Assembly (NCBI RefSeq): GCF_006538885.1
Contig: NZ_BJLY01000001.1
Coordinates: 62,001 to 126,000 of the forward strand
From: Gluconobacter roseus NBRC 3990
GTDB taxonomy: Bacteria > Pseudomonadota > Alphaproteobacteria > Acetobacterales > Acetobacteraceae
DNA: 64,000 bases
Reading direction: 5' to 3'
This document shows, in pieces, positions 1 to 64,000 of this stretch (the stretch's first letter is position 1; each line of letters starts with the position of its first letter). A program made the position numbers and the translations under genes. The notes under the pieces were generated by a model. That model was given only the letters and a program-made list of their open reading frames with translations. It was not told the DNA's origin and made no database searches.

Positions 1-133
1 TCGTGATCCGCCCGGAGCAAAAGGAAAGCCTCGTCCATTTGCCCGGAAACAGGCTACGCTTTTCCAGCCGGGACTCGACTTTTTTCCGATCCCGAAACAC
101 GGCTTCGTCTTGTCAGACTGGAAATTCCCGGCG

Positions 134-147
134 CAGGGGGGCATACA
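134..147. promoter_or_regulatory. possible CsoR half-operator upstream of csoR
   Basis: The run AGGGGGGCATACAC (reverse complement begins GTATGCCCCCC) resembles one arm of the better sites at 4064 and 4152. It would allow autoregulation of csoR. There is no clear second arm, so this is a weak call. Confidence 0.25.
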
Positions 148-225
148 CCGGCCTGTGGGCGCCGGATGGGCGAGCATGGACCCATGATGTTACGTTCGGA
201 TGTCTGGCAGAAGGCGGATCCTGTA

Positions 226-567
226 ATGGCACTATCCCAGAAAGAACATGCAGCAGATATCTGCGAGAGTTGCGCACCGGTGGACGATGATGGCCGCCGT
301 GTCGAACAGCCCCGCAAAAAGGCCCTGACGAACCGCGTCCGCCGGATCGAGGGGCAGGTTGGCGGTGTTCTTAACATGATCGAGAACGACCGCTACTGCG
401 TCGATATCCTGACCCAGATTTCCGCCATCAAATCGGCGCTGGATGGCGTGTCCATCCAGATCCTGTCCTCCCACGCCAATGGCTGCGTGCGTCGGGCGGT
501 GCAGGACGACGGGGGAGAAGACGCGATCGACGAGCTTCTCCAGGTCGTCCGCCGGATGATGCGCTGA
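226..567 (+). CDS. csoR: CsoR-type copper-sensing transcriptional repressor
   Basis: A small all-alpha metal-responsive repressor of the CsoR/RcnR (DUF156) family. It binds operator DNA as the apo form and is released by Cu(I). The core (RRIEGQVGGVLNMI, then YCVDILTQ, then SSHANGC) carries the copper fingerprint Cys-His-Cys at about C58, H83 and C87 counted from the start used here, with the typical H-x3-C spacing. In-frame ATGs also exist at 166, 184 and 187. I chose 226 because a GGCGGA sits seven bases upstream and the longer N-terminus has no counterpart in the family, but the start is uncertain. It sits next to the copper oxidase operon and is the likely regulator of both copper transcription units. 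The family is sure; the metal is inferred from residues and neighbours. Confidence 0.88.
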   Translation: MALSQKEHAADICESCAPVDDDGRRVEQPRKKALTNRVRRIEGQVGGVLNMIENDRYCVDILTQISAIKSALDGVSIQILSSHANGCVRRAVQDDGGEDAIDELLQVVRRMMR

Positions 568-580
568 AAAATCTGCGCGA

Positions 581-898
581 TCAGCGGTCCAGTGTTTCGC
601 TCGGGGCGGCTTTATCCGCCATGCCCATATCCATTTTCTGACAGGCGGCGCGCTGCTGCTTCATTTTCGGCGTCAGCGGGTTCTTCTGCTTGCTGAGAGT
701 CTCAAGCTGCTCACACAGCGCCATCTGCTGATCCATGTTCAGTCCGGTCATCGGGTCCTGTGTTTTGGCTGACGGCATAGTCATGGTGCTGTTGCCGCTC
801 ATATCCATGTGACTCATGTCCATGCCGGGCATGGATGGATCGGCGTAGGCTGCGGCAGTTGTGAAAAGGATGCTCAGTGCGAGGAAGGTCTTGCGCAT
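581..898 (-). CDS. Met-rich periplasmic protein of the copper operon
   Basis: A 105-residue secreted protein. It has a clear signal peptide (MRKTFLALSILFTTAAAYA) followed by a Met/His patch, PSMPGMDMSHMDMSGNSTMTM, of the sort that binds Cu(I)/Cu(II) in PcoE/CopC-like proteins. Two cysteines lie in the C-terminal half (CEQLETL and AACQKMDMGM). The start has an AAAGG eight bases upstream. It is the last gene of the leftward operon, 44 bases after copB. I do not recognise a named family. A periplasmic copper sponge or chaperone is inferred from composition and context. Confidence 0.75.
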   Translation of the reverse strand: MRKTFLALSILFTTAAAYADPSMPGMDMSHMDMSGNSTMTMPSAKTQDPMTGLNMDQQMALCEQLETLSKQKNPLTPKMKQQRAACQKMDMGMADKAAPSETLDR

Positions 899-942
899 GA
901 TGTCGGCCTTTCGGTGTGTTCGTTGTGATTGGACAGGGATGA

Positions 943-1716
943 TCAGAACCAGCTTCGGACGCCGAGGCTGAAGCGGACGGAGCCGGTGTCGTCGTGCTGG
1001 TCATGGGCGATCCGGCGGGCCTGGGTGAGATATCCGGAGTAGGTCACGGCCACGTAGGGCGCGAACTTCCGCCAGAGTTCGTATCGCAGGCGCAGACCGG
1101 CATCGACATCCGACAGACCGGCGCCAGCCTGCCGTCCCGCGTCGGATTTTGTGTAGAAATTGAACTCGGCCTGCGGCTGAAGGATCAGGCGGTTGGTCAG
1201 CAGGAAGTCGTAAGACCCCTCGATGCGGGCGGCGAAACGCCCGCGATCGCTGACATAGGCCGTGGCCCCGAACTCGAATTCGTACAGCGCCAGACCTTCA
1301 ATCCCGAATGCGCCCCAGGTGCGGGTTGGACCGTCATCGAGGTCCATCCGCACGCCGCCCTGAAGATTCCAGTAGGGCGAGATGGAGCGCGTATAGAGGA
1401 GTTCATGGTCGCCATCGCTCAGGCGGCCTTTTTCGAGCGTGCCTTCGGATTTGAGCCAGATCTTGTTGTAGTCCCCGCCGAACCAGGCTTCGCCATCCCA
1501 GCGGAAATCGGTGCCGCCGGGCGCATAACGGCCTTCAAGCTGGTTGAAGATGCCGTGCAGCCAGGTGCCCTGATCCATGGCGGGTTTGATGTTGCCGATA
1601 TAGACGACCGGGGTTGCCTCCGGCGCATCGGCGGCGTGATAGGTTGGCTGATCGGCGCGGGCCGTGCCGGACAGAGCTGCGAGGGCCAGAACCGTGAGGG
1701 AAAGGGCGTGTTTCAT
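943..1716 (-). CDS. pcoB: CopB/PcoB outer-membrane copper resistance protein
   Basis: A 257-residue protein with a signal peptide (MKHALSLTVLALAALSGTARA) and a beta-barrel body ending in an aromatic residue (GVRSWF), matching the CopB/PcoB family (PF05275). Family hallmarks include FRWDGEAWFGG, YDFLLTNRLILQPQAEFNF and LRLRYELWRKFAPYVAV. The Met-rich N-terminal segment found in some CopB proteins is missing, so this is a short member. The chosen ATG overlaps the stop of the oxidase gene in an ATGA, which indicates translational coupling. Its role with CopA is copper sequestration and oxidation in the periplasm and outer membrane; the molecular function of CopB is poorly defined. Confidence 0.9.
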   Translation of the reverse strand: MKHALSLTVLALAALSGTARADQPTYHAADAPEATPVVYIGNIKPAMDQGTWLHGIFNQLEGRYAPGGTDFRWDGEAWFGGDYNKIWLKSEGTLEKGRLSDGDHELLYTRSISPYWNLQGGVRMDLDDGPTRTWGAFGIEGLALYEFEFGATAYVSDRGRFAARIEGSYDFLLTNRLILQPQAEFNFYTKSDAGRQAGAGLSDVDAGLRLRYELWRKFAPYVAVTYSGYLTQARRIAHDQHDDTGSVRFSLGVRSWF

Positions 1717-3521
1717 GCCACGATCACCGTGCGGAACATGCCCAGATCCATGTGATACATCAGGTGGCAGTGATACGCCCACATGCCGGGGGTATCGGCC
1801 GTCACCAGATAGCTCAGCTTCGAGCCTGGCTGGGAAATGATGGTGTGCTTGTAGGGGCGGTAGTCGCCCTGGCCGTTTTCCAGCTCGCTCCACAGACCGT
1901 GCAGATGGATCGGGTGTTCCATCATGGTGTCGTTGATGAGCGTGAAGCGCACGCGCTCGCCGAGCTTGAGACGGATCGGGCCGGATTCCGAGAATTTCCG
2001 GCCATTCATGCCCCAGATATAGCGTTCCATGTTGCCGGTCAGGTGCAGGATGATCTCCCGCGTCGGCGGTCGCAGATCCGCTCCGGGGCGCGTGGCGCGG
2101 AGCTGTTTGTAGTTCAGGACGCGGCGGCCGTTGTTTTCCAGCCCGTCACCGGGGCTGCCGGTCCGGTCAATCGGCATCATGGCGCGCATCTGATTTTCGA
2201 CATTGATGGGCGGTGGCCCGGGATCGTCCACTTCCATCTTCGGCATGGCCATGTGGCTCATATCCATACCCTTCATGTCCATGCCGTGCATGTCCATTCC
2301 GGCCATGTCGCCGTCCATCTTCATGCCGGACATGTCTCCCGACATGTCCATGTCCTTCATGCTTTCGCCGGGCTTCATGTTCCCCATGCCCATATCGACC
2401 ATGGTACGGACGGGGCGCGGGTCCATGGGGGGCAGGGGAGCAATCATGCCTTCGCGCGGGGCGAGGGTGCCGCGGGCGTAGCCGGTGCGGTCCTCGCTCT
2501 GGGCGAAAATGGCATAGGCGCGCTCGTCCTTCGGCTGGACGATCACGTCGTAGGTTTCCGCCACGCCGATGCGGAATTCGTCCACGGGGACGGGTTCGAT
2601 ATCGTTGCCGTCGGCCTGCACGACCAGCATTTCGAGCCCCGGAATCCGGACGTCGAAGAACGTCATGGTTGAGCCGTTGATGAAGCGCAGGCGCACTTTT
2701 TCGCCGGGCCGGAACAGACCGCTCCAGTTCATATCCGGGGCATGGCCGTTCAGCGTGTAGGTGTAGATCGCGCCTGAGACATCCGCGATGTCGGTCGCGG
2801 CCATGCGCATTTTCGACCAGGCCAGACGGTCCGCAAGCGCTGCACCCGCACTTCCGGCCTCGCGCGCTTCTTTCGGGAAGGACGCGGCCGTGCGCTGTCG
2901 GAAGACGTAATAATCGTCCTGCATCTTGAGATTGCTGACGATGTCATCGGGCATGACATCTGTCCATTCGCCCAGGAAGATGACGTAATCGCGGTCGCAG
3001 GCGTTCGGGTCTGGCCGGCGCGGGTCGATGACGAGTGCGCCATAGAGGCCCATCGCTTCCTGCATCCCGGAATGGCTGTGATACCAGTAGGTGCCGCTCT
3101 GATGGAGCTTGAAGCGGTAGGTGAAGGTTTCACCCGGTGCGATCCCACTAAAGCTCAGCCCCGGCACGCCGTCCATGTTCGAGGGCGTGCGGATGCCGTG
3201 CCAGTGGATCGAAGTGGGCTCGTTCAGCGTATTGGTGACGTTGATGCTGACGGTGTCGCCCTGTTTGAAGCGCAGGATCGGACCCGGCACTGTGCCGCCG
3301 GCGGTCGGCGCGTGCATGGTCTTGCCATCGAGCGAGATGCGCGTGTGGCCGATCTTCAGATCCCACCGGTCGGACGGCATGGGGGGTATGATGCCGGAAG
3401 AGGCCTTGGACGAGAATGCGTGCGAGGTGCGGGGCAGGGAAGCCAGAAGGCCGCCTGCGCCAAGACCCGTTACGAAACGTCGTCGTGTCAGGCCGCCCCG
3501 GATGCGGGACGGAAAGGTCAT
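1713..3521 (-). CDS. pcoA: CopA/PcoA multicopper oxidase (copper resistance)
   Basis: A 602-residue periplasmic multicopper oxidase that oxidises Cu(I) to Cu(II). It has a Tat signal (TRRRFVTGLGAGG, residues 12-24). Copper-ligand motifs are IHWHG (H106, H108), WYHSHSG (H148, H150), HPIHLHG (536-542) and HCHLMYHMDLGM (584-595, with type 1 Cys585). Residues about 378-427 form a Met-rich insert of repeated MDM/MDMHGMDMKGMDM units, a feature of PcoA/CopA-type oxidases and a likely Cu(I) acceptor loop. It lies between the small His/Cys-rich gene (88 bases upstream) and copB (ATGA overlap). The name copA is also used for this enzyme; I use pcoA to separate it from the ATPase at 8815. Confidence 0.95.
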   Translation of the reverse strand: MTFPSRIRGGLTRRRFVTGLGAGGLLASLPRTSHAFSSKASSGIIPPMPSDRWDLKIGHTRISLDGKTMHAPTAGGTVPGPILRFKQGDTVSINVTNTLNEPTSIHWHGIRTPSNMDGVPGLSFSGIAPGETFTYRFKLHQSGTYWYHSHSGMQEAMGLYGALVIDPRRPDPNACDRDYVIFLGEWTDVMPDDIVSNLKMQDDYYVFRQRTAASFPKEAREAGSAGAALADRLAWSKMRMAATDIADVSGAIYTYTLNGHAPDMNWSGLFRPGEKVRLRFINGSTMTFFDVRIPGLEMLVVQADGNDIEPVPVDEFRIGVAETYDVIVQPKDERAYAIFAQSEDRTGYARGTLAPREGMIAPLPPMDPRPVRTMVDMGMGNMKPGESMKDMDMSGDMSGMKMDGDMAGMDMHGMDMKGMDMSHMAMPKMEVDDPGPPPINVENQMRAMMPIDRTGSPGDGLENNGRRVLNYKQLRATRPGADLRPPTREIILHLTGNMERYIWGMNGRKFSESGPIRLKLGERVRFTLINDTMMEHPIHLHGLWSELENGQGDYRPYKHTIISQPGSKLSYLVTADTPGMWAYHCHLMYHMDLGMFRTVIVA

Positions 3522-3608
3522 GCTGAGAAATCCGCGAAAATGACAAAGGATCAGGCCCTGTCTGCCTTCTGAGGGCAGCAGGACGGGTCCACGCCTGTCA
3601 GGCGTGTG

Positions 3609-4004
3609 TCAGATTGCGCGGAGTTTCGGTGGGGGAGAGGCGGGGATCCAGTCGGTGCCGCTGAAACGGTCGTGTCGTCCGGACGCAAAAGCGCGCGCGA
3701 CGAGACTGACGGGACCGGAAGGCTGGATGGACGCCACGGTCAGCATGGGTTCGGTCGAGACCATATGCGTATGGCAGCACCCTTCGGAAGACTGCTGGGG
3801 ATGGGGGATCGCATGGAAGGCTGACGTGCTGCAGCAGTCCGTGCTGTCGGGCTTCTGGTGATGGACCATGTGGTGCATCGCCATGGCCATGTGATGCGGC
3901 GCTTCGGTCTTGGCCTGCGCGGTGGACGTGCCAAGCAGCAGCCCGACCTGCATTAGCAGGCAGGCCAGCAGGCCGATCCAGATCCGGGCATGTGTCCTGA
4001 CCAT
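3609..4004 (-). CDS. secreted His/Met/Cys-rich protein, first gene of the copper operon
   Basis: A 131-residue protein starting at the ATG at 4004. The N-terminus is a signal or anchor sequence (about residues 8-31, LACLLMQVGLLLGTSTAQA). It is followed by HHMAMAMHHMVHHQ and two Cys pairs (STDCCST and EGCCHTH), an obvious soft-metal-binding layout. The C-terminus (RFSGTDWIPASPPP) is reminiscent of small DUF2946-like proteins, but I cannot assign it. It is the promoter-proximal gene of the leftward operon, preceding the multicopper oxidase. A role in periplasmic copper capture is inferred from composition and position only. Confidence 0.7.
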   Translation of the reverse strand: MVRTHARIWIGLLACLLMQVGLLLGTSTAQAKTEAPHHMAMAMHHMVHHQKPDSTDCCSTSAFHAIPHPQQSSEGCCHTHMVSTEPMLTVASIQPSGPVSLVARAFASGRHDRFSGTDWIPASPPPKLRAI

Positions 4005-4063
4005 CAGAAGTCCCAGCAAGGGTAAGAAGCAGCGTGATTCGATGTTTGAACCTGATGTGATCC

Positions 4064-4085
4064 TATACCCGCCGGGGGGATGGGG
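4064..4085. promoter_or_regulatory. CsoR-like operator of the leftward operon
   Basis: TATACCC-GCCG-GGGGGAT is a GC-rich pseudo-palindrome about 60 bases upstream of the first gene of the oxidase operon. It matches the general shape of CsoR operators (A/T-rich flanks, inverted C and G runs). The call rests on similarity to the site at 4152 and on position. Confidence 0.5.
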
Positions 4086-4150
4086 AAAGATTATTTTTGG
4101 GGCGTAGAAAAAATGGCTTGTCGAATCTGTTTCGGGGGCAATATGAAAAT

Positions 4151-4170
4151 GTATACCCCGGTATGGTATC
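4151..4170. promoter_or_regulatory. CsoR-like operator of copZ
   Basis: GTATACCCCGGTATGGTATC contains the inverted repeat ATACC-N7-GGTAT. As I recall them, characterised CsoR operators of the copZA type look very similar (TACCC...GGTATGGTA). It lies just downstream of the -10 candidate at 4142-4147, so bound repressor would block transcription initiation. Confidence 0.55.
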
Positions 4171-4309
4171 TGAAACATAGAGACACAAAAGGGAATTAGG
4201 GTCGCGTTCAGAAGCGGTTCAGGATGAATCGCTTCATCGTCCGTCTCTCCGTCTCGTATGTTGATAAGGCCGTCGCGGGGGAAAGCCTCTTTTTCAAGGA
4301 TTTCGTGAC

Positions 4310-4522
4310 ATGACAGAAACAGCACACATGACGGTCGAGGGCATGTCCTGCAATGGTTGCTCCGGCAAGCTCCAGCGCGCTCTTGAAGCCGTGGGCGGCG
4401 TGACGGCCGTCGATATCGTTCTCGATGGCGGGAAGGTGACGGTGTCCTATGATCCAGCAAAGGTTTTGCCCGCTGCATTCAAGGACGTGGTCGAAGATAC
4501 CGGATTTGACGTCGTTTCCTGA
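4310..4522 (+). CDS. copZ: CopZ-like cytoplasmic copper chaperone (HMA domain)
   Basis: A 70-residue single heavy-metal-associated domain. The Cu(I)-binding motif is MTVEGMSCNGCSGKL (GMxCxxC), followed by the usual beta-alpha-beta pattern (VTAVDIVLDGGKVTVSYDP). There is a CAAGGA about eight bases before the ATG. It likely hands Cu(I) to the P-type ATPase encoded at 8815. It is the first gene of the rightward copper cluster, 153 bases before the TonB receptor. Confidence 0.92.
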   Translation: MTETAHMTVEGMSCNGCSGKLQRALEAVGGVTAVDIVLDGGKVTVSYDPAKVLPAAFKDVVEDTGFDVVS

Positions 4523-4674
4523 GACGCGATCCGCTTCCTCCTGAAAAGATGGGGCGGCCCCAGTCTGCCAGATTTGGAACAGGAGCGTTTCATCACCGGC
4601 CCCATGCCGCTACAGGATGCTTTCACAAGGCGGAATGTTGCATGGCGCCGGCATGTCTCTCTAGGACAGACACT

Positions 4675-7044
4675 ATGACACAGCATGGCACTTCAGTTCG
4701 CCGTCGGCTCAGCCTTTCCGCCATTTCCCACAATGCCCTGATCTGGGGCAGCCTTATGGCAGGAGCCTGTCCTGCGGCCATGGCCGACACCGTTGCAGAG
4801 CGGTCAAAACACCATTCATCCGCTTGCCATGCCACACACGGGACAACTCGTCCGACCCATTGCGGCTCGCATCACGCTGCGACGGCTGCCGCATCTCAGT
4901 CGGCGAAAACTACTCTTACGGCGCCTGTGACAGGAGCAGGTGCTGCCACGATGTCGGCTGCGTCTCTTGCACAGTCTTCTGCGGATGTGGACGGGACTGA
5001 AGCGGAAAATATTCAGGTTCTCGGAACCAACCACACCTATACGGCGCCTGCTGTCGAAGCCTGGGGTAAGAGTCCCGTGGCGCTCAAGGACGTGCCGCAG
5101 TCCGTTTCGGTCATCACGCAGCAGCGCATGGAAGATTCCAACATGCTGACGATGGCGGACGCGATGCGCCAGATCAACGGCATCCGCGTTCTGCCGGGTT
5201 CTACGGCCAATTCGAATTACTATTCCCGTGGCTATCAGCTCACGACATCCGTGGACGGCACGCCTGACGCGTCCGGCACGCTGAACAACGCGGCTTTCGA
5301 CCTGTCCATGTATGATCGCGTTGAAGTTCTGCGCGGGTCGTCGGGTCTGTTGCAGGGTGGCGGTGGCGCCGGTGGTGTTGTCAACGAGGTTACGAAGAAG
5401 CCGGGACGGGATTTCGCGGTCGATGGTTCCGCCATGGTCGGCAGCTTCAATAATTATCGCGCTGATGTGGACATGACCATTCCGCTGAACAGGTCAAAGA
5501 CGCTCCGCTTCCGGACCGCCGATCTGTTCCAGGACAACGATTATTTCTACAAATACTCCCATTCGCGCAAATGGCAGGCCTATGGCGCGCTGGAATGGGA
5601 CGTCACGCCGACCACGACATTCCTCGTCTCTCATGCGGCCCAGCAGCAGGACATCACGGCGCCGTATTACGGTCTTCCGGTCACGACGGAAAAGACGCTG
5701 TGGTATGGCGGACGCGATGCCAATCCGAGCCAGGACTGGGGTTACAGCAACTACATGACGCAGCAGACGATCGCGTCCATCACCCAGAAGCTCTGGGGCG
5801 ACTGGACGGCGACCGCGCGCGCCACGTTCTATGACCAGAACTACAACACGCTGTATAACGAGCCCTGGACGACGATCGACGCTAAAACCGGTCTGCTCCA
5901 GTATCAGGATATCGGCGTGGTTGGGATGCGGGGCAAAAACACGTCGCGCTCAGCGGATGTGTATGCCCAGGGCAGTTTCCGTCTCCTGAACCGGACGCAT
6001 CACGCGCTGTTCGGTTTCAACTACAATTCCTACGAACAGCTGACGCAGTATGCGAACGTCAACTGCGATGCCATTTACAACGATGTCAGCATCAACAATA
6101 CGGGCGTTGTGAAGCCCCCGGCCGCGAACTGCATCGACTACAAGCAGAACGATGACGGCTACGGCACGGACGACTACGCCTATCAGTGGGGTTTTTACGG
6201 ACAGCTCCGTCTTGAAGTGATCCGGCATCTCTCGCTGATCCTTGGCGGACGCGTGTCGCGGTTCTACGAGAAGCTCCAGTATGTCTCGCCCGGCCCGAAG
6301 ACGGACTGGGCGACGACGTCCAACATTCACGGGCAGCTCACCCCGTATCTGGGCACGGTTTATCAGATCACGCCGAACATCTCGTGGTATGCCAGCTATT
6401 CCAGTATCTTCACGCCCTCGGTCGGTCGGCAGACCTATCGCGGGGGCGGTCTTGCGCCGCAGGAAGGCAATCAGGTCGAGACCGGTTTCAAGGCGGAATA
6501 TCTCCATGGCCGCCTGAACATTTCTTCCGCGCTGTTCCGGATGGAGAGCGTGAACCAGCCGGTTCAGGATCCGGATCACTCGCAGTTCTACATGACGACC
6601 GGTCCGATCCGGCGTCAGGGCTGGGAAGCGCAGATCGATGGCGAGATCCTGCCGGGGCTCGATGTCTCGATCGGCTATACCTATCTGGATACGAAGGTCT
6701 CGAACTCGAAGGTCAGCGATTTCGGCGGCGTCTATTCCCCGCACCATATGTTCAAGTCCTGGGTGCATTACAACGTCCCATACGGACGCCTGAAAGGGCT
6801 CAATTTCGGCGCGGGTATCGATGCCAACAGCAATCTGCGCGGCAGTTATGCGACGACCGTTCAGGGCGGCTACATGACGCTGGACAGCATGATCGGCTAC
6901 AAGATCAACAAACATCTGAAGCTGCAGCTCAACGCGACAAACCTGACCAACCGCTATTATTATGAGCGCGCCAGCGGTGTCTGGCAGTTCAACTTCCCCG
7001 CCGCTCCCCGCAGTTTCATGGCCACACTTCGTGCAAACTACTGA
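4675..7044 (+). CDS. TonB-dependent siderophore-type outer-membrane receptor
   Basis: A 789-residue outer-membrane receptor of the siderophore-receptor type. The start at 4675 has a TAGGACA upstream and gives a long signal region (LIWGSLMAGACPAAMA), then an Ala/His-rich linker, a TonB-box-like ENIQVLG, and a plug domain with ALKDVPQSVSVITQQRM, NYYSRGYQ and VEVLRGSSGLLQGGGGAGGVVN. The barrel ends with the conserved LTNRYYYERAS and a terminal aromatic (LRANY). It presumably imports a metal-ligand complex with TonB/ExbBD, which is not in this window. It lies between copZ and a YddA-like ABC gene, which it overlaps by 14 bases, and then the copper ATPase. The substrate is unknown; copper-linked regulation is inferred from context. 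Confidence 0.92.
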   Translation: MTQHGTSVRRRLSLSAISHNALIWGSLMAGACPAAMADTVAERSKHHSSACHATHGTTRPTHCGSHHAATAAASQSAKTTLTAPVTGAGAATMSAASLAQSSADVDGTEAENIQVLGTNHTYTAPAVEAWGKSPVALKDVPQSVSVITQQRMEDSNMLTMADAMRQINGIRVLPGSTANSNYYSRGYQLTTSVDGTPDASGTLNNAAFDLSMYDRVEVLRGSSGLLQGGGGAGGVVNEVTKKPGRDFAVDGSAMVGSFNNYRADVDMTIPLNRSKTLRFRTADLFQDNDYFYKYSHSRKWQAYGALEWDVTPTTTFLVSHAAQQQDITAPYYGLPVTTEKTLWYGGRDANPSQDWGYSNYMTQQTIASITQKLWGDWTATARATFYDQNYNTLYNEPWTTIDAKTGLLQYQDIGVVGMRGKNTSRSADVYAQGSFRLLNRTHHALFGFNYNSYEQLTQYANVNCDAIYNDVSINNTGVVKPPAANCIDYKQNDDGYGTDDYAYQWGFYGQLRLEVIRHLSLILGGRVSRFYEKLQYVSPGPKTDWATTSNIHGQLTPYLGTVYQITPNISWYASYSSIFTPSVGRQTYRGGGLAPQEGNQVETGFKAEYLHGRLNISSALFRMESVNQPVQDPDHSQFYMTTGPIRRQGWEAQIDGEILPGLDVSIGYTYLDTKVSNSKVSDFGGVYSPHHMFKSWVHYNVPYGRLKGLNFGAGIDANSNLRGSYATTVQGGYMTLDSMIGYKINKHLKLQLNATNLTNRYYYERASGVWQFNFPAAPRSFMATLRANY

Positions 7045-8749
7045 CGAAACGACCCCGCCACATTCGCTTTCGGACTGGAAAGTCCTTTTTCCCTACTGGA
7101 AATCCGAAGAGAAGTGGTGGGCCTGGTCCCTTCTGGGAGGGGCCATCGGACTGTCCGTGCTTTACGTGCAGTCCGCCGTCTGGTTCGGGGCCTGGTATCA
7201 CCGGTTTTTCGATGCGTTCTTTGCCGGTCAGGTCGCGCACTGCCTAGGGATGCTGCCGCTTTACCTGCTGGTGACGGTCGGCTCCGTTGCGGTCCATGTG
7301 ACGCAGACCTATCTGACGCAGATCCTGTCCATGCGCTGGCGTTTGTGGAACACGCGGGTTTATCTGCGGCAGTACCTGTCAGAAGAGGCGTATTACCGCC
7401 TCGAACACGGTCCGAACCGGGCGGACAACCCCGATCAGCGTATCGCGGATGACCTGTCGCAGATGACGGTCCAGACGCTCAAGCTCGGCCTGGATGCGAT
7501 TGATGCCGTGACCACGCTGTTCTCTTTCGCGGTGGTTCTGTGGAACATCGGGGGGGTATTGTCCTTCGACTGGCACGGCCATCATTTCCACATTCCCGGT
7601 TATCTTTTTCTGGGTGCGGTCATCACGACCCTGACGGCCTCGGGGATTCTGGAGCGGTTCGGTTCTCCCCTGATCGGGGCGAATTACCGGCAGCAGCATT
7701 TCGACGCGGATCTGCGTGCGGGGCTGATGGATATCCGGCGCAATTCCGAACAGATCGCCTTTTATGGCGGCGAGGAGGCCGAGCATCTGCGTCTGTCCGG
7801 CTATCTGGCGCATATCGCCACCAACTGGCGCAGCGTCGTGCGTTACACCTGGCGGGTCAATTTCATTGGCGAAATCTATACCGGAATCGCAACGGTACCG
7901 CTGTGGCTGATGCTGGCGCCGAAAGCCATGGCCCATGCTCTGACGTTCGGCCTCTATTCCCAGATCAATTCGGCCTACACGCAGGTCCGGATCAGTCTGG
8001 AATGGTTCATTTTCAATTATGCGGATCTGGCGACGCTGCGTTCGGTGCTCCAGCGTCTGGGTGAGTTCGAGCGGACGGTCAGCCAGCAGTCCGAGACAGG
8101 GATTGAACGTTTCGTATCGGAAATTCCTTCGGTGCAGATCCGCGATCTCACGCTCTGCCTTCCGGATACGACACCGATTGCCCGGATCGGCAACCTGACT
8201 CTGGAAAGCGGGGAGCGCTGGCTGGTCCGTGGGGCGTCAGGTTCGGGAAAAAGCACGTTCCTGCGCGCCCTTGCCGGATTGTGGCGTCACGGGAGCGGGG
8301 CGGTGTCCTTCAACATGCGTCAGGCCATGTTCCTGCCCCAGCGCAGCTATGTGCCGTCCGGAACCCTCCGCCAGACCCTGAGCTATCCCGCAACGCCGGA
8401 CCGTTATGAAACGCTGTCCTGCCAGCGGGTTCTGGAGGCCGTGAATCTGGCGGGATACAGCCATCGGCTGGATGAAATTGCTAACTGGCGGGATGTGTTG
8501 TCCCCCGGAGAACAGCAGCGTCTGGCCGTGGCGAGAGCGCTCCTGTTCCGGCCGGCGATCCTGTTTCTGGACGAGGCGACATCCGCCCTGGACGAAGGCA
8601 ATGAACGCCGCCTTTACGAGGCCCTTCTTTCCGCGCTGCCAAGCACCACCTTCATCAGTGTGGCGCATCGCGACGCCCTGTGCCGCTTCCACGATCACGA
8701 GATTGTTCTTGGCGATGGAAATGCCGTCTTTTCCGCGCTTGAAAAATAG
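7031..8749 (+). CDS. YddA/SbmA-type ABC transporter (fused permease-ATPase)
   Basis: A fused ABC protein of about 572 residues. The N-terminal membrane domain resembles SbmA/BacA (ABC_membrane_2): EKWWAWSLLGGAIGLSVLYVQ, a helix over LGMLPLYLLVTVGSVAVHV, and WNTRVYLRQYLSEEAYYRLEHGPNRADNPDQRIADD, a hallmark of the family. The ATPase domain has Walker A GASGSGKST (about residue 401), signature LSPGEQQRLAVARA (about 489) and Walker B ILFLDEATSALDE (about 510). I prefer the GTG at 7031, overlapping the receptor gene by 14 bases; an in-frame ATG at 6962 would overlap by 83. In E. coli the homologue yddA sits beside the TonB receptor gene yddB, so the pair is a known association. SbmA/BacA relatives move peptides. 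Confidence 0.87.
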   Translation: MQTTDETTPPHSLSDWKVLFPYWKSEEKWWAWSLLGGAIGLSVLYVQSAVWFGAWYHRFFDAFFAGQVAHCLGMLPLYLLVTVGSVAVHVTQTYLTQILSMRWRLWNTRVYLRQYLSEEAYYRLEHGPNRADNPDQRIADDLSQMTVQTLKLGLDAIDAVTTLFSFAVVLWNIGGVLSFDWHGHHFHIPGYLFLGAVITTLTASGILERFGSPLIGANYRQQHFDADLRAGLMDIRRNSEQIAFYGGEEAEHLRLSGYLAHIATNWRSVVRYTWRVNFIGEIYTGIATVPLWLMLAPKAMAHALTFGLYSQINSAYTQVRISLEWFIFNYADLATLRSVLQRLGEFERTVSQQSETGIERFVSEIPSVQIRDLTLCLPDTTPIARIGNLTLESGERWLVRGASGSGKSTFLRALAGLWRHGSGAVSFNMRQAMFLPQRSYVPSGTLRQTLSYPATPDRYETLSCQRVLEAVNLAGYSHRLDEIANWRDVLSPGEQQRLAVARALLFRPAILFLDEATSALDEGNERRLYEALLSALPSTTFISVAHRDALCRFHDHEIVLGDGNAVFSALEK

Positions 8750-8767
8750 GGTGGCGGGGTATATTTT
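8739..8767 (+). promoter_or_regulatory. candidate internal copper promoter with CsoR-like operator in its spacer
   Basis: TTGAAA (8739-8744), 17 bases, TATTTT (8762-8767). The spacer is filled by TAGGGTGGCGGGGTATA (8747-8763). Read on the other strand this is TATACCCCGCCACCCTA, sharing TATACCC with the sites at 4064 and 4152. It overlaps the stop of the ABC gene and would give the ATPase gene its own copper-responsive transcription. Confidence 0.45.
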
Positions 8768-8814
8768 TTACGAACTCTTTGCAGAATCCTCCTAGCCGAC
8801 AGGACCCTTTCCAG

Positions 8815-11190
8815 ATGTCAGAAACGATCAGTTTCCCCGTCGGTGGCATGACCTGCGCCGCCTGTGCCGCGCGGATTGAAAAAGTCCTCAACCGTCAGGA
8901 CGGTGTGAAGGCGACCGTGAACTTCGCGTCCGAACGCGCGCAGGTCGCTTTTGAAAACGCCTCATCCTCCGTTGAAAGCGTCGTGGCGGCCGTACGGCGC
9001 GCAGGCTTTTCCGTGGACGAGCAGAGCCTGGACCTGTCGCTGTCGGGCATGACCTGCGCGGCCTGTGCGGCCCGGATTGAAAAGATCCTGAACCGCCAGC
9101 CTTCCGTACAGGCCAGCGTAAATTTCGCGGCCGAGCGGGCGCATATCAATTACATTCCCGGCGTGGTCGAACCGGCTCTCCTGATCGGGAAGATCGAAAA
9201 GGCCGGTTTCGGCGCAGCACGTCTGGACGAGGGGACGCGCGAAGACCCGAAGGCCAAGCGTGCAGCCATCTGGAAGCGTGAGCGCAACCGCTTCATCCTG
9301 ACGCTCATCCTGTCCCTGCCGCTCTTTGCCGAGATGATCGGCATGTTCTTCGGGCGCATGATCGTACCGGTTCCGGTACAGTTCCTGTTCGCGACGATCG
9401 TGCAGTTCGTCTGTGGCGCGCATCTGTATCGCAGGGCTTGGAATGCCGTGCGTGGCGGCTCGGCCAACATGGACGTGCTGGTCGTGCTCGGAACGTCCAT
9501 CGCCTGGCTGTTCAGTGCGGTTGTCGTGGTATTCGGGCTGCATCAGCATGTCTATTTTGAAGCCAGCGCGTCCATCATCACGCTGATTTCGCTCGGCAAG
9601 CTCATGGAGACCCGCGCCAAGAACAGGACCAGCGCGGGGATCGAGAGCCTGCTCCAGCTTCAGCCGCAGATCGCGCATGTCGAGCGTGATGGCGCCATCG
9701 TGGACCGCGCGGTTGCGGACATGCATGTCGGGGACATTTTCGTCGTGCGTCCGGGCGAGAGCGTGCCGGTGGATGGCGAGATCATCGAGGGGTCTTCCGA
9801 AATCAACGAGTCCATGCTGACGGGTGAAAGCGTTCCGGTTCTCAAGGAAATCGGCAACGAGGTCTTTGGCGGGACGATGAATGCCAATGGCGCGCTGCGT
9901 GTCCGGGCGACCGGTGTGGGTGCGGATACGGCACTGGCGCGGATCGTGAAAATGGTCGAGCAGGCGCAGGGGTCGAAGGCCAATGTACAGCGTCTGGCCG
10001 ATAAGGTTTCGGGCATTTTCGTGCCTGCCGTTATCGGGATTGCCGTTCTCACCTTCCTGATTGGCTGGGCCGTTACCGGTTCTGCGACATGGAGTCTCGT
10101 CTCGGCCGTGTCCGTACTGGTGATTGCCTGCCCGTGTTCGCTGGGTCTGGCGACGCCGACGGCCATCATGGTCGGGACGGGGCGTGGCGCGCAGTCCGGT
10201 ATCCTGTTCCGCAATGCCGATGCGCTGGAACGGGCCGAGAAGCTCAAGACCATCATCGTCGACAAGACCGGCACGTTAACGCAGGGGCGCCCCACGGTTG
10301 CAGCCGTTCATCCGGCGGTGGGTGTTCCGGTGGATACGCTTCTGGGCGTTGCATATGCCTTGGAGCATAATTCCGAGCATCCGCTGGCCCGTGCCATCGT
10401 GGATTATGCCGAGAGTAACAGCGTCGGTGTTTCTGTTGGAGCAGAGGGTTTTCAGGCTGTTCCAGGCAAGGGCGTTGTTGCGCAGCTCGGCGGACAGGAA
10501 GCGCGTCTGGGCTCGCCGAAATTCATGCAGGAAAGCGGGCTGGACCTGTCGTCCCTGCCGGTCGCCGCGCTGGAAAGCGAGGGCAATACCGTCATTGCTG
10601 TGGCGCAGGGTGCCCGGGTTCTGGGGATTATCGCGCTGGAGGATGAACTGCGGGTAGATGCCATAGCGACCGTGAAAGCTCTGAAGGCGCGGGGCATCCG
10701 GGTCGTGATGCTGACGGGCGATAACGAACGCGCGGCGACGGTTGTGGCCCGTCAGGTCGGCGTGGATGACTATCTTGCCGGCGTGCTGCCCGAGCATAAG
10801 GCGGATGGTGTTGCAAAATATCGGGCGCAGGGCGGTCTGGTTGGTATGGTGGGCGACGGCATCAACGATGCGCCGGCTCTGGCCGCAGCCGATGTCGGGT
10901 TCGCCATTGGCGCGGGCTCTGCCGTCGCACTCGATACGGCTGATGTCGTGCTGATGAAGAGCGAGATGACCGGCGTTCTGGATGCGATTTCGCTGTCCAA
11001 TGCGACCCTGTCCAAGATTAGGCAGAACCTGTTCTTCGCCTTCATCTACAACATTCTGGGCCTGCCGCTGGCGGCTTTCGGAATGCTGAACCCGATCGTG
11101 GCGGGCGCTGCCATGGCCATGAGTTCCGTCTCGGTGGTTAGCAACTCCCTGCTGCTCAACCGCTGGAAACCGATCTCCGGCAAGTCCTGA
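8815..11190 (+). CDS. copA: Cu(I)-exporting P1B-type ATPase CopA
   Basis: A 791-residue inner-membrane copper efflux pump. It has two N-terminal metal-binding domains, each GMTCAACAARIEK (about residues 11-23 and 78-90). The transmembrane metal site is CPC (IACPCSLGLATPTA, about residue 439). The phosphorylation loop is DKTGTLT (about 483), followed by MLTGDNERAATV and MVGDGINDAPALAAADVGFAIG. An upstream in-frame TTG at 8779 is possible, but the ATG at 8815 with AGGA upstream is better. It exports Cu(I) delivered by CopZ to the periplasm, where the oxidase at 1713 can act on it. It has a candidate promoter of its own at 8739. Confidence 0.97.
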   Translation: MSETISFPVGGMTCAACAARIEKVLNRQDGVKATVNFASERAQVAFENASSSVESVVAAVRRAGFSVDEQSLDLSLSGMTCAACAARIEKILNRQPSVQASVNFAAERAHINYIPGVVEPALLIGKIEKAGFGAARLDEGTREDPKAKRAAIWKRERNRFILTLILSLPLFAEMIGMFFGRMIVPVPVQFLFATIVQFVCGAHLYRRAWNAVRGGSANMDVLVVLGTSIAWLFSAVVVVFGLHQHVYFEASASIITLISLGKLMETRAKNRTSAGIESLLQLQPQIAHVERDGAIVDRAVADMHVGDIFVVRPGESVPVDGEIIEGSSEINESMLTGESVPVLKEIGNEVFGGTMNANGALRVRATGVGADTALARIVKMVEQAQGSKANVQRLADKVSGIFVPAVIGIAVLTFLIGWAVTGSATWSLVSAVSVLVIACPCSLGLATPTAIMVGTGRGAQSGILFRNADALERAEKLKTIIVDKTGTLTQGRPTVAAVHPAVGVPVDTLLGVAYALEHNSEHPLARAIVDYAESNSVGVSVGAEGFQAVPGKGVVAQLGGQEARLGSPKFMQESGLDLSSLPVAALESEGNTVIAVAQGARVLGIIALEDELRVDAIATVKALKARGIRVVMLTGDNERAATVVARQVGVDDYLAGVLPEHKADGVAKYRAQGGLVGMVGDGINDAPALAAADVGFAIGAGSAVALDTADVVLMKSEMTGVLDAISLSNATLSKIRQNLFFAFIYNILGLPLAAFGMLNPIVAGAAMAMSSVSVVSNSLLLNRWKPISGKS

Positions 11191-11211
11191 GGCAGACTCT
11201 TCCAGGTGCGA

Positions 11212-11880
11212 TCACTGCACCCGGAACGGGAGTTTCCTGCGGGCAAAATCGAGCATGGCCGTCGCGCCATGCTCCCACAGACCCAGCGGTTCGCTGCTGC
11301 CGATATGGCCGACAGCGCCCGCTTCCAGAAAATCCGACTGCCACTGACCGGCTAATTCCCGCGCACGCGGCAGGGACAGCCAGGGGTCATTGCTGCTGGC
11401 CATGATCGCGGTGGGGACCGGCAGGGGCGTATTGGGAAGCGGCCCGAAAGAGCGGATGCGTTCCACGTCCGGATGGGTTGTATGGTCAATATCCGCAGGT
11501 GCGACCAGAAATGCCCCGGCCACGCGCTGTCCGCCATGACGACTCAGCCATTTCGCGCTCAGCACGGCCCCAAGACTATGGGCGATCAGAAAAACCGGAC
11601 GGGATGAGGCCTCGACCGCAGCGGTGAGCGTTGCTTCCCAGTCTGCGGGTGTAGGTGTTTCCCAGTCCGTCTGGTGGAGACGTTTCAAGTCATAAGCCTG
11701 TTCCCAGTGAGACTGCCAGTGATCCGGACCTGAACCGAAGAGGCCGGGGACCAGCAGCAGCTCGACCTGCTGGCCGAGGCGCTGGAACGCGCCGGCGATC
11801 TGCTGGCGGCCCGTATCAGGCAGGCCATGCGTGGCCCAAGCGGGATCGAAGGATGTCGGACGGCCGGAAAACAGGTTCAT
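11212..11880 (-). CDS. RBBP9/YdeN-family alpha/beta serine hydrolase
   Basis: A 222-residue cytoplasmic alpha/beta hydrolase of the RBBP9/YdeN family. Family features are LLLVPGLFGSGPDHWQSHWEQ near residue 41, the nucleophile elbow AHSLGAV, the acid region ASSNDPWLSLPRA and the catalytic histidine in GAVGHIGSSEPLG. It is probably an esterase; the physiological substrate is unknown for the family. It converges on the copper ATPase gene with 21 bases between the stops, and follows cysK on the same strand after a 124-base AT-rich gap, so it probably has its own promoter. Confidence 0.85.
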   Translation of the reverse strand: MNLFSGRPTSFDPAWATHGLPDTGRQQIAGAFQRLGQQVELLLVPGLFGSGPDHWQSHWEQAYDLKRLHQTDWETPTPADWEATLTAAVEASSRPVFLIAHSLGAVLSAKWLSRHGGQRVAGAFLVAPADIDHTTHPDVERIRSFGPLPNTPLPVPTAIMASSNDPWLSLPRARELAGQWQSDFLEAGAVGHIGSSEPLGLWEHGATAMLDFARRKLPFRVQ

Positions 11881-12004
11881 GACGTTATCTCCTCTCAGCC
11901 GTACCGACTCTTCTGCAGGAGAGCGGAACAGGACTTCGAGTTAATAACGAACACAAACGCCTATTAAATAAAACAACTTTTGTTTATAGTTATTTTATGG
12001 GTAC

Positions 12005-13000
12005 TCAGGCCAGCCCGTCAAAGAGCTGTGTGGAGAGGTAGCGTTCCGCGAAGGACGGGACGATGGCCACGATCGTTTTACCCCGGCTGGAGGGCTTGCG
12101 GGCCAGTTCCATTCCCGCAAACAGCGCGGCACCCGACGAAATCCCGATGGGGATGCCTTCAACCGCTGCACACAGCCGTGCCGTTGCCACGGCTTCCTGT
12201 TCGGAAACTTCGAACACGCCGTCCAGCGCCTTGAGATCCAGCGTATCAGGCTCGAAACCCGGGCCGATGCCCTGAATGCCATGCGGGCCGGGCTCGTCGC
12301 CATGCAGCACGGCACTTTCGCGCGGTTCCACACCGTAGACCTTGATGGATTTACGATGTTTTTTCAGGCCATGGGCAATGCCGGATGCCGTACCCCCCGT
12401 GCCCAGACCGGCCACGACCATATCGACCTTGCCTGCCGTATCTTCCCAGATTTCCTGGGCCGTCGTGGCTTCATGCACGGCCGGGTTGGCGTCGTTTTCG
12501 AACTGGCTCGGCATCCAGGCGTCAGGCAGGGTGCGGTTGAGCTGCTCGGCGCGTTCAATGGCGCCGGCCATGCCGCGGGATGCAGGTGTCAGTTCAGTAT
12601 CCGCGCCCATCAGGCGCAGCATCTTGCGGCGCTCGGTCGAGGCGTTTTCCGGCATGGTGACGATCAGGCGGTATCCCAGCGCCACGGCCGCGAAAGCAAG
12701 CGAAATACCGGTATTGCCCGAAGTCGGCTCGATCAGGACCGTGCGGCCCGGCGTAATCAGGCCGCGCGCTTCGGCATCCCGCAGCATGGCCACGCCAATC
12801 CGGTCCTTGACGGAGCCGAGCGGGTTGAAAAATTCCAGCTTGAGGAGTAGCCGCCCGTTGAGATGCTCACGCTGGGTCAGATGTGGCAGCGCGACAAGCG
12901 GTGTGCCTCCCACCGTCTCCAGAAAGGAGTTGAAAACGCGTCCCCGGGGGGCGGCATAACCTTCGAACGGGGCGGGGGACAGCGGAACCTTCTTGCTCAT
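12005..13000 (-). CDS. cysK: cysteine synthase (O-acetylserine sulfhydrylase)
   Basis: A 331-residue PLP enzyme that makes cysteine from O-acetylserine and sulfide. The PLP lysine is in NPLGSVKDRIG (K65), the substrate loop is EPTSGNTGIS, and the phosphate-binding glycines are in GTGGTASGIAHGLK. The C-terminal half has VEPRESAVL and SSGAALFAG. I prefer the ATG at 13000 (MSKKVPL), preceded by AGTGAGG, over the ATG at 13015. It is divergent from a candidate Cys/Met leader peptide and transporter operon, hinting at a local sulfur-metabolism theme. Confidence 0.93.
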   Translation of the reverse strand: MSKKVPLSPAPFEGYAAPRGRVFNSFLETVGGTPLVALPHLTQREHLNGRLLLKLEFFNPLGSVKDRIGVAMLRDAEARGLITPGRTVLIEPTSGNTGISLAFAAVALGYRLIVTMPENASTERRKMLRLMGADTELTPASRGMAGAIERAEQLNRTLPDAWMPSQFENDANPAVHEATTAQEIWEDTAGKVDMVVAGLGTGGTASGIAHGLKKHRKSIKVYGVEPRESAVLHGDEPGPHGIQGIGPGFEPDTLDLKALDGVFEVSEQEAVATARLCAAVEGIPIGISSGAALFAGMELARKPSSRGKTIVAIVPSFAERYLSTQLFDGLA

Positions 13001-13195
13001 GGCCTCACTTAACATGCGAAATGGGGAAAAGGGCAGACGGTAAATGATGATTTCCGTTACAACGAAACAATAGCGTTATTATGGGCGGGGCGTCGATATC
13101 ACATCATGTTCATGCGTTATATATTGACGGCATGCCGCAGGCCGTCGTATCTGACAGCCTCCAGTGGCATCCACAGCAACAGGACCAGTCGGTCA

Positions 13196-13276
13196 ATGAT
13201 GTGTCGAATGTGTAGCACGCAGCGCAAACGCTGCTCCGCTTCAGGTCCGGAGGCAAGTGTCTCCGGCGTGTCATAA
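13196..13276 (+). CDS. candidate Cys/Met-rich leader peptide
   Basis: A 26-codon ORF whose first residues are MMCRMCSTQRKRC: three Met and three Cys within 13 codons. The stop (TAA, 13274-13276) lies two bases before the stem of an intrinsic terminator. An ACAGGA lies about 11 bases upstream of the first ATG. The layout (short ORF dense in scarce-amino-acid codons, alternative hairpins, terminator, then a transporter operon) is that of a transcription attenuator. Its translation and function are inferred; I know of no family match. Confidence 0.5.
   Translation: MMCRMCSTQRKRCSASGPEASVSGVS
13219..13234 (+). other. leader hairpin 1
   Basis: GCAGCG-CAAA-CGCTGC is a perfect 6-bp stem with a tetraloop, inside the candidate leader ORF and covering its third Cys codon. 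Confidence 0.45.
13247..13266 (+). other. leader hairpin 2 / possible antiterminator arm
   Basis: CCGGAG-N8-CTCCGG is a perfect 6-bp stem. Its 3' end overlaps GGCGT (13265-13269), which can alternatively pair with ACGCC (13276-13280) in the terminator's 5' arm, so the two folds are mutually exclusive. Confidence 0.4.
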
Positions 13277-13277
13277 C

Positions 13278-13309
13278 GCCCGACAACTGGACTGTCGGGC
13301 TCTTTCTTC
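13278..13309 (+). terminator. intrinsic terminator of the leader (attenuator)
   Basis: A perfect 8-bp stem, GCCCGACA-ACTGGAC-TGTCGGGC, is followed by TCTTTCTTC. It lies upstream of the 65-aa gene and downstream of no larger gene on this strand, so it can only end a short leader transcript. Confidence 0.7.
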
Positions 13310-13322
13310 AGGGTCCGGCATC

Positions 13323-13520
13323 ATGCTTGGTTCAACAGTCATCGAAATCAACGGCGTCTTCCTCGGCGCGGCCATTCTGGTCAGCGAGAGCGGGACGAGA
13401 CGCTTCTATGCCGCGCATGACAGCGTGCGCGCGCTCCATAACGAACTCCTTCCCGATCTGGTCGCGCTTCAGCAGCGCATCCGTCTGCATGTGCGCAGGC
13501 CAGCCTATCAACTGGTCTGA
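13323..13520 (+). CDS. 65-residue protein of unknown function
   Basis: I do not recognise this gene. It encodes a 65-residue protein starting MLGSTVIEINGVFLGAAI. A short beta-hairpin-like N-terminus (INGVFLGAAILVSESGTRRFYAA) is followed by a charged helix (VRALHNELLPDLVALQQRIRL). There is no signal peptide or Cys. It begins 14 bases after the attenuator T tract and ends 81 bases before a peptide-type ABC permease gene on the same strand, so it is probably the first structural gene under the attenuator. Codon usage looks normal for the window, which supports it being real. Confidence 0.55.
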   Translation: MLGSTVIEINGVFLGAAILVSESGTRRFYAAHDSVRALHNELLPDLVALQQRIRLHVRRPAYQLV

Positions 13521-13601
13521 TTGATAAAGACCCCCTTCTGTCCGGGCCCGTTCGTGCTGTAGAACAAAAAAGATCACGAACCGGAACGGATTGGAGCAGG
13601 C

Positions 13602-14573
13602 GTGGAAGGAAGTTATCGGCGGATTATCCGCGCTGTTCTGACGCGCCGTGACGGCGCTTTCGCGGCTCTGCTTCTCCTTTCCATCGTCCTCGCCTGCCTG
13701 TCCGCTCCGCTTTATGCGTCGTTCAACGGGATTGACCCGTTTTCCTCCGACATCGCGGGGACGACGATCCGGAACGGGCAGCGCGTTGACCTCATGCAGC
13801 CGAATGACAATCCGCTTCATCTGGGTCTCAGTCCGATCGAACCAGACTGGCGGCCAGGGCCATATGCACTTGGGGCGGACTCGCAGGGACGGGATGTTGC
13901 AGCGCGCGTTCTGTATGGTGGCCGCAATTCCCTGCTGATTGCGGCCGCGTCTGCGACGTTCTGCCTGTGTCTGGCGGCCTGTATCGGGATCTGTGCGGGG
14001 TATTTCGGTGGCTGGATCGATCTGATCCTGTCGCGCATTCTGGATATGCTCTGGGCGATCCCGGTCTATCTGTTCGCGATTTCGCTGTCCGTTGTCACGG
14101 TGGGGCACGGTATCCGGCTTGGGCCTGTGACCATCGGGGCGGATAATCTGCTGATCCCGATCGGGATTATCGCGCTGGTCTATGTGCCCTATGCGGCGCG
14201 GCCATTGCGGGCACGGGCGCTGAGCCTGTCGCAGGCGGGGTTCGTCATGGCGGCGCGGGGGATGGGGGCGTCAGACTGGCGCATCCTGTGGCGGGAAATC
14301 CTGCCGGGGCTAACGCCGACCATGGCTGTTCTGGCACCACTGGTGATGGCGCTGTGCATGTTGGCGGAATCCGCACTGTCCTTCCTGTCGCTCGGCGTTC
14401 AGGCCCCGGCGGCGTCCTGGGGAACGATCATTCAGGACGGGGAAGGGCTACTCTATACGCGGCCCATGGTGGCCATCGTGCCGGGGCTGGCAATCGTTCT
14501 GACCGTTCTGGCGCTCAATGTTCTGGGCAATGCGTTGCGGGACCAGCTTGACCCGAAAGGAGCAGGCCGATGA
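13602..14573 (+). CDS. peptide/nickel-type ABC transporter permease (DppC-like)
   Basis: A 323-residue inner-membrane permease of the DppC/OppC family. It starts at GTG 13602, with GGAG six bases upstream. The N-terminal helix is LLLLSIVLACLSAPLYA. It has the family's periplasmic opening (PYALGADSQGRDVAARVLYGGRNSLLIA) and the ATPase-contact loop of the EAA type (AARGMGASDWRILWREILPG). The C-terminus LNVLGNALRDQLDPK is diagnostic. Its stop overlaps the next gene by 4 bases (ATGA). The substrate cannot be read from the sequence; no binding-protein gene is in the cluster. Confidence 0.9.
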   Translation: MEGSYRRIIRAVLTRRDGAFAALLLLSIVLACLSAPLYASFNGIDPFSSDIAGTTIRNGQRVDLMQPNDNPLHLGLSPIEPDWRPGPYALGADSQGRDVAARVLYGGRNSLLIAAASATFCLCLAACIGICAGYFGGWIDLILSRILDMLWAIPVYLFAISLSVVTVGHGIRLGPVTIGADNLLIPIGIIALVYVPYAARPLRARALSLSQAGFVMAARGMGASDWRILWREILPGLTPTMAVLAPLVMALCMLAESALSFLSLGVQAPAASWGTIIQDGEGLLYTRPMVAIVPGLAIVLTVLALNVLGNALRDQLDPKGAGR

Positions 14574-15553
14574 TCCGCAGTCTTGCCTCCCGGACCGGGC
14601 AGATGCTGCTGGTCATTTTTGGAATTTCGGTTCTGGTGTTCTGCATTTTCTTTGCGACACCGGGGGCGGACCCGACGGCGCGCATTGCAGGCCGGGGCGC
14701 CAGTCCGCAGGTCGTGGAACGCATCCGCGCGGAATATGGATTCGATCGTCCGCTGCCCGTTCAGTACGTAAAAATGATGGAAAAGCTGTTCGTCACCCGG
14801 GACCTGACGTCCTTCGTCAATCACGGGCAGCGCGTCGTGCCCGAGGTGTTGCAGGCAGCCCCTGTAACGCTCTCGCTGGTGCTGTGGGCGGCGTTTTTCT
14901 GGGTCAGCGGATCGCTGGTGTTCGGGATTGCGTCGGCTGTGCTGCGCGACAGCTGGGTGGACCGGCTGCTGATGGTTCTGGGGCTGATCGGGCTGTCCAT
15001 GCCGGTGTTCTGGCTGGGCGAGGTCGTCAATCTCGTCACGCAGAGCCGCTGGCATGACACGTTCCTGTTTCGCTGGGTGCCGCCACTCGGATATGTGCCG
15101 TTTTCGCAGAGCCCGTGGGGCTGGGCGAAGGCACTTTTTCTGCCGTCCCTGACGTTGGCGGTGTGTTTTATCGGTCTGTATGCGCGGGTCCTGCGCTCCG
15201 AACTGCTGACCGCCATGGGCGAAGACGCCATCCGCACGGCGCGCGCCAAGGGTGCGGGACCGGTGCGCGTGTGGCTGTGGCATGGTCTGCGGCTGTCCTG
15301 GCTGAGTTATATTTCGCTGTTCGGGCTGGATTTTGCGCAGCTTCTGGGCGGCGGCGCGCTTCTGACGGAAGTCGTGTTCGCCATGCCGGGTGTGGGGCGG
15401 CTGACCTATCAGGCGCTGGCGACGCTCGACCTGCCGCTCATCATGGCGACGGTCATGTATGCCGCTGTTTTTGTCGTCATCGCCAATGCGTTGGTGGACG
15501 GGCTCTATGCCCTGCTGGACCCGCGGATCATGGAGGGACGGCATGGGCGCTGA
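14570..15553 (+). CDS. peptide/nickel-type ABC transporter permease (DppB-like)
   Basis: A 327-residue permease of the DppB/OppB family. It has an N-terminal helix (MLLVIFGISVLVFCIFFATPG), then the conserved periplasmic segment DPTARIAGRGASPQVVERIRAEYGFDRPLPVQY and the coupling loop RTARAKGAGPVRVWLWHGLRLSWL. The C-terminal membrane part (LLGGGALLTEVVFAMPGVGRLTYQALATLDLPL) is typical. It is translationally coupled to both neighbours: ATGA overlap upstream, and the ATPase gene starts inside its last codons. Confidence 0.9.
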   Translation: MIRSLASRTGQMLLVIFGISVLVFCIFFATPGADPTARIAGRGASPQVVERIRAEYGFDRPLPVQYVKMMEKLFVTRDLTSFVNHGQRVVPEVLQAAPVTLSLVLWAAFFWVSGSLVFGIASAVLRDSWVDRLLMVLGLIGLSMPVFWLGEVVNLVTQSRWHDTFLFRWVPPLGYVPFSQSPWGWAKALFLPSLTLAVCFIGLYARVLRSELLTAMGEDAIRTARAKGAGPVRVWLWHGLRLSWLSYISLFGLDFAQLLGGGALLTEVVFAMPGVGRLTYQALATLDLPLIMATVMYAAVFVVIANALVDGLYALLDPRIMEGRHGR

Positions 15554-16496
15554 CGCTCTTTTAAAGCTGCATCACCTGCATCTGGAACTGCCGAACGGGA
15601 CGGCTCTTCTGGAAGATGTGTCCCTGACCGTTCGGCGCGGGGATGCGCTGGGCGTGGTCGGGGAGTCCGGGTCCGGGAAGAGCCTGACGGCCATGAGCGT
15701 TATGGGACTGCTGCCCGGTTTGAAGGCTACGGGCTCCATCCGTTTCGAGGGGCGTGAACTTCTGGGGATGAAGGATCGAGAGTGGCGGCGTCTGCGTGGT
15801 GCGGGCATGGCCATGATCTTTCAGGACCCGATGACGGCGTTTCTACCGGTCCGCTCCATCGGTGCGCAGATCGACGAACAGATCCGGCTGCATGAGCGCG
15901 TCAGCCGTCGTGAAGCACGGGCGCGGACCGTGGCTCTGCTGGGACGGATGGGTGTCCCCGACCCTGAAGCGGCGGCGAAACGCTATCCGCACCAGCTTTC
16001 CGGCGGTCTGCGCCAGCGCGCCATGATCGCGATGGCGCTGTCCTGTGACCCCGCGCTTCTGATCGCGGATGAGCCGACTACGGCGCTCGATGTCACGGTG
16101 CAGGCGCAGATCCTGACGTTGCTGTGCGAAATCCGTGACAGTGGGGCGGGTGTGATGCTGATCACGCATGACATGGGCGTGGTGGCGCAGACCTGCACGC
16201 ATGTGGCGGTCGTCTATTCGGGGCTTGTAGTAGAGCAGGGGCCGGTTGCGGCGGTCATGGCGCGGCCGCTGCATCCCTATACGCAGGCTCTGCTGGAAGC
16301 GATCCCGCCGCTGGATGGTCCGAGGCCGGATGCGCTGCCGACCATTCCGGGGCGTCCACCGGCTCCCGATGCGCGGCCGGAGAGCTGTGTTTTCGCCCCG
16401 CGCTGCCGGTTCGTGCGACCGGACTGTGCGGTGCGTCCTGCGTTGCGTGCACCGGAAGAAGGGCGGCGCGTGGCCTGCGTGCTGTACGACGCATGA
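15543..16496 (+). CDS. peptide-type ABC transporter ATPase (DppD-like)
   Basis: A 317-residue ATP-binding subunit. It has Walker A GESGSGKS, signature [15 protein letters not shown] and Walker [13 protein letters not shown], then the D/H-loop region. The C-terminal oligopeptide-type extension ([21 protein letters not shown]) carries spaced cysteines that can hold an Fe-S cluster in some members. The ATG at 15543 has GGAGGGA upstream and overlaps the DppB-like gene by 11 bases. It pairs with the next gene as the ATPase heterodimer. Confidence 0.92.
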
Positions 16497-17425
16497 CTGT
16501 TCTGCTTGAAGCGAAAAACCTCAGTAAACACTACCGCCTGTCGCATGGGGAAACCCTGCGGGCCGTAAGCGATGTGTCATTGGTCGTGCATCGCGGGGAG
16601 GCGCTTGCGCTGGTCGGGGAGTCCGGCTGTGGCAAGTCCACGCTGGGGCGGACGCTGATCGGGCTGGGGGCGCCGAGTTCGGGCGCCGTGTTTTTTGAGG
16701 GCGAGCGGATTTCCGGCCTGTCAGACCGGGCGCTGCGGCGCTGGCGGTCACGGATGCAGATGGTGTTTCAGGACTCGTCCTCGACGTTCAATCCGAGACG
16801 TACCATCGGTGACACGCTGGCGGAGCCGATGCGGATCCATGGACGGACCGGCATTGCGGAGCGGATCGGGACGCTGCTGGAACAGGTGGGCCTGTCGTCG
16901 TCCGTCCTGTCCCGTTATCCGCATGAGTTCTCAGGCGGGCAGCGGCAGCGTCTGAACATTGCCCGCGCCCTGATGCTGGGGCCGGATCTTCTGGTAGCGG
17001 ATGAGCCGACATCCGCGCTCGATGTGTCCGTGCAGGCGCAGATCGTGAATCTGCTGCGTGATCTGCGCAATTCGCTGGGTGTAGCGTGCGTGTTCATCTC
17101 CCATGATCTGGCGGTCGTGCGGCAGATGGCGGACCGGATTGCCGTCATGTATCTGGGGCGGATCGTGGAGGAAGGGGACGTGCTGGCGGTTCTGCAAGCT
17201 CCAGCCCATCCCTATACGCGCGCCCTTCTGGATGCGGTGCCCCGCCCGGACCGGCCCTTGCCGCCGCCGCTCAAAGGCGACGTGCCAAGCCCGATCAATC
17301 CGCCGCAGGGCTGTGCGTTTCATACGCGCTGTCCGCTGGCCCAGCCGCGCTGCGCGCAGGAACGGCCGGAGCTTCGGACGGTCGGGGAAGGGCGCAGGGT
17401 CGCCTGTCATTATCCGCTGCTCTAG
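16493..17425 (+). CDS. peptide-type ABC transporter ATPase (DppF-like)
   Basis: A 310-residue second ATP-binding subunit. It has Walker A GESGCGKST, signature FSGGQRQRLNIARAL and Walker B LLVADEPTSALD. It shows the DppF/OppF-type Q-loop (MQMVFQDSSSTFNPRRT) and a C-terminal CAFHTRCPLAQPRC extension. It overlaps the DppD-like gene by 4 bases. It is the last gene of the transporter block; xdhA starts 103 bases later on the same strand. Confidence 0.92.
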   Translation: MTVLLEAKNLSKHYRLSHGETLRAVSDVSLVVHRGEALALVGESGCGKSTLGRTLIGLGAPSSGAVFFEGERISGLSDRALRRWRSRMQMVFQDSSSTFNPRRTIGDTLAEPMRIHGRTGIAERIGTLLEQVGLSSSVLSRYPHEFSGGQRQRLNIARALMLGPDLLVADEPTSALDVSVQAQIVNLLRDLRNSLGVACVFISHDLAVVRQMADRIAVMYLGRIVEEGDVLAVLQAPAHPYTRALLDAVPRPDRPLPPPLKGDVPSPINPPQGCAFHTRCPLAQPRCAQERPELRTVGEGRRVACHYPLL

Positions 17426-17528
17426 AAAAAGCAACGCTTCGTGCAGATCTTGGATATAGACGGCAACGCCTGCGGTGTTGCACAGAAGTCTGCACATCCC
17501 CTCGTATTTTTGCCCGAGATTCCGCCCG

Positions 17529-18989
17529 ATGCGCCAGACTATCCGTTTTTATCTGGGGGAAGACCTCTGCACGCTCCGGGATGTGTCCCCGACGCTGACC
17601 CTGCTGGACTGGCTGCGTGAGCGCGGCCGGACCGGTACCAAGGAAGGCTGCAATGAAGGCGACTGCGGGGCCTGTACGGTGCTGGTCGTCCGGCTTGAGG
17701 AGGGGCGGTTGAACTGGCGGGCGGTCAATGCCTGCATCCAGTTCGTCAGCATGCTGGACGGTGCCCAGATCTACACGATCGAGGATCTCGGCACGCCGGA
17801 TGCGCCGCATCCCGTGCAGAGTGCCATGGTTGAGCAGCATGGCTCGCAGTGCGGGTTCTGCGCGCCGGGTTTCGTCATGTCGATGGCTGCCTATCGCAAG
17901 ACCGAAGGCGCCTCGGCGGACGATCAGGCTATTGATGATGCACTGGCCGGTAATCTGTGTCGCTGCACCGGCTATGCGCCAATTGTGCGGGCCATGAAAC
18001 AGGCGATGGCGGCCGGACCGGACCGTTTTGATGCGCAGGTAGAGGCCATTGCCGAGCGCCTGACGGCGTTGCAGGACGGTAAGAGCGTGCGGCTTGAAGG
18101 GCCTGAAGGCACGCTCAGCATCCCGGCGTCTGCGGAGGATCTGGCGGAGATCCTGATGGCTGATCCGGAGGCGACGATTGTTGCGGGGGCCACGGATGTG
18201 GGGCTTTGGGTGACGAAGGGGATGCGTCGTCTGAAGCATGTCGTGCCCATCGGGCGGGTTCCGGAACTGCGCGCTCTGAGCAGAACGCCGGAGGGACTGC
18301 GGATCGGAGCTGCGGTGACGTATCAGGACGCGCGGCTGGCCATTGCGGAACTGCTGCCGGATGCGGGGGAAATGATCCGCCGTCTGGGCTCTACGCAGGT
18401 GCGGAATAGTGCCACCGTCTGCGGGAATGTCGCCAATGGCTCCCCGATCGGAGATGGGCCGCCGATGTTCATTGCGGCCAATGCGACGCTGCATCTGCGG
18501 CGCGGGGCGGAGTGTCGTTCCATCGCGCTGGAAGACTATTTCATCGCTTACGGAAAGCAGGATCGTCAGCCCGGCGAGTTCGTGGAGGCGCTGGCCATTC
18601 CGATACCGGCACAGAACGCACTGTTCCGGGCCTACAAGATTTCCAAACGTTTCGATCAGGACATTTCCGCCGTTCTGGGAGCTTTCATGATCGAGACGGA
18701 CGATCAGGGCAGGATCACCACAGCCCGACTGGCCTATGGCGGCATGGCGGCCACGCCCAAGCGGGCGTCAGGCGCGGAAGCGGCATTGCTCGGACGGGTC
18801 TGGGACGAGGACGCGCTTGAGGCTGCGCGGTCAGCGGTTCTGGAAGATTTCGCCCCGCTGACCGACATGCGGGCGAGTGCCTGGTACCGGCAGACCGTGG
18901 CCGCCAATCTGCTGACGCGGTTCTTTGAAGAAACGACGGGCACTGAACAGGCGCGCCTCGCCCGGACGGGAGGGCTGGCACATGTCTGA
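17529..18989 (+). CDS. xdhA: xanthine dehydrogenase small subunit (2Fe-2S/FAD)
   Basis: A 486-residue iron-sulfur/flavin subunit. First [2Fe-2S] cluster: C41, C46, C49 (CNEGDCGACT) with C69. Second cluster: C108, C111 (QCGFCAPGF) and C144, C146 (NLCRCTGYAPI). The FAD domain has TIVAGATDVGLWV and STQVRNSATVCGNVANGSPIGD. It passes electrons from the molybdenum subunit to NAD+ during oxidation of hypoxanthine and xanthine to urate. The ATG at 17529 starts at the conserved N-terminus; upstream in-frame codons have no family match. The 3' end overlaps xdhB by 8 bases. Confidence 0.94.
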   Translation: MRQTIRFYLGEDLCTLRDVSPTLTLLDWLRERGRTGTKEGCNEGDCGACTVLVVRLEEGRLNWRAVNACIQFVSMLDGAQIYTIEDLGTPDAPHPVQSAMVEQHGSQCGFCAPGFVMSMAAYRKTEGASADDQAIDDALAGNLCRCTGYAPIVRAMKQAMAAGPDRFDAQVEAIAERLTALQDGKSVRLEGPEGTLSIPASAEDLAEILMADPEATIVAGATDVGLWVTKGMRRLKHVVPIGRVPELRALSRTPEGLRIGAAVTYQDARLAIAELLPDAGEMIRRLGSTQVRNSATVCGNVANGSPIGDGPPMFIAANATLHLRRGAECRSIALEDYFIAYGKQDRQPGEFVEALAIPIPAQNALFRAYKISKRFDQDISAVLGAFMIETDDQGRITTARLAYGGMAATPKRASGAEAALLGRVWDEDALEAARSAVLEDFAPLTDMRASAWYRQTVAANLLTRFFEETTGTEQARLARTGGLAHV

Positions 18990-21297
18990 TCTTGTTCCGG
19001 GTGCCGCTTCGACCAGCATGAAGCATGAAAGCGCGCTGCTGCATGTGACGGGGCGGGCGACCTATATTGATGACATGCCTGAGCCACGCGGCACGCTGCA
19101 TCTCGTGCCGGGACTGAGCACGAAAGCGCATGCGCGGATTGTGTCGATGGATCTGGACGACGTGCGCGCCGCGCCGGGTGTCGTGTGCGTGCTGACGGCG
19201 GAAGACGTGCCGGGGGAAAACCAGATCAGCCCGGTTTATCGGGAAGACGAGCCGCTTCTGGCGACGGATCATGTCCATTTCTGTGGGCAGGTGATGTTCG
19301 CCGTGGTGGCGACCTCGCGTCAGGCGGCGCGGCAGGCCGTGCGGCTGGCGAAGATTGAGTATGAGGAAAAGCCTGCGATCCTGAACATCACGCAGGCGCG
19401 GGAAAATGGCAGTCCGATGGTCTGGCGCTCCCTGACCATGCAGCGCGGGGATGTGGAGCGTGGCCTGAAGGCCGCGCCGCGCCGTCTGTCGGGGCAGATC
19501 GAGATTGGCGGGCAGGAGCATTTCTATCTGGAAGGGCAGGCCGCACTTGCCCAGCCCGGAGAGGCCGAGGAAATGCGCGTCTGGTCCTCCACGCAGCATC
19601 CGTCCGAGACGCAGCATCTGGTCGCGGCCGTGCTCGGGCGGCCGCATCATCTGGTCACGACGGAAGTGCGGCGGATGGGCGGCGCGTTTGGCGGCAAGGA
19701 GACGCAGGCCAATGCCTGGGCCTGTCTGGCCGCCATCGCTGCTGATCGGACGGGACAGGCCGTCAAGGCGCGTCTGGACCGTGATGATGACATGATGGTC
19801 ACGGGCAAGCGCCATGATTTTCTGATCGACTACGATGTCGGTTTTACGGATGAGGGCGATATTCTGGCCGTGGATATGGTGCTGGCCGCGCGGTGCGGCT
19901 GGGCGGCGGATCTGTCTGGGCCCGTTACGGACCGGGCGCTGTTTCATGCCGATAACGCCTATTTCTATCCGGATGTGCGGCTGAAATCCGAACCGTTGCG
20001 GACCAATACCCAGTCCAACACGGCCTATCGCGGTTTTGGCGGCCCGCAGGGCATTGTCGCGGCCGAGCGGGTGATCGAGGAAGTCGCATTTGCGACCTGT
20101 ATTGATCCCGTAACGGTTCGACTACGCAATGTTTACGGGACGGGAACGCGCAATCTCACGCCGTATCACATGACGGTTGAGGACTCGATTACGGCTGAGA
20201 TCATCACCAAGCTGGTCGCGCGCTGTGACTATCAGGCGCGCAAGGCGGAGATCCGGGCATTCAATCGTAACAGTCGCATCATCCGTCGCGGCATTGCACT
20301 GACGCCGGTGAAATTCGGCATTTCCTTTACCGCCACGCATTACAATCAGGCCGGCGCGCTGGTGCATGTCTATACGGACGGCTCGGTTCAGGTGAACCAT
20401 GGCGGGACGGAAATGGGGCAGGGTCTGCATACCAAGATGGTGCAGATCGTCCTGCGAGAATTCGGCCTGACGGCGGATCGTGTGCGCATCACGGCGACCA
20501 CGACCGGGAAGGTTCCGAACACGTCGGCCACGGCGGCGTCTTCAGGGGCGGATCTGAACGGCATGGCGGTGCTGGATGCGGTGCGCAAGATCAAGGAGCG
20601 GATGATTACGTTCGCTGCCGAGAAATGGGGCGTGGCGGCCGAAGACATCCATTTCCGGTCCGATGGCGTGCATGTCGGTACGGAGATCATGACCTTCCAG
20701 CAACTCGCCTGGCAGGCCTATTTCGCGCGGGTCTCGCTGTCCTCGAACGGGTTTTACAAGACGCCGAAGATTTCCTGGAATCCCGAGACCGGGCGCGGGC
20801 GGCCGTTCTTCTATTTCGCCTATGGCGCGGCCTGTGCGGAAGTGTCGGTCGATCTGCTGACGGGCGAGCACAGCATCGACCGCGTGGACATCCTGCATGA
20901 CGCCGGGCAGTCCCTGAACCCGGACATTGATATCGGGCAGATCGAAGGTGGGTTCGTGCAGGGTGCGGGCTGGCTGACGACGGAAGAACTGGTCTGGGAT
21001 GGAGGCGGCCGTCTGCGGACCCATGCACCCAGCACCTACAAGATCCCGGCCTGTTCCGACCGGCCACGGATTTTCAATGTGGAACTGCTGGAGAACGCGC
21101 CCAACCGGGAGGAGACGATTTTCCGTTCCAAGGCTGTGGGGGAGCCGCCGTTCGTGCATGGGGTCGCGGTTTTGCAGGCCATTTCGGACGCGATCGCCAG
21201 TCTGGACGACTACCGGACCTGTCCGAAACTCGATGCCCCGGCCACGCCTGAGCGGGTTCTGAAAACCCTCATGGCATTGCAGGATCGGGCTGGCTGA
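18982..21297 (+). CDS. xdhB: xanthine dehydrogenase large (molybdopterin) subunit
   Basis: A 771-residue molybdenum-cofactor subunit and site of purine hydroxylation. Family motifs in order: GRATYIDDMPEPRGTLH, EGQAALAQP, RRMGGAFGGKETQA (cofactor binding), NTAYRGFGGPQG, GGTEMGQGLHTKMVQI and FRSKAVGEPPFVHGVAV with the catalytic Glu in GEPP. The start ATG at 18982 overlaps the xdhA stop by 8 bases and xdhC begins two bases after its stop, so the three genes form a tight operon. Confidence 0.94.
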   Translation: MSDLVPGAASTSMKHESALLHVTGRATYIDDMPEPRGTLHLVPGLSTKAHARIVSMDLDDVRAAPGVVCVLTAEDVPGENQISPVYREDEPLLATDHVHFCGQVMFAVVATSRQAARQAVRLAKIEYEEKPAILNITQARENGSPMVWRSLTMQRGDVERGLKAAPRRLSGQIEIGGQEHFYLEGQAALAQPGEAEEMRVWSSTQHPSETQHLVAAVLGRPHHLVTTEVRRMGGAFGGKETQANAWACLAAIAADRTGQAVKARLDRDDDMMVTGKRHDFLIDYDVGFTDEGDILAVDMVLAARCGWAADLSGPVTDRALFHADNAYFYPDVRLKSEPLRTNTQSNTAYRGFGGPQGIVAAERVIEEVAFATCIDPVTVRLRNVYGTGTRNLTPYHMTVEDSITAEIITKLVARCDYQARKAEIRAFNRNSRIIRRGIALTPVKFGISFTATHYNQAGALVHVYTDGSVQVNHGGTEMGQGLHTKMVQIVLREFGLTADRVRITATTTGKVPNTSATAASSGADLNGMAVLDAVRKIKERMITFAAEKWGVAAEDIHFRSDGVHVGTEIMTFQQLAWQAYFARVSLSSNGFYKTPKISWNPETGRGRPFFYFAYGAACAEVSVDLLTGEHSIDRVDILHDAGQSLNPDIDIGQIEGGFVQGAGWLTTEELVWDGGGRLRTHAPSTYKIPACSDRPRIFNVELLENAPNREETIFRSKAVGEPPFVHGVAVLQAISDAIASLDDYRTCPKLDAPATPERVLKTLMALQDRAG

Positions 21298-21299
21298 CC

Positions 21300-22172
21300 A
21301 TGCTGGCGGATGTTCTGCGCTGGCGTCGGGAGGGGCAGGACATGGTGCGCCTGACCGTCATTCGCGCCCTGGGCTCGACGCCACGGGAAGAGGGGGCGTT
21401 CATGCTCCTGACCAGAAGCGAGCAGACCGGCACGATCGGCGGGGGGCGCCTGGAGTGGGATTGCATGGCGGAGGGGCGGGTGCTTCTGGCGTCGGGAGGA
21501 GAGGCGGTCGAGCGCCATATTCCGCTGGGTCCGGCCATCAACCAGTGCTGTGGCGGGGCCGTGACCGTTCGCATTGAGCGTGTGCAAGACGCGGAGGCCC
21601 TTGAGGCGGAAATCCGGGCGGAATGGGAGCGGCTGCCGCAACTGCTGCTGTTCGGGGCCGGGCATGTGGGGCGCGCTCTGGCACGTTCGCTCGCACTTCT
21701 GCCGCTGCGGCTGGTCTGGATTGATGCGCGGGAGGAGGAGTTCGGGGTCGTGCCGCCGGGCGTGGAGGCACATGTCACCGAGCAGTGGGAGCCGCTTGTC
21801 CAAGGCGCTCCGGCCGGATCGGGCGTTCTGGTCCTGACCCAGAGCCATACGCTGGATGCGCTGATCACCGGGGCGGCTCTGGAGCGCGGTGACTTGCGCT
21901 ATGTCGGCATGATCGGGTCGCGGACGAAGCGGAAGCGATTTGAGAGCGCCTTCCGTCAGATCGACATTTCGCAGGAGCAGATCGACCGTCTGGTCTGTCC
22001 GATCGGGGATTTCGGGGTGCGCGACAAGCGGCCCGAGGTCATCGCGACCTTCGTAACAGCGGAAATTGCGGCCCGGATGCTGTGCGAGACAGATTCGGGC
22101 ATGAGCGCCGGAATTTTGGAACCAGTCATTTCAGATATTGCGGATGTTACATTCGCCTCAATCCTGTCATAA
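21300..22172 (+). CDS. xdhC: XdhC molybdenum-cofactor insertion/maturation protein
   Basis: A 290-residue XdhC/CoxI-family accessory protein that binds and sulfurates Mo cofactor for XdhB. The N-terminal XdhC_CoxI domain has TVIRALGSTPREEGAFML, TIGGGRLEWD and NQCCGGAVTV. A Rossmann-like domain begins LLLFGAGHVGRALA and ends with VGMIGSRTKRKRFES. It directly follows xdhB, consistent with coupled production of enzyme and chaperone. Confidence 0.93.
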   Translation: MLADVLRWRREGQDMVRLTVIRALGSTPREEGAFMLLTRSEQTGTIGGGRLEWDCMAEGRVLLASGGEAVERHIPLGPAINQCCGGAVTVRIERVQDAEALEAEIRAEWERLPQLLLFGAGHVGRALARSLALLPLRLVWIDAREEEFGVVPPGVEAHVTEQWEPLVQGAPAGSGVLVLTQSHTLDALITGAALERGDLRYVGMIGSRTKRKRFESAFRQIDISQEQIDRLVCPIGDFGVRDKRPEVIATFVTAEIAARMLCETDSGMSAGILEPVISDIADVTFASILS

Positions 22173-22363
22173 AGTTCTTCCTGACAAGGGCGGAGTTCCC
22201 TCACTTTTTGGATGTCACAGAAAGTTGATGTAACGGGAGGTGCGTGGCGGTCTGTGCTTCTGCTTATCCTCCCCGCATGAGCATGCAGCACCGGACGCAA
22301 CGGACTTCCGAAGTCCCGTTTTTCTCTCTACAGGCCGTGACGGGCGACAGAAGGGCCTCCCGG

Positions 22364-23824
22364 ATGGATCGCTTCCGGCGGGTCGGGATGGCTCTGGGCG
22401 CATTGGCCCTGATGCTTCCTTCTGCAAAGGCTGCGCCAACGAACAGCACGGCGCTGACGCCGGCCCTTCAGCCCGCGAGCCTTCCAGCTGCCGATACCGC
22501 TTTTGTTGATGATCTGGAAAAGCGGACCTTCAACTGGTTCTGGGAAACGGCCAATCCACATAATGGTCTGGTGCCGGATCGTGCGCCGCTTCCCAATGGG
22601 GCTGCCAGCATTGCCAGCGTCGGCTTCGGCCTGACGGCTTATGGTATTGGTGTGGAACGAAACTATATCACCCGCCAGCAGGCTGTGGACCGGACCCTGA
22701 CGACGCTGCGTTTCCTCGCCAGCCTGCCGCAAAACGATCATGTTTCAGGTGCTGCGGGCTATCATGGCTTCTTCTACCATTTCCTCGATCCCAACACCGG
22801 GCTGCGCGTCGCGGACTGGTCCGAGCTGTCCAGTGTCGATACCGCGCTGCTGATGGGGGGCGTGCTGTTCTCGCAGTCCTATTTTGATCATGACACGCCG
22901 CAGGAAAAGGAAATCCGCGACATTGCGGATCATCTGTACCGCCGGATCGACTGGACATGGATGAAAGCCCATGGTCCCTGGCTCAGCATGGGGTGGATGC
23001 CACCGCATACATTCCTGCCGAGCGACTGGAAGGGCTATAACGAGGGTCTGATCATCTATCTTCAGGCCCTTGGTTCGCCGACGCATCCGCTTCCGGCCGA
23101 AACCTGGAAGACCTGGACTGCGACCTATGAAGGACAGTGGGGCGATTTTCAGGGGCACAAGCTGCTGAATTTCGCGCCGATGTTCGGGCATCAGTACAGT
23201 GAATCCTGGATTGATTTCCGCGGCGTGCAGGATGCCTGGAACCGGGCGCATAACGTCGATTATTTCCAGAACGGGCGTGAAGCCGCCTATGCACAGCGCG
23301 CCTATGCACAGGCCAATCCGGGAGACTGGAAGGATTATGGGGCCAATATCTGGGGTCTGACCGCCTGTGACGGTCCGGGCGATGCACAGCAGGTCTATGA
23401 TGGCAAACAACGCCATTACCTCGCCTACAGTGCACGTGGGGCAGGGCGGGACTATATTCTGGATGACGGAACAATCGCACCCACGGCTGTTGGTGGTTCG
23501 ATTGCCTTCGCGCCGGAAATTGCCTTGCCAGCGCTCAAGGAAATGCGCGCGCGTTACGGAGACCGGATCTACAACAAGTACGGTTTCCTCGATGCCTTCA
23601 ATCCGTCCTTTGCCGACCAGAAATCCTATTGGGTGGATGGTCAGCAGCTCGGGATTGATCAGGGGCCGATCCTGCTGATGCTGGAGAACTGGCGGAGCGG
23701 GCTCGTGTGGAACACGATGAAAAAGAACCCCTATCTGCGCGCCGGGCTGGAGCGCGCGGGGTTCGAGGGCGGATGGCTGCGGACCACGACAGCCGCGTCC
23801 ACCCCAACAGGTAAATCCCTCTGA
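22364..23824 (+). CDS. secreted GH144-like (glycoamylase domain) beta-glucanase
   Basis: A 486-residue secreted protein with signal peptide MDRFRRVGMALGALALMLPSAKA from the ATG at 22364 (AGAAGGG upstream). In-frame upstream ATGs exist at 22277 and 22283. The body matches the PF10091/GH144 family: RTFNWFWETANPHNGLVPDR, SIASVGFGLTAYGIGVER, GFFYHFLDPNTGLR, ELSSVDTALLMGGVLF, WGLTACDGPG and GPILLMLENWRSGLVW. Characterised GH144 enzymes hydrolyse beta-1,2-glucans, so periplasmic glucan turnover is a reasonable inference. It converges on treZ with only 4 bases between the stops. Confidence 0.85.
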   Translation: MDRFRRVGMALGALALMLPSAKAAPTNSTALTPALQPASLPAADTAFVDDLEKRTFNWFWETANPHNGLVPDRAPLPNGAASIASVGFGLTAYGIGVERNYITRQQAVDRTLTTLRFLASLPQNDHVSGAAGYHGFFYHFLDPNTGLRVADWSELSSVDTALLMGGVLFSQSYFDHDTPQEKEIRDIADHLYRRIDWTWMKAHGPWLSMGWMPPHTFLPSDWKGYNEGLIIYLQALGSPTHPLPAETWKTWTATYEGQWGDFQGHKLLNFAPMFGHQYSESWIDFRGVQDAWNRAHNVDYFQNGREAAYAQRAYAQANPGDWKDYGANIWGLTACDGPGDAQQVYDGKQRHYLAYSARGAGRDYILDDGTIAPTAVGGSIAFAPEIALPALKEMRARYGDRIYNKYGFLDAFNPSFADQKSYWVDGQQLGIDQGPILLMLENWRSGLVWNTMKKNPYLRAGLERAGFEGGWLRTTTAASTPTGKSL

Positions 23825-23828
23825 GGAA

Positions 23829-25583
23829 TTAGAGGGCGCGGTCCAACCCCACGACGATGTTGTGGGGGAGCAGGGTGCCGGCCGTCCGATCGACACCGGT
23901 CTGATAGATCACGGAGCCCGGTTCGACGATGGGCAGGGTCTGGGTGCCCAGATTGAGGGCGATGCTCAGCAGGGTGCCGTTATCCAGAAGCCAGCTTGCC
24001 CGGACGGCGCCGTCCCCCAGAACTTCCGCGCCCGCACTGCGCGCGCCCTTCAGATGGGGCGTGATGTGATGGTGGCGCAGCCCCAGTAGTTCCTTCGTGC
24101 GGGCAAGCCATTCCTGTCCGGCAGGCGTTTCGCGTTCCTGCCGGTCGGGACGTGACGCGTCATAGGTCGAACGGGCGATGGGATCGGACAGGCTTTCCAG
24201 TTCTGTCGGGTCGCTGATCCCGCAATATTTGCGAAACTGGTCATTCCGTCCCTTGCGGACCTTCTGCTCCAGTTCTCCATCAAAATCGCAGAAGAAATAG
24301 AATGGCGTGGTGCATCCCCATTCTTCTCCCATGAACAGCATGGGCGTCATCGGGCAGAGCAGAAGCAGCGCATAGGCGGCCTTGAACGCTTCCGGCTCAC
24401 AGAGCGTGATCATCCGCTCTCCCCGCGGGCGATTGCCGATCTGATCATGATTCTGCAGGAAGGTTACGAATTTCGTGGGTGGTAGATCTTCGCTTGGTGT
24501 GCCGCGCATTTTGTCTGCCGGAGCAAAATATTCGCCCTGCCAGGCAAAGCCCTCCGCCAGAACCCGGCGCAGAAGAGCGGTCGGGTCGTTCGTGAAGGCC
24601 TTGAAATACCCTTCGTCCTCCCCGGTCAGCAGAACGGTGACGGCATGGTGCCAGTCCTCGTCCCACTGGCTGTAGCCATCGCGGAGCAGTGCGGAATCGT
24701 TGTTCTCGTTCTCGAGGATCAGATGGATATGCCGTTCCGGCTCCGTATAGCGGGCGATCTGCTGACGGAGCTGGGTGAACCAGTTGCGGTTGGTGATGGC
24801 CCAGGCGGCGTCGATCCGCAGTCCGTCAAAACGGTATTCCGCAAGCCAGAGCAGCGCGTTGTCGATGAAGAACTCTGCCGCGACGGGATTGTGGAAATCG
24901 ATCCCTTCACCCCAGACGGTCGCATTGTCCGGGTCGAAAAGCGCTTCCGCATATTCGGGCACGTAATTCCCGTCAGGGCCGAAGTGATTATAGACCACGT
25001 CCAAAAACACCATCAGGCCCAGCCCATGGGCATGGTCGATCAGCGTCTTGAGAATGGAGGGGCGTCCATAGGAAATATCGGGTGCAAACAGCAGCACGCC
25101 ATCATAGCCCCAGTTCCAGTTACCGCTGAAACTGTTGATCGGCATGAGTTCGATGGCCGTGACACCCAGATCGACCAGTTCTTGCAGCCGGCCCATCAGG
25201 CCTTCATAGCCACCTTCCAGACCAACATGCAGCTCGTAGATGACCGTCTCTTCCCATGGGCGGCCTTTCCATCCCGGATGCTTCCACTGATAAAAACCGG
25301 GATCGAGGACTTCGCTCGGCCCGTGTATGCCATCGGGCTGGCAGCGGCTGGCGGGGTCGGGGACGGAAAGGTCGTCACGGATCCGGAAGCGATAGCGTGC
25401 CCCTGCACCACAGAGCGCTTCGGTCGTGAAGAACCCGTCTTCATGCCGTTCCATGACCTGCGGCGGCAGACCTTCCACTTCAAGAATGACTGTCTCGCAG
25501 GATGGTGCCCAGAATGAGAAACGTGTCCGGTCCGGACTGAGAAGTTCTGCGCCGAAGCGGCCCGTATAATGGAAGGCTGTCAT
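23829..25583 (-). CDS. treZ: malto-oligosyltrehalose trehalohydrolase
   Basis: A 584-residue GH13 enzyme that releases trehalose from maltooligosyltrehalose. The N-terminal domain starts [18 protein letters not shown]. The TreZ/GlgB-like barrel has [54 protein letters not shown] (nucleophile Asp), ILENENND (acid Glu; the usual E-N-D-N variant) and [11 protein letters not shown]. Its ATG overlaps the frameshift-corrected stop of glgB in ATGA. The partner enzyme TreY is not in this window. Confidence 0.92.
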
Positions 25584-27804
25584 GAAGAAGATCCTTGAGG
25601 GCTCGCGGGGTGGGGAGAGAAATACAGGGTGGACAGCGGCGGGAGTGTCAGGACGAGGGACTGGGCCTCACCGTGAGACGGGACATGCTGTGCGTGGCAC
25701 AGGCCGCCATTGCCCATGTTGGAGCCGCCGAAAATCGCAGCGTCCGTATTGAGGATTTCATGCCAGCTTCCGTCTGATGGCACTCCGATCCGGTAATCAT
25801 GCCGGGGCACCGGTGTCATGTTGCAGACGATCAGGACGGTGCGCGGTCCGGCGCCTGCCGCAGCCAGGCAAAAACGCAGTTTTCGCGATCATCGGCGATC
25901 AGCCAGCGAAAGCCGGACGGCGTATCGTCGCGCTGATGCAGGGCGGGCTCGCGACGGTACAGTCCGTTCAGGGCGCGAACCGTATCATGCATGCCGCGAC
26001 CGAACGCATCATCCAGCCGAAACCAGGCGATTTCGCCTTCGTAGGACCATTCCTGCGGCTGGGCGAGTTCGCAGCCCATGAACAGAAGCTTGCGGCCGGG
26101 ATAGGCCCACATCAGGGCATAATAGGCCCGGAGATTGGCATGTTTCTGCCAGTCATCGCCGGGCATTTTTGCGAGAAGCGATCCTTTGCCATGCACCACT
26201 TCGTCATGCGACAGGGGCAGGATGAAACGCTCGGAATAGGCGTAGATCATGCCGAACGTGATGTCGCTGCCATGATGGCCACGCCAGAGCGGGTCCCGCT
26301 CCATATAGCGCAGCGTGTCGTGCATCCAGCCCATGTTCCACTTGTAGTCAAAGCCCAGCCCCCCTTCGGAAACCGGCTTTGTCACACCCGGCCAGGCGGT
26401 GGATTCCTCGGCAATGAGGAGGGTCTCGGGATGGAGATGGCGGATGGTTTCCGACAGGTGGTGCAGGAAGCCGATGGCTTCGAGATTTTCCCGGCCCCCA
26501 TGGATATTGGGATACCACTCGCCTTCTTCGCGGCTGTAATCGCGGTAGAGCATGGAGGCCACGGCATCGACGCGCAGTCCGTCGATGTGGAAATGTTCCA
26601 GCCAGTAAAGCGCGCTTCCCGTCAGAAAGCCGCGGACTTCGTTTCGGCCGAAATTATAGATCAGCGTATGCCAGTCCTGATGATAGCCTTCGCGGGGATC
26701 GGCATGTTCATACAGATGCGTTCCGTCAAAAGAGGCCAGTCCGTGCTGGTCGGCCGGGAAATGTGCCGGCACCCAGTCCATGATGACGCCGAGACCAGCC
26801 TGATGGCACTGGTCCACGAAGCGGGCGAACTGTTCGGGGCTGCCATGACGCGAGGTGGGTGCGTAAAGCCCAAGTGGCTGATAGCCCCACGAGCCGGAGA
26901 ACGGATATTCCGTTACCGGAAGGAGTTCGATATGGGTGAAGCCCAGTTCCGTGACATAGGGGATCAGTGTTGCGGCCAGTTCGTCCCAGTCCATAACGCC
27001 CCGGCCACTCTGCGGATGGCGCCATGAGGGGGCATGCAGTTCATAGATCGAGAGTGGGTTTTCCGGGGTCTGGTGCCGGGCGCGTTCCTGCATCCAGGCC
27101 TTGTCCTGCCAGCTGTGGATGCTGGATGAAGCGACGATGGAAGCCGTGGCGGGCGGGTGCTCGCTGGCCCGGGCATAGGGATCGGCCTTGGCGGGAAGCA
27201 CTGTGCCGTCCTGCGACATGACTTCATATTTGTAGCGCTCGCCTGCACGGAGACCAGGAATGAACAACTCCCAGATTCCCGCTTCATGTCGAAGTCGCAT
27301 CGGATGGCGGCGACTGTCCCAGATATTGAAATCCCCGATTACGGAAACCCGCTTCGCATTGGGTGCCCAGACAGCGAAGCGGACACCTTGCACACCGTCG
27401 ATCGTCATGGGAATGGCGCCCATCATCTGGTCCAGATGATGATGGCGTCCCTCTGAAAACAGATACAGGTCCAGTTCTTCTAGCAGCAGGCCGAAGCTGT
27501 AGGGATCATGCGTTTCCTGCCATCCATCTGCCCACAGAATACGCAGGCTGTAGCGGCTGGTTTTCGGAATTGTGGTGACGTAAATGCCGCGGTCGTCGAT
27601 GCGGCGCATGGTCTTTTCCGTACGCTCTCCCTTGGCACTCTCTACTGTCAGACGGACTTCAAGCGCGTCCGGGTAGAACACACGGACCTGATCGGTTCGT
27701 CCTTCGCGGTGGCGCCCGAGCAGCGCGAATGGGTCCTGACAGCGGGTGGCCACCAGATCGTCGATCATGGATTGCAAAGGCGAAGACACGGTAATGGCCT
27801 GCAT
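25580..27804 (-). CDS. glgB: 1,4-alpha-glucan branching enzyme GlgB, with apparent one-base frameshift
   Basis: A GH13 branching enzyme of 741 residues if one base is restored. Frame 1 (27804 to 25831, 657 aa) holds the N-terminal module, [29 protein letters not shown] (nucleophile), [10 protein letters not shown] (acid) and [12 protein letters not shown], and then ends in a foreign tail (QAPDRAPS). The next frame reads directly on with [27 protein letters not shown] to a stop at 25580, which is the normal GlgB C-terminal beta domain. The break lies at about 25845-25866 and is equivalent to one missing base. That downstream stop forms an ATGA with treZ, as expected of the intact operon. Sequencing error, mutation or frameshifting cannot be told apart here. 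Confidence 0.85.
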
Positions 27805-27813
27805 TCAGAACCT

Positions 27814-29450
27814 CTAGGCATGGGTGCCGGTACGGGGAAAATTAAGAACGGAACTGACCTGCTCGCCATTGCGCCCACGCGGCATGCGTGCGGCCTGCCG
27901 TGCCGTGCGGGGTGCGGACGACACGGGGTCGCTGCGGCGGGGCGCGATGGCATTTTCGGCTTCGCGGGCAACGGGACGTCGTCCCGTCATTTCCATCAGG
28001 AGACGGGCATACTGCGCGCCCTTGGAATCCCAGGAGACGTCATGCAAGGCACCGTTGCGCTGCATCCGCGCCCAGACGGCTTTCTGACGGAACAGATTCT
28101 GTGCCCGGCGGATGGCCAGAAACATGGTGTCTTCCGTGGTCGGGGAAACAGGATGCCATTTGCCACGCCTTCCATGACGGCAGCAGAATTCGCATCGACA
28201 AGCGTATCGCTCAGACCGCCAACACGGGCCGCAATCGGAACGGAACCGTAACGCATGGCATGGAACTGTGTGAGGCCGCAGGGCTCGAACCGGGATGGAA
28301 TGATTGAGGCATCCACGGCGGAATGCAGTCGGTGGCCGAGCGTTTCGCTGTAGCGCATGTGGCAGACGCAGTTTTTCGGATAGCGTCCCTGAAGCTGCGT
28401 GAAGGACTGCATGATGTCACGGTCTCCCGTACCGACGACAGCCAGCTGGATGTTCTCCTCGAACAGCCGTGGCGCGAGACCCGCCAGCAGATCAGCGCCT
28501 TTCTGCGTGGTGAGACGGCTTACCATGCCCAGCAGGAGGGCATCGGGATTCTGAGGCAGGCCGAATTCTGCCTGAAACACGCGTTTGTTGGCCCGTCGTG
28601 CCGCAAGGTCACCGACAGCATAGGGGAAAAACACGGCAGGATCGGTCAGAGGATTCCATTCCCGCAGGTCGATGCCATTGAGGATACCGGTCAGAACATT
28701 CGCGCGCGAACGCAGGATACCGTCGAGGCCCATCCCTTCTTCCGGGGTCTGGATTTCCTCGGCATAGGTCGGTGAAACGCTGATCAGTCGGTGCGAGACC
28801 TGAAGTGCCGCTTTCATGAAGCCGATCTGGCCGTAAAATTCGACGTCACCGCTGTCATAGGCCTGATCCGGCAGCCCGAAAGCGCCCATCATGTCGCGCG
28901 GGAACAGTCCCTGAAACGCAAGATTATGGATCACATGTGCGACGGGAGGCGTCGGGGCATCCATGTATTTCAGATAGGTTGCCACGAGACCAGCATGCCA
29001 GTCATGGCTCAGAACGGCATCGGGTTTCCAGTCAGCCAGCGCGCCGGTACCGATCATCGCTGCTACGCGGCACAGGACGGCATAACGCATTCCGTTATCG
29101 GCCCATGGCTGCCCGTCCGGCGCAAGATAGGGATTGCCCGGCCGTGCATAGAGGTCCGGAACATCCACGATATAGAGATGGCGACCCTGTGCCCAGCCTT
29201 CACGCAATGTGACGGCATGGCCCAGAACGTTATCAATGCGGATTATTTTTTGTGGTTCGGATAAGGCACGGAGCACAGCGGGGTAGCCCGGCAGAACTGT
29301 CCGGGTGTCGATCCCGTGCTGCCCGAGAACTGTGGGCAGCGAGCCTACAACATCCCCCAGACCGCCGGTTTTGATGAACGGGTACATCTCGCCTGCCACT
29401 GACAGGAGCTGCAATGTAATATCCTGCGCGGGGTGCTGAATCTTGCTCAT
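27814..29450 (-). CDS. glgA: glycogen synthase GlgA, with apparent one-base frameshift
   Basis: An ADP-glucose GT5 glycogen synthase. It has the N-terminal donor loop (EMYPFIKTGGLGDVVGSLP), HDWHAGL, VIHNLAFQG, MVSRLTTQKG and IIPSRFEPCGLTQ. At about 28148 the frame changes: frame 1 runs ILFPRPRKTPCFW into a family-unlike tail with a stop at 27996. The other frame continues PTTEDTMFLAIRRAQNLF, the expected GlgA C-terminus, to a stop at 27814, nine bases before glgB. A fifth C in the CCCC run near 28143-28146 would restore one 545-aa frame. I chose the ATG at 29450; ATGs at 29459 and 29513 also exist. The C-terminus has an unusual Arg/Ala-rich tail. Confidence 0.85.
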
Positions 29451-29513
29451 GACGCACATCTTTCCGGCCGCGAGGGCGCTGTCTCTGACGTTTGATGCCT
29501 GTGTCAGGGACAA

Positions 29514-29655
29514 CGCTTGAAGCGGCGTTTGCGAACCGCCTTCACGGATAAGTTATGTTCGTGTCTGTGGTTTGGAGGCGTTAGCGTTTCGGAATGCAGG
29601 ATGCCCCGCCAGACGGGCGGAGGGACCTGCCTGATCCGGTTTTGGAACGGGGTTT
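29514..29655. promoter_or_regulatory. divergent promoter region glgA / glgX
   Basis: This gap, plus the untranslated start of glgA, must hold the promoters of the leftward glgA-glgB-treZ operon and of rightward glgX. A possible rightward -35 is TTGCGA near 29528. No operator stands out. Confidence 0.35.
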
Positions 29656-31800
29656 ATGAGCAGCACACGTCAGAAGGGCCTGCGCGAAGGGCGTCCGAAT
29701 ATTTCAGGTGCCGTACCGGAAAATGGGGGTGTCAATTTCGCCGTCTTCTCCACGGCTGCAACAGCAGTTGAAATCTGCCTCTTCGACGCGGATGGCAAAA
29801 CCGAAACCGACCGTATCCGCCTGCCGGAATATACCGACCAGATTTTTCATGGCTGGATCCCCGACCTGGGCGCCGGGCAGCTTTATGGTCTTCGGGTTCA
29901 TGGTCCCTATACGCCCGAAGCGGGGCATCGCTTCAATCCCAACAAGCTCCTGATGGATCCGTATGCCCGGGCATTTCATGGTGATTTACAATGGGATCCG
30001 GCCCTGTTCGGCTATCAGCTTGGCCATGCAGACAAGGATCTGAGCTTTGATGAGCGCGATAGTGCGCCGTTCGTGCCAAAAGGCATCATCACTGATCCGG
30101 CCCCCCAGCATTTCGAGCATCCCCGCACGTCCTGGCATGACACCGTAATCTACGAAATGCACGTCAAGGGCTATACGAAACAGCATCCGGACGTACCGGA
30201 AACCCTACGGGGCACCTATGCCGGGCTGACGGACGGCAATCTGCTCAGGCGCATCCGGCAGCTTGGCGTTACCGCAGTTGAACTGCTTCCCGTCCAGAGT
30301 TTCGTGACGGACCAGTATTTGGCGGACAAGGGGCTGACGAATTACTGGGGCTACAACACGATCGGCTTTTTCTCCCCCGACAGCCGCTATGCCCATGACC
30401 GGGACCATGCGCTGCAGGAGTTCCGGAACCTCGTGCGGGCCTGTCATGAAGCCGGGCTCGAAGTCATCATGGACGTGGTTTACAACCATACGGCCGAGGG
30501 AAACGAACTGGGTCCGACACTGTCTTTCAAGGGGCTGGATAATGCGTCCTATTATCGCCTCATGCCGGATGATCCGCGTTATTACATTAACGAAACGGGT
30601 ACGGGAAACACGTTCAATCTGACCCATCTGAACTGCATCCGGTTCGTAGCGGACAGTCTGCGATACTGGGTCAACGAAATGGGTGTGGGCGGATTCCGGT
30701 TTGACCTCGGAACAATCCTTGCGCGTGAAGCAGACGGTTTTCACAATGATTCCAGTTTCCTGCGCGTCTGCCGTCAGGACCCCGTGCTGTCACAGGTCAA
30801 GCTGATTGCCGAGCCCTGGGATGTCGGTCCGGGCGGCTATCAGGTCGGCAATTTCCCGCCGGGCTGGGCGGAGTGGAATGACAAGTTCCGCGACACGACC
30901 CGCGATTTCTGGCGGGGAGAGGCCCATGCCGATGCGCTGGCACCACGTGTGCTTGGCAGCCCTGATCTGTTCAATCACAGTGGTCGCCGCACCTGGGCCA
31001 GCATCAATTTCGTGACGGCCCATGATGGTTTCACGCTCATGGACTGCGTGTCCTACAATGACCGTCACAACGAGGCGAACCAGGAAGACGGCAAGGACGG
31101 ATCATCCGACAACCGCTCCTGCAATTATGGTGTGGAAGGCCCGACCGACAATCCGGACATCAATGACATCCGCTGGCGTCAGTGCCGGAACATGCTGTCC
31201 ACGCTGCTGCTGTCACAGGGTACGCCGATGCTGCTGGCAGGGGACGAGTTCGGTCGGACGCAGGATGGCAATAACAATGCCTATTGTCAGGACAGCCCGA
31301 TTTCATGGCTGGACTGGTCGCTGGGAGACCGGGCGAAGGAGCTTGAGGCCTTTGTCCGGCGTCTGACGGCCCTGCGACACCGCTATCCGATCCTGCATCG
31401 TGCCCGGTTCCTGATGGAAGCCTATAACAAGGAGCTGGATATTCAGGAGCTGACCTGGCTGAATGCCAATGGCGGCACCATGCAGCCTGATGAATGGAAA
31501 ACCGCGCAGTGCTTCGGTCTCATGATAGACGGGCGCAGCCAGCCCAGCGGCATCCAGCGCCGGGGATCGGACGCCACTGTCATGCTGATCTTCAATGGCT
31601 GGCAGGATGTGGTGAATTTCACGCTGCCGGAGACGGGCGAGGGGCGCTGGAAGCTGCTGCTCGACACCAATATTCCGGAAAACGGCGGCGCCGTGGAGCG
31701 GGAAATCTTCCCGCAGAGCTACAAATATGTCGTGACGGGACGGTCGTTCCTGCTGCTGGAACTGGTCGGACGTGATCCGCTTCCGCAGACCTCGTCATGA
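29656..31800 (+). CDS. glgX: glycogen debranching enzyme GlgX
   Basis: A 714-residue GH13 isoamylase-type debranching enzyme that hydrolyses alpha-1,6 branches. The N-terminal module has [20 protein letters not shown]. The barrel has [76 protein letters not shown] (nucleophile), [19 protein letters not shown] and [12 protein letters not shown]. The length is normal and the frame is intact, unlike glgA and glgB opposite. Confidence 0.95.
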
Positions 31801-31870
31801 TGCGGAGTTGCATCCGGAGCGTTTCTCACCGAACACTGAGGACAGAGCACTTTTGTGAAAGGAGAGCATC

Positions 31871-32056
31871 ATGCGTCTCATTCTTGCCCTGCTTCTGCCC
31901 TGGCTGCAGTTCTTCACCATCCGCCGGCCGTTCGCCGGTCTAGTGTGTCTGATCCTTCAGATCACGGTGATCGGCTGGATCCCGGCTGCCATCTGGTCGG
32001 TCTATGCGCTGAGCCAGTACAACACCGATCGCAAGATCGCTGCCGGTCGCGTCTGA
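31871..32056 (+). CDS. YqaE/Pmp3-like small membrane protein
   Basis: A 61-residue protein with two hydrophobic helices (LILALLLPWLQFF and LVCLILQITVIGWIPAAIWSVYAL) and a basic tail (YNTDRKIAAG). The second helix with GWIPAAIWSVYAL matches the Pmp3/YqaE pattern, a family linked to membrane potential and stress. It has GGAGAG just before the ATG and ends 14 bases before a strong terminator. The first helix lacks the usual PP pair, so the family call is moderate. Confidence 0.7.
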   Translation: MRLILALLLPWLQFFTIRRPFAGLVCLILQITVIGWIPAAIWSVYALSQYNTDRKIAAGRV

Positions 32057-32070
32057 CGCTCCGGACGTGA

Positions 32071-32107
32071 AAAAGCCCCCGTTCCCTGCGGAGCGGGGGC
32101 TTTTTTT
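32071..32107. terminator. bidirectional intrinsic terminator
   Basis: The stem AAAAGCCCCCG / CGGGGGCTTTT has a 12-base loop, flanked by A and T runs on both sides. It sits between the Pmp3-like gene (+) and the sugar symporter gene (-) and can serve both. Confidence 0.9.
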
Positions 32108-32127
32108 ATGCTGTAAGGGGCCGGGGG

Positions 32128-33543
32128 TTAGCGGCCGATATTGCGCAGGGTGACGCCCTGATTGAGCTTGGTTTCGATGGACTCAAGGGACACGCCCTTG
32201 GTCTCCGGGACAAAGAACAGCACCATGAAAATGAAGAACGCATTCAGTGCTGCATAGAGCCAGAAGGTATGCGAGGCCCCGAGCGTCGTCAGCAGGCCGA
32301 GGAACGTGGCACCCACCACCATGTTCGTGACCCAGTTGGTTACGGTCGAGCAGGTGATGCCGAAATCACGCCCCTGAAGCGGCATGACTTCCGAGCATAG
32401 CACCCAGACCAGCGGACCGGCCGAGAAGGCGAAGCCTGCGATGAAGCACAGCAGGACCGAGATCGCGAGGTAATGCGACAAATCCGTATTACCAACGGCA
32501 CCCGACATGATGGTTGCCAGAACGGCGAGACCAGCTGACATGATGGCAAATCCCGTGATCAGCATCGGACGACGGCCCCAGCTATCGGCGAAAGCAATGG
32601 CGATGAACGTGGCGAGCCAGTTGACCACGCCGACGATCGCCGTGCCCCACATCTGGCCGCTCGCCCCGAAACCGACTTCCTGGAAGATGCGCGGCGCGTA
32701 GTACATGACCACGTTGATGCCCGTGAGCTGCTGCATGACCTGAAGCACGATGCCGAGGAGGACGGCGCGGCGGAAGTTCCGGTTTTCAAGGAACATCGCC
32801 AGACCGCGCTGACGGTCATGGATCTGCCCCTGGATGTCACGGATTTCCTGATGGGCAAGCTCGGGATTGTGACGCAGTTCCTTCATGATCGACAGGGCTT
32901 CCTCGTGACGGCCACGTAGCATCAGCCAGCGCGGGCTGTCGGGCAGGAAGAACGAGCCGATCAGGAAGAACGTGCCGGGAATGGCCATGATCCCCAGCAT
33001 CCAGCGCCATGAGCCGCTGTAGGACAGGATGGCGTTGGAGACGAAGGCCAGCAGGATGCCCAGCGTGATCATCAGCTGATACATCGACACCAGACTGCCA
33101 CGCCGCGAAATGTCCGAGACTTCGGAAATATAGAGCGGAGCCACGAAGCTTCCGATGCCGATTGCCAGACCCAGCATCGTGCGCCCGATGATCAGCTCGG
33201 ACACAGAGGATGCCAGAGCGCAGACGAGTCCTCCACCGACGAACAGGAATGCGCTGAAGATCAGGGAGCGGCGGCGTCCGAATGCATAGGACATGCGGCC
33301 TGCGCCCAGGGCACCGACGGCTGCGCCGAACATCATGGACGACACGATCCAAGACTGCTCGAATTCGGACGCATGGAACTCGTCACGGATAAAGCCGAGC
33401 GCGCCGGAAATGACGCCCACATCCAGTCCGAACATCAGGCCCGCAATCGCAGCCAGAGCCACGGCGAACATCATGCGTCCGACCATGGGGGCTTTGACCG
33501 CAGCAGCAGGGACGGGAGAGGGGTTGAGCACTGTGTCGCTCAT
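32128..33543 (-). CDS. sugar/H+ symporter (MFS sugar porter, GalP-like)
   Basis: A 471-residue, 12-helix sugar porter. Family signatures: GLMFGLDVGVISGAL, GAGRMSYAFGRRRSL, PLYISEVSDISRRGSLVSMYQLMIT, FFLPDSPRWLMLRGR, QQLTGINVVMYYAPRIF, ADSWGRRPMLITGF and FFVPETKGVSLESIE. The closest type I recognise is the galactose/arabinose proton symporter group of acetic acid bacteria and enterics; the true substrate is not readable from the sequence. It is divergent from a LysR regulator across a 324-base gap. Confidence 0.92.
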   Translation of the reverse strand: MSDTVLNPSPVPAAAVKAPMVGRMMFAVALAAIAGLMFGLDVGVISGALGFIRDEFHASEFEQSWIVSSMMFGAAVGALGAGRMSYAFGRRRSLIFSAFLFVGGGLVCALASSVSELIIGRTMLGLAIGIGSFVAPLYISEVSDISRRGSLVSMYQLMITLGILLAFVSNAILSYSGSWRWMLGIMAIPGTFFLIGSFFLPDSPRWLMLRGRHEEALSIMKELRHNPELAHQEIRDIQGQIHDRQRGLAMFLENRNFRRAVLLGIVLQVMQQLTGINVVMYYAPRIFQEVGFGASGQMWGTAIVGVVNWLATFIAIAFADSWGRRPMLITGFAIMSAGLAVLATIMSGAVGNTDLSHYLAISVLLCFIAGFAFSAGPLVWVLCSEVMPLQGRDFGITCSTVTNWVTNMVVGATFLGLLTTLGASHTFWLYAALNAFFIFMVLFFVPETKGVSLESIETKLNQGVTLRNIGR

Positions 33544-33867
33544 GACGGGAAAACTCCGGCGACCCGCAGGGTAGACCTGTCAGGGAAAGGCAGAAAAGAA
33601 ACCGGGCAGGTCAGCCTGCACCGGGGAGAGAGGGAGAAGGCTCTTCTGTGACAGGCACGGTGATTCGCCATCTTGAGCCCTAAAGTATAACGCATGATTG
33701 GGAAAATATTCAAAATTATATGTGATAATCGGGAGGGATTTTCTGTTCTGATGCAAGCGGGCCACAGATAGGACGTCCGGGCGGCCGTCTGACACGATCT
33801 GCCGGATTGCCAAGGGCGGACCGCGGCGACACACTCCTACCCTTTCCGTGTTCATGGACAAGCCCTC
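33544..33867. promoter_or_regulatory. divergent region sugar symporter / LysR regulator
   Basis: A 324-base region without a gene. An AT-rich core (about 33680-33735) contains TGTGATAAT, an extended -10-like sequence facing right. I see no convincing LysR box. The rest has no recognisable feature. Confidence 0.35.
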
Positions 33868-34773
33868 GTGTTCCTGCGTCAGCTGACCTATCTCATCGCT
33901 CTGGACCAGTACCGGCATTTTTCCCGGGCGGCGGAGCACTGCAATGTGTCGCAGCCTGCGCTGTCGATGGCGATCCGTCAGCTTGAGCACGAACTTGGCG
34001 TTCCCATCGTCCGGCGGAACCGCCGCGTTCTGGGGCTGACACCGGAAGGTGAGCGCGTTCTGGCCTGGGCGCGGCAGACAGTGGCTGCACTGGACGGTCT
34101 GCGTCAGGAAGCCGATTTCGCACATGAAGTCGCTGGGGGAACGCTGTCGATCGGGACCATTCCGCCCGCCATTCAGGTCATGCCGCCACTGATGGAAAGT
34201 CTGCGGGCTGCCGTGCCGGCGCTTCATATTGAACTGACGGTATCTGCCAATACCGACATCCTGCATGACCTGACCGAGCAGCGGATCCAGATGGGGCTGA
34301 TCTATCTGGATCAGGTTCCCGAAGACGGCAGTTTCGAGACGCACCAGCTTTATGCGGAACAGTATGTTTTCGTGGCAGGCTCCCGCATGGAGCTGACATC
34401 CCGCAAGACGTTCAGCTGGGCGGATGCCGCCGAACATCCGCTGGGCCTTCTGGGCCATTCCATGCGGACCCGGCAGATCGTGGATGAGTGCTTTGCGAAG
34501 GCCGGAAGCAAGCCCAACGTCCTGCTGGAAACCAACGCGCTCGAACTGCTATATGTCGAAGTGCTCGCCGGGCGTCTGGCGACGATCCTGCCAGTCGCTG
34601 CTCTGCCGCATCAGCGTGATCCGGCCAACCCGCTTCAGATCCGGCGTCTCGCGTCATGCCCGTCCCCGGGAGTGGGTCTGGTGCGGCTGAAACAGCCGGT
34701 GCAGACGGCCCTGATGTCCCGCAGTTGGGAAGTCGCCACGCAGCTCATTCTGGAAGATGCGCTGACAGTCTGA
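33868..34773 (+). CDS. LysR-family transcriptional regulator
   Basis: A 301-residue LTTR. The N-terminal winged helix is FLRQLTYLIALDQYRHFSRAAEHCNVSQPALSMAIRQLEHELGV, followed by the linker helix and an effector-binding domain beginning GTLSIGTIPPAIQVMPPLM. The start is the GTG at 33868; the nearby ATG at 33854 is in another frame. An FUSC-family exporter gene follows 43 bases later, an arrangement like AaeR with AaeB, so it may regulate efflux of an aromatic acid. The effector is unknown. Confidence 0.9.
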   Translation: MFLRQLTYLIALDQYRHFSRAAEHCNVSQPALSMAIRQLEHELGVPIVRRNRRVLGLTPEGERVLAWARQTVAALDGLRQEADFAHEVAGGTLSIGTIPPAIQVMPPLMESLRAAVPALHIELTVSANTDILHDLTEQRIQMGLIYLDQVPEDGSFETHQLYAEQYVFVAGSRMELTSRKTFSWADAAEHPLGLLGHSMRTRQIVDECFAKAGSKPNVLLETNALELLYVEVLAGRLATILPVAALPHQRDPANPLQIRRLASCPSPGVGLVRLKQPVQTALMSRSWEVATQLILEDALTV

Positions 34774-34816
34774 GGACCATCATAAGCGCGACTTATGATG
34801 CGATCATGACAATATC

Positions 34817-36709
34817 TTGGACAGGCCTGGGTTCCGTTTCGCAATTTGCGGCTTTTCGGACGGAAGAGTGCCAGGTTTGGGCGGGAGAGCAGCCGGTCTC
34901 GCGGGACTGGGGTCAACATTCGGATCGGAACTGCGCGATGTTCTGATCGGGCGCTGGGGATGGCTGATTGCGCCGTCCGCGAAGGATCTGGGTTTTGCGG
35001 TCCGGACTTCGGTCGCGGCGATCCTGTCCCTGCTCATCGCCATGTGGATGGAGCTGGACAGTCCGCAATGGGCGCCGCTGACCGTCTGGGTCGTGGCGAC
35101 GGCCTCGCGCGGAGAGAGCCTGTCCAAGGCGCGTTGGCGGTTTGCGGGCACGATCATCGGGGGCTGCATGGGCGTGGCCCTGATCGCGGCTTTTCCCCAG
35201 CAGGCGGGGCTGTTCTTCATTGCGCTCGCGCTCTGGATCGGGCTGTGCTGCGGCTGGGCAACGTTTCTCGACGGCTACCGGCGGTACGGATTTCTCGTTA
35301 TCAGCTTCACCTCCGCCATCGTGGCGACCGGCGCGATCAGCCAGCCCGATGACGTTTTCAATGTCGCTATGGCGCGCGGCACGTACATCATGCTCGGAAC
35401 GCTCTGCGAAGCGGTCATGGCGGCGCTCTTTCTGCCCAATGTCCAGAAGGAAGCCCGGCAAAGGCTTCTGGGACGTCTGCAACAGATTACCGCCAAGGTC
35501 GCTTCCCATGCGGAAATCCTGCGGGCAGGCGGGTTTGATCCGGAGACCGAGAGTCGCCTGCTGACCGAACTGGTCGATGCCAACAGCCGCATTGAGTTCG
35601 ACGTTCTCGAAATGGGGTCCGGAACCCGGCGCAGTGCGGACCATGCACGTGCCGTTCTGGCACGTCTGCTGGCGGTCCTTGCGCGGGCGCAGGGCGGGGC
35701 GACTGGGATTGATGTGGATCGTGATCTGGAGGCGGCCCATAACCATATTCAGGCGATCATCACGCCACCGCGTCACGATCACTTCCGTTTCCGGACGCGT
35801 TCTCCGCGTCATATGCTCGAAGCGGTGTTCAACGGGCTGCGGGCTGCAACCGGCATCATGGGCGCCTGGCTTCTCTGGGAAGTAACGGCGTGGCCTTCGG
35901 GGCCGGCTTTCGTGTCCTTCGTGGCGCTGGTCTACGGGTTGCTGGCGACCCGCGAAATCCCCGCACTGGCGTCGTCCGGCTTCTATCGTGGCGCGGTCTG
36001 GTGCGCAGGTGTGGCGGGGATCTATGCGTTTTTTGTCGTGCCCGCCGTCACGGCGCCGGAATATCTGGCTCTGCTTCTGATGGTCCCGATGGTGATCGGC
36101 GGTCTGGCCGCCCGGGCGCCAAAGCTCGTGAACCACGCCTTTTCGTTCAACATGTTCCTGCCCGTCCTGATCGGACCGTCAAACCTCATGCGTTATGACG
36201 AAGTATCGTTTCTCAACGGTGCCAGCGCCTTTCTGGGGGCGGTCATTTTCGCGCGCGTCACGTTCGGTGTGGTGTTTCCGTTCCGGGCTGACAGTCACCT
36301 CCGGCGCACATCGGCTTGGGTCGAGCAGCAGCTTCGTTTCATTGCGCAGGGCGGCGGGCAGACGGTTCATCAGTGGCTGGCGATCAATGCTGCCAGCATG
36401 GTGCGGGCCGTGCGCAACTGTCAGGGCATCCCGCGGGATGTGATGCTCACCTATATGGCGCGGCATCTGCATGCGATGGCGCTGGGCCTGTGGGTGATCG
36501 AACTGCGTGACGCCGCGGCACGCGAAGCGACGCCTGCGCCTGTCCGCAAACGGTTGCAGGTTTTTCTGCGGGCCTGGTTCCGCAAAGGCGATGCTGCGGC
36601 TCCGCTTGCGCGGACCGTTGCCCAGTCATTGCGGAACGATCCGGCTGTCGAACCCGACGTTCGGATCGCCTTGCAACGGCTGGCGGGGGACGTGCCCCCG
36701 TCTGCCTGA
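34817..36709 (+). CDS. FUSC-family (fusaric/aromatic acid) inner-membrane exporter
   Basis: Up to 630 residues, of the FUSC/AaeB/YccS type. Membrane block 1 starts PSAKDLGFAVRTSVAAILSLLIAMWMELD (DSPQWAPLTVWVVATASRGE is characteristic). A cytoplasmic domain follows (about residues 210-330), then a second membrane block (MLEAVFNGLRAATGIMGAWLLWEV) and a C-terminal soluble domain. The start is uncertain: TTG at 34817, GTG at 34868 and TTG at 34877 are in frame, and there is no ATG before the first helix. It probably expels aromatic or weak organic acids; no partner membrane-fusion protein gene is adjacent. Confidence 0.82.
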   Translation: MDRPGFRFAICGFSDGRVPGLGGRAAGLAGLGSTFGSELRDVLIGRWGWLIAPSAKDLGFAVRTSVAAILSLLIAMWMELDSPQWAPLTVWVVATASRGESLSKARWRFAGTIIGGCMGVALIAAFPQQAGLFFIALALWIGLCCGWATFLDGYRRYGFLVISFTSAIVATGAISQPDDVFNVAMARGTYIMLGTLCEAVMAALFLPNVQKEARQRLLGRLQQITAKVASHAEILRAGGFDPETESRLLTELVDANSRIEFDVLEMGSGTRRSADHARAVLARLLAVLARAQGGATGIDVDRDLEAAHNHIQAIITPPRHDHFRFRTRSPRHMLEAVFNGLRAATGIMGAWLLWEVTAWPSGPAFVSFVALVYGLLATREIPALASSGFYRGAVWCAGVAGIYAFFVVPAVTAPEYLALLLMVPMVIGGLAARAPKLVNHAFSFNMFLPVLIGPSNLMRYDEVSFLNGASAFLGAVIFARVTFGVVFPFRADSHLRRTSAWVEQQLRFIAQGGGQTVHQWLAINAASMVRAVRNCQGIPRDVMLTYMARHLHAMALGLWVIELRDAAAREATPAPVRKRLQVFLRAWFRKGDAAAPLARTVAQSLRNDPAVEPDVRIALQRLAGDVPPSA

Positions 36710-36722
36710 TCAGCCTTCCTGA

Positions 36723-37516
36723 TCAGATAGTGTCGACCGTACCGCCATCGACACGCAGGGCCGCGCCGGTTGTGGCGGAAGACAGGGGCGAGGCGGCATA
36801 GGCGACAAGGTTGGCCACTTCATCAACCGTGGCCATACGGCGCAGGATGTTGCTCGGGCGGTGCTTCTGCACGAACTCTGCCGCCAGTTCCGCAACAGGG
36901 CGGGTGCTGCCGGGATTCTGGGCCTTCAGCATGTCCTCGACACCTTCGGAGAGGGTCGGACCCGGCAGGACCGAATTCACCGTCACATTCGTGCCCGCCA
37001 TCAGCTTCGCCAGACCGCGGGCCAGACCCAGCATGGCGGTCTTGCTGACGCCGTAATCGACCATTTCGACCGGGATGTTCAGCGCGGATTCCGATGCAAT
37101 GAACAGCACGCGTCCCCAGTTGCGCTCCTTCATGCCCGGCATATAGGCGCGGGACAGGCGCACGCCGGAGAACAGGTTGACTTCGAACAGGTGCTGCCAG
37201 CTGTCATCCGTCGTCTCGAAAAGTCGTTCGGCCCGAAGATACCGGCATTGTTGATCAGGATATCAATGCTGCTCTCGGCTTCGAACAGCGTCTTGCAGCC
37301 TTCCGGCGTTCCGACATCGGCGACCACACTACGGAAGGTGCCGCCCGGCACGGCCTTGCCCAGCTTTTCGAGCGCGCCGTCGATGCTGTCCTGCTTGCGG
37401 CCATTGATGATGACGGTTGCCCCGGCCTCACCCAGTTTGCGGGCAATGGCAAGGCCGATCCCGCCGGTTGATCCGGTGACGAGGGCGGTGCGGCCGCTCA
37501 GATCGAGGTTCAGCAT
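36723..37516 (-). CDS. short-chain dehydrogenase/reductase, with apparent one-base frameshift
   Basis: An SDR of 264 residues if one base is restored. Frame 1 from the ATG at 37516 has the cofactor motif TGSTGGIG and LINNAGIFGP, then drifts into an SDR-unlike tail (ending at 37130). The other frame supplies LFETTDDSWQHLFEVN, the active site (IASES, VDYGVSKTAM: Ser, Tyr-x3-Lys) and the C-terminus ALRVDGGTVDTI with a stop at 36723. The break is at about 37220-37232 and is equivalent to one missing base. The substrate is unknown; the family covers many sugar and polyol oxidoreductases in this group of bacteria. Confidence 0.8.
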
Positions 37517-37533
37517 GGCAAACTCCTGAAAAT

Positions 37534-37557
37534 GTGATCACGTTCCGACAGAAACGT
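37534..37557. promoter_or_regulatory. palindromic sites upstream of the SDR gene
   Basis: The 8-bp palindrome GTGATCAC (37534-37541) is followed by ACGTT-N8-AACGT (37540-37557), just upstream of the SDR start and in the divergent region with the histidine kinase gene. Possible operator; the binder is unknown. Confidence 0.25.
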
Positions 37558-37687
37558 AAGAAAGGCGAAAAAGTGGCCATCCCATTGTAGAGGTTTCGTG
37601 ACAGGATGCGAGGGACGCCAGATCTGCTATGACTGACATGGTCCCGAGTTGGGAAACGTTCGGATGAGCAGGGCTTGAGGAGAGGCA

Positions 37688-40600
37688 ATGGATCGCGGGG
37701 AGGACGCAGCAGGAGGAACCGAAGCGCTGATGCTCCGTCCGGCTCCGGCCGGTGGCCGTGCCTCTGTTCTGTGCGTCCATCTTCTGGCCCTTGCTGCCGC
37801 CGAGGGGGGCGGTGAGGCTGCTCTTCTGGTGCGCGATACCGAAGGGGTGCGCATTCTTGGCGGTGAGGCAAGCACGATTGCCTATGAAGGCGCGGCGTGC
37901 CTCATGGACGGACAGTCCGTCGATTCCTGTACCGTACGCCTGCTGCCGGTGCGCTCCGGCGTGGTCGAGGTCTGGCTGTGTGTGCGGCAGAACGCGCCGG
38001 CCCTTGAGCATGTTCTGGCCCTGTGCGCCCTTCAGGTGGATGAACTGCTGCGCGAGCATGCAGCGTCCACCTCGCCGGAAGAGGAGGAGCACGCGCTCAT
38101 GGAGCGCATGCAGCTCCGGATGCAGCGCATGGCGGACACGGCGGAAGTAGCGTTCTACCGCTGTGATTTCGCAACACGGATGGTGACTGGAGACGCCCGG
38201 TTCGCCCGTATCTGGGGCCTGCCTCCCGAGCGGCTGGCCGTAGGTGTTCCTGTCGATGAACTGCTGCTTTTCCTCCATCCCGAAGACCGGATGGTTTATG
38301 ACGGGAACGTCGAGGAGGAACTCCGCGAAGACGGATGCTACGAATTGCGGTTCCGGATTGTAGTTCCGACTCCGTCTGCGTTTTCGGGGCCGGAAGCGTC
38401 CCGGCGTCGCCCGATGCTCCGGTATGTGCTGCTTCGTGGCTGGCGGGAAGATGAAAGCCGTCTGGATGGACGCCGTAGCGTCGGGCTGGCGATGGATGTG
38501 TCCTCTGCGTCCGTAACGGCGGAAGCTCTGCGTTCCAGCGAGTCTTTCACCCGCCTGCTGCTGTCGAGCCTGCCGGACTGCATCCATATCCTCGACTGCG
38601 ATGGTTGTATCCGCTTCGTCAGCGAAGGCGGCATCAGATCCATGGAAATGGACAGCCCGATCATCATGCACGGGCTGCCCTGGGTTGATCTGTGGCGCGG
38701 GCAGCCGCGTCGTCGTGCGGCCCTGGCCGTGCAGACCGCGCTGGAAGGCGAGACGGCACGCTTTCAGGGCTATGCCATGACCATGCGCGGGCAGCGCCGG
38801 TTCTGGGACGTAGCTGTCACTCCGGTGTTTGGCGAGGACGGGGACGTTCAGCGTCTGCTGGCAATCGGGCGTGATCTGACAGAAGCCAACCAGTCAGCCG
38901 AGAGGCTTCAGCTTGCACTGGATGCCGGGGCGATCGCCGGGACATGGATGTGGGATGACAGTGCGTCCCGCATGACGGGCGATGCCCGGCTGGCCCTGAC
39001 GCTTGGGCTCGATCCGGCCCGGCTGCGCGAAGGGGTCATGCCGAACGTCATCTATGACGCCGTGGACCCGCGGGACCGCTTTGCCGTGGTGCAGGCCGTA
39101 ACGGCGGCAACCCGGCGGGGCGGAAAATGCCGTTTCGAGTTCCGGGTGGACACGCCGGAAGGCCAGCGCTGGTTCGAAGGCAATGGCCGCTGCGATCTGG
39201 GAGAAGAGGGGCGGGTGGCCCGTTTTCCGGGCATTGTCTTTGACATCGACCGCAGCAAGCGTCAGGCCCTGCGTCAGGCTGCCCTCGTCGAACTGGGAGA
39301 CCAGCTTCGGGCGCTTGATGATACGGGCATGATGGAAGAGGTCGCCGCCCATATCATCTGCCGGGAGCTGGATGCCAGCGGCGCGGGCTATGGCATCATC
39401 AACGATGATGGCACGGGCATGACTGTCAGCGGCGTCGCCGAGGCGCGGCGGCCTCTGCTGGGCGTGCGGACGTTCGCGGATTACGGCGAGTTCAGGCCGC
39501 TCCTTGCACGAGGCGAGGCTGTGGCTATTTCGGATGTCCGCACCAATCCCCTGACGGCGGGATATGATGCACGCTACGAAGCCGAGAACATCGTGGCGTT
39601 CCTCAGTATTCCGATTTTCAAATTCGGGCGCTTCGTGGGGCTGATGTTCGTCTGCCATGATGCGCCGCATGTCTGGACGGAAGAGGAAATCGTCTTCACC
39701 CGCGCCGTTGCGGACCGCACCCACGCTTCCATGCGTCAGGCCCGCACGCAGCAGCAGATCCGCGATCTCAACGTCATGCTTGAAGAGCGCATCCTCCAGC
39801 GGACCCGCGAGCGTGACCGGTTGTGGAACATTGCACGCGACCTGTTCATCATCATTGACCGCCGCGGTTATTACGTCGCGGTCAGTCCGAGCTGGGAGGA
39901 AATGCAGGGTTACAGGGCCGAGGAACTCGCCGGGCTGCGGCTGGATGCGCTGTGCCATCCCGATGACAGGCAGATGGTCTGGGACACGTTCGACCGGCTG
40001 ATTACCGGCACGCCCTGGCCGACGGCGGGGCTGGACGTGCGGATGCGGCGTTCTGACGGAACCTGGCGGACCTATAACTGGAGCTGCAACGACGAGGGCG
40101 ATGCGATCTATGCAGTCGGGCGGGATCTGACCGAGCGCAACGAACTGGAAGAACAGCTCCGTCAGGCGCAGAAAATGGAGGCTGTCGGGCAGCTCACCGG
40201 TGGTCTGGCGCATGATTTCAACAATCTGCTTGCCGGGATCGGGGGTGGGCTGGAACTGCTGGGCATGCGGATCGCACAGGGCCGGATGGACGGGCTGGAG
40301 CGTTACATCACGGCCTCGCAGGAAGCGGTTCATCGGGCGGCGTCCCTGACCCATCGTCTTCTGGCCTTCTCCCGCCGCCAGACCCTCGATCCCACACCCA
40401 CGGACATGAATGCGCTTGTCCGCGGACTGGAGAGCCTGCTCCGGGGAACGGTCGGACCGGGAATAGAGCTTGTTTTTGACCTCCAGCCGGATCTCTGGCT
40501 GACGCGCGTGGACTCCAACCAGCTTGAGAACGCGGTCCTGAATTTGTGCATCAATGCCCGGGACGCCATGCACAACCATGGGACGACGCTACGGCTGAAG

Positions 40601-41314
40601 AGTGAAAACCGTCTCCTGACGGCTGATGCAGCAGCCGACATGTCCATCCGGGCGGGCGATTATGTCGTCCTGACGGTAGAGGATGAAGGCTGTGGCATGC
40701 CGCCTGAAATCGTCCAGCGCGCCTTCGATCCGTTCTTCACGACCAAGCCGCTGGGAGAGGGGACGGGGCTTGGTCTGAGCATGATCTATGGCTTCACCCA
40801 GCAGTCGGGCGGGCAGGTGGAAATCCGCTCCATCCCCGGGCAGGGAACGAGCGTGTCCCTCTGGCTGCCGCGCTATCACGGTCAGGATGTGATGCGCGCC
40901 GATGCTCCGTCATTGCCGCGTACGCCCCAGCCGCGTCTTCTGGAAGGGCGCAGGGTTCTGGTCGTGGACGATGAAGAGGCCGTGCGCATGATCGTGGCAG
41001 ACATGGTGACGGATCTGGGCGGGGTCGTGCTGACGGCATCTGACGGCCCGTCCGCGCTAACTCTGGCTGTGCAGGACGAGCCACCGTCGGTTCTTATCAG
41101 TGATATCGGCATGCCGGGCGGGATGAACGGCCGCGAACTGGGCGAGCAGTTGATGAAACGCTGGCCCGCGCTGAAAGTCCTGTTCATCACGGGCTATGCC
41201 GAGCAGAGCATTCTGGGCGATCAGCCTCTGGCGCCGGGCTGTGCGCTGCTGGTCAAGCCGTTCACGGTTGCGACATTCACCCGCAAACTGGGCGTTCTGC
41301 TGAGCGGCGACTGA
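37688..41314 (+). CDS. large multi-PAS/GAF hybrid sensor histidine kinase
   Basis: A 1208-residue cytoplasmic hybrid kinase with no clear membrane helix. Residues 1-140 are unassigned. PAS-like domains lie at about 146-280, 285-400 and 400-530. A GAF-like domain is at about 535-690, then a coiled linker and another PAS at about 710-825 ([22 protein letters not shown]). The dimerisation domain has [17 protein letters not shown] (phospho-His 842). The ATPase motifs are [24 protein letters not shown] and [16 protein letters not shown]-terminal receiver ([12 protein letters not shown]) has Asp1139 in [15 protein letters not shown] precedes the start. No separate response regulator is nearby, so the output is unknown. 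Confidence 0.92.
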
Positions 41315-41395
41315 ACCCGTCGTTCAGGCCGGACGTTGGACAGACAGCACATCACGCGCGTGTAATTCATTCTTCAACCCAGCAGGGAGACAGAC

Positions 41396-42235
41396 ATGTC
41401 CTCACAGGTTCCATCCGCCGATGCCCAGACGGTGATTTCCTTTCATGACGGTCACACCATGCCCCAGATCGGGCTGGGAGTGTGGGAAACGCCACCTGAT
41501 GAGACCGCAAAGGTTGTGAAGGAAGCCGTAAAGCTCGGTTATCGTTCCGTTGATACGGCGCGGCTTTACAAAAATGAGGCAGGCGTCGGTGAGGGACTGG
41601 AAGACCATCCGGAGGTCTTTCTCACGACCAAGCTGTGGAATGACGAGCAGGGCTATGACAGGACCATGCGCGCCTATGACGAAAGCGCGCGCCTGCTGCG
41701 TCGTCCGGTTCTGGACCTGTATCTGATCCACTGGCCAATGCCGGATCAGGGGCAGTATGTCGAGACATGGAAGGCACTGGTTGAGCTGAAAAAGTCGGGC
41801 CGGGTGAAGTCCATCGGCGTCTCCAATTTCGAGCCGGAACATCTGGAGCAAATCATGGACGCGACGGGTGTGGTACCGGTCGTCAACCAGATCGAACTGC
41901 ATCCGGACTTCCAGCAGCGCGCCCTTCGGGCGTTTCACGAAAAGCACAATATCCGCACCGAGTCTTGGCGTCCGCTGGGCAAGGGGCGCGTCCTGAGCGA
42001 TGAGCGGATCGCAAAGATCGCTGAAAAGCACAGCCGCACTCCCGCACAGGTCGTGATCCGCTGGCATCTTCAGAACGGGCTGATCGTCATTCCCAAATCG
42101 GTCAATCCAAAGCGGCTGGCGGAAAATCTGGACGTATTCGGCTTCGTGCTGGACGCGGAGGACATGCAGGCCATCGGGGAAATGGACCGCAAGGATGGCC
42201 GGATGGGCGCTGACCCGAATACGGCCAAATTCTGA
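41396..42235 (+). CDS. aldo/keto reductase, 2,5-diketo-D-gluconate reductase type
   Basis: A 279-residue NADPH-dependent (beta/alpha)8 reductase. The catalytic tetrad is visible: D53, Y58 (SVDTARLYKNE), K79 (FLTTKLWND) and H112 (YLIHWPMP). NADP-binding loops are VSNFEPEHL and VIPKSVNPKRLAENL. It resembles DkgA/2,5-DKG reductases, which reduce alpha-keto sugars and small ketones. AGGGAGA lies nine bases before the ATG. The gene stands alone after the hybrid kinase. The residue before Tyr58 is Leu, and TARLY replaces the commoner TAxxY variants. Confidence 0.9.
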   Translation: MSSQVPSADAQTVISFHDGHTMPQIGLGVWETPPDETAKVVKEAVKLGYRSVDTARLYKNEAGVGEGLEDHPEVFLTTKLWNDEQGYDRTMRAYDESARLLRRPVLDLYLIHWPMPDQGQYVETWKALVELKKSGRVKSIGVSNFEPEHLEQIMDATGVVPVVNQIELHPDFQQRALRAFHEKHNIRTESWRPLGKGRVLSDERIAKIAEKHSRTPAQVVIRWHLQNGLIVIPKSVNPKRLAENLDVFGFVLDAEDMQAIGEMDRKDGRMGADPNTAKF

Positions 42236-42316
42236 GAAATATTCCCGCTTAGCAACATTAAGTAAAAAACCAGGCCTGTGCTATGGGCTGCCTCATGCAA
42301 CCGGAAGGTGGATGGC

Positions 42317-43582
42317 ATGAGGCAGTGTTTCAGTCTGGGTTTTGGTGCGATACTGGTGGTTCTTGCGGGGCTCGGAGTCTCCGCTGCCGGCGCCCAGACC
42401 GTGGGGGAGCAGACCGCGACCGGGCAGGGCAAGGCCTGGACGGATCAGTGGTTTTCCGACGTCTCCTTTGGCGCGCAGATTGAAGGCGGCGTGATGGGCA
42501 GTTCCAGCCACCCCGCCAGCAACCTCAATTTCGGCCAGCTCCTTTCGCCTTATGCCGATCAGGCGACGCTGAACCAGCTCACCTTCACGCTCACCAAACC
42601 GGTTGATCCGATCGGCGGCGGGTATGGTCTGGGGATGAACCTGCGGATGCTTTACGGCTCCGACGCCCGCAGCTATACGATTGCCGGTGTTTCAGACCGC
42701 TGGATCAATGGCCGCTATCAGGCCATGCCGGTCTTCGCCAATGTCGCGATCCACATGCCCTGGTTCACGAGTAAAGGGCTGGATGGGCAGATCGGTATCC
42801 TGACCTCCCCCATGGGGGTGGAGACGCTCGATCCTTCGACCCGCGCTTTCTATACGCTGGCCTATACGACTGAATATTCCACGCCGTTCGAGCATGTGGG
42901 CGGCATGTTCCAGCTCCATCTGGACGATCATTTCGATCTCCAGTTCGGCGCCGATACCGGCAACCAGACGTCTTTTGGACGCGGCGACAATAATGGCCGT
43001 CCTGCCGGCTATATCGGTGTCACGGGCAACAATCTGGCGGACGGGCATTTATCCTTCACCTACCTGCTGCGGGTCGGGCCGGAAAATGCTGTACGCTCGC
43101 TTGGGCCGCGCGCAAATGGCGCCATGCGGTACTGGAACGATCTGAACGGGACCTGGACGTTCTCGAAAAAATGGAGCGTCACGGCGGAACTGAACCAGCT
43201 TCATGACGAAGGCCTGCGTGCCGATACATGGAGCGCGGTCGTCTGGGGTGGGTGGCACATCCATCCCAACCTGACGGTCAATGCACGGGCCGAGCTGTAC
43301 CGGGACAATACCGGGAGTTTTGTGGCCAGTTTTGCGGAGAACGAGGGCTATGCGCAGGCCATGCTCGGCAATCCGACGCGCTCGGAATCCGCTCCGGCAA
43401 CGACCTATGGCGCCCTGACGCTCAATACGGTCTGGCGGCCGGATGTGGGGCATCACGTCAAGCTGCTGCAGTTCCGGCCGGAACTGCGCTTTGACCGGTC
43501 GCTCAACAGCACGCGCCCGTTCGATGACCAGCACCATATGGGACGGATCCTGTTCGGAGCCGACATGACGCTGGGGTTCTGA
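42317..43582 (+). CDS. outer-membrane porin (OmpL/BBP2-like beta-barrel)
   Basis: A 421-residue protein with a signal peptide (FGAILVVLAGLGVSAAGAQ) from the ATG at 42317 (GGAAGGTGG upstream). The rest is alternating-hydrophobic beta-barrel sequence ending in LTLGF. Segments such as SFGAQIEGGVMGSSSHP, GGYGLGMNLRMLYGSDARSY, GLDGQIGILTSPMGVETLDP and HVKLLQFRPELRFDRS resemble the putative BBP2/OmpL-like porin family (PF07642). It probably allows passive entry of small solutes. A flavin reductase gene follows 43 bases later. Confidence 0.8.
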   Translation: MRQCFSLGFGAILVVLAGLGVSAAGAQTVGEQTATGQGKAWTDQWFSDVSFGAQIEGGVMGSSSHPASNLNFGQLLSPYADQATLNQLTFTLTKPVDPIGGGYGLGMNLRMLYGSDARSYTIAGVSDRWINGRYQAMPVFANVAIHMPWFTSKGLDGQIGILTSPMGVETLDPSTRAFYTLAYTTEYSTPFEHVGGMFQLHLDDHFDLQFGADTGNQTSFGRGDNNGRPAGYIGVTGNNLADGHLSFTYLLRVGPENAVRSLGPRANGAMRYWNDLNGTWTFSKKWSVTAELNQLHDEGLRADTWSAVVWGGWHIHPNLTVNARAELYRDNTGSFVASFAENEGYAQAMLGNPTRSESAPATTYGALTLNTVWRPDVGHHVKLLQFRPELRFDRSLNSTRPFDDQHHMGRILFGADMTLGF

Positions 43583-43625
43583 AGGGGAGGTGCGCTTGCC
43601 GCCGGATTATGGCAAGGAGATTGTC

Positions 43626-44102
43626 ATGACGACTCCGAACGAAACCGATTTCCGCAAAGCCATGTCCCACTTCGCCACGGGTGTTGCCGTGGTGACGGCC
43701 AAAGGCAGCGAAGGCGAGCAGGGCGCGACCATCAGCGCCCTGACGTCCGTGTCCCTCAATCCGCTTCTGCTACTGATCTGTCTTAACCGGGCCAGCGCGA
43801 CCTATCGTGCGATTGCGGAAGCCGGCGTGTTCGGCCTCAGCATCCTGGGCAACGACCACAAGGACGTGGCGATGCTGTTCGCCAGTCGCACGGCCGACAA
43901 GTTCGGTTCGGACGTGATCGAACGCGCGGCGGATGGCACGGCCTTCGTTCGGGATTCACTCGTGAAGATGCATTGTGAACTGGTCGAGACGTTCCAGGGC
44001 GGCACCCATGCCATCTTCATGGCGCGACCCGTTGGTCTGGAACTCGACGAAAACCGCGCGCCCCTGCTGTATTTCCAAGGGCAGCTCGGGATCAGCCTTT
44101 AA
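43626..44102 (+). CDS. flavin reductase-like protein (FMN-binding split barrel)
   Basis: A 158-residue protein of the flavin reductase (HpaC/DIM6) family. It has FRKAMSHFATGVAVVTAKG, GATISALTSVSLNPLLLLICLNR, GVFGLSILGNDHKDVAMLFAS and HAIFMARPVGLELDE. It likely reduces FMN or FAD with NAD(P)H for a partner monooxygenase, which is not in the window. AAGGAGATTGTC precedes the ATG at 43626, so the longer reading from 43590 is unlikely. Its stop overlaps the converging gene's stop by 4 bases. Confidence 0.9.
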   Translation: MTTPNETDFRKAMSHFATGVAVVTAKGSEGEQGATISALTSVSLNPLLLLICLNRASATYRAIAEAGVFGLSILGNDHKDVAMLFASRTADKFGSDVIERAADGTAFVRDSLVKMHCELVETFQGGTHAIFMARPVGLELDENRAPLLYFQGQLGISL

Positions 44103-44911
44103 GCCGCTTCGCTTCCCGTCCAGCGCTCCGTGGCCATGCGAATGGCCGGCGCAAGCGGGAAAAGACGTGAGGGCGCCGAGCCGACATGACCGTGCCGGAG
44201 CAGGGCATTGCCATCCAGCGTGGCGCCGAAAGGCTGGAAACGCTCTATGTCCGTCACGGGCAGACACAGCCGGACCCACCGGCGCTCTCCCTCAACAGTG
44301 ATGCAGGTCCCATCCTGAAAGGTCGGGCCGTCCGGCTGGGCAAGCCTCTCGGCCAGATGCAGCGCCGTGCAGGTTTCCCATCCCGTTCCGATCATCAGGA
44401 CCTGCGCATCTCTATCCGACAGGGCGGCGAGGGGGGACTGTGCGCCGAACGGATCTTCCATCGGCTGACGCGCCAGAATATCCGCTGCCTGCGGTCCGAA
44501 TGCACTGAATGAGACCTGCGGGTGCAGGCTGCGCTGCACGCCGGGCCATGTCCGGAAGATTTCGGCGATCTGCCCAACACCGCGCGTGGGGGTCAGGCGC
44601 GGATCATAGGGCGGCATCGTCGCACGGATCGTCTCCCACCAGCTTTCCGGGACCGGCGGATCGCACCAGCCTGACGGATCGCTCAGTTCGGAAGACTGCG
44701 CAGGCATGACGATCGTGCCCTCCGGCCCGACCGCCTGAAGCAGGGCCGAAATTACTGCTGGCGCCCCGCCGCAGACCCATCCGATCCGGCTCAGCGACGC
44801 ATGGACCAGCAGCGTCATACCGGGCGTGACCCCGAGACGCTGGAAGTCCACCACAAGTCGGGCCTGCGTGACGGGCCCGCTGGAGCGGGCGATGGCGGCA
44901 GCTTCGGTCAT
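44099..44911 (-). CDS. AAC(3)-family (aminoglycoside N3-acetyltransferase-like) protein
   Basis: A 270-residue acetyl-CoA-dependent transferase of the Antibiotic_NAT family. It has LLVHASLSRIGWVCGG, AVGPEGTIVMPAQSSELSDPSGW, PPYDPRLTPTRGVGQIAEIFRTWPGVQRSLHPQVSFSAFG (active-site region) and MIGTGWETCTALHLAE. It may or may not modify aminoglycosides; many chromosomal members have unknown amine substrates. The ATG at 44911 lies 8 bases after queF on the same strand, suggesting co-transcription. An in-frame upstream start inside queF is unlikely. Confidence 0.85.
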   Translation of the reverse strand: MTEAAAIARSSGPVTQARLVVDFQRLGVTPGMTLLVHASLSRIGWVCGGAPAVISALLQAVGPEGTIVMPAQSSELSDPSGWCDPPVPESWWETIRATMPPYDPRLTPTRGVGQIAEIFRTWPGVQRSLHPQVSFSAFGPQAADILARQPMEDPFGAQSPLAALSDRDAQVLMIGTGWETCTALHLAERLAQPDGPTFQDGTCITVEGERRWVRLCLPVTDIERFQPFGATLDGNALLRHGHVGSAPSRLFPLAPAIRMATERWTGSEAA

Positions 44912-44919
44912 GGACTGGT

Positions 44920-45408
44920 TCAGCCGCGGCCGCGATAGCCGGGGACGTCCTGTGCGGGAATCCACACGCCCTTCGGCGGCTCGCCCGTCTGCCAGAACAC
45001 GTCGATCGGAATGCCGCCGCGCGGATACCAGTATGCGCCGATCCGTAGCCACTGCGGGTCAAGCAGGGCGACCAGACGTTCGGCGATGGCGATGGAGCAG
45101 TCCTCGTGGAACGCGCCATGATTGCGGAAGCTGGTCAGGAAGAGCTTGAGGGACTTGCTCTCCACGATCCATTCGCCGGGGATGTAGTCGATGACGATAT
45201 GCGCGAAATCCGGCTGTCCCGTGACCGGGCAGAGTGAGGTGAACTCGGGCGCTGTGAAGCGCACGACATACTGTCGGCCCTGATGCGGGGAAGGGACGCG
45301 CTCGAGGACGGCTTCCTCGGGACTCTGCGGCGTGGTGGTGGCGCGGCCAAGCTGGCTGAGGGCGTCGGTGCCGGGTGCGGACGGGCCGGTCGGGTGATGG
45401 TCGGACAT
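44920..45408 (-). CDS. queF: NADPH-dependent preQ0 reductase
   Basis: A 162-residue QueF of the short (type I) form. It reduces the nitrile of 7-cyano-7-deazaguanine to preQ1 for tRNA queuosine. It has the catalytic Cys60 and Asp67 ([12 protein letters not shown]), the NADPH motif ESKSLK (83-88) and [11 protein letters not shown]. It is divergent from typA across 169 bases; AAGGA precedes the ATG. I looked for a preQ1 riboswitch in its leader and found none. Confidence 0.96.
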
Positions 45409-45577
45409 GGTCTGAATTCCTTAAAGGGGCCGTGTTTTGTGTGATGTGGCCCAGCTTTCCCGTAGGCTCAAGGCATCTTCAGGACGAAAAGACAGTGACA
45501 GAGTTTGCATATTGGCGGGATTCGGTGCAGAAGACGGCGCAAATCCTCTCTTCGATGCCTCCCGTCTGGAAGACCAC

Positions 45578-47398
45578 ATGGAACTCCGTAATATCGCCAT
45601 CATCGCGCACGTCGATCATGGCAAAACCACGCTGGTTGACGCGCTTCTCAAACAGTCCGGCTCTTTCCGTGACAATCAGCATGTTGCTGATCGCGCCATG
45701 GATAGCAACGACCTCGAACGCGAGCGTGGCATCACCATTCTCGCCAAGTGCACGTCCGTTGTGTGGAAAGAAACCCGCATCAACATCATCGATACTCCGG
45801 GCCACGCCGATTTCGGTGGTGAGGTCGAGCGTATCCTGAGCATGGTGGATGGCGCGATCATCCTCGTTGATGCCGCTGAAGGTGCGCTGCCGCAGACCAA
45901 GTTCGTGCTTGGCAAGGCGCTGGCCCGTGGTATCCGCCCGATCGTCGTCGTCAACAAGATCGACCGTTCCGACGCCCGTCCGGACGAAGTGCACGAAGAG
46001 ATCTTCGATCTGTTCGCCTCCCTCGGCGCAGATGAGCACCAGCTCGACTTCCCGATGCTCTACGCTTCGGGCCGTCAGGGCTGGGCCGATCTGGAGCTGG
46101 ACGGACCGAAGAAGGATCTGGCCCCGCTGTTCGACCTGGTGCTGCGCCATGTGCCGACGCCGAACGTGGACAAGGATGCGCCGTTCGGAATGGTCTCCAC
46201 CATTCTCGAGAGCGACAACTTCCTGGGCCGCATCCTGACGGGTCGTATCGATCAGGGCCGTGCGAAGGTGAACATGCCGGTGCGCGTGCTGCGTCCGGAT
46301 GGCACGGTTGTCGAGACCGGCCGTCTGACGAAGCTGCTCTCCTTCCGTGGCCTGGACCGCGTGCCCGTCGAGGAAGCCGAAGCCGGTGACATTGTGGCCG
46401 TGGCCGGTCTGTCCGAAGCCACGATCCCTGACACGATCGCTGATCCGTCTGTCGAGAAGCCGCTGCCGTCGCGTCCGGTCGATCCGCCGACCCTGTCCAT
46501 GACCTTCCGCATCAACGACGGCCCGCTCGGCGGTCGTGAAGGCAAGAAGGTGACGTCGCGCCAGATCCGTGACCGTCTCTTCAAGGAAACCGAAGGCAAC
46601 GTGGCCATCAAGGTGACGGAAAGCCCGGAAAGCGAGGCGTTCGAAGTCGCCGGCCGTGGCGAACTTCAGCTTGGCGTTCTCATCGAGACGATGCGTCGCG
46701 AAGGCTTCGAGCTGACGATCGGCCGTCCGCGCGTTCTCTTCCGTGAAAACGAAGAGACCGGCGAGCGTGAAGAGCCGTTTGAAGAAGTCCTGGTGGACGT
46801 GGACGAGCCGTATTCCGGCGTCGTTGTTGAGAAGATGTCTCTGCGTAAGGGCGTCATGCAGGACATGCGTCCGTCCGGTGGCGGGAAGGTCCGTCTGACG
46901 TTCCTGATCCCGTCGCGCGGCCTGATCGGCTATCACGGCGAGTTCCTGACCGACACGCGTGGTACGGGCCTCATGAACCGTCTGTTCCACGGCTACCTGC
47001 CGTATGTCGGCCCGATCGAAGGCCGTCGCAACGGTTCGCTGATCTCTGCTGAAGACGGCACGACGACGCAGTACGCGCTGTTCTCCCTGCAGGATCGCGG
47101 CACGATGTTCGTCGATGCCGGCGAGAAGATCTACACGGGCATGATCCTCGGCGAGCACTCGCGCGAGAACGATCTTGACGTCAACGCGGTTCGCGAAAAG
47201 AAGCTGACCAACATGCGTGCCTCCGGCAAGGACGAAGCCCTGCTTCTGACCCCGCCGCGCCGCATGAGCCTCGAGCAGGCCATCGCCTACATCGAGGACG
47301 ATGAGCTGGTCGAAGTCACGCCGTCTGCCATCCGGATCCGCAAGCGTTACCTGGATCCGCATGAGCGCAAGCGTGCTTCCAAGTCCCGCGAGATCTGA
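45578..47398 (+). CDS. typA: translational GTPase TypA/BipA
   Basis: A 606-residue ribosome-binding GTPase involved in 50S assembly and stress adaptation. G1 is [11 protein letters not shown]2 RGITI, G3 DTPGHADF, G4 NKIDR. Then come EF-G-like beta-barrel and domain V segments ([25 protein letters not shown]) and the BipA-specific C-terminus ([40 protein letters not shown]). The conserved [11 protein letters not shown] start is at 45578; in-frame codons upstream are not part of the protein. It ends before a strong terminator. Confidence 0.97.
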
Positions 47399-47424
47399 TC
47401 CGTCCTTCCGAGGATAGCGGTTAG

Positions 47425-47465
47425 AAAAAAGGCGTGTCCCGGATCTTCCGGGCACGCCTTTTTTT
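47425..47465 (+). terminator. intrinsic terminator of typA
   Basis: The stem AAGGCGTG.CCCGG / CCGGG.ACGCCTT has a short loop, preceded by an A run and followed by seven T residues. It starts 27 bases after the typA stop. Confidence 0.92.
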
Positions 47466-47593
47466 ATGGTCGGGCAATAGAGTTTGTCTGAATTGAGGCG
47501 CGTTTTCGCAAGACACGGACAAGAGACTGAAATTTCATAAAGTTAATGCGCGACCCGGCAAAGCAGGAATGGTATCTTCAGTATCAAGGTCAC

Positions 47594-47608
47594 TTCAGGA
47601 TACCTGAA
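47594..47608. promoter_or_regulatory. inverted repeat upstream of the His-rich secreted protein
   Basis: TTCAGG-ATA-CCTGAA is a perfect 6-3-6 repeat, 42 bases before the start codon of the gene at 47650. It could be an operator or a 5'-UTR hairpin. Confidence 0.35.
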
Positions 47609-47649
47609 TGATGGCTCGTCTCTATTCTGTTTTGGAGCTTCGTTTCCAG

Positions 47650-47952
47650 ATGCGTCTTTTCAACCGTTCCCTGATCGCCGCCGTCTCCGCCCTGGCCCTG
47701 ACGGCTGCTCCGGCATTTGCCGACCCTGCCACGACGGCCGCTGTTCCGCCGGCTGAAGCTCCTGCTGCCACGGCCCCTGCAACGGCTGCGCCTTCCGAAG
47801 CTGCTCCGGCTGCTCCTTCCGCCGATTCCGATGCTACTGCCACGAGCACGAAGAAGCATCATGGCAAGAAGCACCACCACAAGCACAAGCATCACAAGAA
47901 GACGTCCGCTCCGACAGATGCCACGACGTCCGACGCCGCTCCTTCCAACTGA
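47650..47952 (+). CDS. secreted Ala-rich, His/Lys-rich small protein (acid-shock-like)
   Basis: A 100-residue protein with a clean signal peptide (MRLFNRSLIAAVSALALTAAPAFA), then an Ala/Pro/Thr linker and a metal-binding-like basic block KKHHGKKHHHKHKHHKK near residue 70-86, ending TSDAAPSN. The layout recalls the enterobacterial acid-shock protein Asr (signal, Ala-rich, Lys/His repeats), but I see no confident homology. An in-frame ATG at 47608 would add 14 residues and spoil the signal. A role in periplasmic acid buffering or Ni/Zn/Cu binding is inferred from composition only. Confidence 0.7.
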   Translation: MRLFNRSLIAAVSALALTAAPAFADPATTAAVPPAEAPAATAPATAAPSEAAPAAPSADSDATATSTKKHHGKKHHHKHKHHKKTSAPTDATTSDAAPSN

Positions 47953-47990
47953 GGAACGGCTCGCAGCTCTCTCGCAGAGCTACGGAATAC

Positions 47991-48026
47991 GGAACGGGGT
48001 CTGCTCAAGCAGGCCCCGTTTTTTTA
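47991..48026 (+). terminator. intrinsic terminator of the His-rich protein gene
   Basis: The stem AACGGGG.CTGC / GCAG.CCCCGTT has a four-base loop and a seven-T tract, 40 bases after the stop. Confidence 0.9.
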
Positions 48027-48067
48027 TAGGAAAAGCCAGCCGTAAGACCGGTAGGATTTCTGCAAGG

Positions 48068-49159
48068 CTATCGAATAAGAGAATCGACTTTTTCAAAAAA
48101 GCTCTTCAGATCCTCTTCGGTACATTCAATCCTGTACTGATTGTTTTCCGGCGTAGGCCATTTGCAGTTTCTGGTTACATAGACATTCTGATGGCCCATC
48201 AGATAGCCGATATGCAGTTGCACCGCATTCCAGAACCCGAGGCATCCTACGACTGTGCCAGACCCTGAAAAAAGGGTGCTGTGCATCCCTGATCCATGCT
48301 CTCCAACAACAGCCGCAGCCTCGGAGAAGATTTGGATCTGCTCTTCAAGAGAGAATTTTTCCGGATGGATGATTTCATATCCCCGCTCCAGAGCCATTTC
48401 CTCGAAAATGGCGCGGCGGGAAAGCTGTCGGTTGCTGTGAAGAAAATCAGATCGGGACACGAGGATCTTGCGTGTCTTTTTCTCTTTCCCGGAAGCAGGC
48501 GTCAGGGATGTATAGAAATCCCGAACGAAACTGTGGAACGAAAATTCATTGGTATAACAATAGGATGGGAGAATAGCCTCCCGGCACAGGACGATATCGG
48601 ATCCTGGATTGTAATTGATAATATTTTCTCTTCTGAAACCGAGAGCAAGTTCCAGAAAGCGGTAGATCCACTGGGGGCTGAAATGCGGGAGGAGGATTTT
48701 CATTTCAGAAAACCGCTCGTCCATCATCGCTTTTACAACGGCAAATCTGGGCAGGTAATCAATGAGCCAGTGCCCCCAGACGTCGAACGATACGCCGTCT
48801 CCTATGACGACCGGTTCGTCGATGATGATTTTGTTCTTGTGTGACTGAAGGAAATAATCGTCTTCTTGTGGAATGCTACGCTGGTTATCAATTCCTGTGG
48901 CGCAGTCATAAACAAGATTGGTGCTGAGGATGTTGCTGCCCGGTCTGGTAACGATCAGATTTCTCACACTGTAGAAACCTATGGGATTCAGATCCTGGGT
49001 TGGCCTTTTCCAGTGATAATCATAAGTCCAGCCGTGATCGTCCGTAAGCTCCCAGACCATGAAGGGCCCGACAACTTTCTCCGCAGGTCGGAACTCATGA
49101 AAATGCGAAATACCGCAAGGCGCAGTGTTTGAGCCTTTGGAGATATCGGAAAAATTCAT
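48068..49159 (-). CDS. GT61/DUF563-like glycosyltransferase, probable foreign gene
   Basis: A protein of about 363 residues of the DUF563/GT61 type. It has DVWGHWLIDYLPRFAVVKAM, KILVSRSDFLHSNRQL and the family hallmark HPEKFSLEEQIQIFSEAAAVVGEHGSGMHSTLFS. No signal peptide is evident. It probably transfers a sugar onto a cell-surface polysaccharide or glycoprotein. The gene and its flanks are clearly AT-richer than the window and use codons (AAA, GAA, ATA) that the neighbours avoid, suggesting recent acquisition. The start is the ATG at 49159; an in-frame TTG at 49189 is also possible. Confidence 0.78.
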   Translation of the reverse strand: MNFSDISKGSNTAPCGISHFHEFRPAEKVVGPFMVWELTDDHGWTYDYHWKRPTQDLNPIGFYSVRNLIVTRPGSNILSTNLVYDCATGIDNQRSIPQEDDYFLQSHKNKIIIDEPVVIGDGVSFDVWGHWLIDYLPRFAVVKAMMDERFSEMKILLPHFSPQWIYRFLELALGFRRENIINYNPGSDIVLCREAILPSYCYTNEFSFHSFVRDFYTSLTPASGKEKKTRKILVSRSDFLHSNRQLSRRAIFEEMALERGYEIIHPEKFSLEEQIQIFSEAAAVVGEHGSGMHSTLFSGSGTVVGCLGFWNAVQLHIGYLMGHQNVYVTRNCKWPTPENNQYRIECTEEDLKSFFEKVDSLIR

Positions 49160-49280
49160 TGCGTATCCAGTCTGTGCCAATGCATGCAATTAATAGCATA
49201 GCCATCAATTGGCCTTGGACTGTAACGCTACTTCCGAAATATGGAAAATGGCAAAAAAATGAGAGCAAATATTTCAGTAT

Positions 49281-49315
49281 CCTGTCCGCAAACACCATAA
49301 CGGTTTGCGGACAGG
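49281..49315. terminator. perfect 13-bp inverted repeat downstream of dadA
   Basis: CCTGTCCGCAAAC, a 9-base loop, then GTTTGCGGACAGG. It starts 10 bases after the dadA stop on the minus strand. There is no T tract on either side, so it may be a factor-dependent or RNA-stabilising hairpin, or a repeat element, rather than a simple terminator. Confidence 0.55.
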
Positions 49316-49324
49316 GAGTGTGTC

Positions 49325-50581
49325 TCAGGCGCCGTAGCGGTCCAGCGACAGGTCGAGGGACGGAATGGCCGTCTGGCGGTCCGAGATCTGGTCCGCTACG
49401 ATCTGGCCGGAGCCTGCCGCCATCGTCCAGCCCAGTGTGCCATGGCCGGTGTTGAGCCACAGATTGCCGTAGCGCGGGGAGGGGCCAACGATCGGCGTGC
49501 CGTCCGGCGTGCAGGGGCGCAGGCCGGTCCAGTATTTCGCGGACGACAGATCGCCGCCGCCATACATCTCGCTGAAGGACAGCTCCAGCGTCTCGCGACG
49601 GTCCGGGCTGAGGCGCAGGTTGAAGCCGTTCAGCTCCGCCGTGCCACCGATGCGAATGCGGTCGCCAAGGCGCGTGATGGCGACCTTGTATGTCTCGTCA
49701 TTGACCGTCGAGACAGGGGCGCGGCTTTCATCCGTGATCGGCATGGTCAGGGAGTAACCCTTGACCGGATAGATCGGCAGACGCAGTTCCAGAGGCTTGA
49801 GGAAGCGCGGCGAATAGCTGCCGAGCGCCAGAACATAGCGGTCCGCCGTCATGCGGCCGGCGCTGGTGCGGATGCTGACGATGGCATCGCTGGCGGCTTC
49901 CAGAGCCTCGATCTTGACGCCGAGATGGAACTTCACGCCCTTTTCCTCGGCCATCTTGGCCAGACGGCGGGTGAAGAGATGTGCATCGCCCGTCTGGTCA
50001 CCGGGTAGAAGCAGGCCACCCTTAAGCAGATGCCGCGCATGGGCAAGGCCGGGTTCGCGGGCCAGGATCTCGTCCACGGTCAGCAGCTTGTGCTCGACAC
50101 CGCTTTCGGCCAGCAGGCGCATGTCTTCGGCGGCGTATTCGATCTGGCTGTCGGTGCGGAACAGCTGGATCAGGCCTTTCTGGGCACCGTCATAGGTGAT
50201 GCCAGTCTCTGCGCGTAGGGTGTCCAGACGGTCACGCGCATATTCCGCGATCCGCAGCATCCGGCCCTTGTTGATGTCATAGGCCTTTTCCGTGCAGTTC
50301 ATGAGCAGCTCGCCCATGAAGCGGAACATGGCCGTATCAAAGCGCGGACGGATCACGAGCGGGCTGTGCTTCTCGAACATCCACTTCGCGGCCTTGAACG
50401 GCAGACCCGGCATGGCCCAGGGGGTGGAATAACCCGGAGAGACCTGACCCGCATTGGCAAAGGACGTTTCCAGACCCACACCCGGCTGGCGGTCGATGAC
50501 TTCGACTTCGTGGCCTTCCTGAGCGAGATACCAGGCCGTTGTCACGCCGATGACGCCGGCGCCCATAACGATGACTTTCAT
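49325..50581 (-). CDS. dadA: D-amino acid dehydrogenase small subunit
   Basis: A 418-residue FAD enzyme that oxidatively deaminates D-amino acids and feeds electrons to the respiratory chain. The N-terminal dinucleotide fold is MKVIVMGAGVIGVTTAWYLAQEGHEVEVIDR. DadA features are FANAGQVSPGYSTPWAMPGLP, LLKGGLLLPGDQTGDAHLF, LPIYPVKGYSLTMP, YWTGLRPCTPDGTPIVGPS and LNTGHGTLGWTMAAGSG. The ATG at 50581 is preceded by AGGA; longer readings upstream lack conservation. No alanine racemase or Lrp gene is adjacent. Confidence 0.95.
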   Translation of the reverse strand: MKVIVMGAGVIGVTTAWYLAQEGHEVEVIDRQPGVGLETSFANAGQVSPGYSTPWAMPGLPFKAAKWMFEKHSPLVIRPRFDTAMFRFMGELLMNCTEKAYDINKGRMLRIAEYARDRLDTLRAETGITYDGAQKGLIQLFRTDSQIEYAAEDMRLLAESGVEHKLLTVDEILAREPGLAHARHLLKGGLLLPGDQTGDAHLFTRRLAKMAEEKGVKFHLGVKIEALEAASDAIVSIRTSAGRMTADRYVLALGSYSPRFLKPLELRLPIYPVKGYSLTMPITDESRAPVSTVNDETYKVAITRLGDRIRIGGTAELNGFNLRLSPDRRETLELSFSEMYGGGDLSSAKYWTGLRPCTPDGTPIVGPSPRYGNLWLNTGHGTLGWTMAAGSGQIVADQISDRQTAIPSLDLSLDRYGA

Positions 50582-50672
50582 ATCTGTCCTGCTGTGTTGT
50601 CGTTCGTGAAACCGCTCTGAAGCCATGAAAGCCAGCTCAGCGCTGCGAAAAAACCTGTCCCGTCCTGCTCCG

Positions 50673-51707
50673 TCAGCCCGGCACGCCCTTGCTGGTCGAG
50701 TACTCGAAATGCAGAGCCGTGTCGGGATGGACGATGGCATGGATGGCATGGGCTGCCATGGCGCCTTCGGAGAAGCCCTGGAGGATCAGCTTCAGCTTGC
50801 CCGGATAGGTCGCCACATCCCCGATCGCGAAAATACCTGGCGTGCTGCTCTCGAGCGTGGCCGGGGTGACGGGGACGGTATTGCGATGCGTGTCCAGCCC
50901 CCAGAGCGCGATCGGCCCCAGATCGGTGGACAACCCATAAAACGGCAGAAGCGCATCGGCCTCGATATGCCGGGACGTGCCTTCAAGCGTGGTGACTTCT
51001 ACGGTCGAGAGCACGCCGTCCGTGCCGTGCAGGGCATGGAGCTGATAGGGCACGACCTTCTCGATCTTCCCGGCTGCAATCTGCTGTTCGATACGCGAGA
51101 GTGTCTCGGGGGCGCCGCGGAAGCGGTCCCGGCGATGCAGCAGATAGACCTGCGCCGCCACTTCGGAGAGGGATAGCGCCCAGTCCAGCGCGGAATCGCC
51201 ACCGCCTGCGACCACGACGCGCTTGTCTGCGAAGTCGGCGCGTTTTTTGACGTAATACTGCACGGCCCCCGTGCGCTCATAGGCTTCAAGCCCGTCGAGT
51301 GGCGGACGATTCGGCCCGAATGCACCAGCACCGGCGGCGATGATGACGGCCTTCGCGGTGATGACGTCGCCGCGTGCGGTCTTCAGCGTGAACGCCCCGC
51401 GCTGACCTTCCAGCGTCTCAACCCGCGAGCCCAGCAGGCGGGGTACGTCGAACGGTGCAATCTGCTGTTCGAGCGCCTCGATCAGTGCGCCGCCTTCGAT
51501 GGCGGGATGGGCTGGTATGTCGTAGATCGGTTTTTCCGGATAGAGCGCCGCACATTGTCCGCCTACGCTGTCGAGCGCGTCGATCAGGACGCAGGACAGC
51601 TTGAGCATGCCACATTCGAATGCGGCGAAGAGGGCGGTCGGACCGGCGCCGACAATCGCGACATCGGTGGTCAGGGTCTGAGGTGCAGTCGTCATGATCT
51701 GTTTCAT
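50673..51707 (-). CDS. ferredoxin/flavodoxin--NADP+ reductase (thioredoxin-reductase-like type)
   Basis: About 344 residues, of the YumC-like FNR family. The FAD motif is DVAIVGAGPTALFAAFECG, followed by SVGGQCAALYPEKPIYDIPAHP. The NADPH motif is VVVAGGGDSALDWALSLS, and the C-terminus has STPGIFAIGDVATYPGKLKLILQGFSEGA. It lacks the CxxC of true thioredoxin reductases, which supports the FNR call. ATGs at 51707 and 51695 are both possible starts. It is divergent from the glycosyltransferase gene. Confidence 0.88.
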   Translation of the reverse strand: MKQIMTTAPQTLTTDVAIVGAGPTALFAAFECGMLKLSCVLIDALDSVGGQCAALYPEKPIYDIPAHPAIEGGALIEALEQQIAPFDVPRLLGSRVETLEGQRGAFTLKTARGDVITAKAVIIAAGAGAFGPNRPPLDGLEAYERTGAVQYYVKKRADFADKRVVVAGGGDSALDWALSLSEVAAQVYLLHRRDRFRGAPETLSRIEQQIAAGKIEKVVPYQLHALHGTDGVLSTVEVTTLEGTSRHIEADALLPFYGLSTDLGPIALWGLDTHRNTVPVTPATLESSTPGIFAIGDVATYPGKLKLILQGFSEGAMAAHAIHAIVHPDTALHFEYSTSKGVPG

Positions 51708-51736
51708 AATCGGTTTGAAGAGGTTGGGGTAGGGCA

Positions 51737-52816
51737 TTGAAGGCACGATATGCGTTTGTAATTCAGGACCTCAGAGGCCTCGGCGGCACTGAACGCTCGG
51801 CCTGTGCCGTCATGAACGGGCTGGTCCGTCAGGGCTGTGAGGTGCGTCTGGTGGAACTCGTCGGGGCGGGGGCTCCGGCCTTTCCGCTGTCACCCGAAAT
51901 CGCCGTCTCGTCCCTGTTCGACCGGCCGGTGAAGGTCTTCAATTCCTGGTTCCGGATCGTCTGGCGGCTGTCGCGCCTGCTGAAACGGGAGAAGATCGAC
52001 ACGCTGGTGGTCGTGGAGTCCACCCATGCACTTTACGGCGTGGCAGCGGCGCGGCTTGCGGGCGTGCGCTGTGTCGTGTGGGAGCATTTCAATTTCAACG
52101 TGACGCTAAACCGCCGCAAGCGCGTCTGGGGCCGGCAGCTCGCCGCGCGCTGGGCCGACGATGTTGTTGTCCTGACGCAGCGGGACACGGTTCTTTGGCG
52201 GGAAGGAACGAAGGTCCGGGCGCGTCTGACCGCCATTCCGAACATGGCGCCGTGCGTGACGGACAGGCCTTATCCGGAAGCGTCCCGTCTGGTTCTGGCT
52301 GCGGGACGCCTGACCGAGCAGAAGGGCTACGACCTGCTGCTCCGGGCCTGGCGGATCGTCGAACAGGACCCGCGGAGCGCGGGCTGGGAGCTGCTGATTC
52401 GCGGCGATGGCCCCGATCGTGATGCCCTGCTTCAGCAGGCACAGGGTCTGCATCATGTGACGATCGCGCCCGCAACCGGGAGCATTGACGCCGATTACGC
52501 CCGCGCCGCACTGTTCGTAGCGTCTTCGCGATATGAGGGGCTGCCGATGGTGCTGCTCGAAGCCATGGCGGCCGGAGTGCCGGTCGTGGCGTTTGACTGC
52601 GAGACCGGGCCGGCGGAAATCGTCCGCGATGGCGAGACTGGATCGCTGGTTCCACCCGAAGAGCCTGAGGCTCTGGCTATTGCCCTGCTGGAACTGATGG
52701 GCGCGCCTGAGCAACGCCAGCGCATGTCGGTTAAGGCGCGGCAGCGGGCGGCGGAGTTTCAGGAAGGCCCGGTCATGGTGCGGTGGAAAGCGCTTCTTCA
52801 GCACACATCCGGCTGA
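51737..52816 (+). CDS. GT4-family glycosyltransferase
   Basis: A 359-residue GT-B glycosyltransferase. The N-terminus YAFVIQDLRGLGGTERSACAVMNGL contains the acceptor glycine loop. The C-terminal donor domain has LVLAAGRLTEQKGYDLLLRAW, RYEGLPMVLLEAMAAGVPVVAFDCETGPAEIVRDGETG (E-x7-E type) and a final helix. The most upstream plausible start is the TTG at 51737; no in-frame ATG occurs before residue 27. It probably acts in surface polysaccharide or LPS assembly; the sugar is unknown. Confidence 0.87.
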   Translation: MKARYAFVIQDLRGLGGTERSACAVMNGLVRQGCEVRLVELVGAGAPAFPLSPEIAVSSLFDRPVKVFNSWFRIVWRLSRLLKREKIDTLVVVESTHALYGVAAARLAGVRCVVWEHFNFNVTLNRRKRVWGRQLAARWADDVVVLTQRDTVLWREGTKVRARLTAIPNMAPCVTDRPYPEASRLVLAAGRLTEQKGYDLLLRAWRIVEQDPRSAGWELLIRGDGPDRDALLQQAQGLHHVTIAPATGSIDADYARAALFVASSRYEGLPMVLLEAMAAGVPVVAFDCETGPAEIVRDGETGSLVPPEEPEALAIALLELMGAPEQRQRMSVKARQRAAEFQEGPVMVRWKALLQHTSG

Positions 52817-52878
52817 ACGGGCACGGATGTTCCCCAAACGTGCTTGCTGGCACACGGCAGTCGGGCCACATTGGGGCC

Positions 52879-53328
52879 ATGCAGATACGCCTCGATGACC
52901 AGCTCGCAACCGAAACTCTGGCGGCCCTGATCGCCGATCGCTGCGCACCCGGAGACTGCCTCGCGCTTTCGGGGGGCTTAGGGGCCGGGAAAAGCACGTT
53001 CGCCCGGGCATTCCTGCGCCATCTGGCTCAGGATCCGCAGATGGAAGTACCCAGCCCCAGCTTCGCGCTCGTCCAGCCTTACGAGACGCCGAAAGGGGCG
53101 GTGCATCACTATGACCTCTGGCGTCTGGACGGGCCGGATGCGCTGTACGAACTGGCCTGGGATGAGGCGTGCGAGGGCATCATGCTAGTCGAATGGCCGG
53201 AGCGGGCCGGGGACCTGCTGCCGGAAGGCGCGCTGCATCTTACATTCGCCCCCGGTGACAGCGAGGTTTCCCGCCTCGTGGAGCTGACGGGCTGGCCTGA
53301 AGAGCGTCTGGCGGGACTGAACCCATGA
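52879..53328 (+). CDS. tsaE: tRNA t6A synthesis ATPase TsaE
   Basis: A 149-residue P-loop protein of the TsaBDE complex that makes t6A37 in tRNA. Walker A is GGLGAGKST (residues 32-40). Family motifs are SPSFALVQPYE, HHYDLWRL and IMLVEWPERAG. I used the ATG at 52879, which gives the normal length. Its stop overlaps addB by 4 bases. In many alphaproteobacteria a phosphotransferase and a nucleotidyltransferase gene lie between tsaE and addB; here they are absent. Confidence 0.94.
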   Translation: MQIRLDDQLATETLAALIADRCAPGDCLALSGGLGAGKSTFARAFLRHLAQDPQMEVPSPSFALVQPYETPKGAVHHYDLWRLDGPDALYELAWDEACEGIMLVEWPERAGDLLPEGALHLTFAPGDSEVSRLVELTGWPEERLAGLNP

Positions 53329-56300
53329 GCGGCGTCGTCACCATTGCGGGCACGGAGCCGTTTCTGGACCGTGTGGCGCAGGAATGGCTTGAGCAGGACC
53401 CGGCGGCCGGAACGGATGGTCCCGGCCTGATCCTCGTTCCCAGCCGTCGCGCAGGCCGTGCGCTCATGGAAGCGTTCCTGCGGGTTCTGGACACGCGGGC
53501 CGCACTCCTGCCGCGCATCGTCGCGATCAATGACGTGGACGAGGATGCGCTGGCATCCATCGGGATCGATGTTGTCCTGCCGCCAGCCGTAGAGCCGCAA
53601 CGGCGTCTGGCTGTGCTCTCGATGCTGATCCTCCAGACGCCGCTCGTGAGCGTTGGTGTGGACAGCACCAAGGGGATCGACCGTGCCTGGCCGCTGGCCA
53701 AGGCGCTGGCGGACCTGATGGACGAGGCCGAGCGCAGTGGTGTCGATCTGGCTGAACGCCTGCCGGATGCGGTGGAGGAGCGCTTCTCCGATCACTGGCA
53801 GCAGACGCTGAAATTTCTGGAAATCGTGACCGCCGTCTGGCCGAAATGGCTGGAAGAAGAAGGGCTCTCCAACCCCGTCGCGCGGCAGATCGCGCGGTTG
53901 AAAGCACAGGCACAGACCTGGGCGGAAAAGCCGCCGCTGACGCCCGTCTGGGGCGTGGGCTTCGCGGACGGATCGGCGGCGGTGTCGGACGTGTTGGCCG
54001 TAGTGGCGCGGCTTCCCGCCGGGCTTGTGATCCTGCCGGGTGTGGATCTGGGCATGGCGGACGAGATCTGGGCCGATCTGCCGCCATCGCATCCGCAGGC
54101 TGGCCTAAAGGAAATCCTGACGGATCTGGGCCTGTCCCGCGAGGAACTGACGGATTGGGATGGCGGCCGGGATCGCGGGCGCGAACTGATGTTGCGTGAA
54201 GTCCTGCTGCCGGAACATGGGATCGAGCACTGGGGGCAGGACAGTCGTCCTCGCGATATCGATGGCCTCTCCATCCTGCCCGCGCAGGACCAGCAGCAGG
54301 AAGCGCAGGCCATCGCCCTGATCCTGCGCGATGTCGTCTCCGAAGCCGGGAAAACCTGCGCACTCGTCACGCCGGATCGCGCTCTGGCGCAGCGTGTGGG
54401 CACCGAGCTTCTGCGCTTTGGCATCCATGCCGATGACAGTGCGGGCGAGTCCCTGTCCCAGACTCCGGCCGCCGTATTCCTGCGCCTGATCGCGACTGCC
54501 GCCGAAGCGCGTCTGTCACCGGTGGCGCTCCTGTCCGTTCTGAAACATCCGCTTGCCTCGTTGGGCCGTACGCCAGGCGACTGCCACGCTTCTGCCCGGC
54601 GACTGGAACGGCTGTTGCTGCGTGGACCTGCTCCTGCGCCGGGGATTGCGGGTCTGAAAGCCGCGCTGCACGACTACACGCAGAAGAAACATGCCCCCGA
54701 TCACGGCGCCAGCGCCGACGCCCCGGATGAGCCGGAAGGCCCCGCCGCTTTCATCGCACGCATCGAGCAGGCCTTTGATCCGCTCCTGTCCATCGAGGGC
54801 GCCATTCCCCTGCCGGAACTGCTCGAACGCCTGATCCACACGGCGGAGGCGCTGGCGGCTACCGCTGAGGAGCTGGACGCACCGGAAGACGAACCGCGCC
54901 ATCCGGGTGCGCGTCTGTGGCTGGGTGAGGACGGCGAGGCCCTGTCGCGCCATCTAGCAGCGCTGATCGTCAATACCGGCATCCTTCCGCCGCAGCGCCT
55001 GACGCATCTGGATTCGTTCCTCAACACCTCCATGACGGGGCAGATGCTCACCGGTCTGCGCGCGCATCGCGGCGGCGTGGAACTGGCGCATCCGCGTGTT
55101 TCGATCCTTGGTGTGCTGGAAGCGCGGCTTCTGGCGTTCGATATCGTGGTGTTGGGAGGACTGAACGAAGGCGTCTGGCCGCCCGCGACCGATCCGGGTC
55201 CCTGGCTGAGCCGTCCGATGCGCGTGCGTGTCGGTCTGCCCTCTCCGGAGCGGCAGACGGGCGTGAGCGCGCATGATTTCGTTTCAACCATTCTGGCGTC
55301 GAAGGAAGTCGTGTTCGCCAGTTCGGCCCGGCGTGAGGGCGCGCCCGGCGTTCCGGCGCGGTGGATGGTCCGGATGGATGCGTTTCTTGGCGGACGGTCG
55401 CAGAGCCTGCCGATGCATCCCGCTCTGGACTGGCAGCGCTGTCTGGACCAGCCGCTCGCAGGCGCCGAAGCCGTCGCGCCACCCGAGCCACGTCCGCCCG
55501 TCGCCCTGCGTCCGCGCGGTCTCAGCATCACCGAGATCGAAACCTGGATGCACGATCCCTATGCGATCTATGCCAAGCATGTCCTGAAGCTCCGGGCGCT
55601 CAAGCCGCTGGAGGAAGGCGCGGAACACGCCGATTTCGGCATGATCGTGCATGATGCGATGGAACGCGTCCTGCGGGACTTCCCCGAGTGCTGGCCTGCC
55701 AATGCGAGTGCCATCCTGCGTCGCGTTTTTGCCGAGGAACTGGCCAAGGCCAATATGCGCCCGGCCCTCGTGAACTGGTGGGGGCCGCGTCTGGCCCGGA
55801 TTGCGGACTGGGTTGCGGAAAAGGAAGCGGCCTACCGTCTGGACATGGAAGAAAGTGGCCCGGCGCAGGGGCGGTTTGTGGAGGTCACTGCGTCTTTTCG
55901 TCTTCAGGCGGCTTTCGCGCCGTTCGAACTGCGTGGCCGTGCGGACCGGATCGATATCGGCGCAGATGGTCTGGCGACGGTCTTCGATTACAAGACCGGG
56001 CAGCCACCCAGCGGAAAGAATGTCGCTGAAGGCTGGTCCGTCCAGCTCGTGCTCGAAGGCGCGTTGTTGGCCAAGGGGGCGTTTAAAGACGTTCCGGCCG
56101 TTGAGACGAAGAAACTGCTCTACTGGCATCTGACCGGCGGTGACGATCCGGGCAAGGAAAGTGAAGTGCCCGGCTCACGCTCCGGCACGGATGCGCCGAC
56201 CCTGATTGGTGAGGCCATGGAAAAACTCCGGACTCTCGTGGACGAATACGACAATCCCGATCAGCCCTACCGCTCCCAACCCTGGGCCGGGCATGTCCCG

Positions 56301-56375
56301 CGTTACACCGATTACGCGCAGCTTGCCCGCGTGGATGAATGGCGCGCGGCCTATGCGGAAGGAGAGGGCGAATGA
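53325..56375 (+). CDS. addB: AddB subunit of the double-strand-break repair helicase-nuclease
   Basis: A 1016-residue alphaproteobacterial-type AddB. It has an inactivated helicase-like body (LILVPSRRAGRALMEAFLRVL, ILPGVDLGM, ILGVLEARLLAFDIVVLGGLNEGVWPP) and a C-terminal PD-(D/E)xK nuclease with ELRGRADRIDIGADGLATVFDYKTGQPP. With AddA it resects double-strand ends to load RecA. Coupled to tsaE (ATGA) and to addA (ATGA). Confidence 0.95.
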   Translation: MSGVVTIAGTEPFLDRVAQEWLEQDPAAGTDGPGLILVPSRRAGRALMEAFLRVLDTRAALLPRIVAINDVDEDALASIGIDVVLPPAVEPQRRLAVLSMLILQTPLVSVGVDSTKGIDRAWPLAKALADLMDEAERSGVDLAERLPDAVEERFSDHWQQTLKFLEIVTAVWPKWLEEEGLSNPVARQIARLKAQAQTWAEKPPLTPVWGVGFADGSAAVSDVLAVVARLPAGLVILPGVDLGMADEIWADLPPSHPQAGLKEILTDLGLSREELTDWDGGRDRGRELMLREVLLPEHGIEHWGQDSRPRDIDGLSILPAQDQQQEAQAIALILRDVVSEAGKTCALVTPDRALAQRVGTELLRFGIHADDSAGESLSQTPAAVFLRLIATAAEARLSPVALLSVLKHPLASLGRTPGDCHASARRLERLLLRGPAPAPGIAGLKAALHDYTQKKHAPDHGASADAPDEPEGPAAFIARIEQAFDPLLSIEGAIPLPELLERLIHTAEALAATAEELDAPEDEPRHPGARLWLGEDGEALSRHLAALIVNTGILPPQRLTHLDSFLNTSMTGQMLTGLRAHRGGVELAHPRVSILGVLEARLLAFDIVVLGGLNEGVWPPATDPGPWLSRPMRVRVGLPSPERQTGVSAHDFVSTILASKEVVFASSARREGAPGVPARWMVRMDAFLGGRSQSLPMHPALDWQRCLDQPLAGAEAVAPPEPRPPVALRPRGLSITEIETWMHDPYAIYAKHVLKLRALKPLEEGAEHADFGMIVHDAMERVLRDFPECWPANASAILRRVFAEELAKANMRPALVNWWGPRLARIADWVAEKEAAYRLDMEESGPAQGRFVEVTASFRLQAAFAPFELRGRADRIDIGADGLATVFDYKTGQPPSGKNVAEGWSVQLVLEGALLAKGAFKDVPAVETKKLLYWHLTGGDDPGKESEVPGSRSGTDAPTLIGEAMEKLRTLVDEYDNPDQPYRSQPWAGHVPRYTDYAQLARVDEWRAAYAEGEGE

Positions 56376-59300
56376 ACGACATGCCGCCTGTCACACGTCC
56401 CATCACCCGCGACGAGGTCATCGCCGCCGCCGATCGCACGCAGCGTCAGGCCTCCGATCCGCGTGCTTCGGTGTTCGTCTCGGCTTCGGCGGGGTCAGGC
56501 AAGACCAAGCTGCTGATCGACCGCCTGCTACGGCTCATGCTGCCGCTCTATGTGCAGACCGATGACGGCGACACCATTCTGGCCGATGGCGCGCATCCCT
56601 CGCGCATCCTGTGCCTGACCTATACCAAGGCTGCCGCTGCCGAGATGGCCAACCGTCTTCAGCAGAAGCTGGGAAGCTGGGTTTCGCTGCCGGATGCGAA
56701 GCTGGGTGCGGAGCTCGAAAGCCTCGACGTTCCCAACACGGACGAAACCCGCCGTCGCGCCCGTGCCCTGTTCCTGTGCGTATTGGATCTTCCGGGCGGT
56801 CTGCGGATCGAGACGATCCACGCCTTCTGCCAGTCCCTGCTGCGGCGTTTCCCGCTGGAAGCCTCGGTTGATCCACATTTCACGCTGATGGAAGACACCG
56901 ACACTACGCTGGCGCTGCGTGAAGCGATGGAAGACGGGCTGGCCCGTTCGCCGGAACTTGCCGCCGATGTGGCCGGAACGGTAGGGCTGGACCGCTTCTT
57001 CCAGCGCATCCGTACGCTCAACATGGAGGAGAGCCGCGCCCGTCCGCTGCTGGAACGCTGGGCCACTTTGCCGGATAGCGTGGTCAGTGCCTATCGCAAG
57101 GCCCTGAAAGCCGGGCAGCAGAGCCTCGAAGACCTTGAAAACCTCGCCTGCCAGCCGCCGAAGGAAGATGATCTGCGGGCTGGATTGCGGGATGCGCTTG
57201 GATCTGCAACCGCATCCGGTCGTGTTTTCGTCGAGCAGATGCTGGCGTGGCTTGGAACGGAACAGGTTGAGCGTGCACCAGCGGTATGGGCGAAGTGCCT
57301 GCTCACGAAGGAGGGCACCGCGCGCAAAGTGAACGCTATCGTCGGTAAAGCAGCGCAGGCGGCCGTTCCATGGATTGCGCCGCTGTTGGAAGAAGAAGCG
57401 CAGCGTCTTCTCGATCTTCAGGCCAGCCTCAAGAGCGCGCGCCTTGTCCTGCTGAACCGTGCCCTGCTCGGTCTGGCCGCGCCCATGCTGACGGCGTTTC
57501 AGGATGGCAAATCAGCTCGCGGGCTGGTCGATTACAACGATCTTATTCAGGAAACCCGCAATCTTCTGCGCGATCCGGGTGCGGCCTGGGTGCTCTACAA
57601 GCTCGATGGCGGCATTGACCATCTGCTGCTGGATGAAGTGCAGGATAATTCCGGCCTGCAATGGGAAATCGCCGGCGCGCTTACATCCGAGTTCTTCGCA
57701 GGTGAAGGTGCGTGGGACATGGGGCCGCGTCCGCGCACGATCTTCGCGGTCGGCGATTACAAGCAGTCGATCTACGGCTTCCAGGGCGCCCAGCCGGAAG
57801 AGTTTCACCGCTGGCGTCATGAATTTGCCAGCCGGGTCCGTAATGCCGGTCTGCTATGGCGCGATCCGGAGCTGAACGTCTCCTTCCGCTCGGTCCCACC
57901 CGTTCTGTCTTTCGTGGACGCGGTGTTCTCCCAGCCTCTCGCGGCGCATGGCCTGCTTCAGGACGACGAAAAGACACTCCGTCCGCATGTCTCGGCCCAT
58001 CCGGGGCAGGGGGGGCGCGTGGAACTCTGGCCGCTCGTCCCCGTCGTGCAGGGCGAGGATGATGACGAAGGCCTCACACCCTGGCGCGCGCCCTCCGCCA
58101 ATACCGGGCAGCGGAGTGCTCCCCAAAGGTTGGCCGAAGCTCTTGCGGAATGGATCGACCAGCAGATCGGTCGGCCGCCTCAGCCGGGACAGGCGCCTCT
58201 GACCGCAGGCGATGTGCTGATCCTCGTCCCCCGGCGTTCGCCATTCCTGCGTTCGCTGATCCGGGCCCTGAAATCGCGCAATGTGCCGGTCGCGACACTG
58301 GTCCGGGTCGGGCTGACGCAGCAGGTTGCAGTCCGCGATCTCATGACGCTCTGCGCCGCCCTGCTCCTGCCGCAGGACGATCTGACACTGGCTTCCATCC
58401 TGACGTCTCCGCTCGGTGGTCTGACGGACGACTCGCTGATGGCGCTTGCTACCCGCAACGGCACGGCCCATGCCCTCGGCCCGAAAGGCCAGCCGCTCTG
58501 GACCGTTCTGCGGGAGCGTCACCGGGAGCGCGAGGACTGGCGGGCCGCCTGGGAGATGCTCTCAACGCTCTATTCGCGCGTCGATTATGCCTCTCCGTAC
58601 CGCCTGCTCGCCGAAACGCTAGGCCAGCATGGTGGCCGCACACGCCTGCTGCGGCGTCTGGGGCCAGAAGCAGCTGAACCGGTGGACGAACTGCTGACGG
58701 CGGCGCTGCGCTATGAAGGGCTGCATCCGCCGTCGCTTCAGGGCTTCCTGCACTGGCTCGAAGCCAGCGAAATCACCAGCAAACGCGAAGCTGAAAGCGA
58801 GCTCGGAGCCGTCCGCGTCATGACCGTGCATGGCTCCAAGGGGCTTCAAGCGCGTCTGGTTGTGATGCCGGACACGACGTCCAAGCCGCCTCCGGGCAGC
58901 GATTTCCTATGGGAAGAGACAGGAGGGCTCGAACTTCCGCTCTGGGTGCCGAAAAAGGACATGGGGACGGAGGTCACGACGGCCCTGTCCGAACGGGACG
59001 CCGAAAAAGCCCGCGCCGAAAGCAACCGCCTGCTTTACGTCGCCCTGACCCGCGCCAGTGACTGGCTGGTGATCTGTGGGGCCGGAGCCAAGCGCGAGCC
59101 TGCGGATACAAGCTGGTATCGGCAGTGTGAGGCCGGGTTCCGGCACCTGGCCAATGCCTGTTCCGAACCGATGGATCTCGGCTGGGAAGGCGAACGGCTC
59201 GTGCTGGAAGAAGCGCGCACGCTTGCTCCCGTTGCTTTCCAGCCTGGATCGGTCGAACCGCTCTGTGCAACGCTGCCGGACTGGATGGGGCGTGCGCCGG

Positions 59301-59947
59301 ACTGGAAGCCCGTCATCACGCCGCATGAGGATGCCATGACACGTCCGCTCGCGCCCAGCCGTCCGGATGGTGCGGAGTTCGGTGAACTTCCGGCCGCGCG
59401 TTCACCACTGGAGCTTCTGGCCGGTCGTCCCACGCCGGTCCGTGAACAGGCCATGCGACGCGGCACGATGATTCACCGTCTGCTCCAGCTCCTGCCCGAA
59501 ACTCCGGCCGCCGAGCGTGAGGCTGTGGCTTTGCGCTGGCTGTCCCGCCGGGCTCTCGGCCTGACGGAACCGGAAATCGATCGTCTGGCCCAGCAGGTTC
59601 TGGGTGTTCTGTCCCATCCGGATCTCGCACCGCTTTTTGCGCCCGGAAGCCGCGCGGAGCAGCCGATTTCCGGTGTCAGCGCGGGCCGCGTGGTGCTCGG
59701 ACAGGTGGATCGTCTACGGATCGGGGACGGGCAGATCTGGGTCTGTGACTACAAAACGAATCGCAATCCCCCTCTGCGGGCCGAGCGCACCCCCGTCGCC
59801 TATCTGCGGCAGATGGCGGCCTATCGCGCTGTGCTGGAGCAACTTCATCCCGGCTACGACATTCACTGTTCTCTGGTCTGGACGGAAGGACCGGCCGTTG
59901 TCACACTTCCGTCCCCGCTGCTGGATCAGGTCCGTCCCGGAGCTTGA
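56372..59947 (+). CDS. addA: AddA helicase-nuclease subunit
   Basis: A 1191-residue UvrD-type 3'-5' helicase with a nuclease domain. Walker A is SASAGSGKTKLL (38-49). Then LCLTYTKAAAAEM (Ia), LLLDEVQDNSGLQW (Walker B, variant of DExQ), FAVGDYKQSIYGFQGA (III), RVMTVHGSKGLQARLV (V) and LLYVALTRASDWLVI (VI). The C-terminal nuclease is QVDRLRIGDGQIWVCDYKTNR. The ATG at 56372 forms an ATGA with addB. trxA follows 84 bases downstream, the usual alphaproteobacterial order. Confidence 0.96.
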   Translation: MNDMPPVTRPITRDEVIAAADRTQRQASDPRASVFVSASAGSGKTKLLIDRLLRLMLPLYVQTDDGDTILADGAHPSRILCLTYTKAAAAEMANRLQQKLGSWVSLPDAKLGAELESLDVPNTDETRRRARALFLCVLDLPGGLRIETIHAFCQSLLRRFPLEASVDPHFTLMEDTDTTLALREAMEDGLARSPELAADVAGTVGLDRFFQRIRTLNMEESRARPLLERWATLPDSVVSAYRKALKAGQQSLEDLENLACQPPKEDDLRAGLRDALGSATASGRVFVEQMLAWLGTEQVERAPAVWAKCLLTKEGTARKVNAIVGKAAQAAVPWIAPLLEEEAQRLLDLQASLKSARLVLLNRALLGLAAPMLTAFQDGKSARGLVDYNDLIQETRNLLRDPGAAWVLYKLDGGIDHLLLDEVQDNSGLQWEIAGALTSEFFAGEGAWDMGPRPRTIFAVGDYKQSIYGFQGAQPEEFHRWRHEFASRVRNAGLLWRDPELNVSFRSVPPVLSFVDAVFSQPLAAHGLLQDDEKTLRPHVSAHPGQGGRVELWPLVPVVQGEDDDEGLTPWRAPSANTGQRSAPQRLAEALAEWIDQQIGRPPQPGQAPLTAGDVLILVPRRSPFLRSLIRALKSRNVPVATLVRVGLTQQVAVRDLMTLCAALLLPQDDLTLASILTSPLGGLTDDSLMALATRNGTAHALGPKGQPLWTVLRERHREREDWRAAWEMLSTLYSRVDYASPYRLLAETLGQHGGRTRLLRRLGPEAAEPVDELLTAALRYEGLHPPSLQGFLHWLEASEITSKREAESELGAVRVMTVHGSKGLQARLVVMPDTTSKPPPGSDFLWEETGGLELPLWVPKKDMGTEVTTALSERDAEKARAESNRLLYVALTRASDWLVICGAGAKREPADTSWYRQCEAGFRHLANACSEPMDLGWEGERLVLEEARTLAPVAFQPGSVEPLCATLPDWMGRAPDWKPVITPHEDAMTRPLAPSRPDGAEFGELPAARSPLELLAGRPTPVREQAMRRGTMIHRLLQLLPETPAAEREAVALRWLSRRALGLTEPEIDRLAQQVLGVLSHPDLAPLFAPGSRAEQPISGVSAGRVVLGQVDRLRIGDGQIWVCDYKTNRNPPLRAERTPVAYLRQMAAYRAVLEQLHPGYDIHCSLVWTEGPAVVTLPSPLLDQVRPGA

Positions 59948-60031
59948 CGCAGATCAAAAGCCCCTTGCAGTGAGGGGCAGGGCAGCCGATATCCGTTCTC
60001 AGAAACATCATTCGCCACAAGGAATACCCTC

Positions 60032-60358
<327 letters not shown>

Positions 60359-60434
60359 ACGACCCAAAAATGGGGTGAGGGAAGGACGATCAGGGGGCGT
60401 GGTCACCATCCTGCGCTTTGTGTAGGATCGTGTC

Positions 60435-61625
60435 ATGCGCTCGAAAGCTCCAACCTTCCCGACCCCCGTTCTCCTGACCTCCAGTGAGGAGGTGGCCCGT
60501 ATCTGCGAAAAACTGCAGAACGAGCCTTTCGTGACCATCGACACGGAATTCGTCCGGGAACGGACCTACTGGCCGGAGCTCTGCCTGGTGCAGCTTGCCG
60601 GAACCGAAGACGTTGTCCTGATCGACACTTTGGCTCCCGGCATCGACTTGGCGCCCCTCGGCGCCCTTCTGGCCAAGCCGGACTGCACCAAGGTCTTCCA
60701 TGCCGCCCGGCAGGATCTTGAGATTTTTCTGCATATTTTCGACCGCCTTCCGGTCTCGGTCTTCGATACGCAGGTCGCCGCCATGGTGGCCGGGTTCGGC
60801 GATCAGGTCGGCTATGATAGTCTGGTCGGCGCAATCACTGGTCGCAGCATTGATAAGGCCCACCGTTTCAGTGACTGGTCGGCCCGTCCGCTGAGCAAGG
60901 CGCAGATCGCCTACGCTGCGGCTGACGTTACGCATCTGCGCACGGTTTATGACGCCCTGCGCAAACAGCTTGCCGAGCAGGGACGTCTGCACTGGGCCGA
61001 CGCCGAACAGGCTGTCCTGACAGAAGAAAAGACCTTCCGTCCCGATCCCCGTCGTCTGTGGGAAAAGCTGAAGGCCCGTACCAGCAACCGCCGGATGCTT
61101 GGTATCCTGCGTGAAGTCACGGCATGGCGCGAGCAGGAAGCCCAGAACGCCGATATTCCCCGCCAGCGCGTCATCCGTGACGAAAGCTTGTTGGAAATCG
61201 CGGCCGTCCATCCCGATACGGTCGAGGCCCTTTCCCGCATCCGCGGCGTGACGCGCGGTTTTGCCGAGGGCAAGATGGGCAAAGGCCTGCTTGAAGCGAT
61301 TAGCATTGCTCAGGAACTCCCGGAGTCCGAGCTTCCGAAAGCACCATCAAAATCCGATCGCCCACGGCCGTCCACGGCCCTCGTGGCGCTTCTGCGGGTC
61401 CTGCTGGCGGCAAAGTGCGAGGAGCACAAGGTGGCGCCCCGTCTGGTCGCCTCTTCGGACGATCTGGATAGGATTGCGCTTGGGGAAACCGATGTCGGTG
61501 CCCTGAAGGGCTGGCGGCGTGAACTGTTTGGTCTGGACGCTCAGGCACTGGTCCGTGGCGAGATCGCACTGGCTGTCGTGAATGGACTTGTAGAGCTACA
61601 GCGCGTCGCAGAACCGGCCTCGTAA
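60435..61625 (+). CDS. rnd: ribonuclease D
   Basis: A 396-residue 3'-5' exoribonuclease in tRNA maturation. DEDD exonuclease residues: FVTIDTEFVRERTYWPELCLVQ (D, E), KVFHAARQDLEIF (D) and AAADVTHLRTVYD (Y/D motif region). HRDC domain: ILREVTAWREQEAQNADIPRQRVIRDESLLEIA. The ATG follows trxA by 77 bases without an obvious terminator. Confidence 0.95.
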   Translation: MRSKAPTFPTPVLLTSSEEVARICEKLQNEPFVTIDTEFVRERTYWPELCLVQLAGTEDVVLIDTLAPGIDLAPLGALLAKPDCTKVFHAARQDLEIFLHIFDRLPVSVFDTQVAAMVAGFGDQVGYDSLVGAITGRSIDKAHRFSDWSARPLSKAQIAYAAADVTHLRTVYDALRKQLAEQGRLHWADAEQAVLTEEKTFRPDPRRLWEKLKARTSNRRMLGILREVTAWREQEAQNADIPRQRVIRDESLLEIAAVHPDTVEALSRIRGVTRGFAEGKMGKGLLEAISIAQELPESELPKAPSKSDRPRPSTALVALLRVLLAAKCEEHKVAPRLVASSDDLDRIALGETDVGALKGWRRELFGLDAQALVRGEIALAVVNGLVELQRVAEPAS

Positions 61626-61760
61626 GAACCGACTTCGACGCGGCGGGGAGTTTCTGGTAAGAAACCTCCCAAAGATGTTCCGGGTCCGGTGGGCCGGAAC
61701 TGGAAATCAACAGCATATCGGGCCGGGCCAGGCACCGAAGCGGGACAGGGAAACGAACAT

Positions 61761-62456
61761 ATGGAGTGGACGGACGAGACGATCGCCAGACTTCGCGATC
61801 TGTGGAGTCAGGGACTTTCGACCGCAGAAATCGGCCGCCAGCTCTCCATCACCAAGAATGCCGTCGTCGGCAAGGCGCACCGTCTGGGCCTGCCACCGCG
61901 TCCTTCTCCCATCCGCAATCGCAAGACCAAGGACGGGGATACTGCTACGACTGAGGCAATGCCTCGTCGCAAAAGTCCTTCCCGTGCCAAGGTCACAGAA
62001 ACCGCCGCGTCTGACCTGTTTGCGGACAGCAAGGATGCGTCTGCTGCCAAGAAGGCTTCCGAAGTGGTGGAGAAAGTAGCAGAAAAGCCTGCGGCACCTG
62101 TTCGCAAGGCACCTTCGGACACTCCTCAAGCCGCCAAGGCTGTTCCTCAGCCCGTAACAGCAGCGCGTCCTGCTTCTGCTGCTCCCAAGGAAGCCGCGCC
62201 AGTTCGTCGGGATCCTGTTGTGGCTCCCAAGCCAGAACCCCGCGTCGCTCCTGTGCCCCGACCGGCCCTTCCGCCCCGTTTTTCAACAGCAGGTATTGAT
62301 CGGCCTACGCGCCGTGGGCCGTCCTGCTGCTGGCCGATTGGTGATCCTGGTACCCCGGGGTTTCATTTCTGCGGCGCCACACCGCTTCCCGGAAAGCCCT
62401 ACTGCGCCGAACACGCAGCCATCGCTTATGTAAAAATTCGCGACCGTCGCGATTGA
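61761..62456 (+). CDS. gcrA: cell-cycle regulator GcrA
   Basis: A 231-residue alphaproteobacterial regulator that works with sigma70 and CcrM GANTC methylation to control division genes. The N-terminal DNA-binding helix is MEWTDETIARLRDLWSQGLSTAEIGRQLSITKNAVVGKAHRLGLPPRPSP. A long Lys/Ala/Pro-rich linker follows. The C-terminal RNA-polymerase-contact domain is CCWPIGDPGTPGFHFCGATPLPGKPYCAEHAA. The linker is longer than in typical GcrA (about 170-180 aa in total). The start ATG at 61761 matches the invariant MEWTDE. Confidence 0.95.
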   Translation: MEWTDETIARLRDLWSQGLSTAEIGRQLSITKNAVVGKAHRLGLPPRPSPIRNRKTKDGDTATTEAMPRRKSPSRAKVTETAASDLFADSKDASAAKKASEVVEKVAEKPAAPVRKAPSDTPQAAKAVPQPVTAARPASAAPKEAAPVRRDPVVAPKPEPRVAPVPRPALPPRFSTAGIDRPTRRGPSCCWPIGDPGTPGFHFCGATPLPGKPYCAEHAAIAYVKIRDRRD

Positions 62457-62472
62457 TATGGCCTAAAATCAG

Positions 62473-62508
62473 AAAAGGCCGCTCTTCCTGAAGGAGGGCG
62501 GCCTTTTT
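62473..62508 (+). terminator. intrinsic terminator of gcrA
   Basis: The stem AAAAGGCCGC / GCGGCCTTTT is continued by a weaker CTTCC/GGAGG helix around TGAA, and ends in a T run. It lies 17 bases after the stop. Confidence 0.9.
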
Positions 62509-62637
62509 CATGTCTGGTTACCGAGGCAGACACTCTGAATGCGTTCCTGAGTTTCAAACCGAACACTCAGAAGATTCAAAAATATTCTGGAAAGTTCGAG
62601 GCTGATAAAAATCCAAGCCTCTGAAAACAAGGAAAAA

Positions 62638-62712
<75 letters not shown>

Positions 62713-62764
62713 GTACCGTTGCCTTGGCGCGCTTCGTAACGGGTCAGCGCGCCAAGCGCAAGCC

Positions 62765-63178
62765 TTAATCGTCGCGATGGACTTTTTCCATCCGCTCATG
62801 ACGCTCCTGAGCGTCGATGGACAGTGTCGCGATCGGGCGGGCTTCGAGCCGCTTCAGGCCAATCGGCTCTCCTGTTTCTTCGCAGAAGCCATAGCTCCCG
62901 TCATCGATACGTTCGAGCGCCATATTGATCTTTGAGATCAGCTTGCGAGCCCGGTCGCGGGTCCGAAGCTCGAAAGCGCGGTCCGTCTCGACACTGGCGC
63001 GGTCGGTAATGTCGGATTCATGAATCCCACCTTCCGAAAGACTCGCAAGGGTCCCATCCGCTTCCTTCAGGAGATCAAGACGCCAGCGCAGAAGTTTCTG
63101 CCTGAAGTATTCGACCTGAAGCGGGTTCATGAACTCTTCGTTGTCGGAGGGTCTATAATCCGGCGGCAGCGTAATCAT
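62765..63178 (-). CDS. dksA: RNA polymerase-binding transcription factor DksA
   Basis: A 137-residue DksA from the ATG at 63178 (63184 is an alternative). It has the coiled-coil region (YFRQKLLRWRLDLLKEADGTLASL ... DRASVETDRAFELRTRDRARKLISKI) with the tip Asp/Ala-type residues, and a zinc-finger region reduced to one cysteine (SYGFCEETGEPIGLKRLEARPIATLSIDAQERHE, C99). Single-Cys DksA proteins are known in alphaproteobacteria. It tunes transcription initiation with ppGpp. It lies upstream of tRNA-Thr on the same strand. Confidence 0.95.
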   Translation of the reverse strand: MITLPPDYRPSDNEEFMNPLQVEYFRQKLLRWRLDLLKEADGTLASLSEGGIHESDITDRASVETDRAFELRTRDRARKLISKINMALERIDDGSYGFCEETGEPIGLKRLEARPIATLSIDAQERHERMEKVHRDD

Positions 63179-63412
63179 GCGCATCCAATCCCTGGCTGGT
63201 CTGCCAACGTCCGCTTCCAACAGCCGCAGGCTATAACGCGCGGCTTATAGCCACCCCAGCCGCATCCGCCAACCCCGAACATACTTTGCGTGTCTGTCGG
63301 AAAGCGCGGAAATCTGCGTCTCTGTTAGGGGTTTCTTTACCCTGTACGCCCATCCTCAACACCTGAGCCCCCCAGACCTGTCTTGCAGGCATCAGGATAC
63401 CCTTCGTCGCCC

Positions 63413-64000
63413 ATGCGCTTTTTCATGCGATCTCCATCTTCCTTCCAGACCCTGCTGCGGCGTTTGACGGCGCTTGCATGTGTCGGACTGCTACTTTTGC
63501 CTGGCTTTACCCTGGCCGCAAGCGTTCGCATCAAGGATATCACGGACATGGAAGGCGTCCGGAGCAACCAGTTGATCGGATACGGTCTTGTGGTTGGTCT
63601 GAACGGTACCGGAGACCGGCTGACTAATACGATTTTCACCCGTGAAACGTTGATTTCCATGCTGAACCGGCTGGGTGTGAACATTCGCGATCAGGAGACC
63701 CAGCTTCAGACGCATGACGTTGCTGCGGTTATGGTAACGGCCGATCTTCCGGCTTTTGCTCATGGCGGTAACCGCATTGATGTTACGGTTTCAGCGGCTG
63801 GTGATGCTTCGTCCCTGACGGGCGGCACGCTTTTGGTCACTCCACTGATGGCGGCTGATGGTGAGGTCTACGCCGTAGCTCAGGGCTCTCTGGCTACGAA
63901 TGCGTTCTCTGCCCGTGGAGCTGCAGCCTCCATTACGCGAAACGTTCCTACCAGCGGTCATATTGCTAATGGCGGCATCGTTGAGCGTGAAGTGCCTTTC
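63413..64000 (+). CDS. flgI: flagellar P-ring protein FlgI, 5' part (runs off the window)
   Basis: An open reading frame with no stop before the window ends (196 codons seen). It has a signal peptide with a hydrophobic core (LTALACVGLLLLPGFTLA), then the FlgI start ASVRIKDITDMEGVRSNQLIGYGLVVGLNGTGD, FTRETLISMLNRLGVNI, VAAVMVTADLPAFAHGGNRIDVTVSAAGDASSLTGGTLLVTPL and VYAVAQGSLA. FlgI forms the periplasmic P-ring of the flagellar basal body. ATGs at 63413 and 63425 are both possible. Confidence 0.95.
   Translation, partial: MRFFMRSPSSFQTLLRRLTALACVGLLLLPGFTLAASVRIKDITDMEGVRSNQLIGYGLVVGLNGTGDRLTNTIFTRETLISMLNRLGVNIRDQETQLQTHDVAAVMVTADLPAFAHGGNRIDVTVSAAGDASSLTGGTLLVTPLMAADGEVYAVAQGSLATNAFSARGAAASITRNVPTSGHIANGGIVEREVPF

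Follow-up and report, generated by a model that had tools for sequence, protein, structure and literature searches.

A short open reading frame (ORF) with conserved Cys codons, located upstream of an ORFan small-protein gene in Gluconobacter roseus NBRC 3990, most likely senses cysteine supply. Comparison of sequences across acetic acid bacteria indicates that the likely partner of this leader is the 65-amino-acid ORFan (p65) rather than the peptide transporter encoded further downstream. We give an even chance to the more specific proposal that the leader controls p65 translation in response to cysteine, with ribosome stalling at the Cys codons opening the p65 start site. The analysed stretch, called here the window, comprises 64,000 nucleotides of contig NZ_BJLY01000001.1, and its relevant features are collected in Table 1.

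Table 1. Features of the cysK-leader-p65 region, with positions counted from the first nucleotide of the window.
Feature	Position	Strand	Basis or remark
cysK (cysteine synthase A)	12005..13015	-	NCBIfam TIGR01139, 383.6 bits vs cut-off 350.95
Sigma-70-type promoter-like TTGACG-17-GTATCT	13124..13152	+	alignment of 18 genus loci
Leader ORF, 26 codons, MMCRMCSTQRKRCSASGPEASVSGVS	13196..13276	+	stop TAA 13274-13276
Rare-codon/Cys element CGA-ATG-TGT (Arg4-Met5-Cys6)	13205..13213	+	inside leader ORF
Further leader Cys codons	13202-13204 and 13232-13234	+	sequence
Hairpin P0, GCAGCG-CAAA-CGCTGC, within leader ORF	13219..13234	+	sequence and Gluconobacter rows
Hairpin P1, CCGGAG-8nt-CTCCGG, over ORF 3' end	13247..13266	+	sequence
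Hairpin P2 (terminator of the initial annotation), GCCCGACA-ACTGGAC-TGTCGGGC, then TCTTTCTT	13278..13300	+	8 bp, -13.6 kcal/mol
Hairpin P3, TGTCGGGCTCT-TTCTTC-AGGGTCCGGCA	13293..13320	+	-16.3 kcal/mol; over p65 ribosome-binding site
p65, 65-aa ORFan small-protein gene	13323..13520	+	likely regulated gene
Oligopeptide-type ABC operon, two permeases and two ATPases	13602..17425	+	NCBIfam Opp/Dpp/Gsi/Nik-type matches, all below cut-offs

The initial annotation of this DNA described a 26-codon ORF that faces cysK, contains two hairpins and ends next to a third. All of this holds: the ORF runs from the ATG at 13196 to the TAA at 13274-13276, with the post-stop hairpin beginning at 13278, the two internal hairpins (13219-13234 and 13247-13266) are present in the sequence, and the divergently transcribed neighbour is cysK by its TIGR01139 match (383.6 bits). 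The TTGACG box lies 72 nt upstream of the leader ATG, before which no clear Shine-Dalgarno sequence could be seen by eye at the usual spacing. The only Rfam match above gathering in the window is a tRNA, and the leader came nowhere near gathering.

Conservation of the ORF, proposed in the initial annotation as a check, was found with a 231-base DNA probe in 18 of the 26 genus genomes (own genome counted). At all 18 loci the Cys-bearing N-terminus M-CRMCS is encoded (some leaders start with MT or with a single Met), the reading frame is free of frame-breaking indels, and cysK lies on the other side of the leader. Four of the eight genomes unmatched at the DNA level, when viewed via their p65 locus, carry RMCGC or RMCRRC leaders beside cysK, and a diverged form of the leader occurs at two named Gluconobacter loci, L148 and L149. 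The gene cysK also adjoins the leader at seven further loci of an 80-locus p65 survey. The CGAATGTGTAGC stretch is almost invariant as DNA in Gluconobacter, and synonymous change in the leader is therefore unmeasurable there. The peptide pattern MCRMC was rejected as a leader marker, as it matches 74 of 299 family genomes and is not discriminating; among 30 such loci that were opened (L020-L049), none encoded CysK or transporter proteins. The upstream TTGACG is common to the 18 aligned loci at similar spacing. The expectation that a transcript starts between 13130 and 13196 agrees with this conserved promoter-like sequence, which would place a start there, while a generic promoter scan did not report the site and listed 13098-13125 instead.

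The gene directly downstream of the leader is p65 (13323-13520), and the transporter begins only at 13602. A search of GTDB contigs for p65 relatives gave 158 places, and the 80 that were kept belong to genera which we take to be acetic acid bacteria, a few of them as MAG records carrying such genus labels. A p65 profile matched 90 of 299 family genomes, many of them weakly. Pfam and NCBIfam searches returned no family for p65; its AlphaFold2 model is a compact beta-beta-beta-alpha-beta-alpha fold (mean pLDDT 88), for which a structure search gave no confident match. A leader was scored by rule as a short ORF within 260 nt upstream that contains in-frame CGA-TGY or CGA-ATG-TG[TCG]. The rule was positive at 47 of the 80 named p65 loci, two of which (L177 and L208) look spurious, compared with a mean of 4.4 and a maximum of 12 in 60 shuffled sets and two hits on the reverse strand. 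The 33 p65 loci that have no leader by this rule include many from Komagataeibacter, several from Novacetimonas and copies beside a SerA-like gene (by eye), as well as most copies of a second Gluconobacter paralogue. A search of the 299 genomes for the two halves of the element at variable spacing gave 33 places: exactly 12 nt separated the halves at 19 of them, 15 directly upstream of p65, and none of the 14 places with other spacings was upstream of p65.

The surroundings of p65 differ between lineages. No convincing leader was recognised at the second Gluconobacter paralogue (L353 at G000:C3:464044-464226, L170, L177, L196), which has a SelO-like gene next to it and biotin-type genes as further neighbours at L170, L177 and L196 (both by eye). 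In Gluconacetobacter and Nguyenibacter (L111, L116, L119, L152, L199) the leader-p65 unit is followed by groES and groEL, and at some of these loci peroxiredoxin-like genes are close by; these assignments were likewise made by eye.

The view that the peptide ABC operon is the target of the leader was not supported. Not only does p65 intervene, but homologues of the operon's permC, which a search at E <= 1e-60 detected in 36 of 150 family genomes, occur elsewhere without p65, cysK and the leader. When 30 permC loci were opened, p65, cysK and an MCRMC leader were found together only at the window's own locus, and the other 29 had neither p65 nor cysK alongside. Applied to the 700 nt upstream of these 29, the leader rule was positive at five, with unrelated peptides and at about the chance rate. 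Even among genus mates the arrangement varies: two of the 29 come from genus members (G003, G019) in which leader and p65 adjoin cysK and permC is elsewhere, and in a third (G014, locus L232) permC does adjoin p65. The ABC operon was seen next to the leader only within this genus. Its position behind the leader-p65 unit looks incidental, although read-through into it is possible in Gluconobacter.

To describe the coding element, 28 distinct leaders were picked by hand, a 29th (L179) being dropped because the script missed its start; leaders within one genus are not independent samples. CGA-TGY or CGA-ATG-TGN is present in all 28, partly by choice, as L169, L176 and L203 were selected because of their CGATGT, and each leader has at least one Cys codon among its first 14 codons. 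In 13 leaders, none of them among the seven Gluconobacter rows, CGA-TGT occupies exactly codons 10-11 and the remaining peptide differs. CGA is the preferred Arg codon here, used at 21 of 22 R-M/I-[CWR] sites and at 20 of 28 Arg-before-Cys sites. Elsewhere in these leaders it accounts for 8 of 59 Arg codons, and in the flanking ORFs, which were called by GC3, for 184 of 3195. A TTGAC box within 110 nt upstream of the leader ATG was found for 27 of the 28, in 13 cases at -74 to -70. A survey of the window's own genome (42 tRNA places) listed Arg ACG (two), Arg CCG, Arg TCT and a single Cys GCA, with tRNA-Arg TCG not found among these places; the list is incomplete, since tRNA-Ile and Ala-TGC are also missing from it. 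If its Arg part holds, CGA is read by the inosine tRNA. Of the two amino acids proposed as signals in the initial annotation, cysteine is favoured by the conserved Cys codons, and methionine is disfavoured because an internal Met is absent from four of the 28 leaders. Some leaders have Trp in the position of the first Cys, and the Arg codons are conserved as strongly as the Cys codons, so that specificity for Cys is tentative.

The RNA between the leader and p65 can fold in alternative ways. P2 and P3 have one strand in common and are mutually exclusive; P3, which buries the p65 ribosome-binding site, is the more stable (-16.3 vs -13.6 kcal/mol). The outer five of the six P0 pairs and the six-pair core of P3 are intact in all 16 Gluconobacter rows, and the pairs of P1 fail for L016 and L017-L019 in the MAFFT alignment, although by eye these loci have other sequences that look complementary. 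As to the compensatory stem changes suggested as a check, the P3 core is kept, but its changes are one-sided transitions easily tolerated by pairing. In the genus member L232 the P2 and P3 strands are different (TGCCGAAC, preceded by GTTtCGGTA and followed by GTTCGGCA), yet both hairpins are still possible by eye. A hairpin of -8 kcal/mol or lower begins 0-6 nt past the leader stop in 24 of the 28 leaders, although the best post-stop hairpin of single leaders often falls within the range of shuffled controls.

The predicted energetics of the p65 start site provide the strongest mechanistic evidence for a switch at the ribosome-binding site. The energy needed to open positions -14 to +3 of p65 was computed with the ribosome at different positions. 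RNA was treated as free starting 12 nt downstream of the Cys codon's first base for the stalled state, and at the same distance from the stop codon's first base for the terminating state. Over the 28 leaders, opening is predicted to cost a mean of 3.94 kcal/mol more in the terminating than in the stalled state; the difference is positive in 23, above 1 kcal/mol in 21 and negative in five. In 60 sets with the intervening RNA shuffled the mean was -0.36 kcal/mol, the highest set mean +0.45 kcal/mol, and at most 17 leaders were positive. The first version of the calculation, with a guessed Shine-Dalgarno window, likewise gave 23 of 28, and the difference is positive in nine of 11 lineage groups. 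The p65 start of the window itself is predicted to be closed in every state, at 9.7 kcal/mol with the ribosome at the stop and 8.3, 8.5 and 10.0 kcal/mol for stalls at Cys 3, 6 and 13. The resulting difference of -0.3 to +1.4 kcal/mol makes the window nearly indifferent to ribosome position, because P3 outcompetes P2, and its close relative L130 gives -0.4 kcal/mol.

These observations are compatible with the following scheme, in which a switch of the p65 ribosome-binding site is a plausible mechanism on the strength of the modelled folds. The TTGACG promoter-like site would drive transcription of the leader ORF. With Cys-tRNA plentiful, ribosomes would translate as far as the leader stop and so mask the 5' arm of P2, and the freed downstream RNA is predicted to fold over the p65 start (P3 in Gluconobacter), keeping p65 off. 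With Cys-tRNA scarce, a ribosome would stall at a Cys codon, allowing P2 to form and leaving the p65 start site, by the computed energies, more accessible. CGA, with tRNA-Arg(ACG) as the only matching tRNA found, would slow decoding at the stall site. The context of the locus suggests that p65 may be a protein of cysteine or sulfur shortage.

Three other explanations were weighed against this translational switch. The initial annotation proposed transcription attenuation, with P2 as the terminator, a stall at Cys13 letting GGCGT (13265-13269) pair with ACGCC (13276-13280), and read-through feeding the ABC operon and p65. In the window itself, P2 is terminator-like and has the most pairs among the six terminator-like sites in 12000-15000 (2.5 expected), GGCGT can pair with ACGCC, and the fold predicted for a ribosome stalled at codon 13 does use this pairing. 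Beyond the window the intrinsic terminator does not generalise. A U-tail (at least five T among the 8 nt that follow the post-stop hairpin) is found in three of the 28 leaders, all from Gluconobacter, and is lacking in the other 25, although terminator-like sites of some kind occur anywhere between the leader stop and p65 in 11. The fourth pair of GGCGT:ACGCC is intact in six of the 16 Gluconobacter rows. Of the hallmarks of trp/his-type attenuators, the U-tract terminator is missing from most leaders and the antiterminator is not conserved among these rows. Furthermore, the ABC homologues elsewhere have neither p65 nor a recognisable leader, and a ribosome standing on the leader stop would on its own mask the 5' arm of P2. 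We consider transcription attenuation unlikely, although in the window's own clade such a scheme may apply. In L169, L180 and L182 (Novacetimonas, G. entanii) six consecutive T precede the p65 start by about 20 nt and may mark a terminator in that lineage.

Arg codons as conserved as those for Cys, the Trp found in place of the first Cys in some leaders and the fixed position of CGA-TGT at codons 10-11 in 13 otherwise dissimilar leaders would also suit an arrest peptide. Stalling by the nascent RMC...RC peptide, or by the CGA codon, would then report another signal (a drug, a metal, arginine or oxidation) and not a shortage of Cys-tRNA. Typical arrest peptides are expected to share more residues than the few common to these leaders. 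The leaders of the distant relatives described below contain CCC runs without the Arg-Cys pair, and sulfur genes adjoin at some loci, both of which argue against such a peptide; this explanation appears improbable. It is more doubtful still that the ORF is untranslated, its conservation explained by RNA structure and the promoter alone. The near invariance of CGAATGTGTAGC as DNA and the want of a clear Shine-Dalgarno sequence by eye fit that idea, but the absence of frame-breaking indels at the 18 loci does not, nor does the nature of the element, whose two or three complete codons share their frame with a start and a stop in leaders that are otherwise dissimilar. We regard it as very improbable.

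Cys-rich leaders also occur beyond the family. A profile of weak p65 relatives from the same family (A5) matched 20 of 270 genomes of the class, the window's own genome among them. Twenty upstream regions were tested (L349, L353 and L356 were left out, and two genomes gave two each), and a short ORF with adjacent Cys residues, e.g., MTFTSRRFSPALIGAMRTCCCRT, was present in nine, compared with a mean of 0.84 and a maximum of 3 in 100 shuffles and one on the reverse strand. These leaders have runs of Cys (CCC) and no Arg-Cys pair. The sulfur-related neighbours tested were chosen by look, and their occurrence is a lead, not a rate. MetN was the best match of neighbours at L350, L351, L352 and L354 (323-430 bits, below the 499.7 cut-off), a TauD-like taurine dioxygenase at L352 reached 257 bits, also below cut-off, and L336 has an SsuA-type binding protein below cut-off and a weak taurine dioxygenase match level with another dioxygenase. 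O-succinylhomoserine sulfhydrylase at L273 scored above the cut-off, and other distant loci have neighbours that look unrelated.

When 20 related loci were scanned against Rfam, the sole matches were a tRNA and a SAM-II riboswitch, which both belong to L273 and lie away from the leader. The riboswitch (RF00521, 68.4 bits, L273:2608-2687, minus strand) immediately precedes the O-succinylhomoserine sulfhydrylase gene, in the neighbourhood of a distant p65 relative. SAM-II was considered as the element preceding the CCC leaders and rejected, since none was found there at gathering and a single sub-threshold match occurred at L352. Upstream of the Cys-rich leaders of L335, L338, L339, L340, L350 and L352 there is a shared element, GCTAAAGCGCCACG(A/G)C...GTCGTGG, forming a stem with a GCTAAAGC lead. 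It has no Rfam match above gathering and is possibly an undescribed RNA or regulatory element.

Translational attenuators of the ermC type free a sequestered ribosome-binding site by stalling in a leader, the signal being a drug together with the nascent peptide. The p65 leader would resemble them in the freeing of the site and differ in its signal, presumably Cys-tRNA. Mutually exclusive structures set by ribosome position, as in the ermC type, are predicted computationally family-wide, with the window alone nearly indifferent. Among Cys-codon leaders, the nearest described element, judging by the passages compared, is the uORFC-8-2 motif of Rhodobacterales, which lies upstream of cysS, usually has tandem Cys codons at positions 14-15 and a terminal U-run, and was proposed to act by ribosome-mediated attenuation (PMC8632094). 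As far as those passages go, both are alphaproteobacterial short ORFs with conserved Cys codons, but the leaders studied here have the CGA-Cys element, mostly no U-run and p65 as their target, and the Cys codons of the window are not tandem. The actinobacterial cys-operon leaders, in the part of the source compared, are Cys-codon short ORFs before sulfur genes that have no obvious terminators, carry Cys-codon runs near the stop and are suggested to involve Rho-dependent termination (PMC1262725). The p65 leaders share with them, on that account, a Cys-codon ORF mostly without an obvious terminator, whereas the Cys codons of the window leader are dispersed. The mycobacterial polycysteine leaderless short ORFs (Canestrari et al. 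2020, by title as cited in PMC13236596) are, as far as the title tells, similar in that a Cys-encoding upstream ORF controls downstream genes, and different in that here a promoter-like -35 box lies 72 nt upstream and there is no Cys run. The literature search found nothing on this leader or on p65: a term search of the main text of a G. oxydans RNA-seq study gave no relevant passage (PMC5756330), and cysteine is not mentioned in the passages covered of PMC10117765.

Cys-codon leaders are thus a kind already known. The p65 target and the CGA-Cys pair, absent from the described Cys leaders in the passages compared, appear to be new, with good comparative support from the sequences. A wider interpretation, which we put forward tentatively and at somewhat less than even chance, is that of an alphaproteobacterial cysteine-shortage circuit, in which p65 and its distant relatives would in many copies stand under their own lineage-specific Cys-codon leaders (many acetic acid bacteria having CGA-TGT at codons 10-11 and other lineages CCC runs), and a rare codon joined to a Cys codon at a fixed spacing from the start would act as a dedicated stall site that opens the ribosome-binding site. 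If this is true, many acetic acid bacteria would produce a small-protein family under cysteine shortage, and the distant relatives of p65 would adjoin methionine-type and sulfonate-type transport genes at some alphaproteobacterial loci. The leaders would also make it possible to study, in naturally occurring sequences, how ribosome stalling is tuned by a rare Arg codon that precedes a Cys codon. For p65 itself, an ORFan with no Pfam or NCBIfam family, the leader offers a handle on function.
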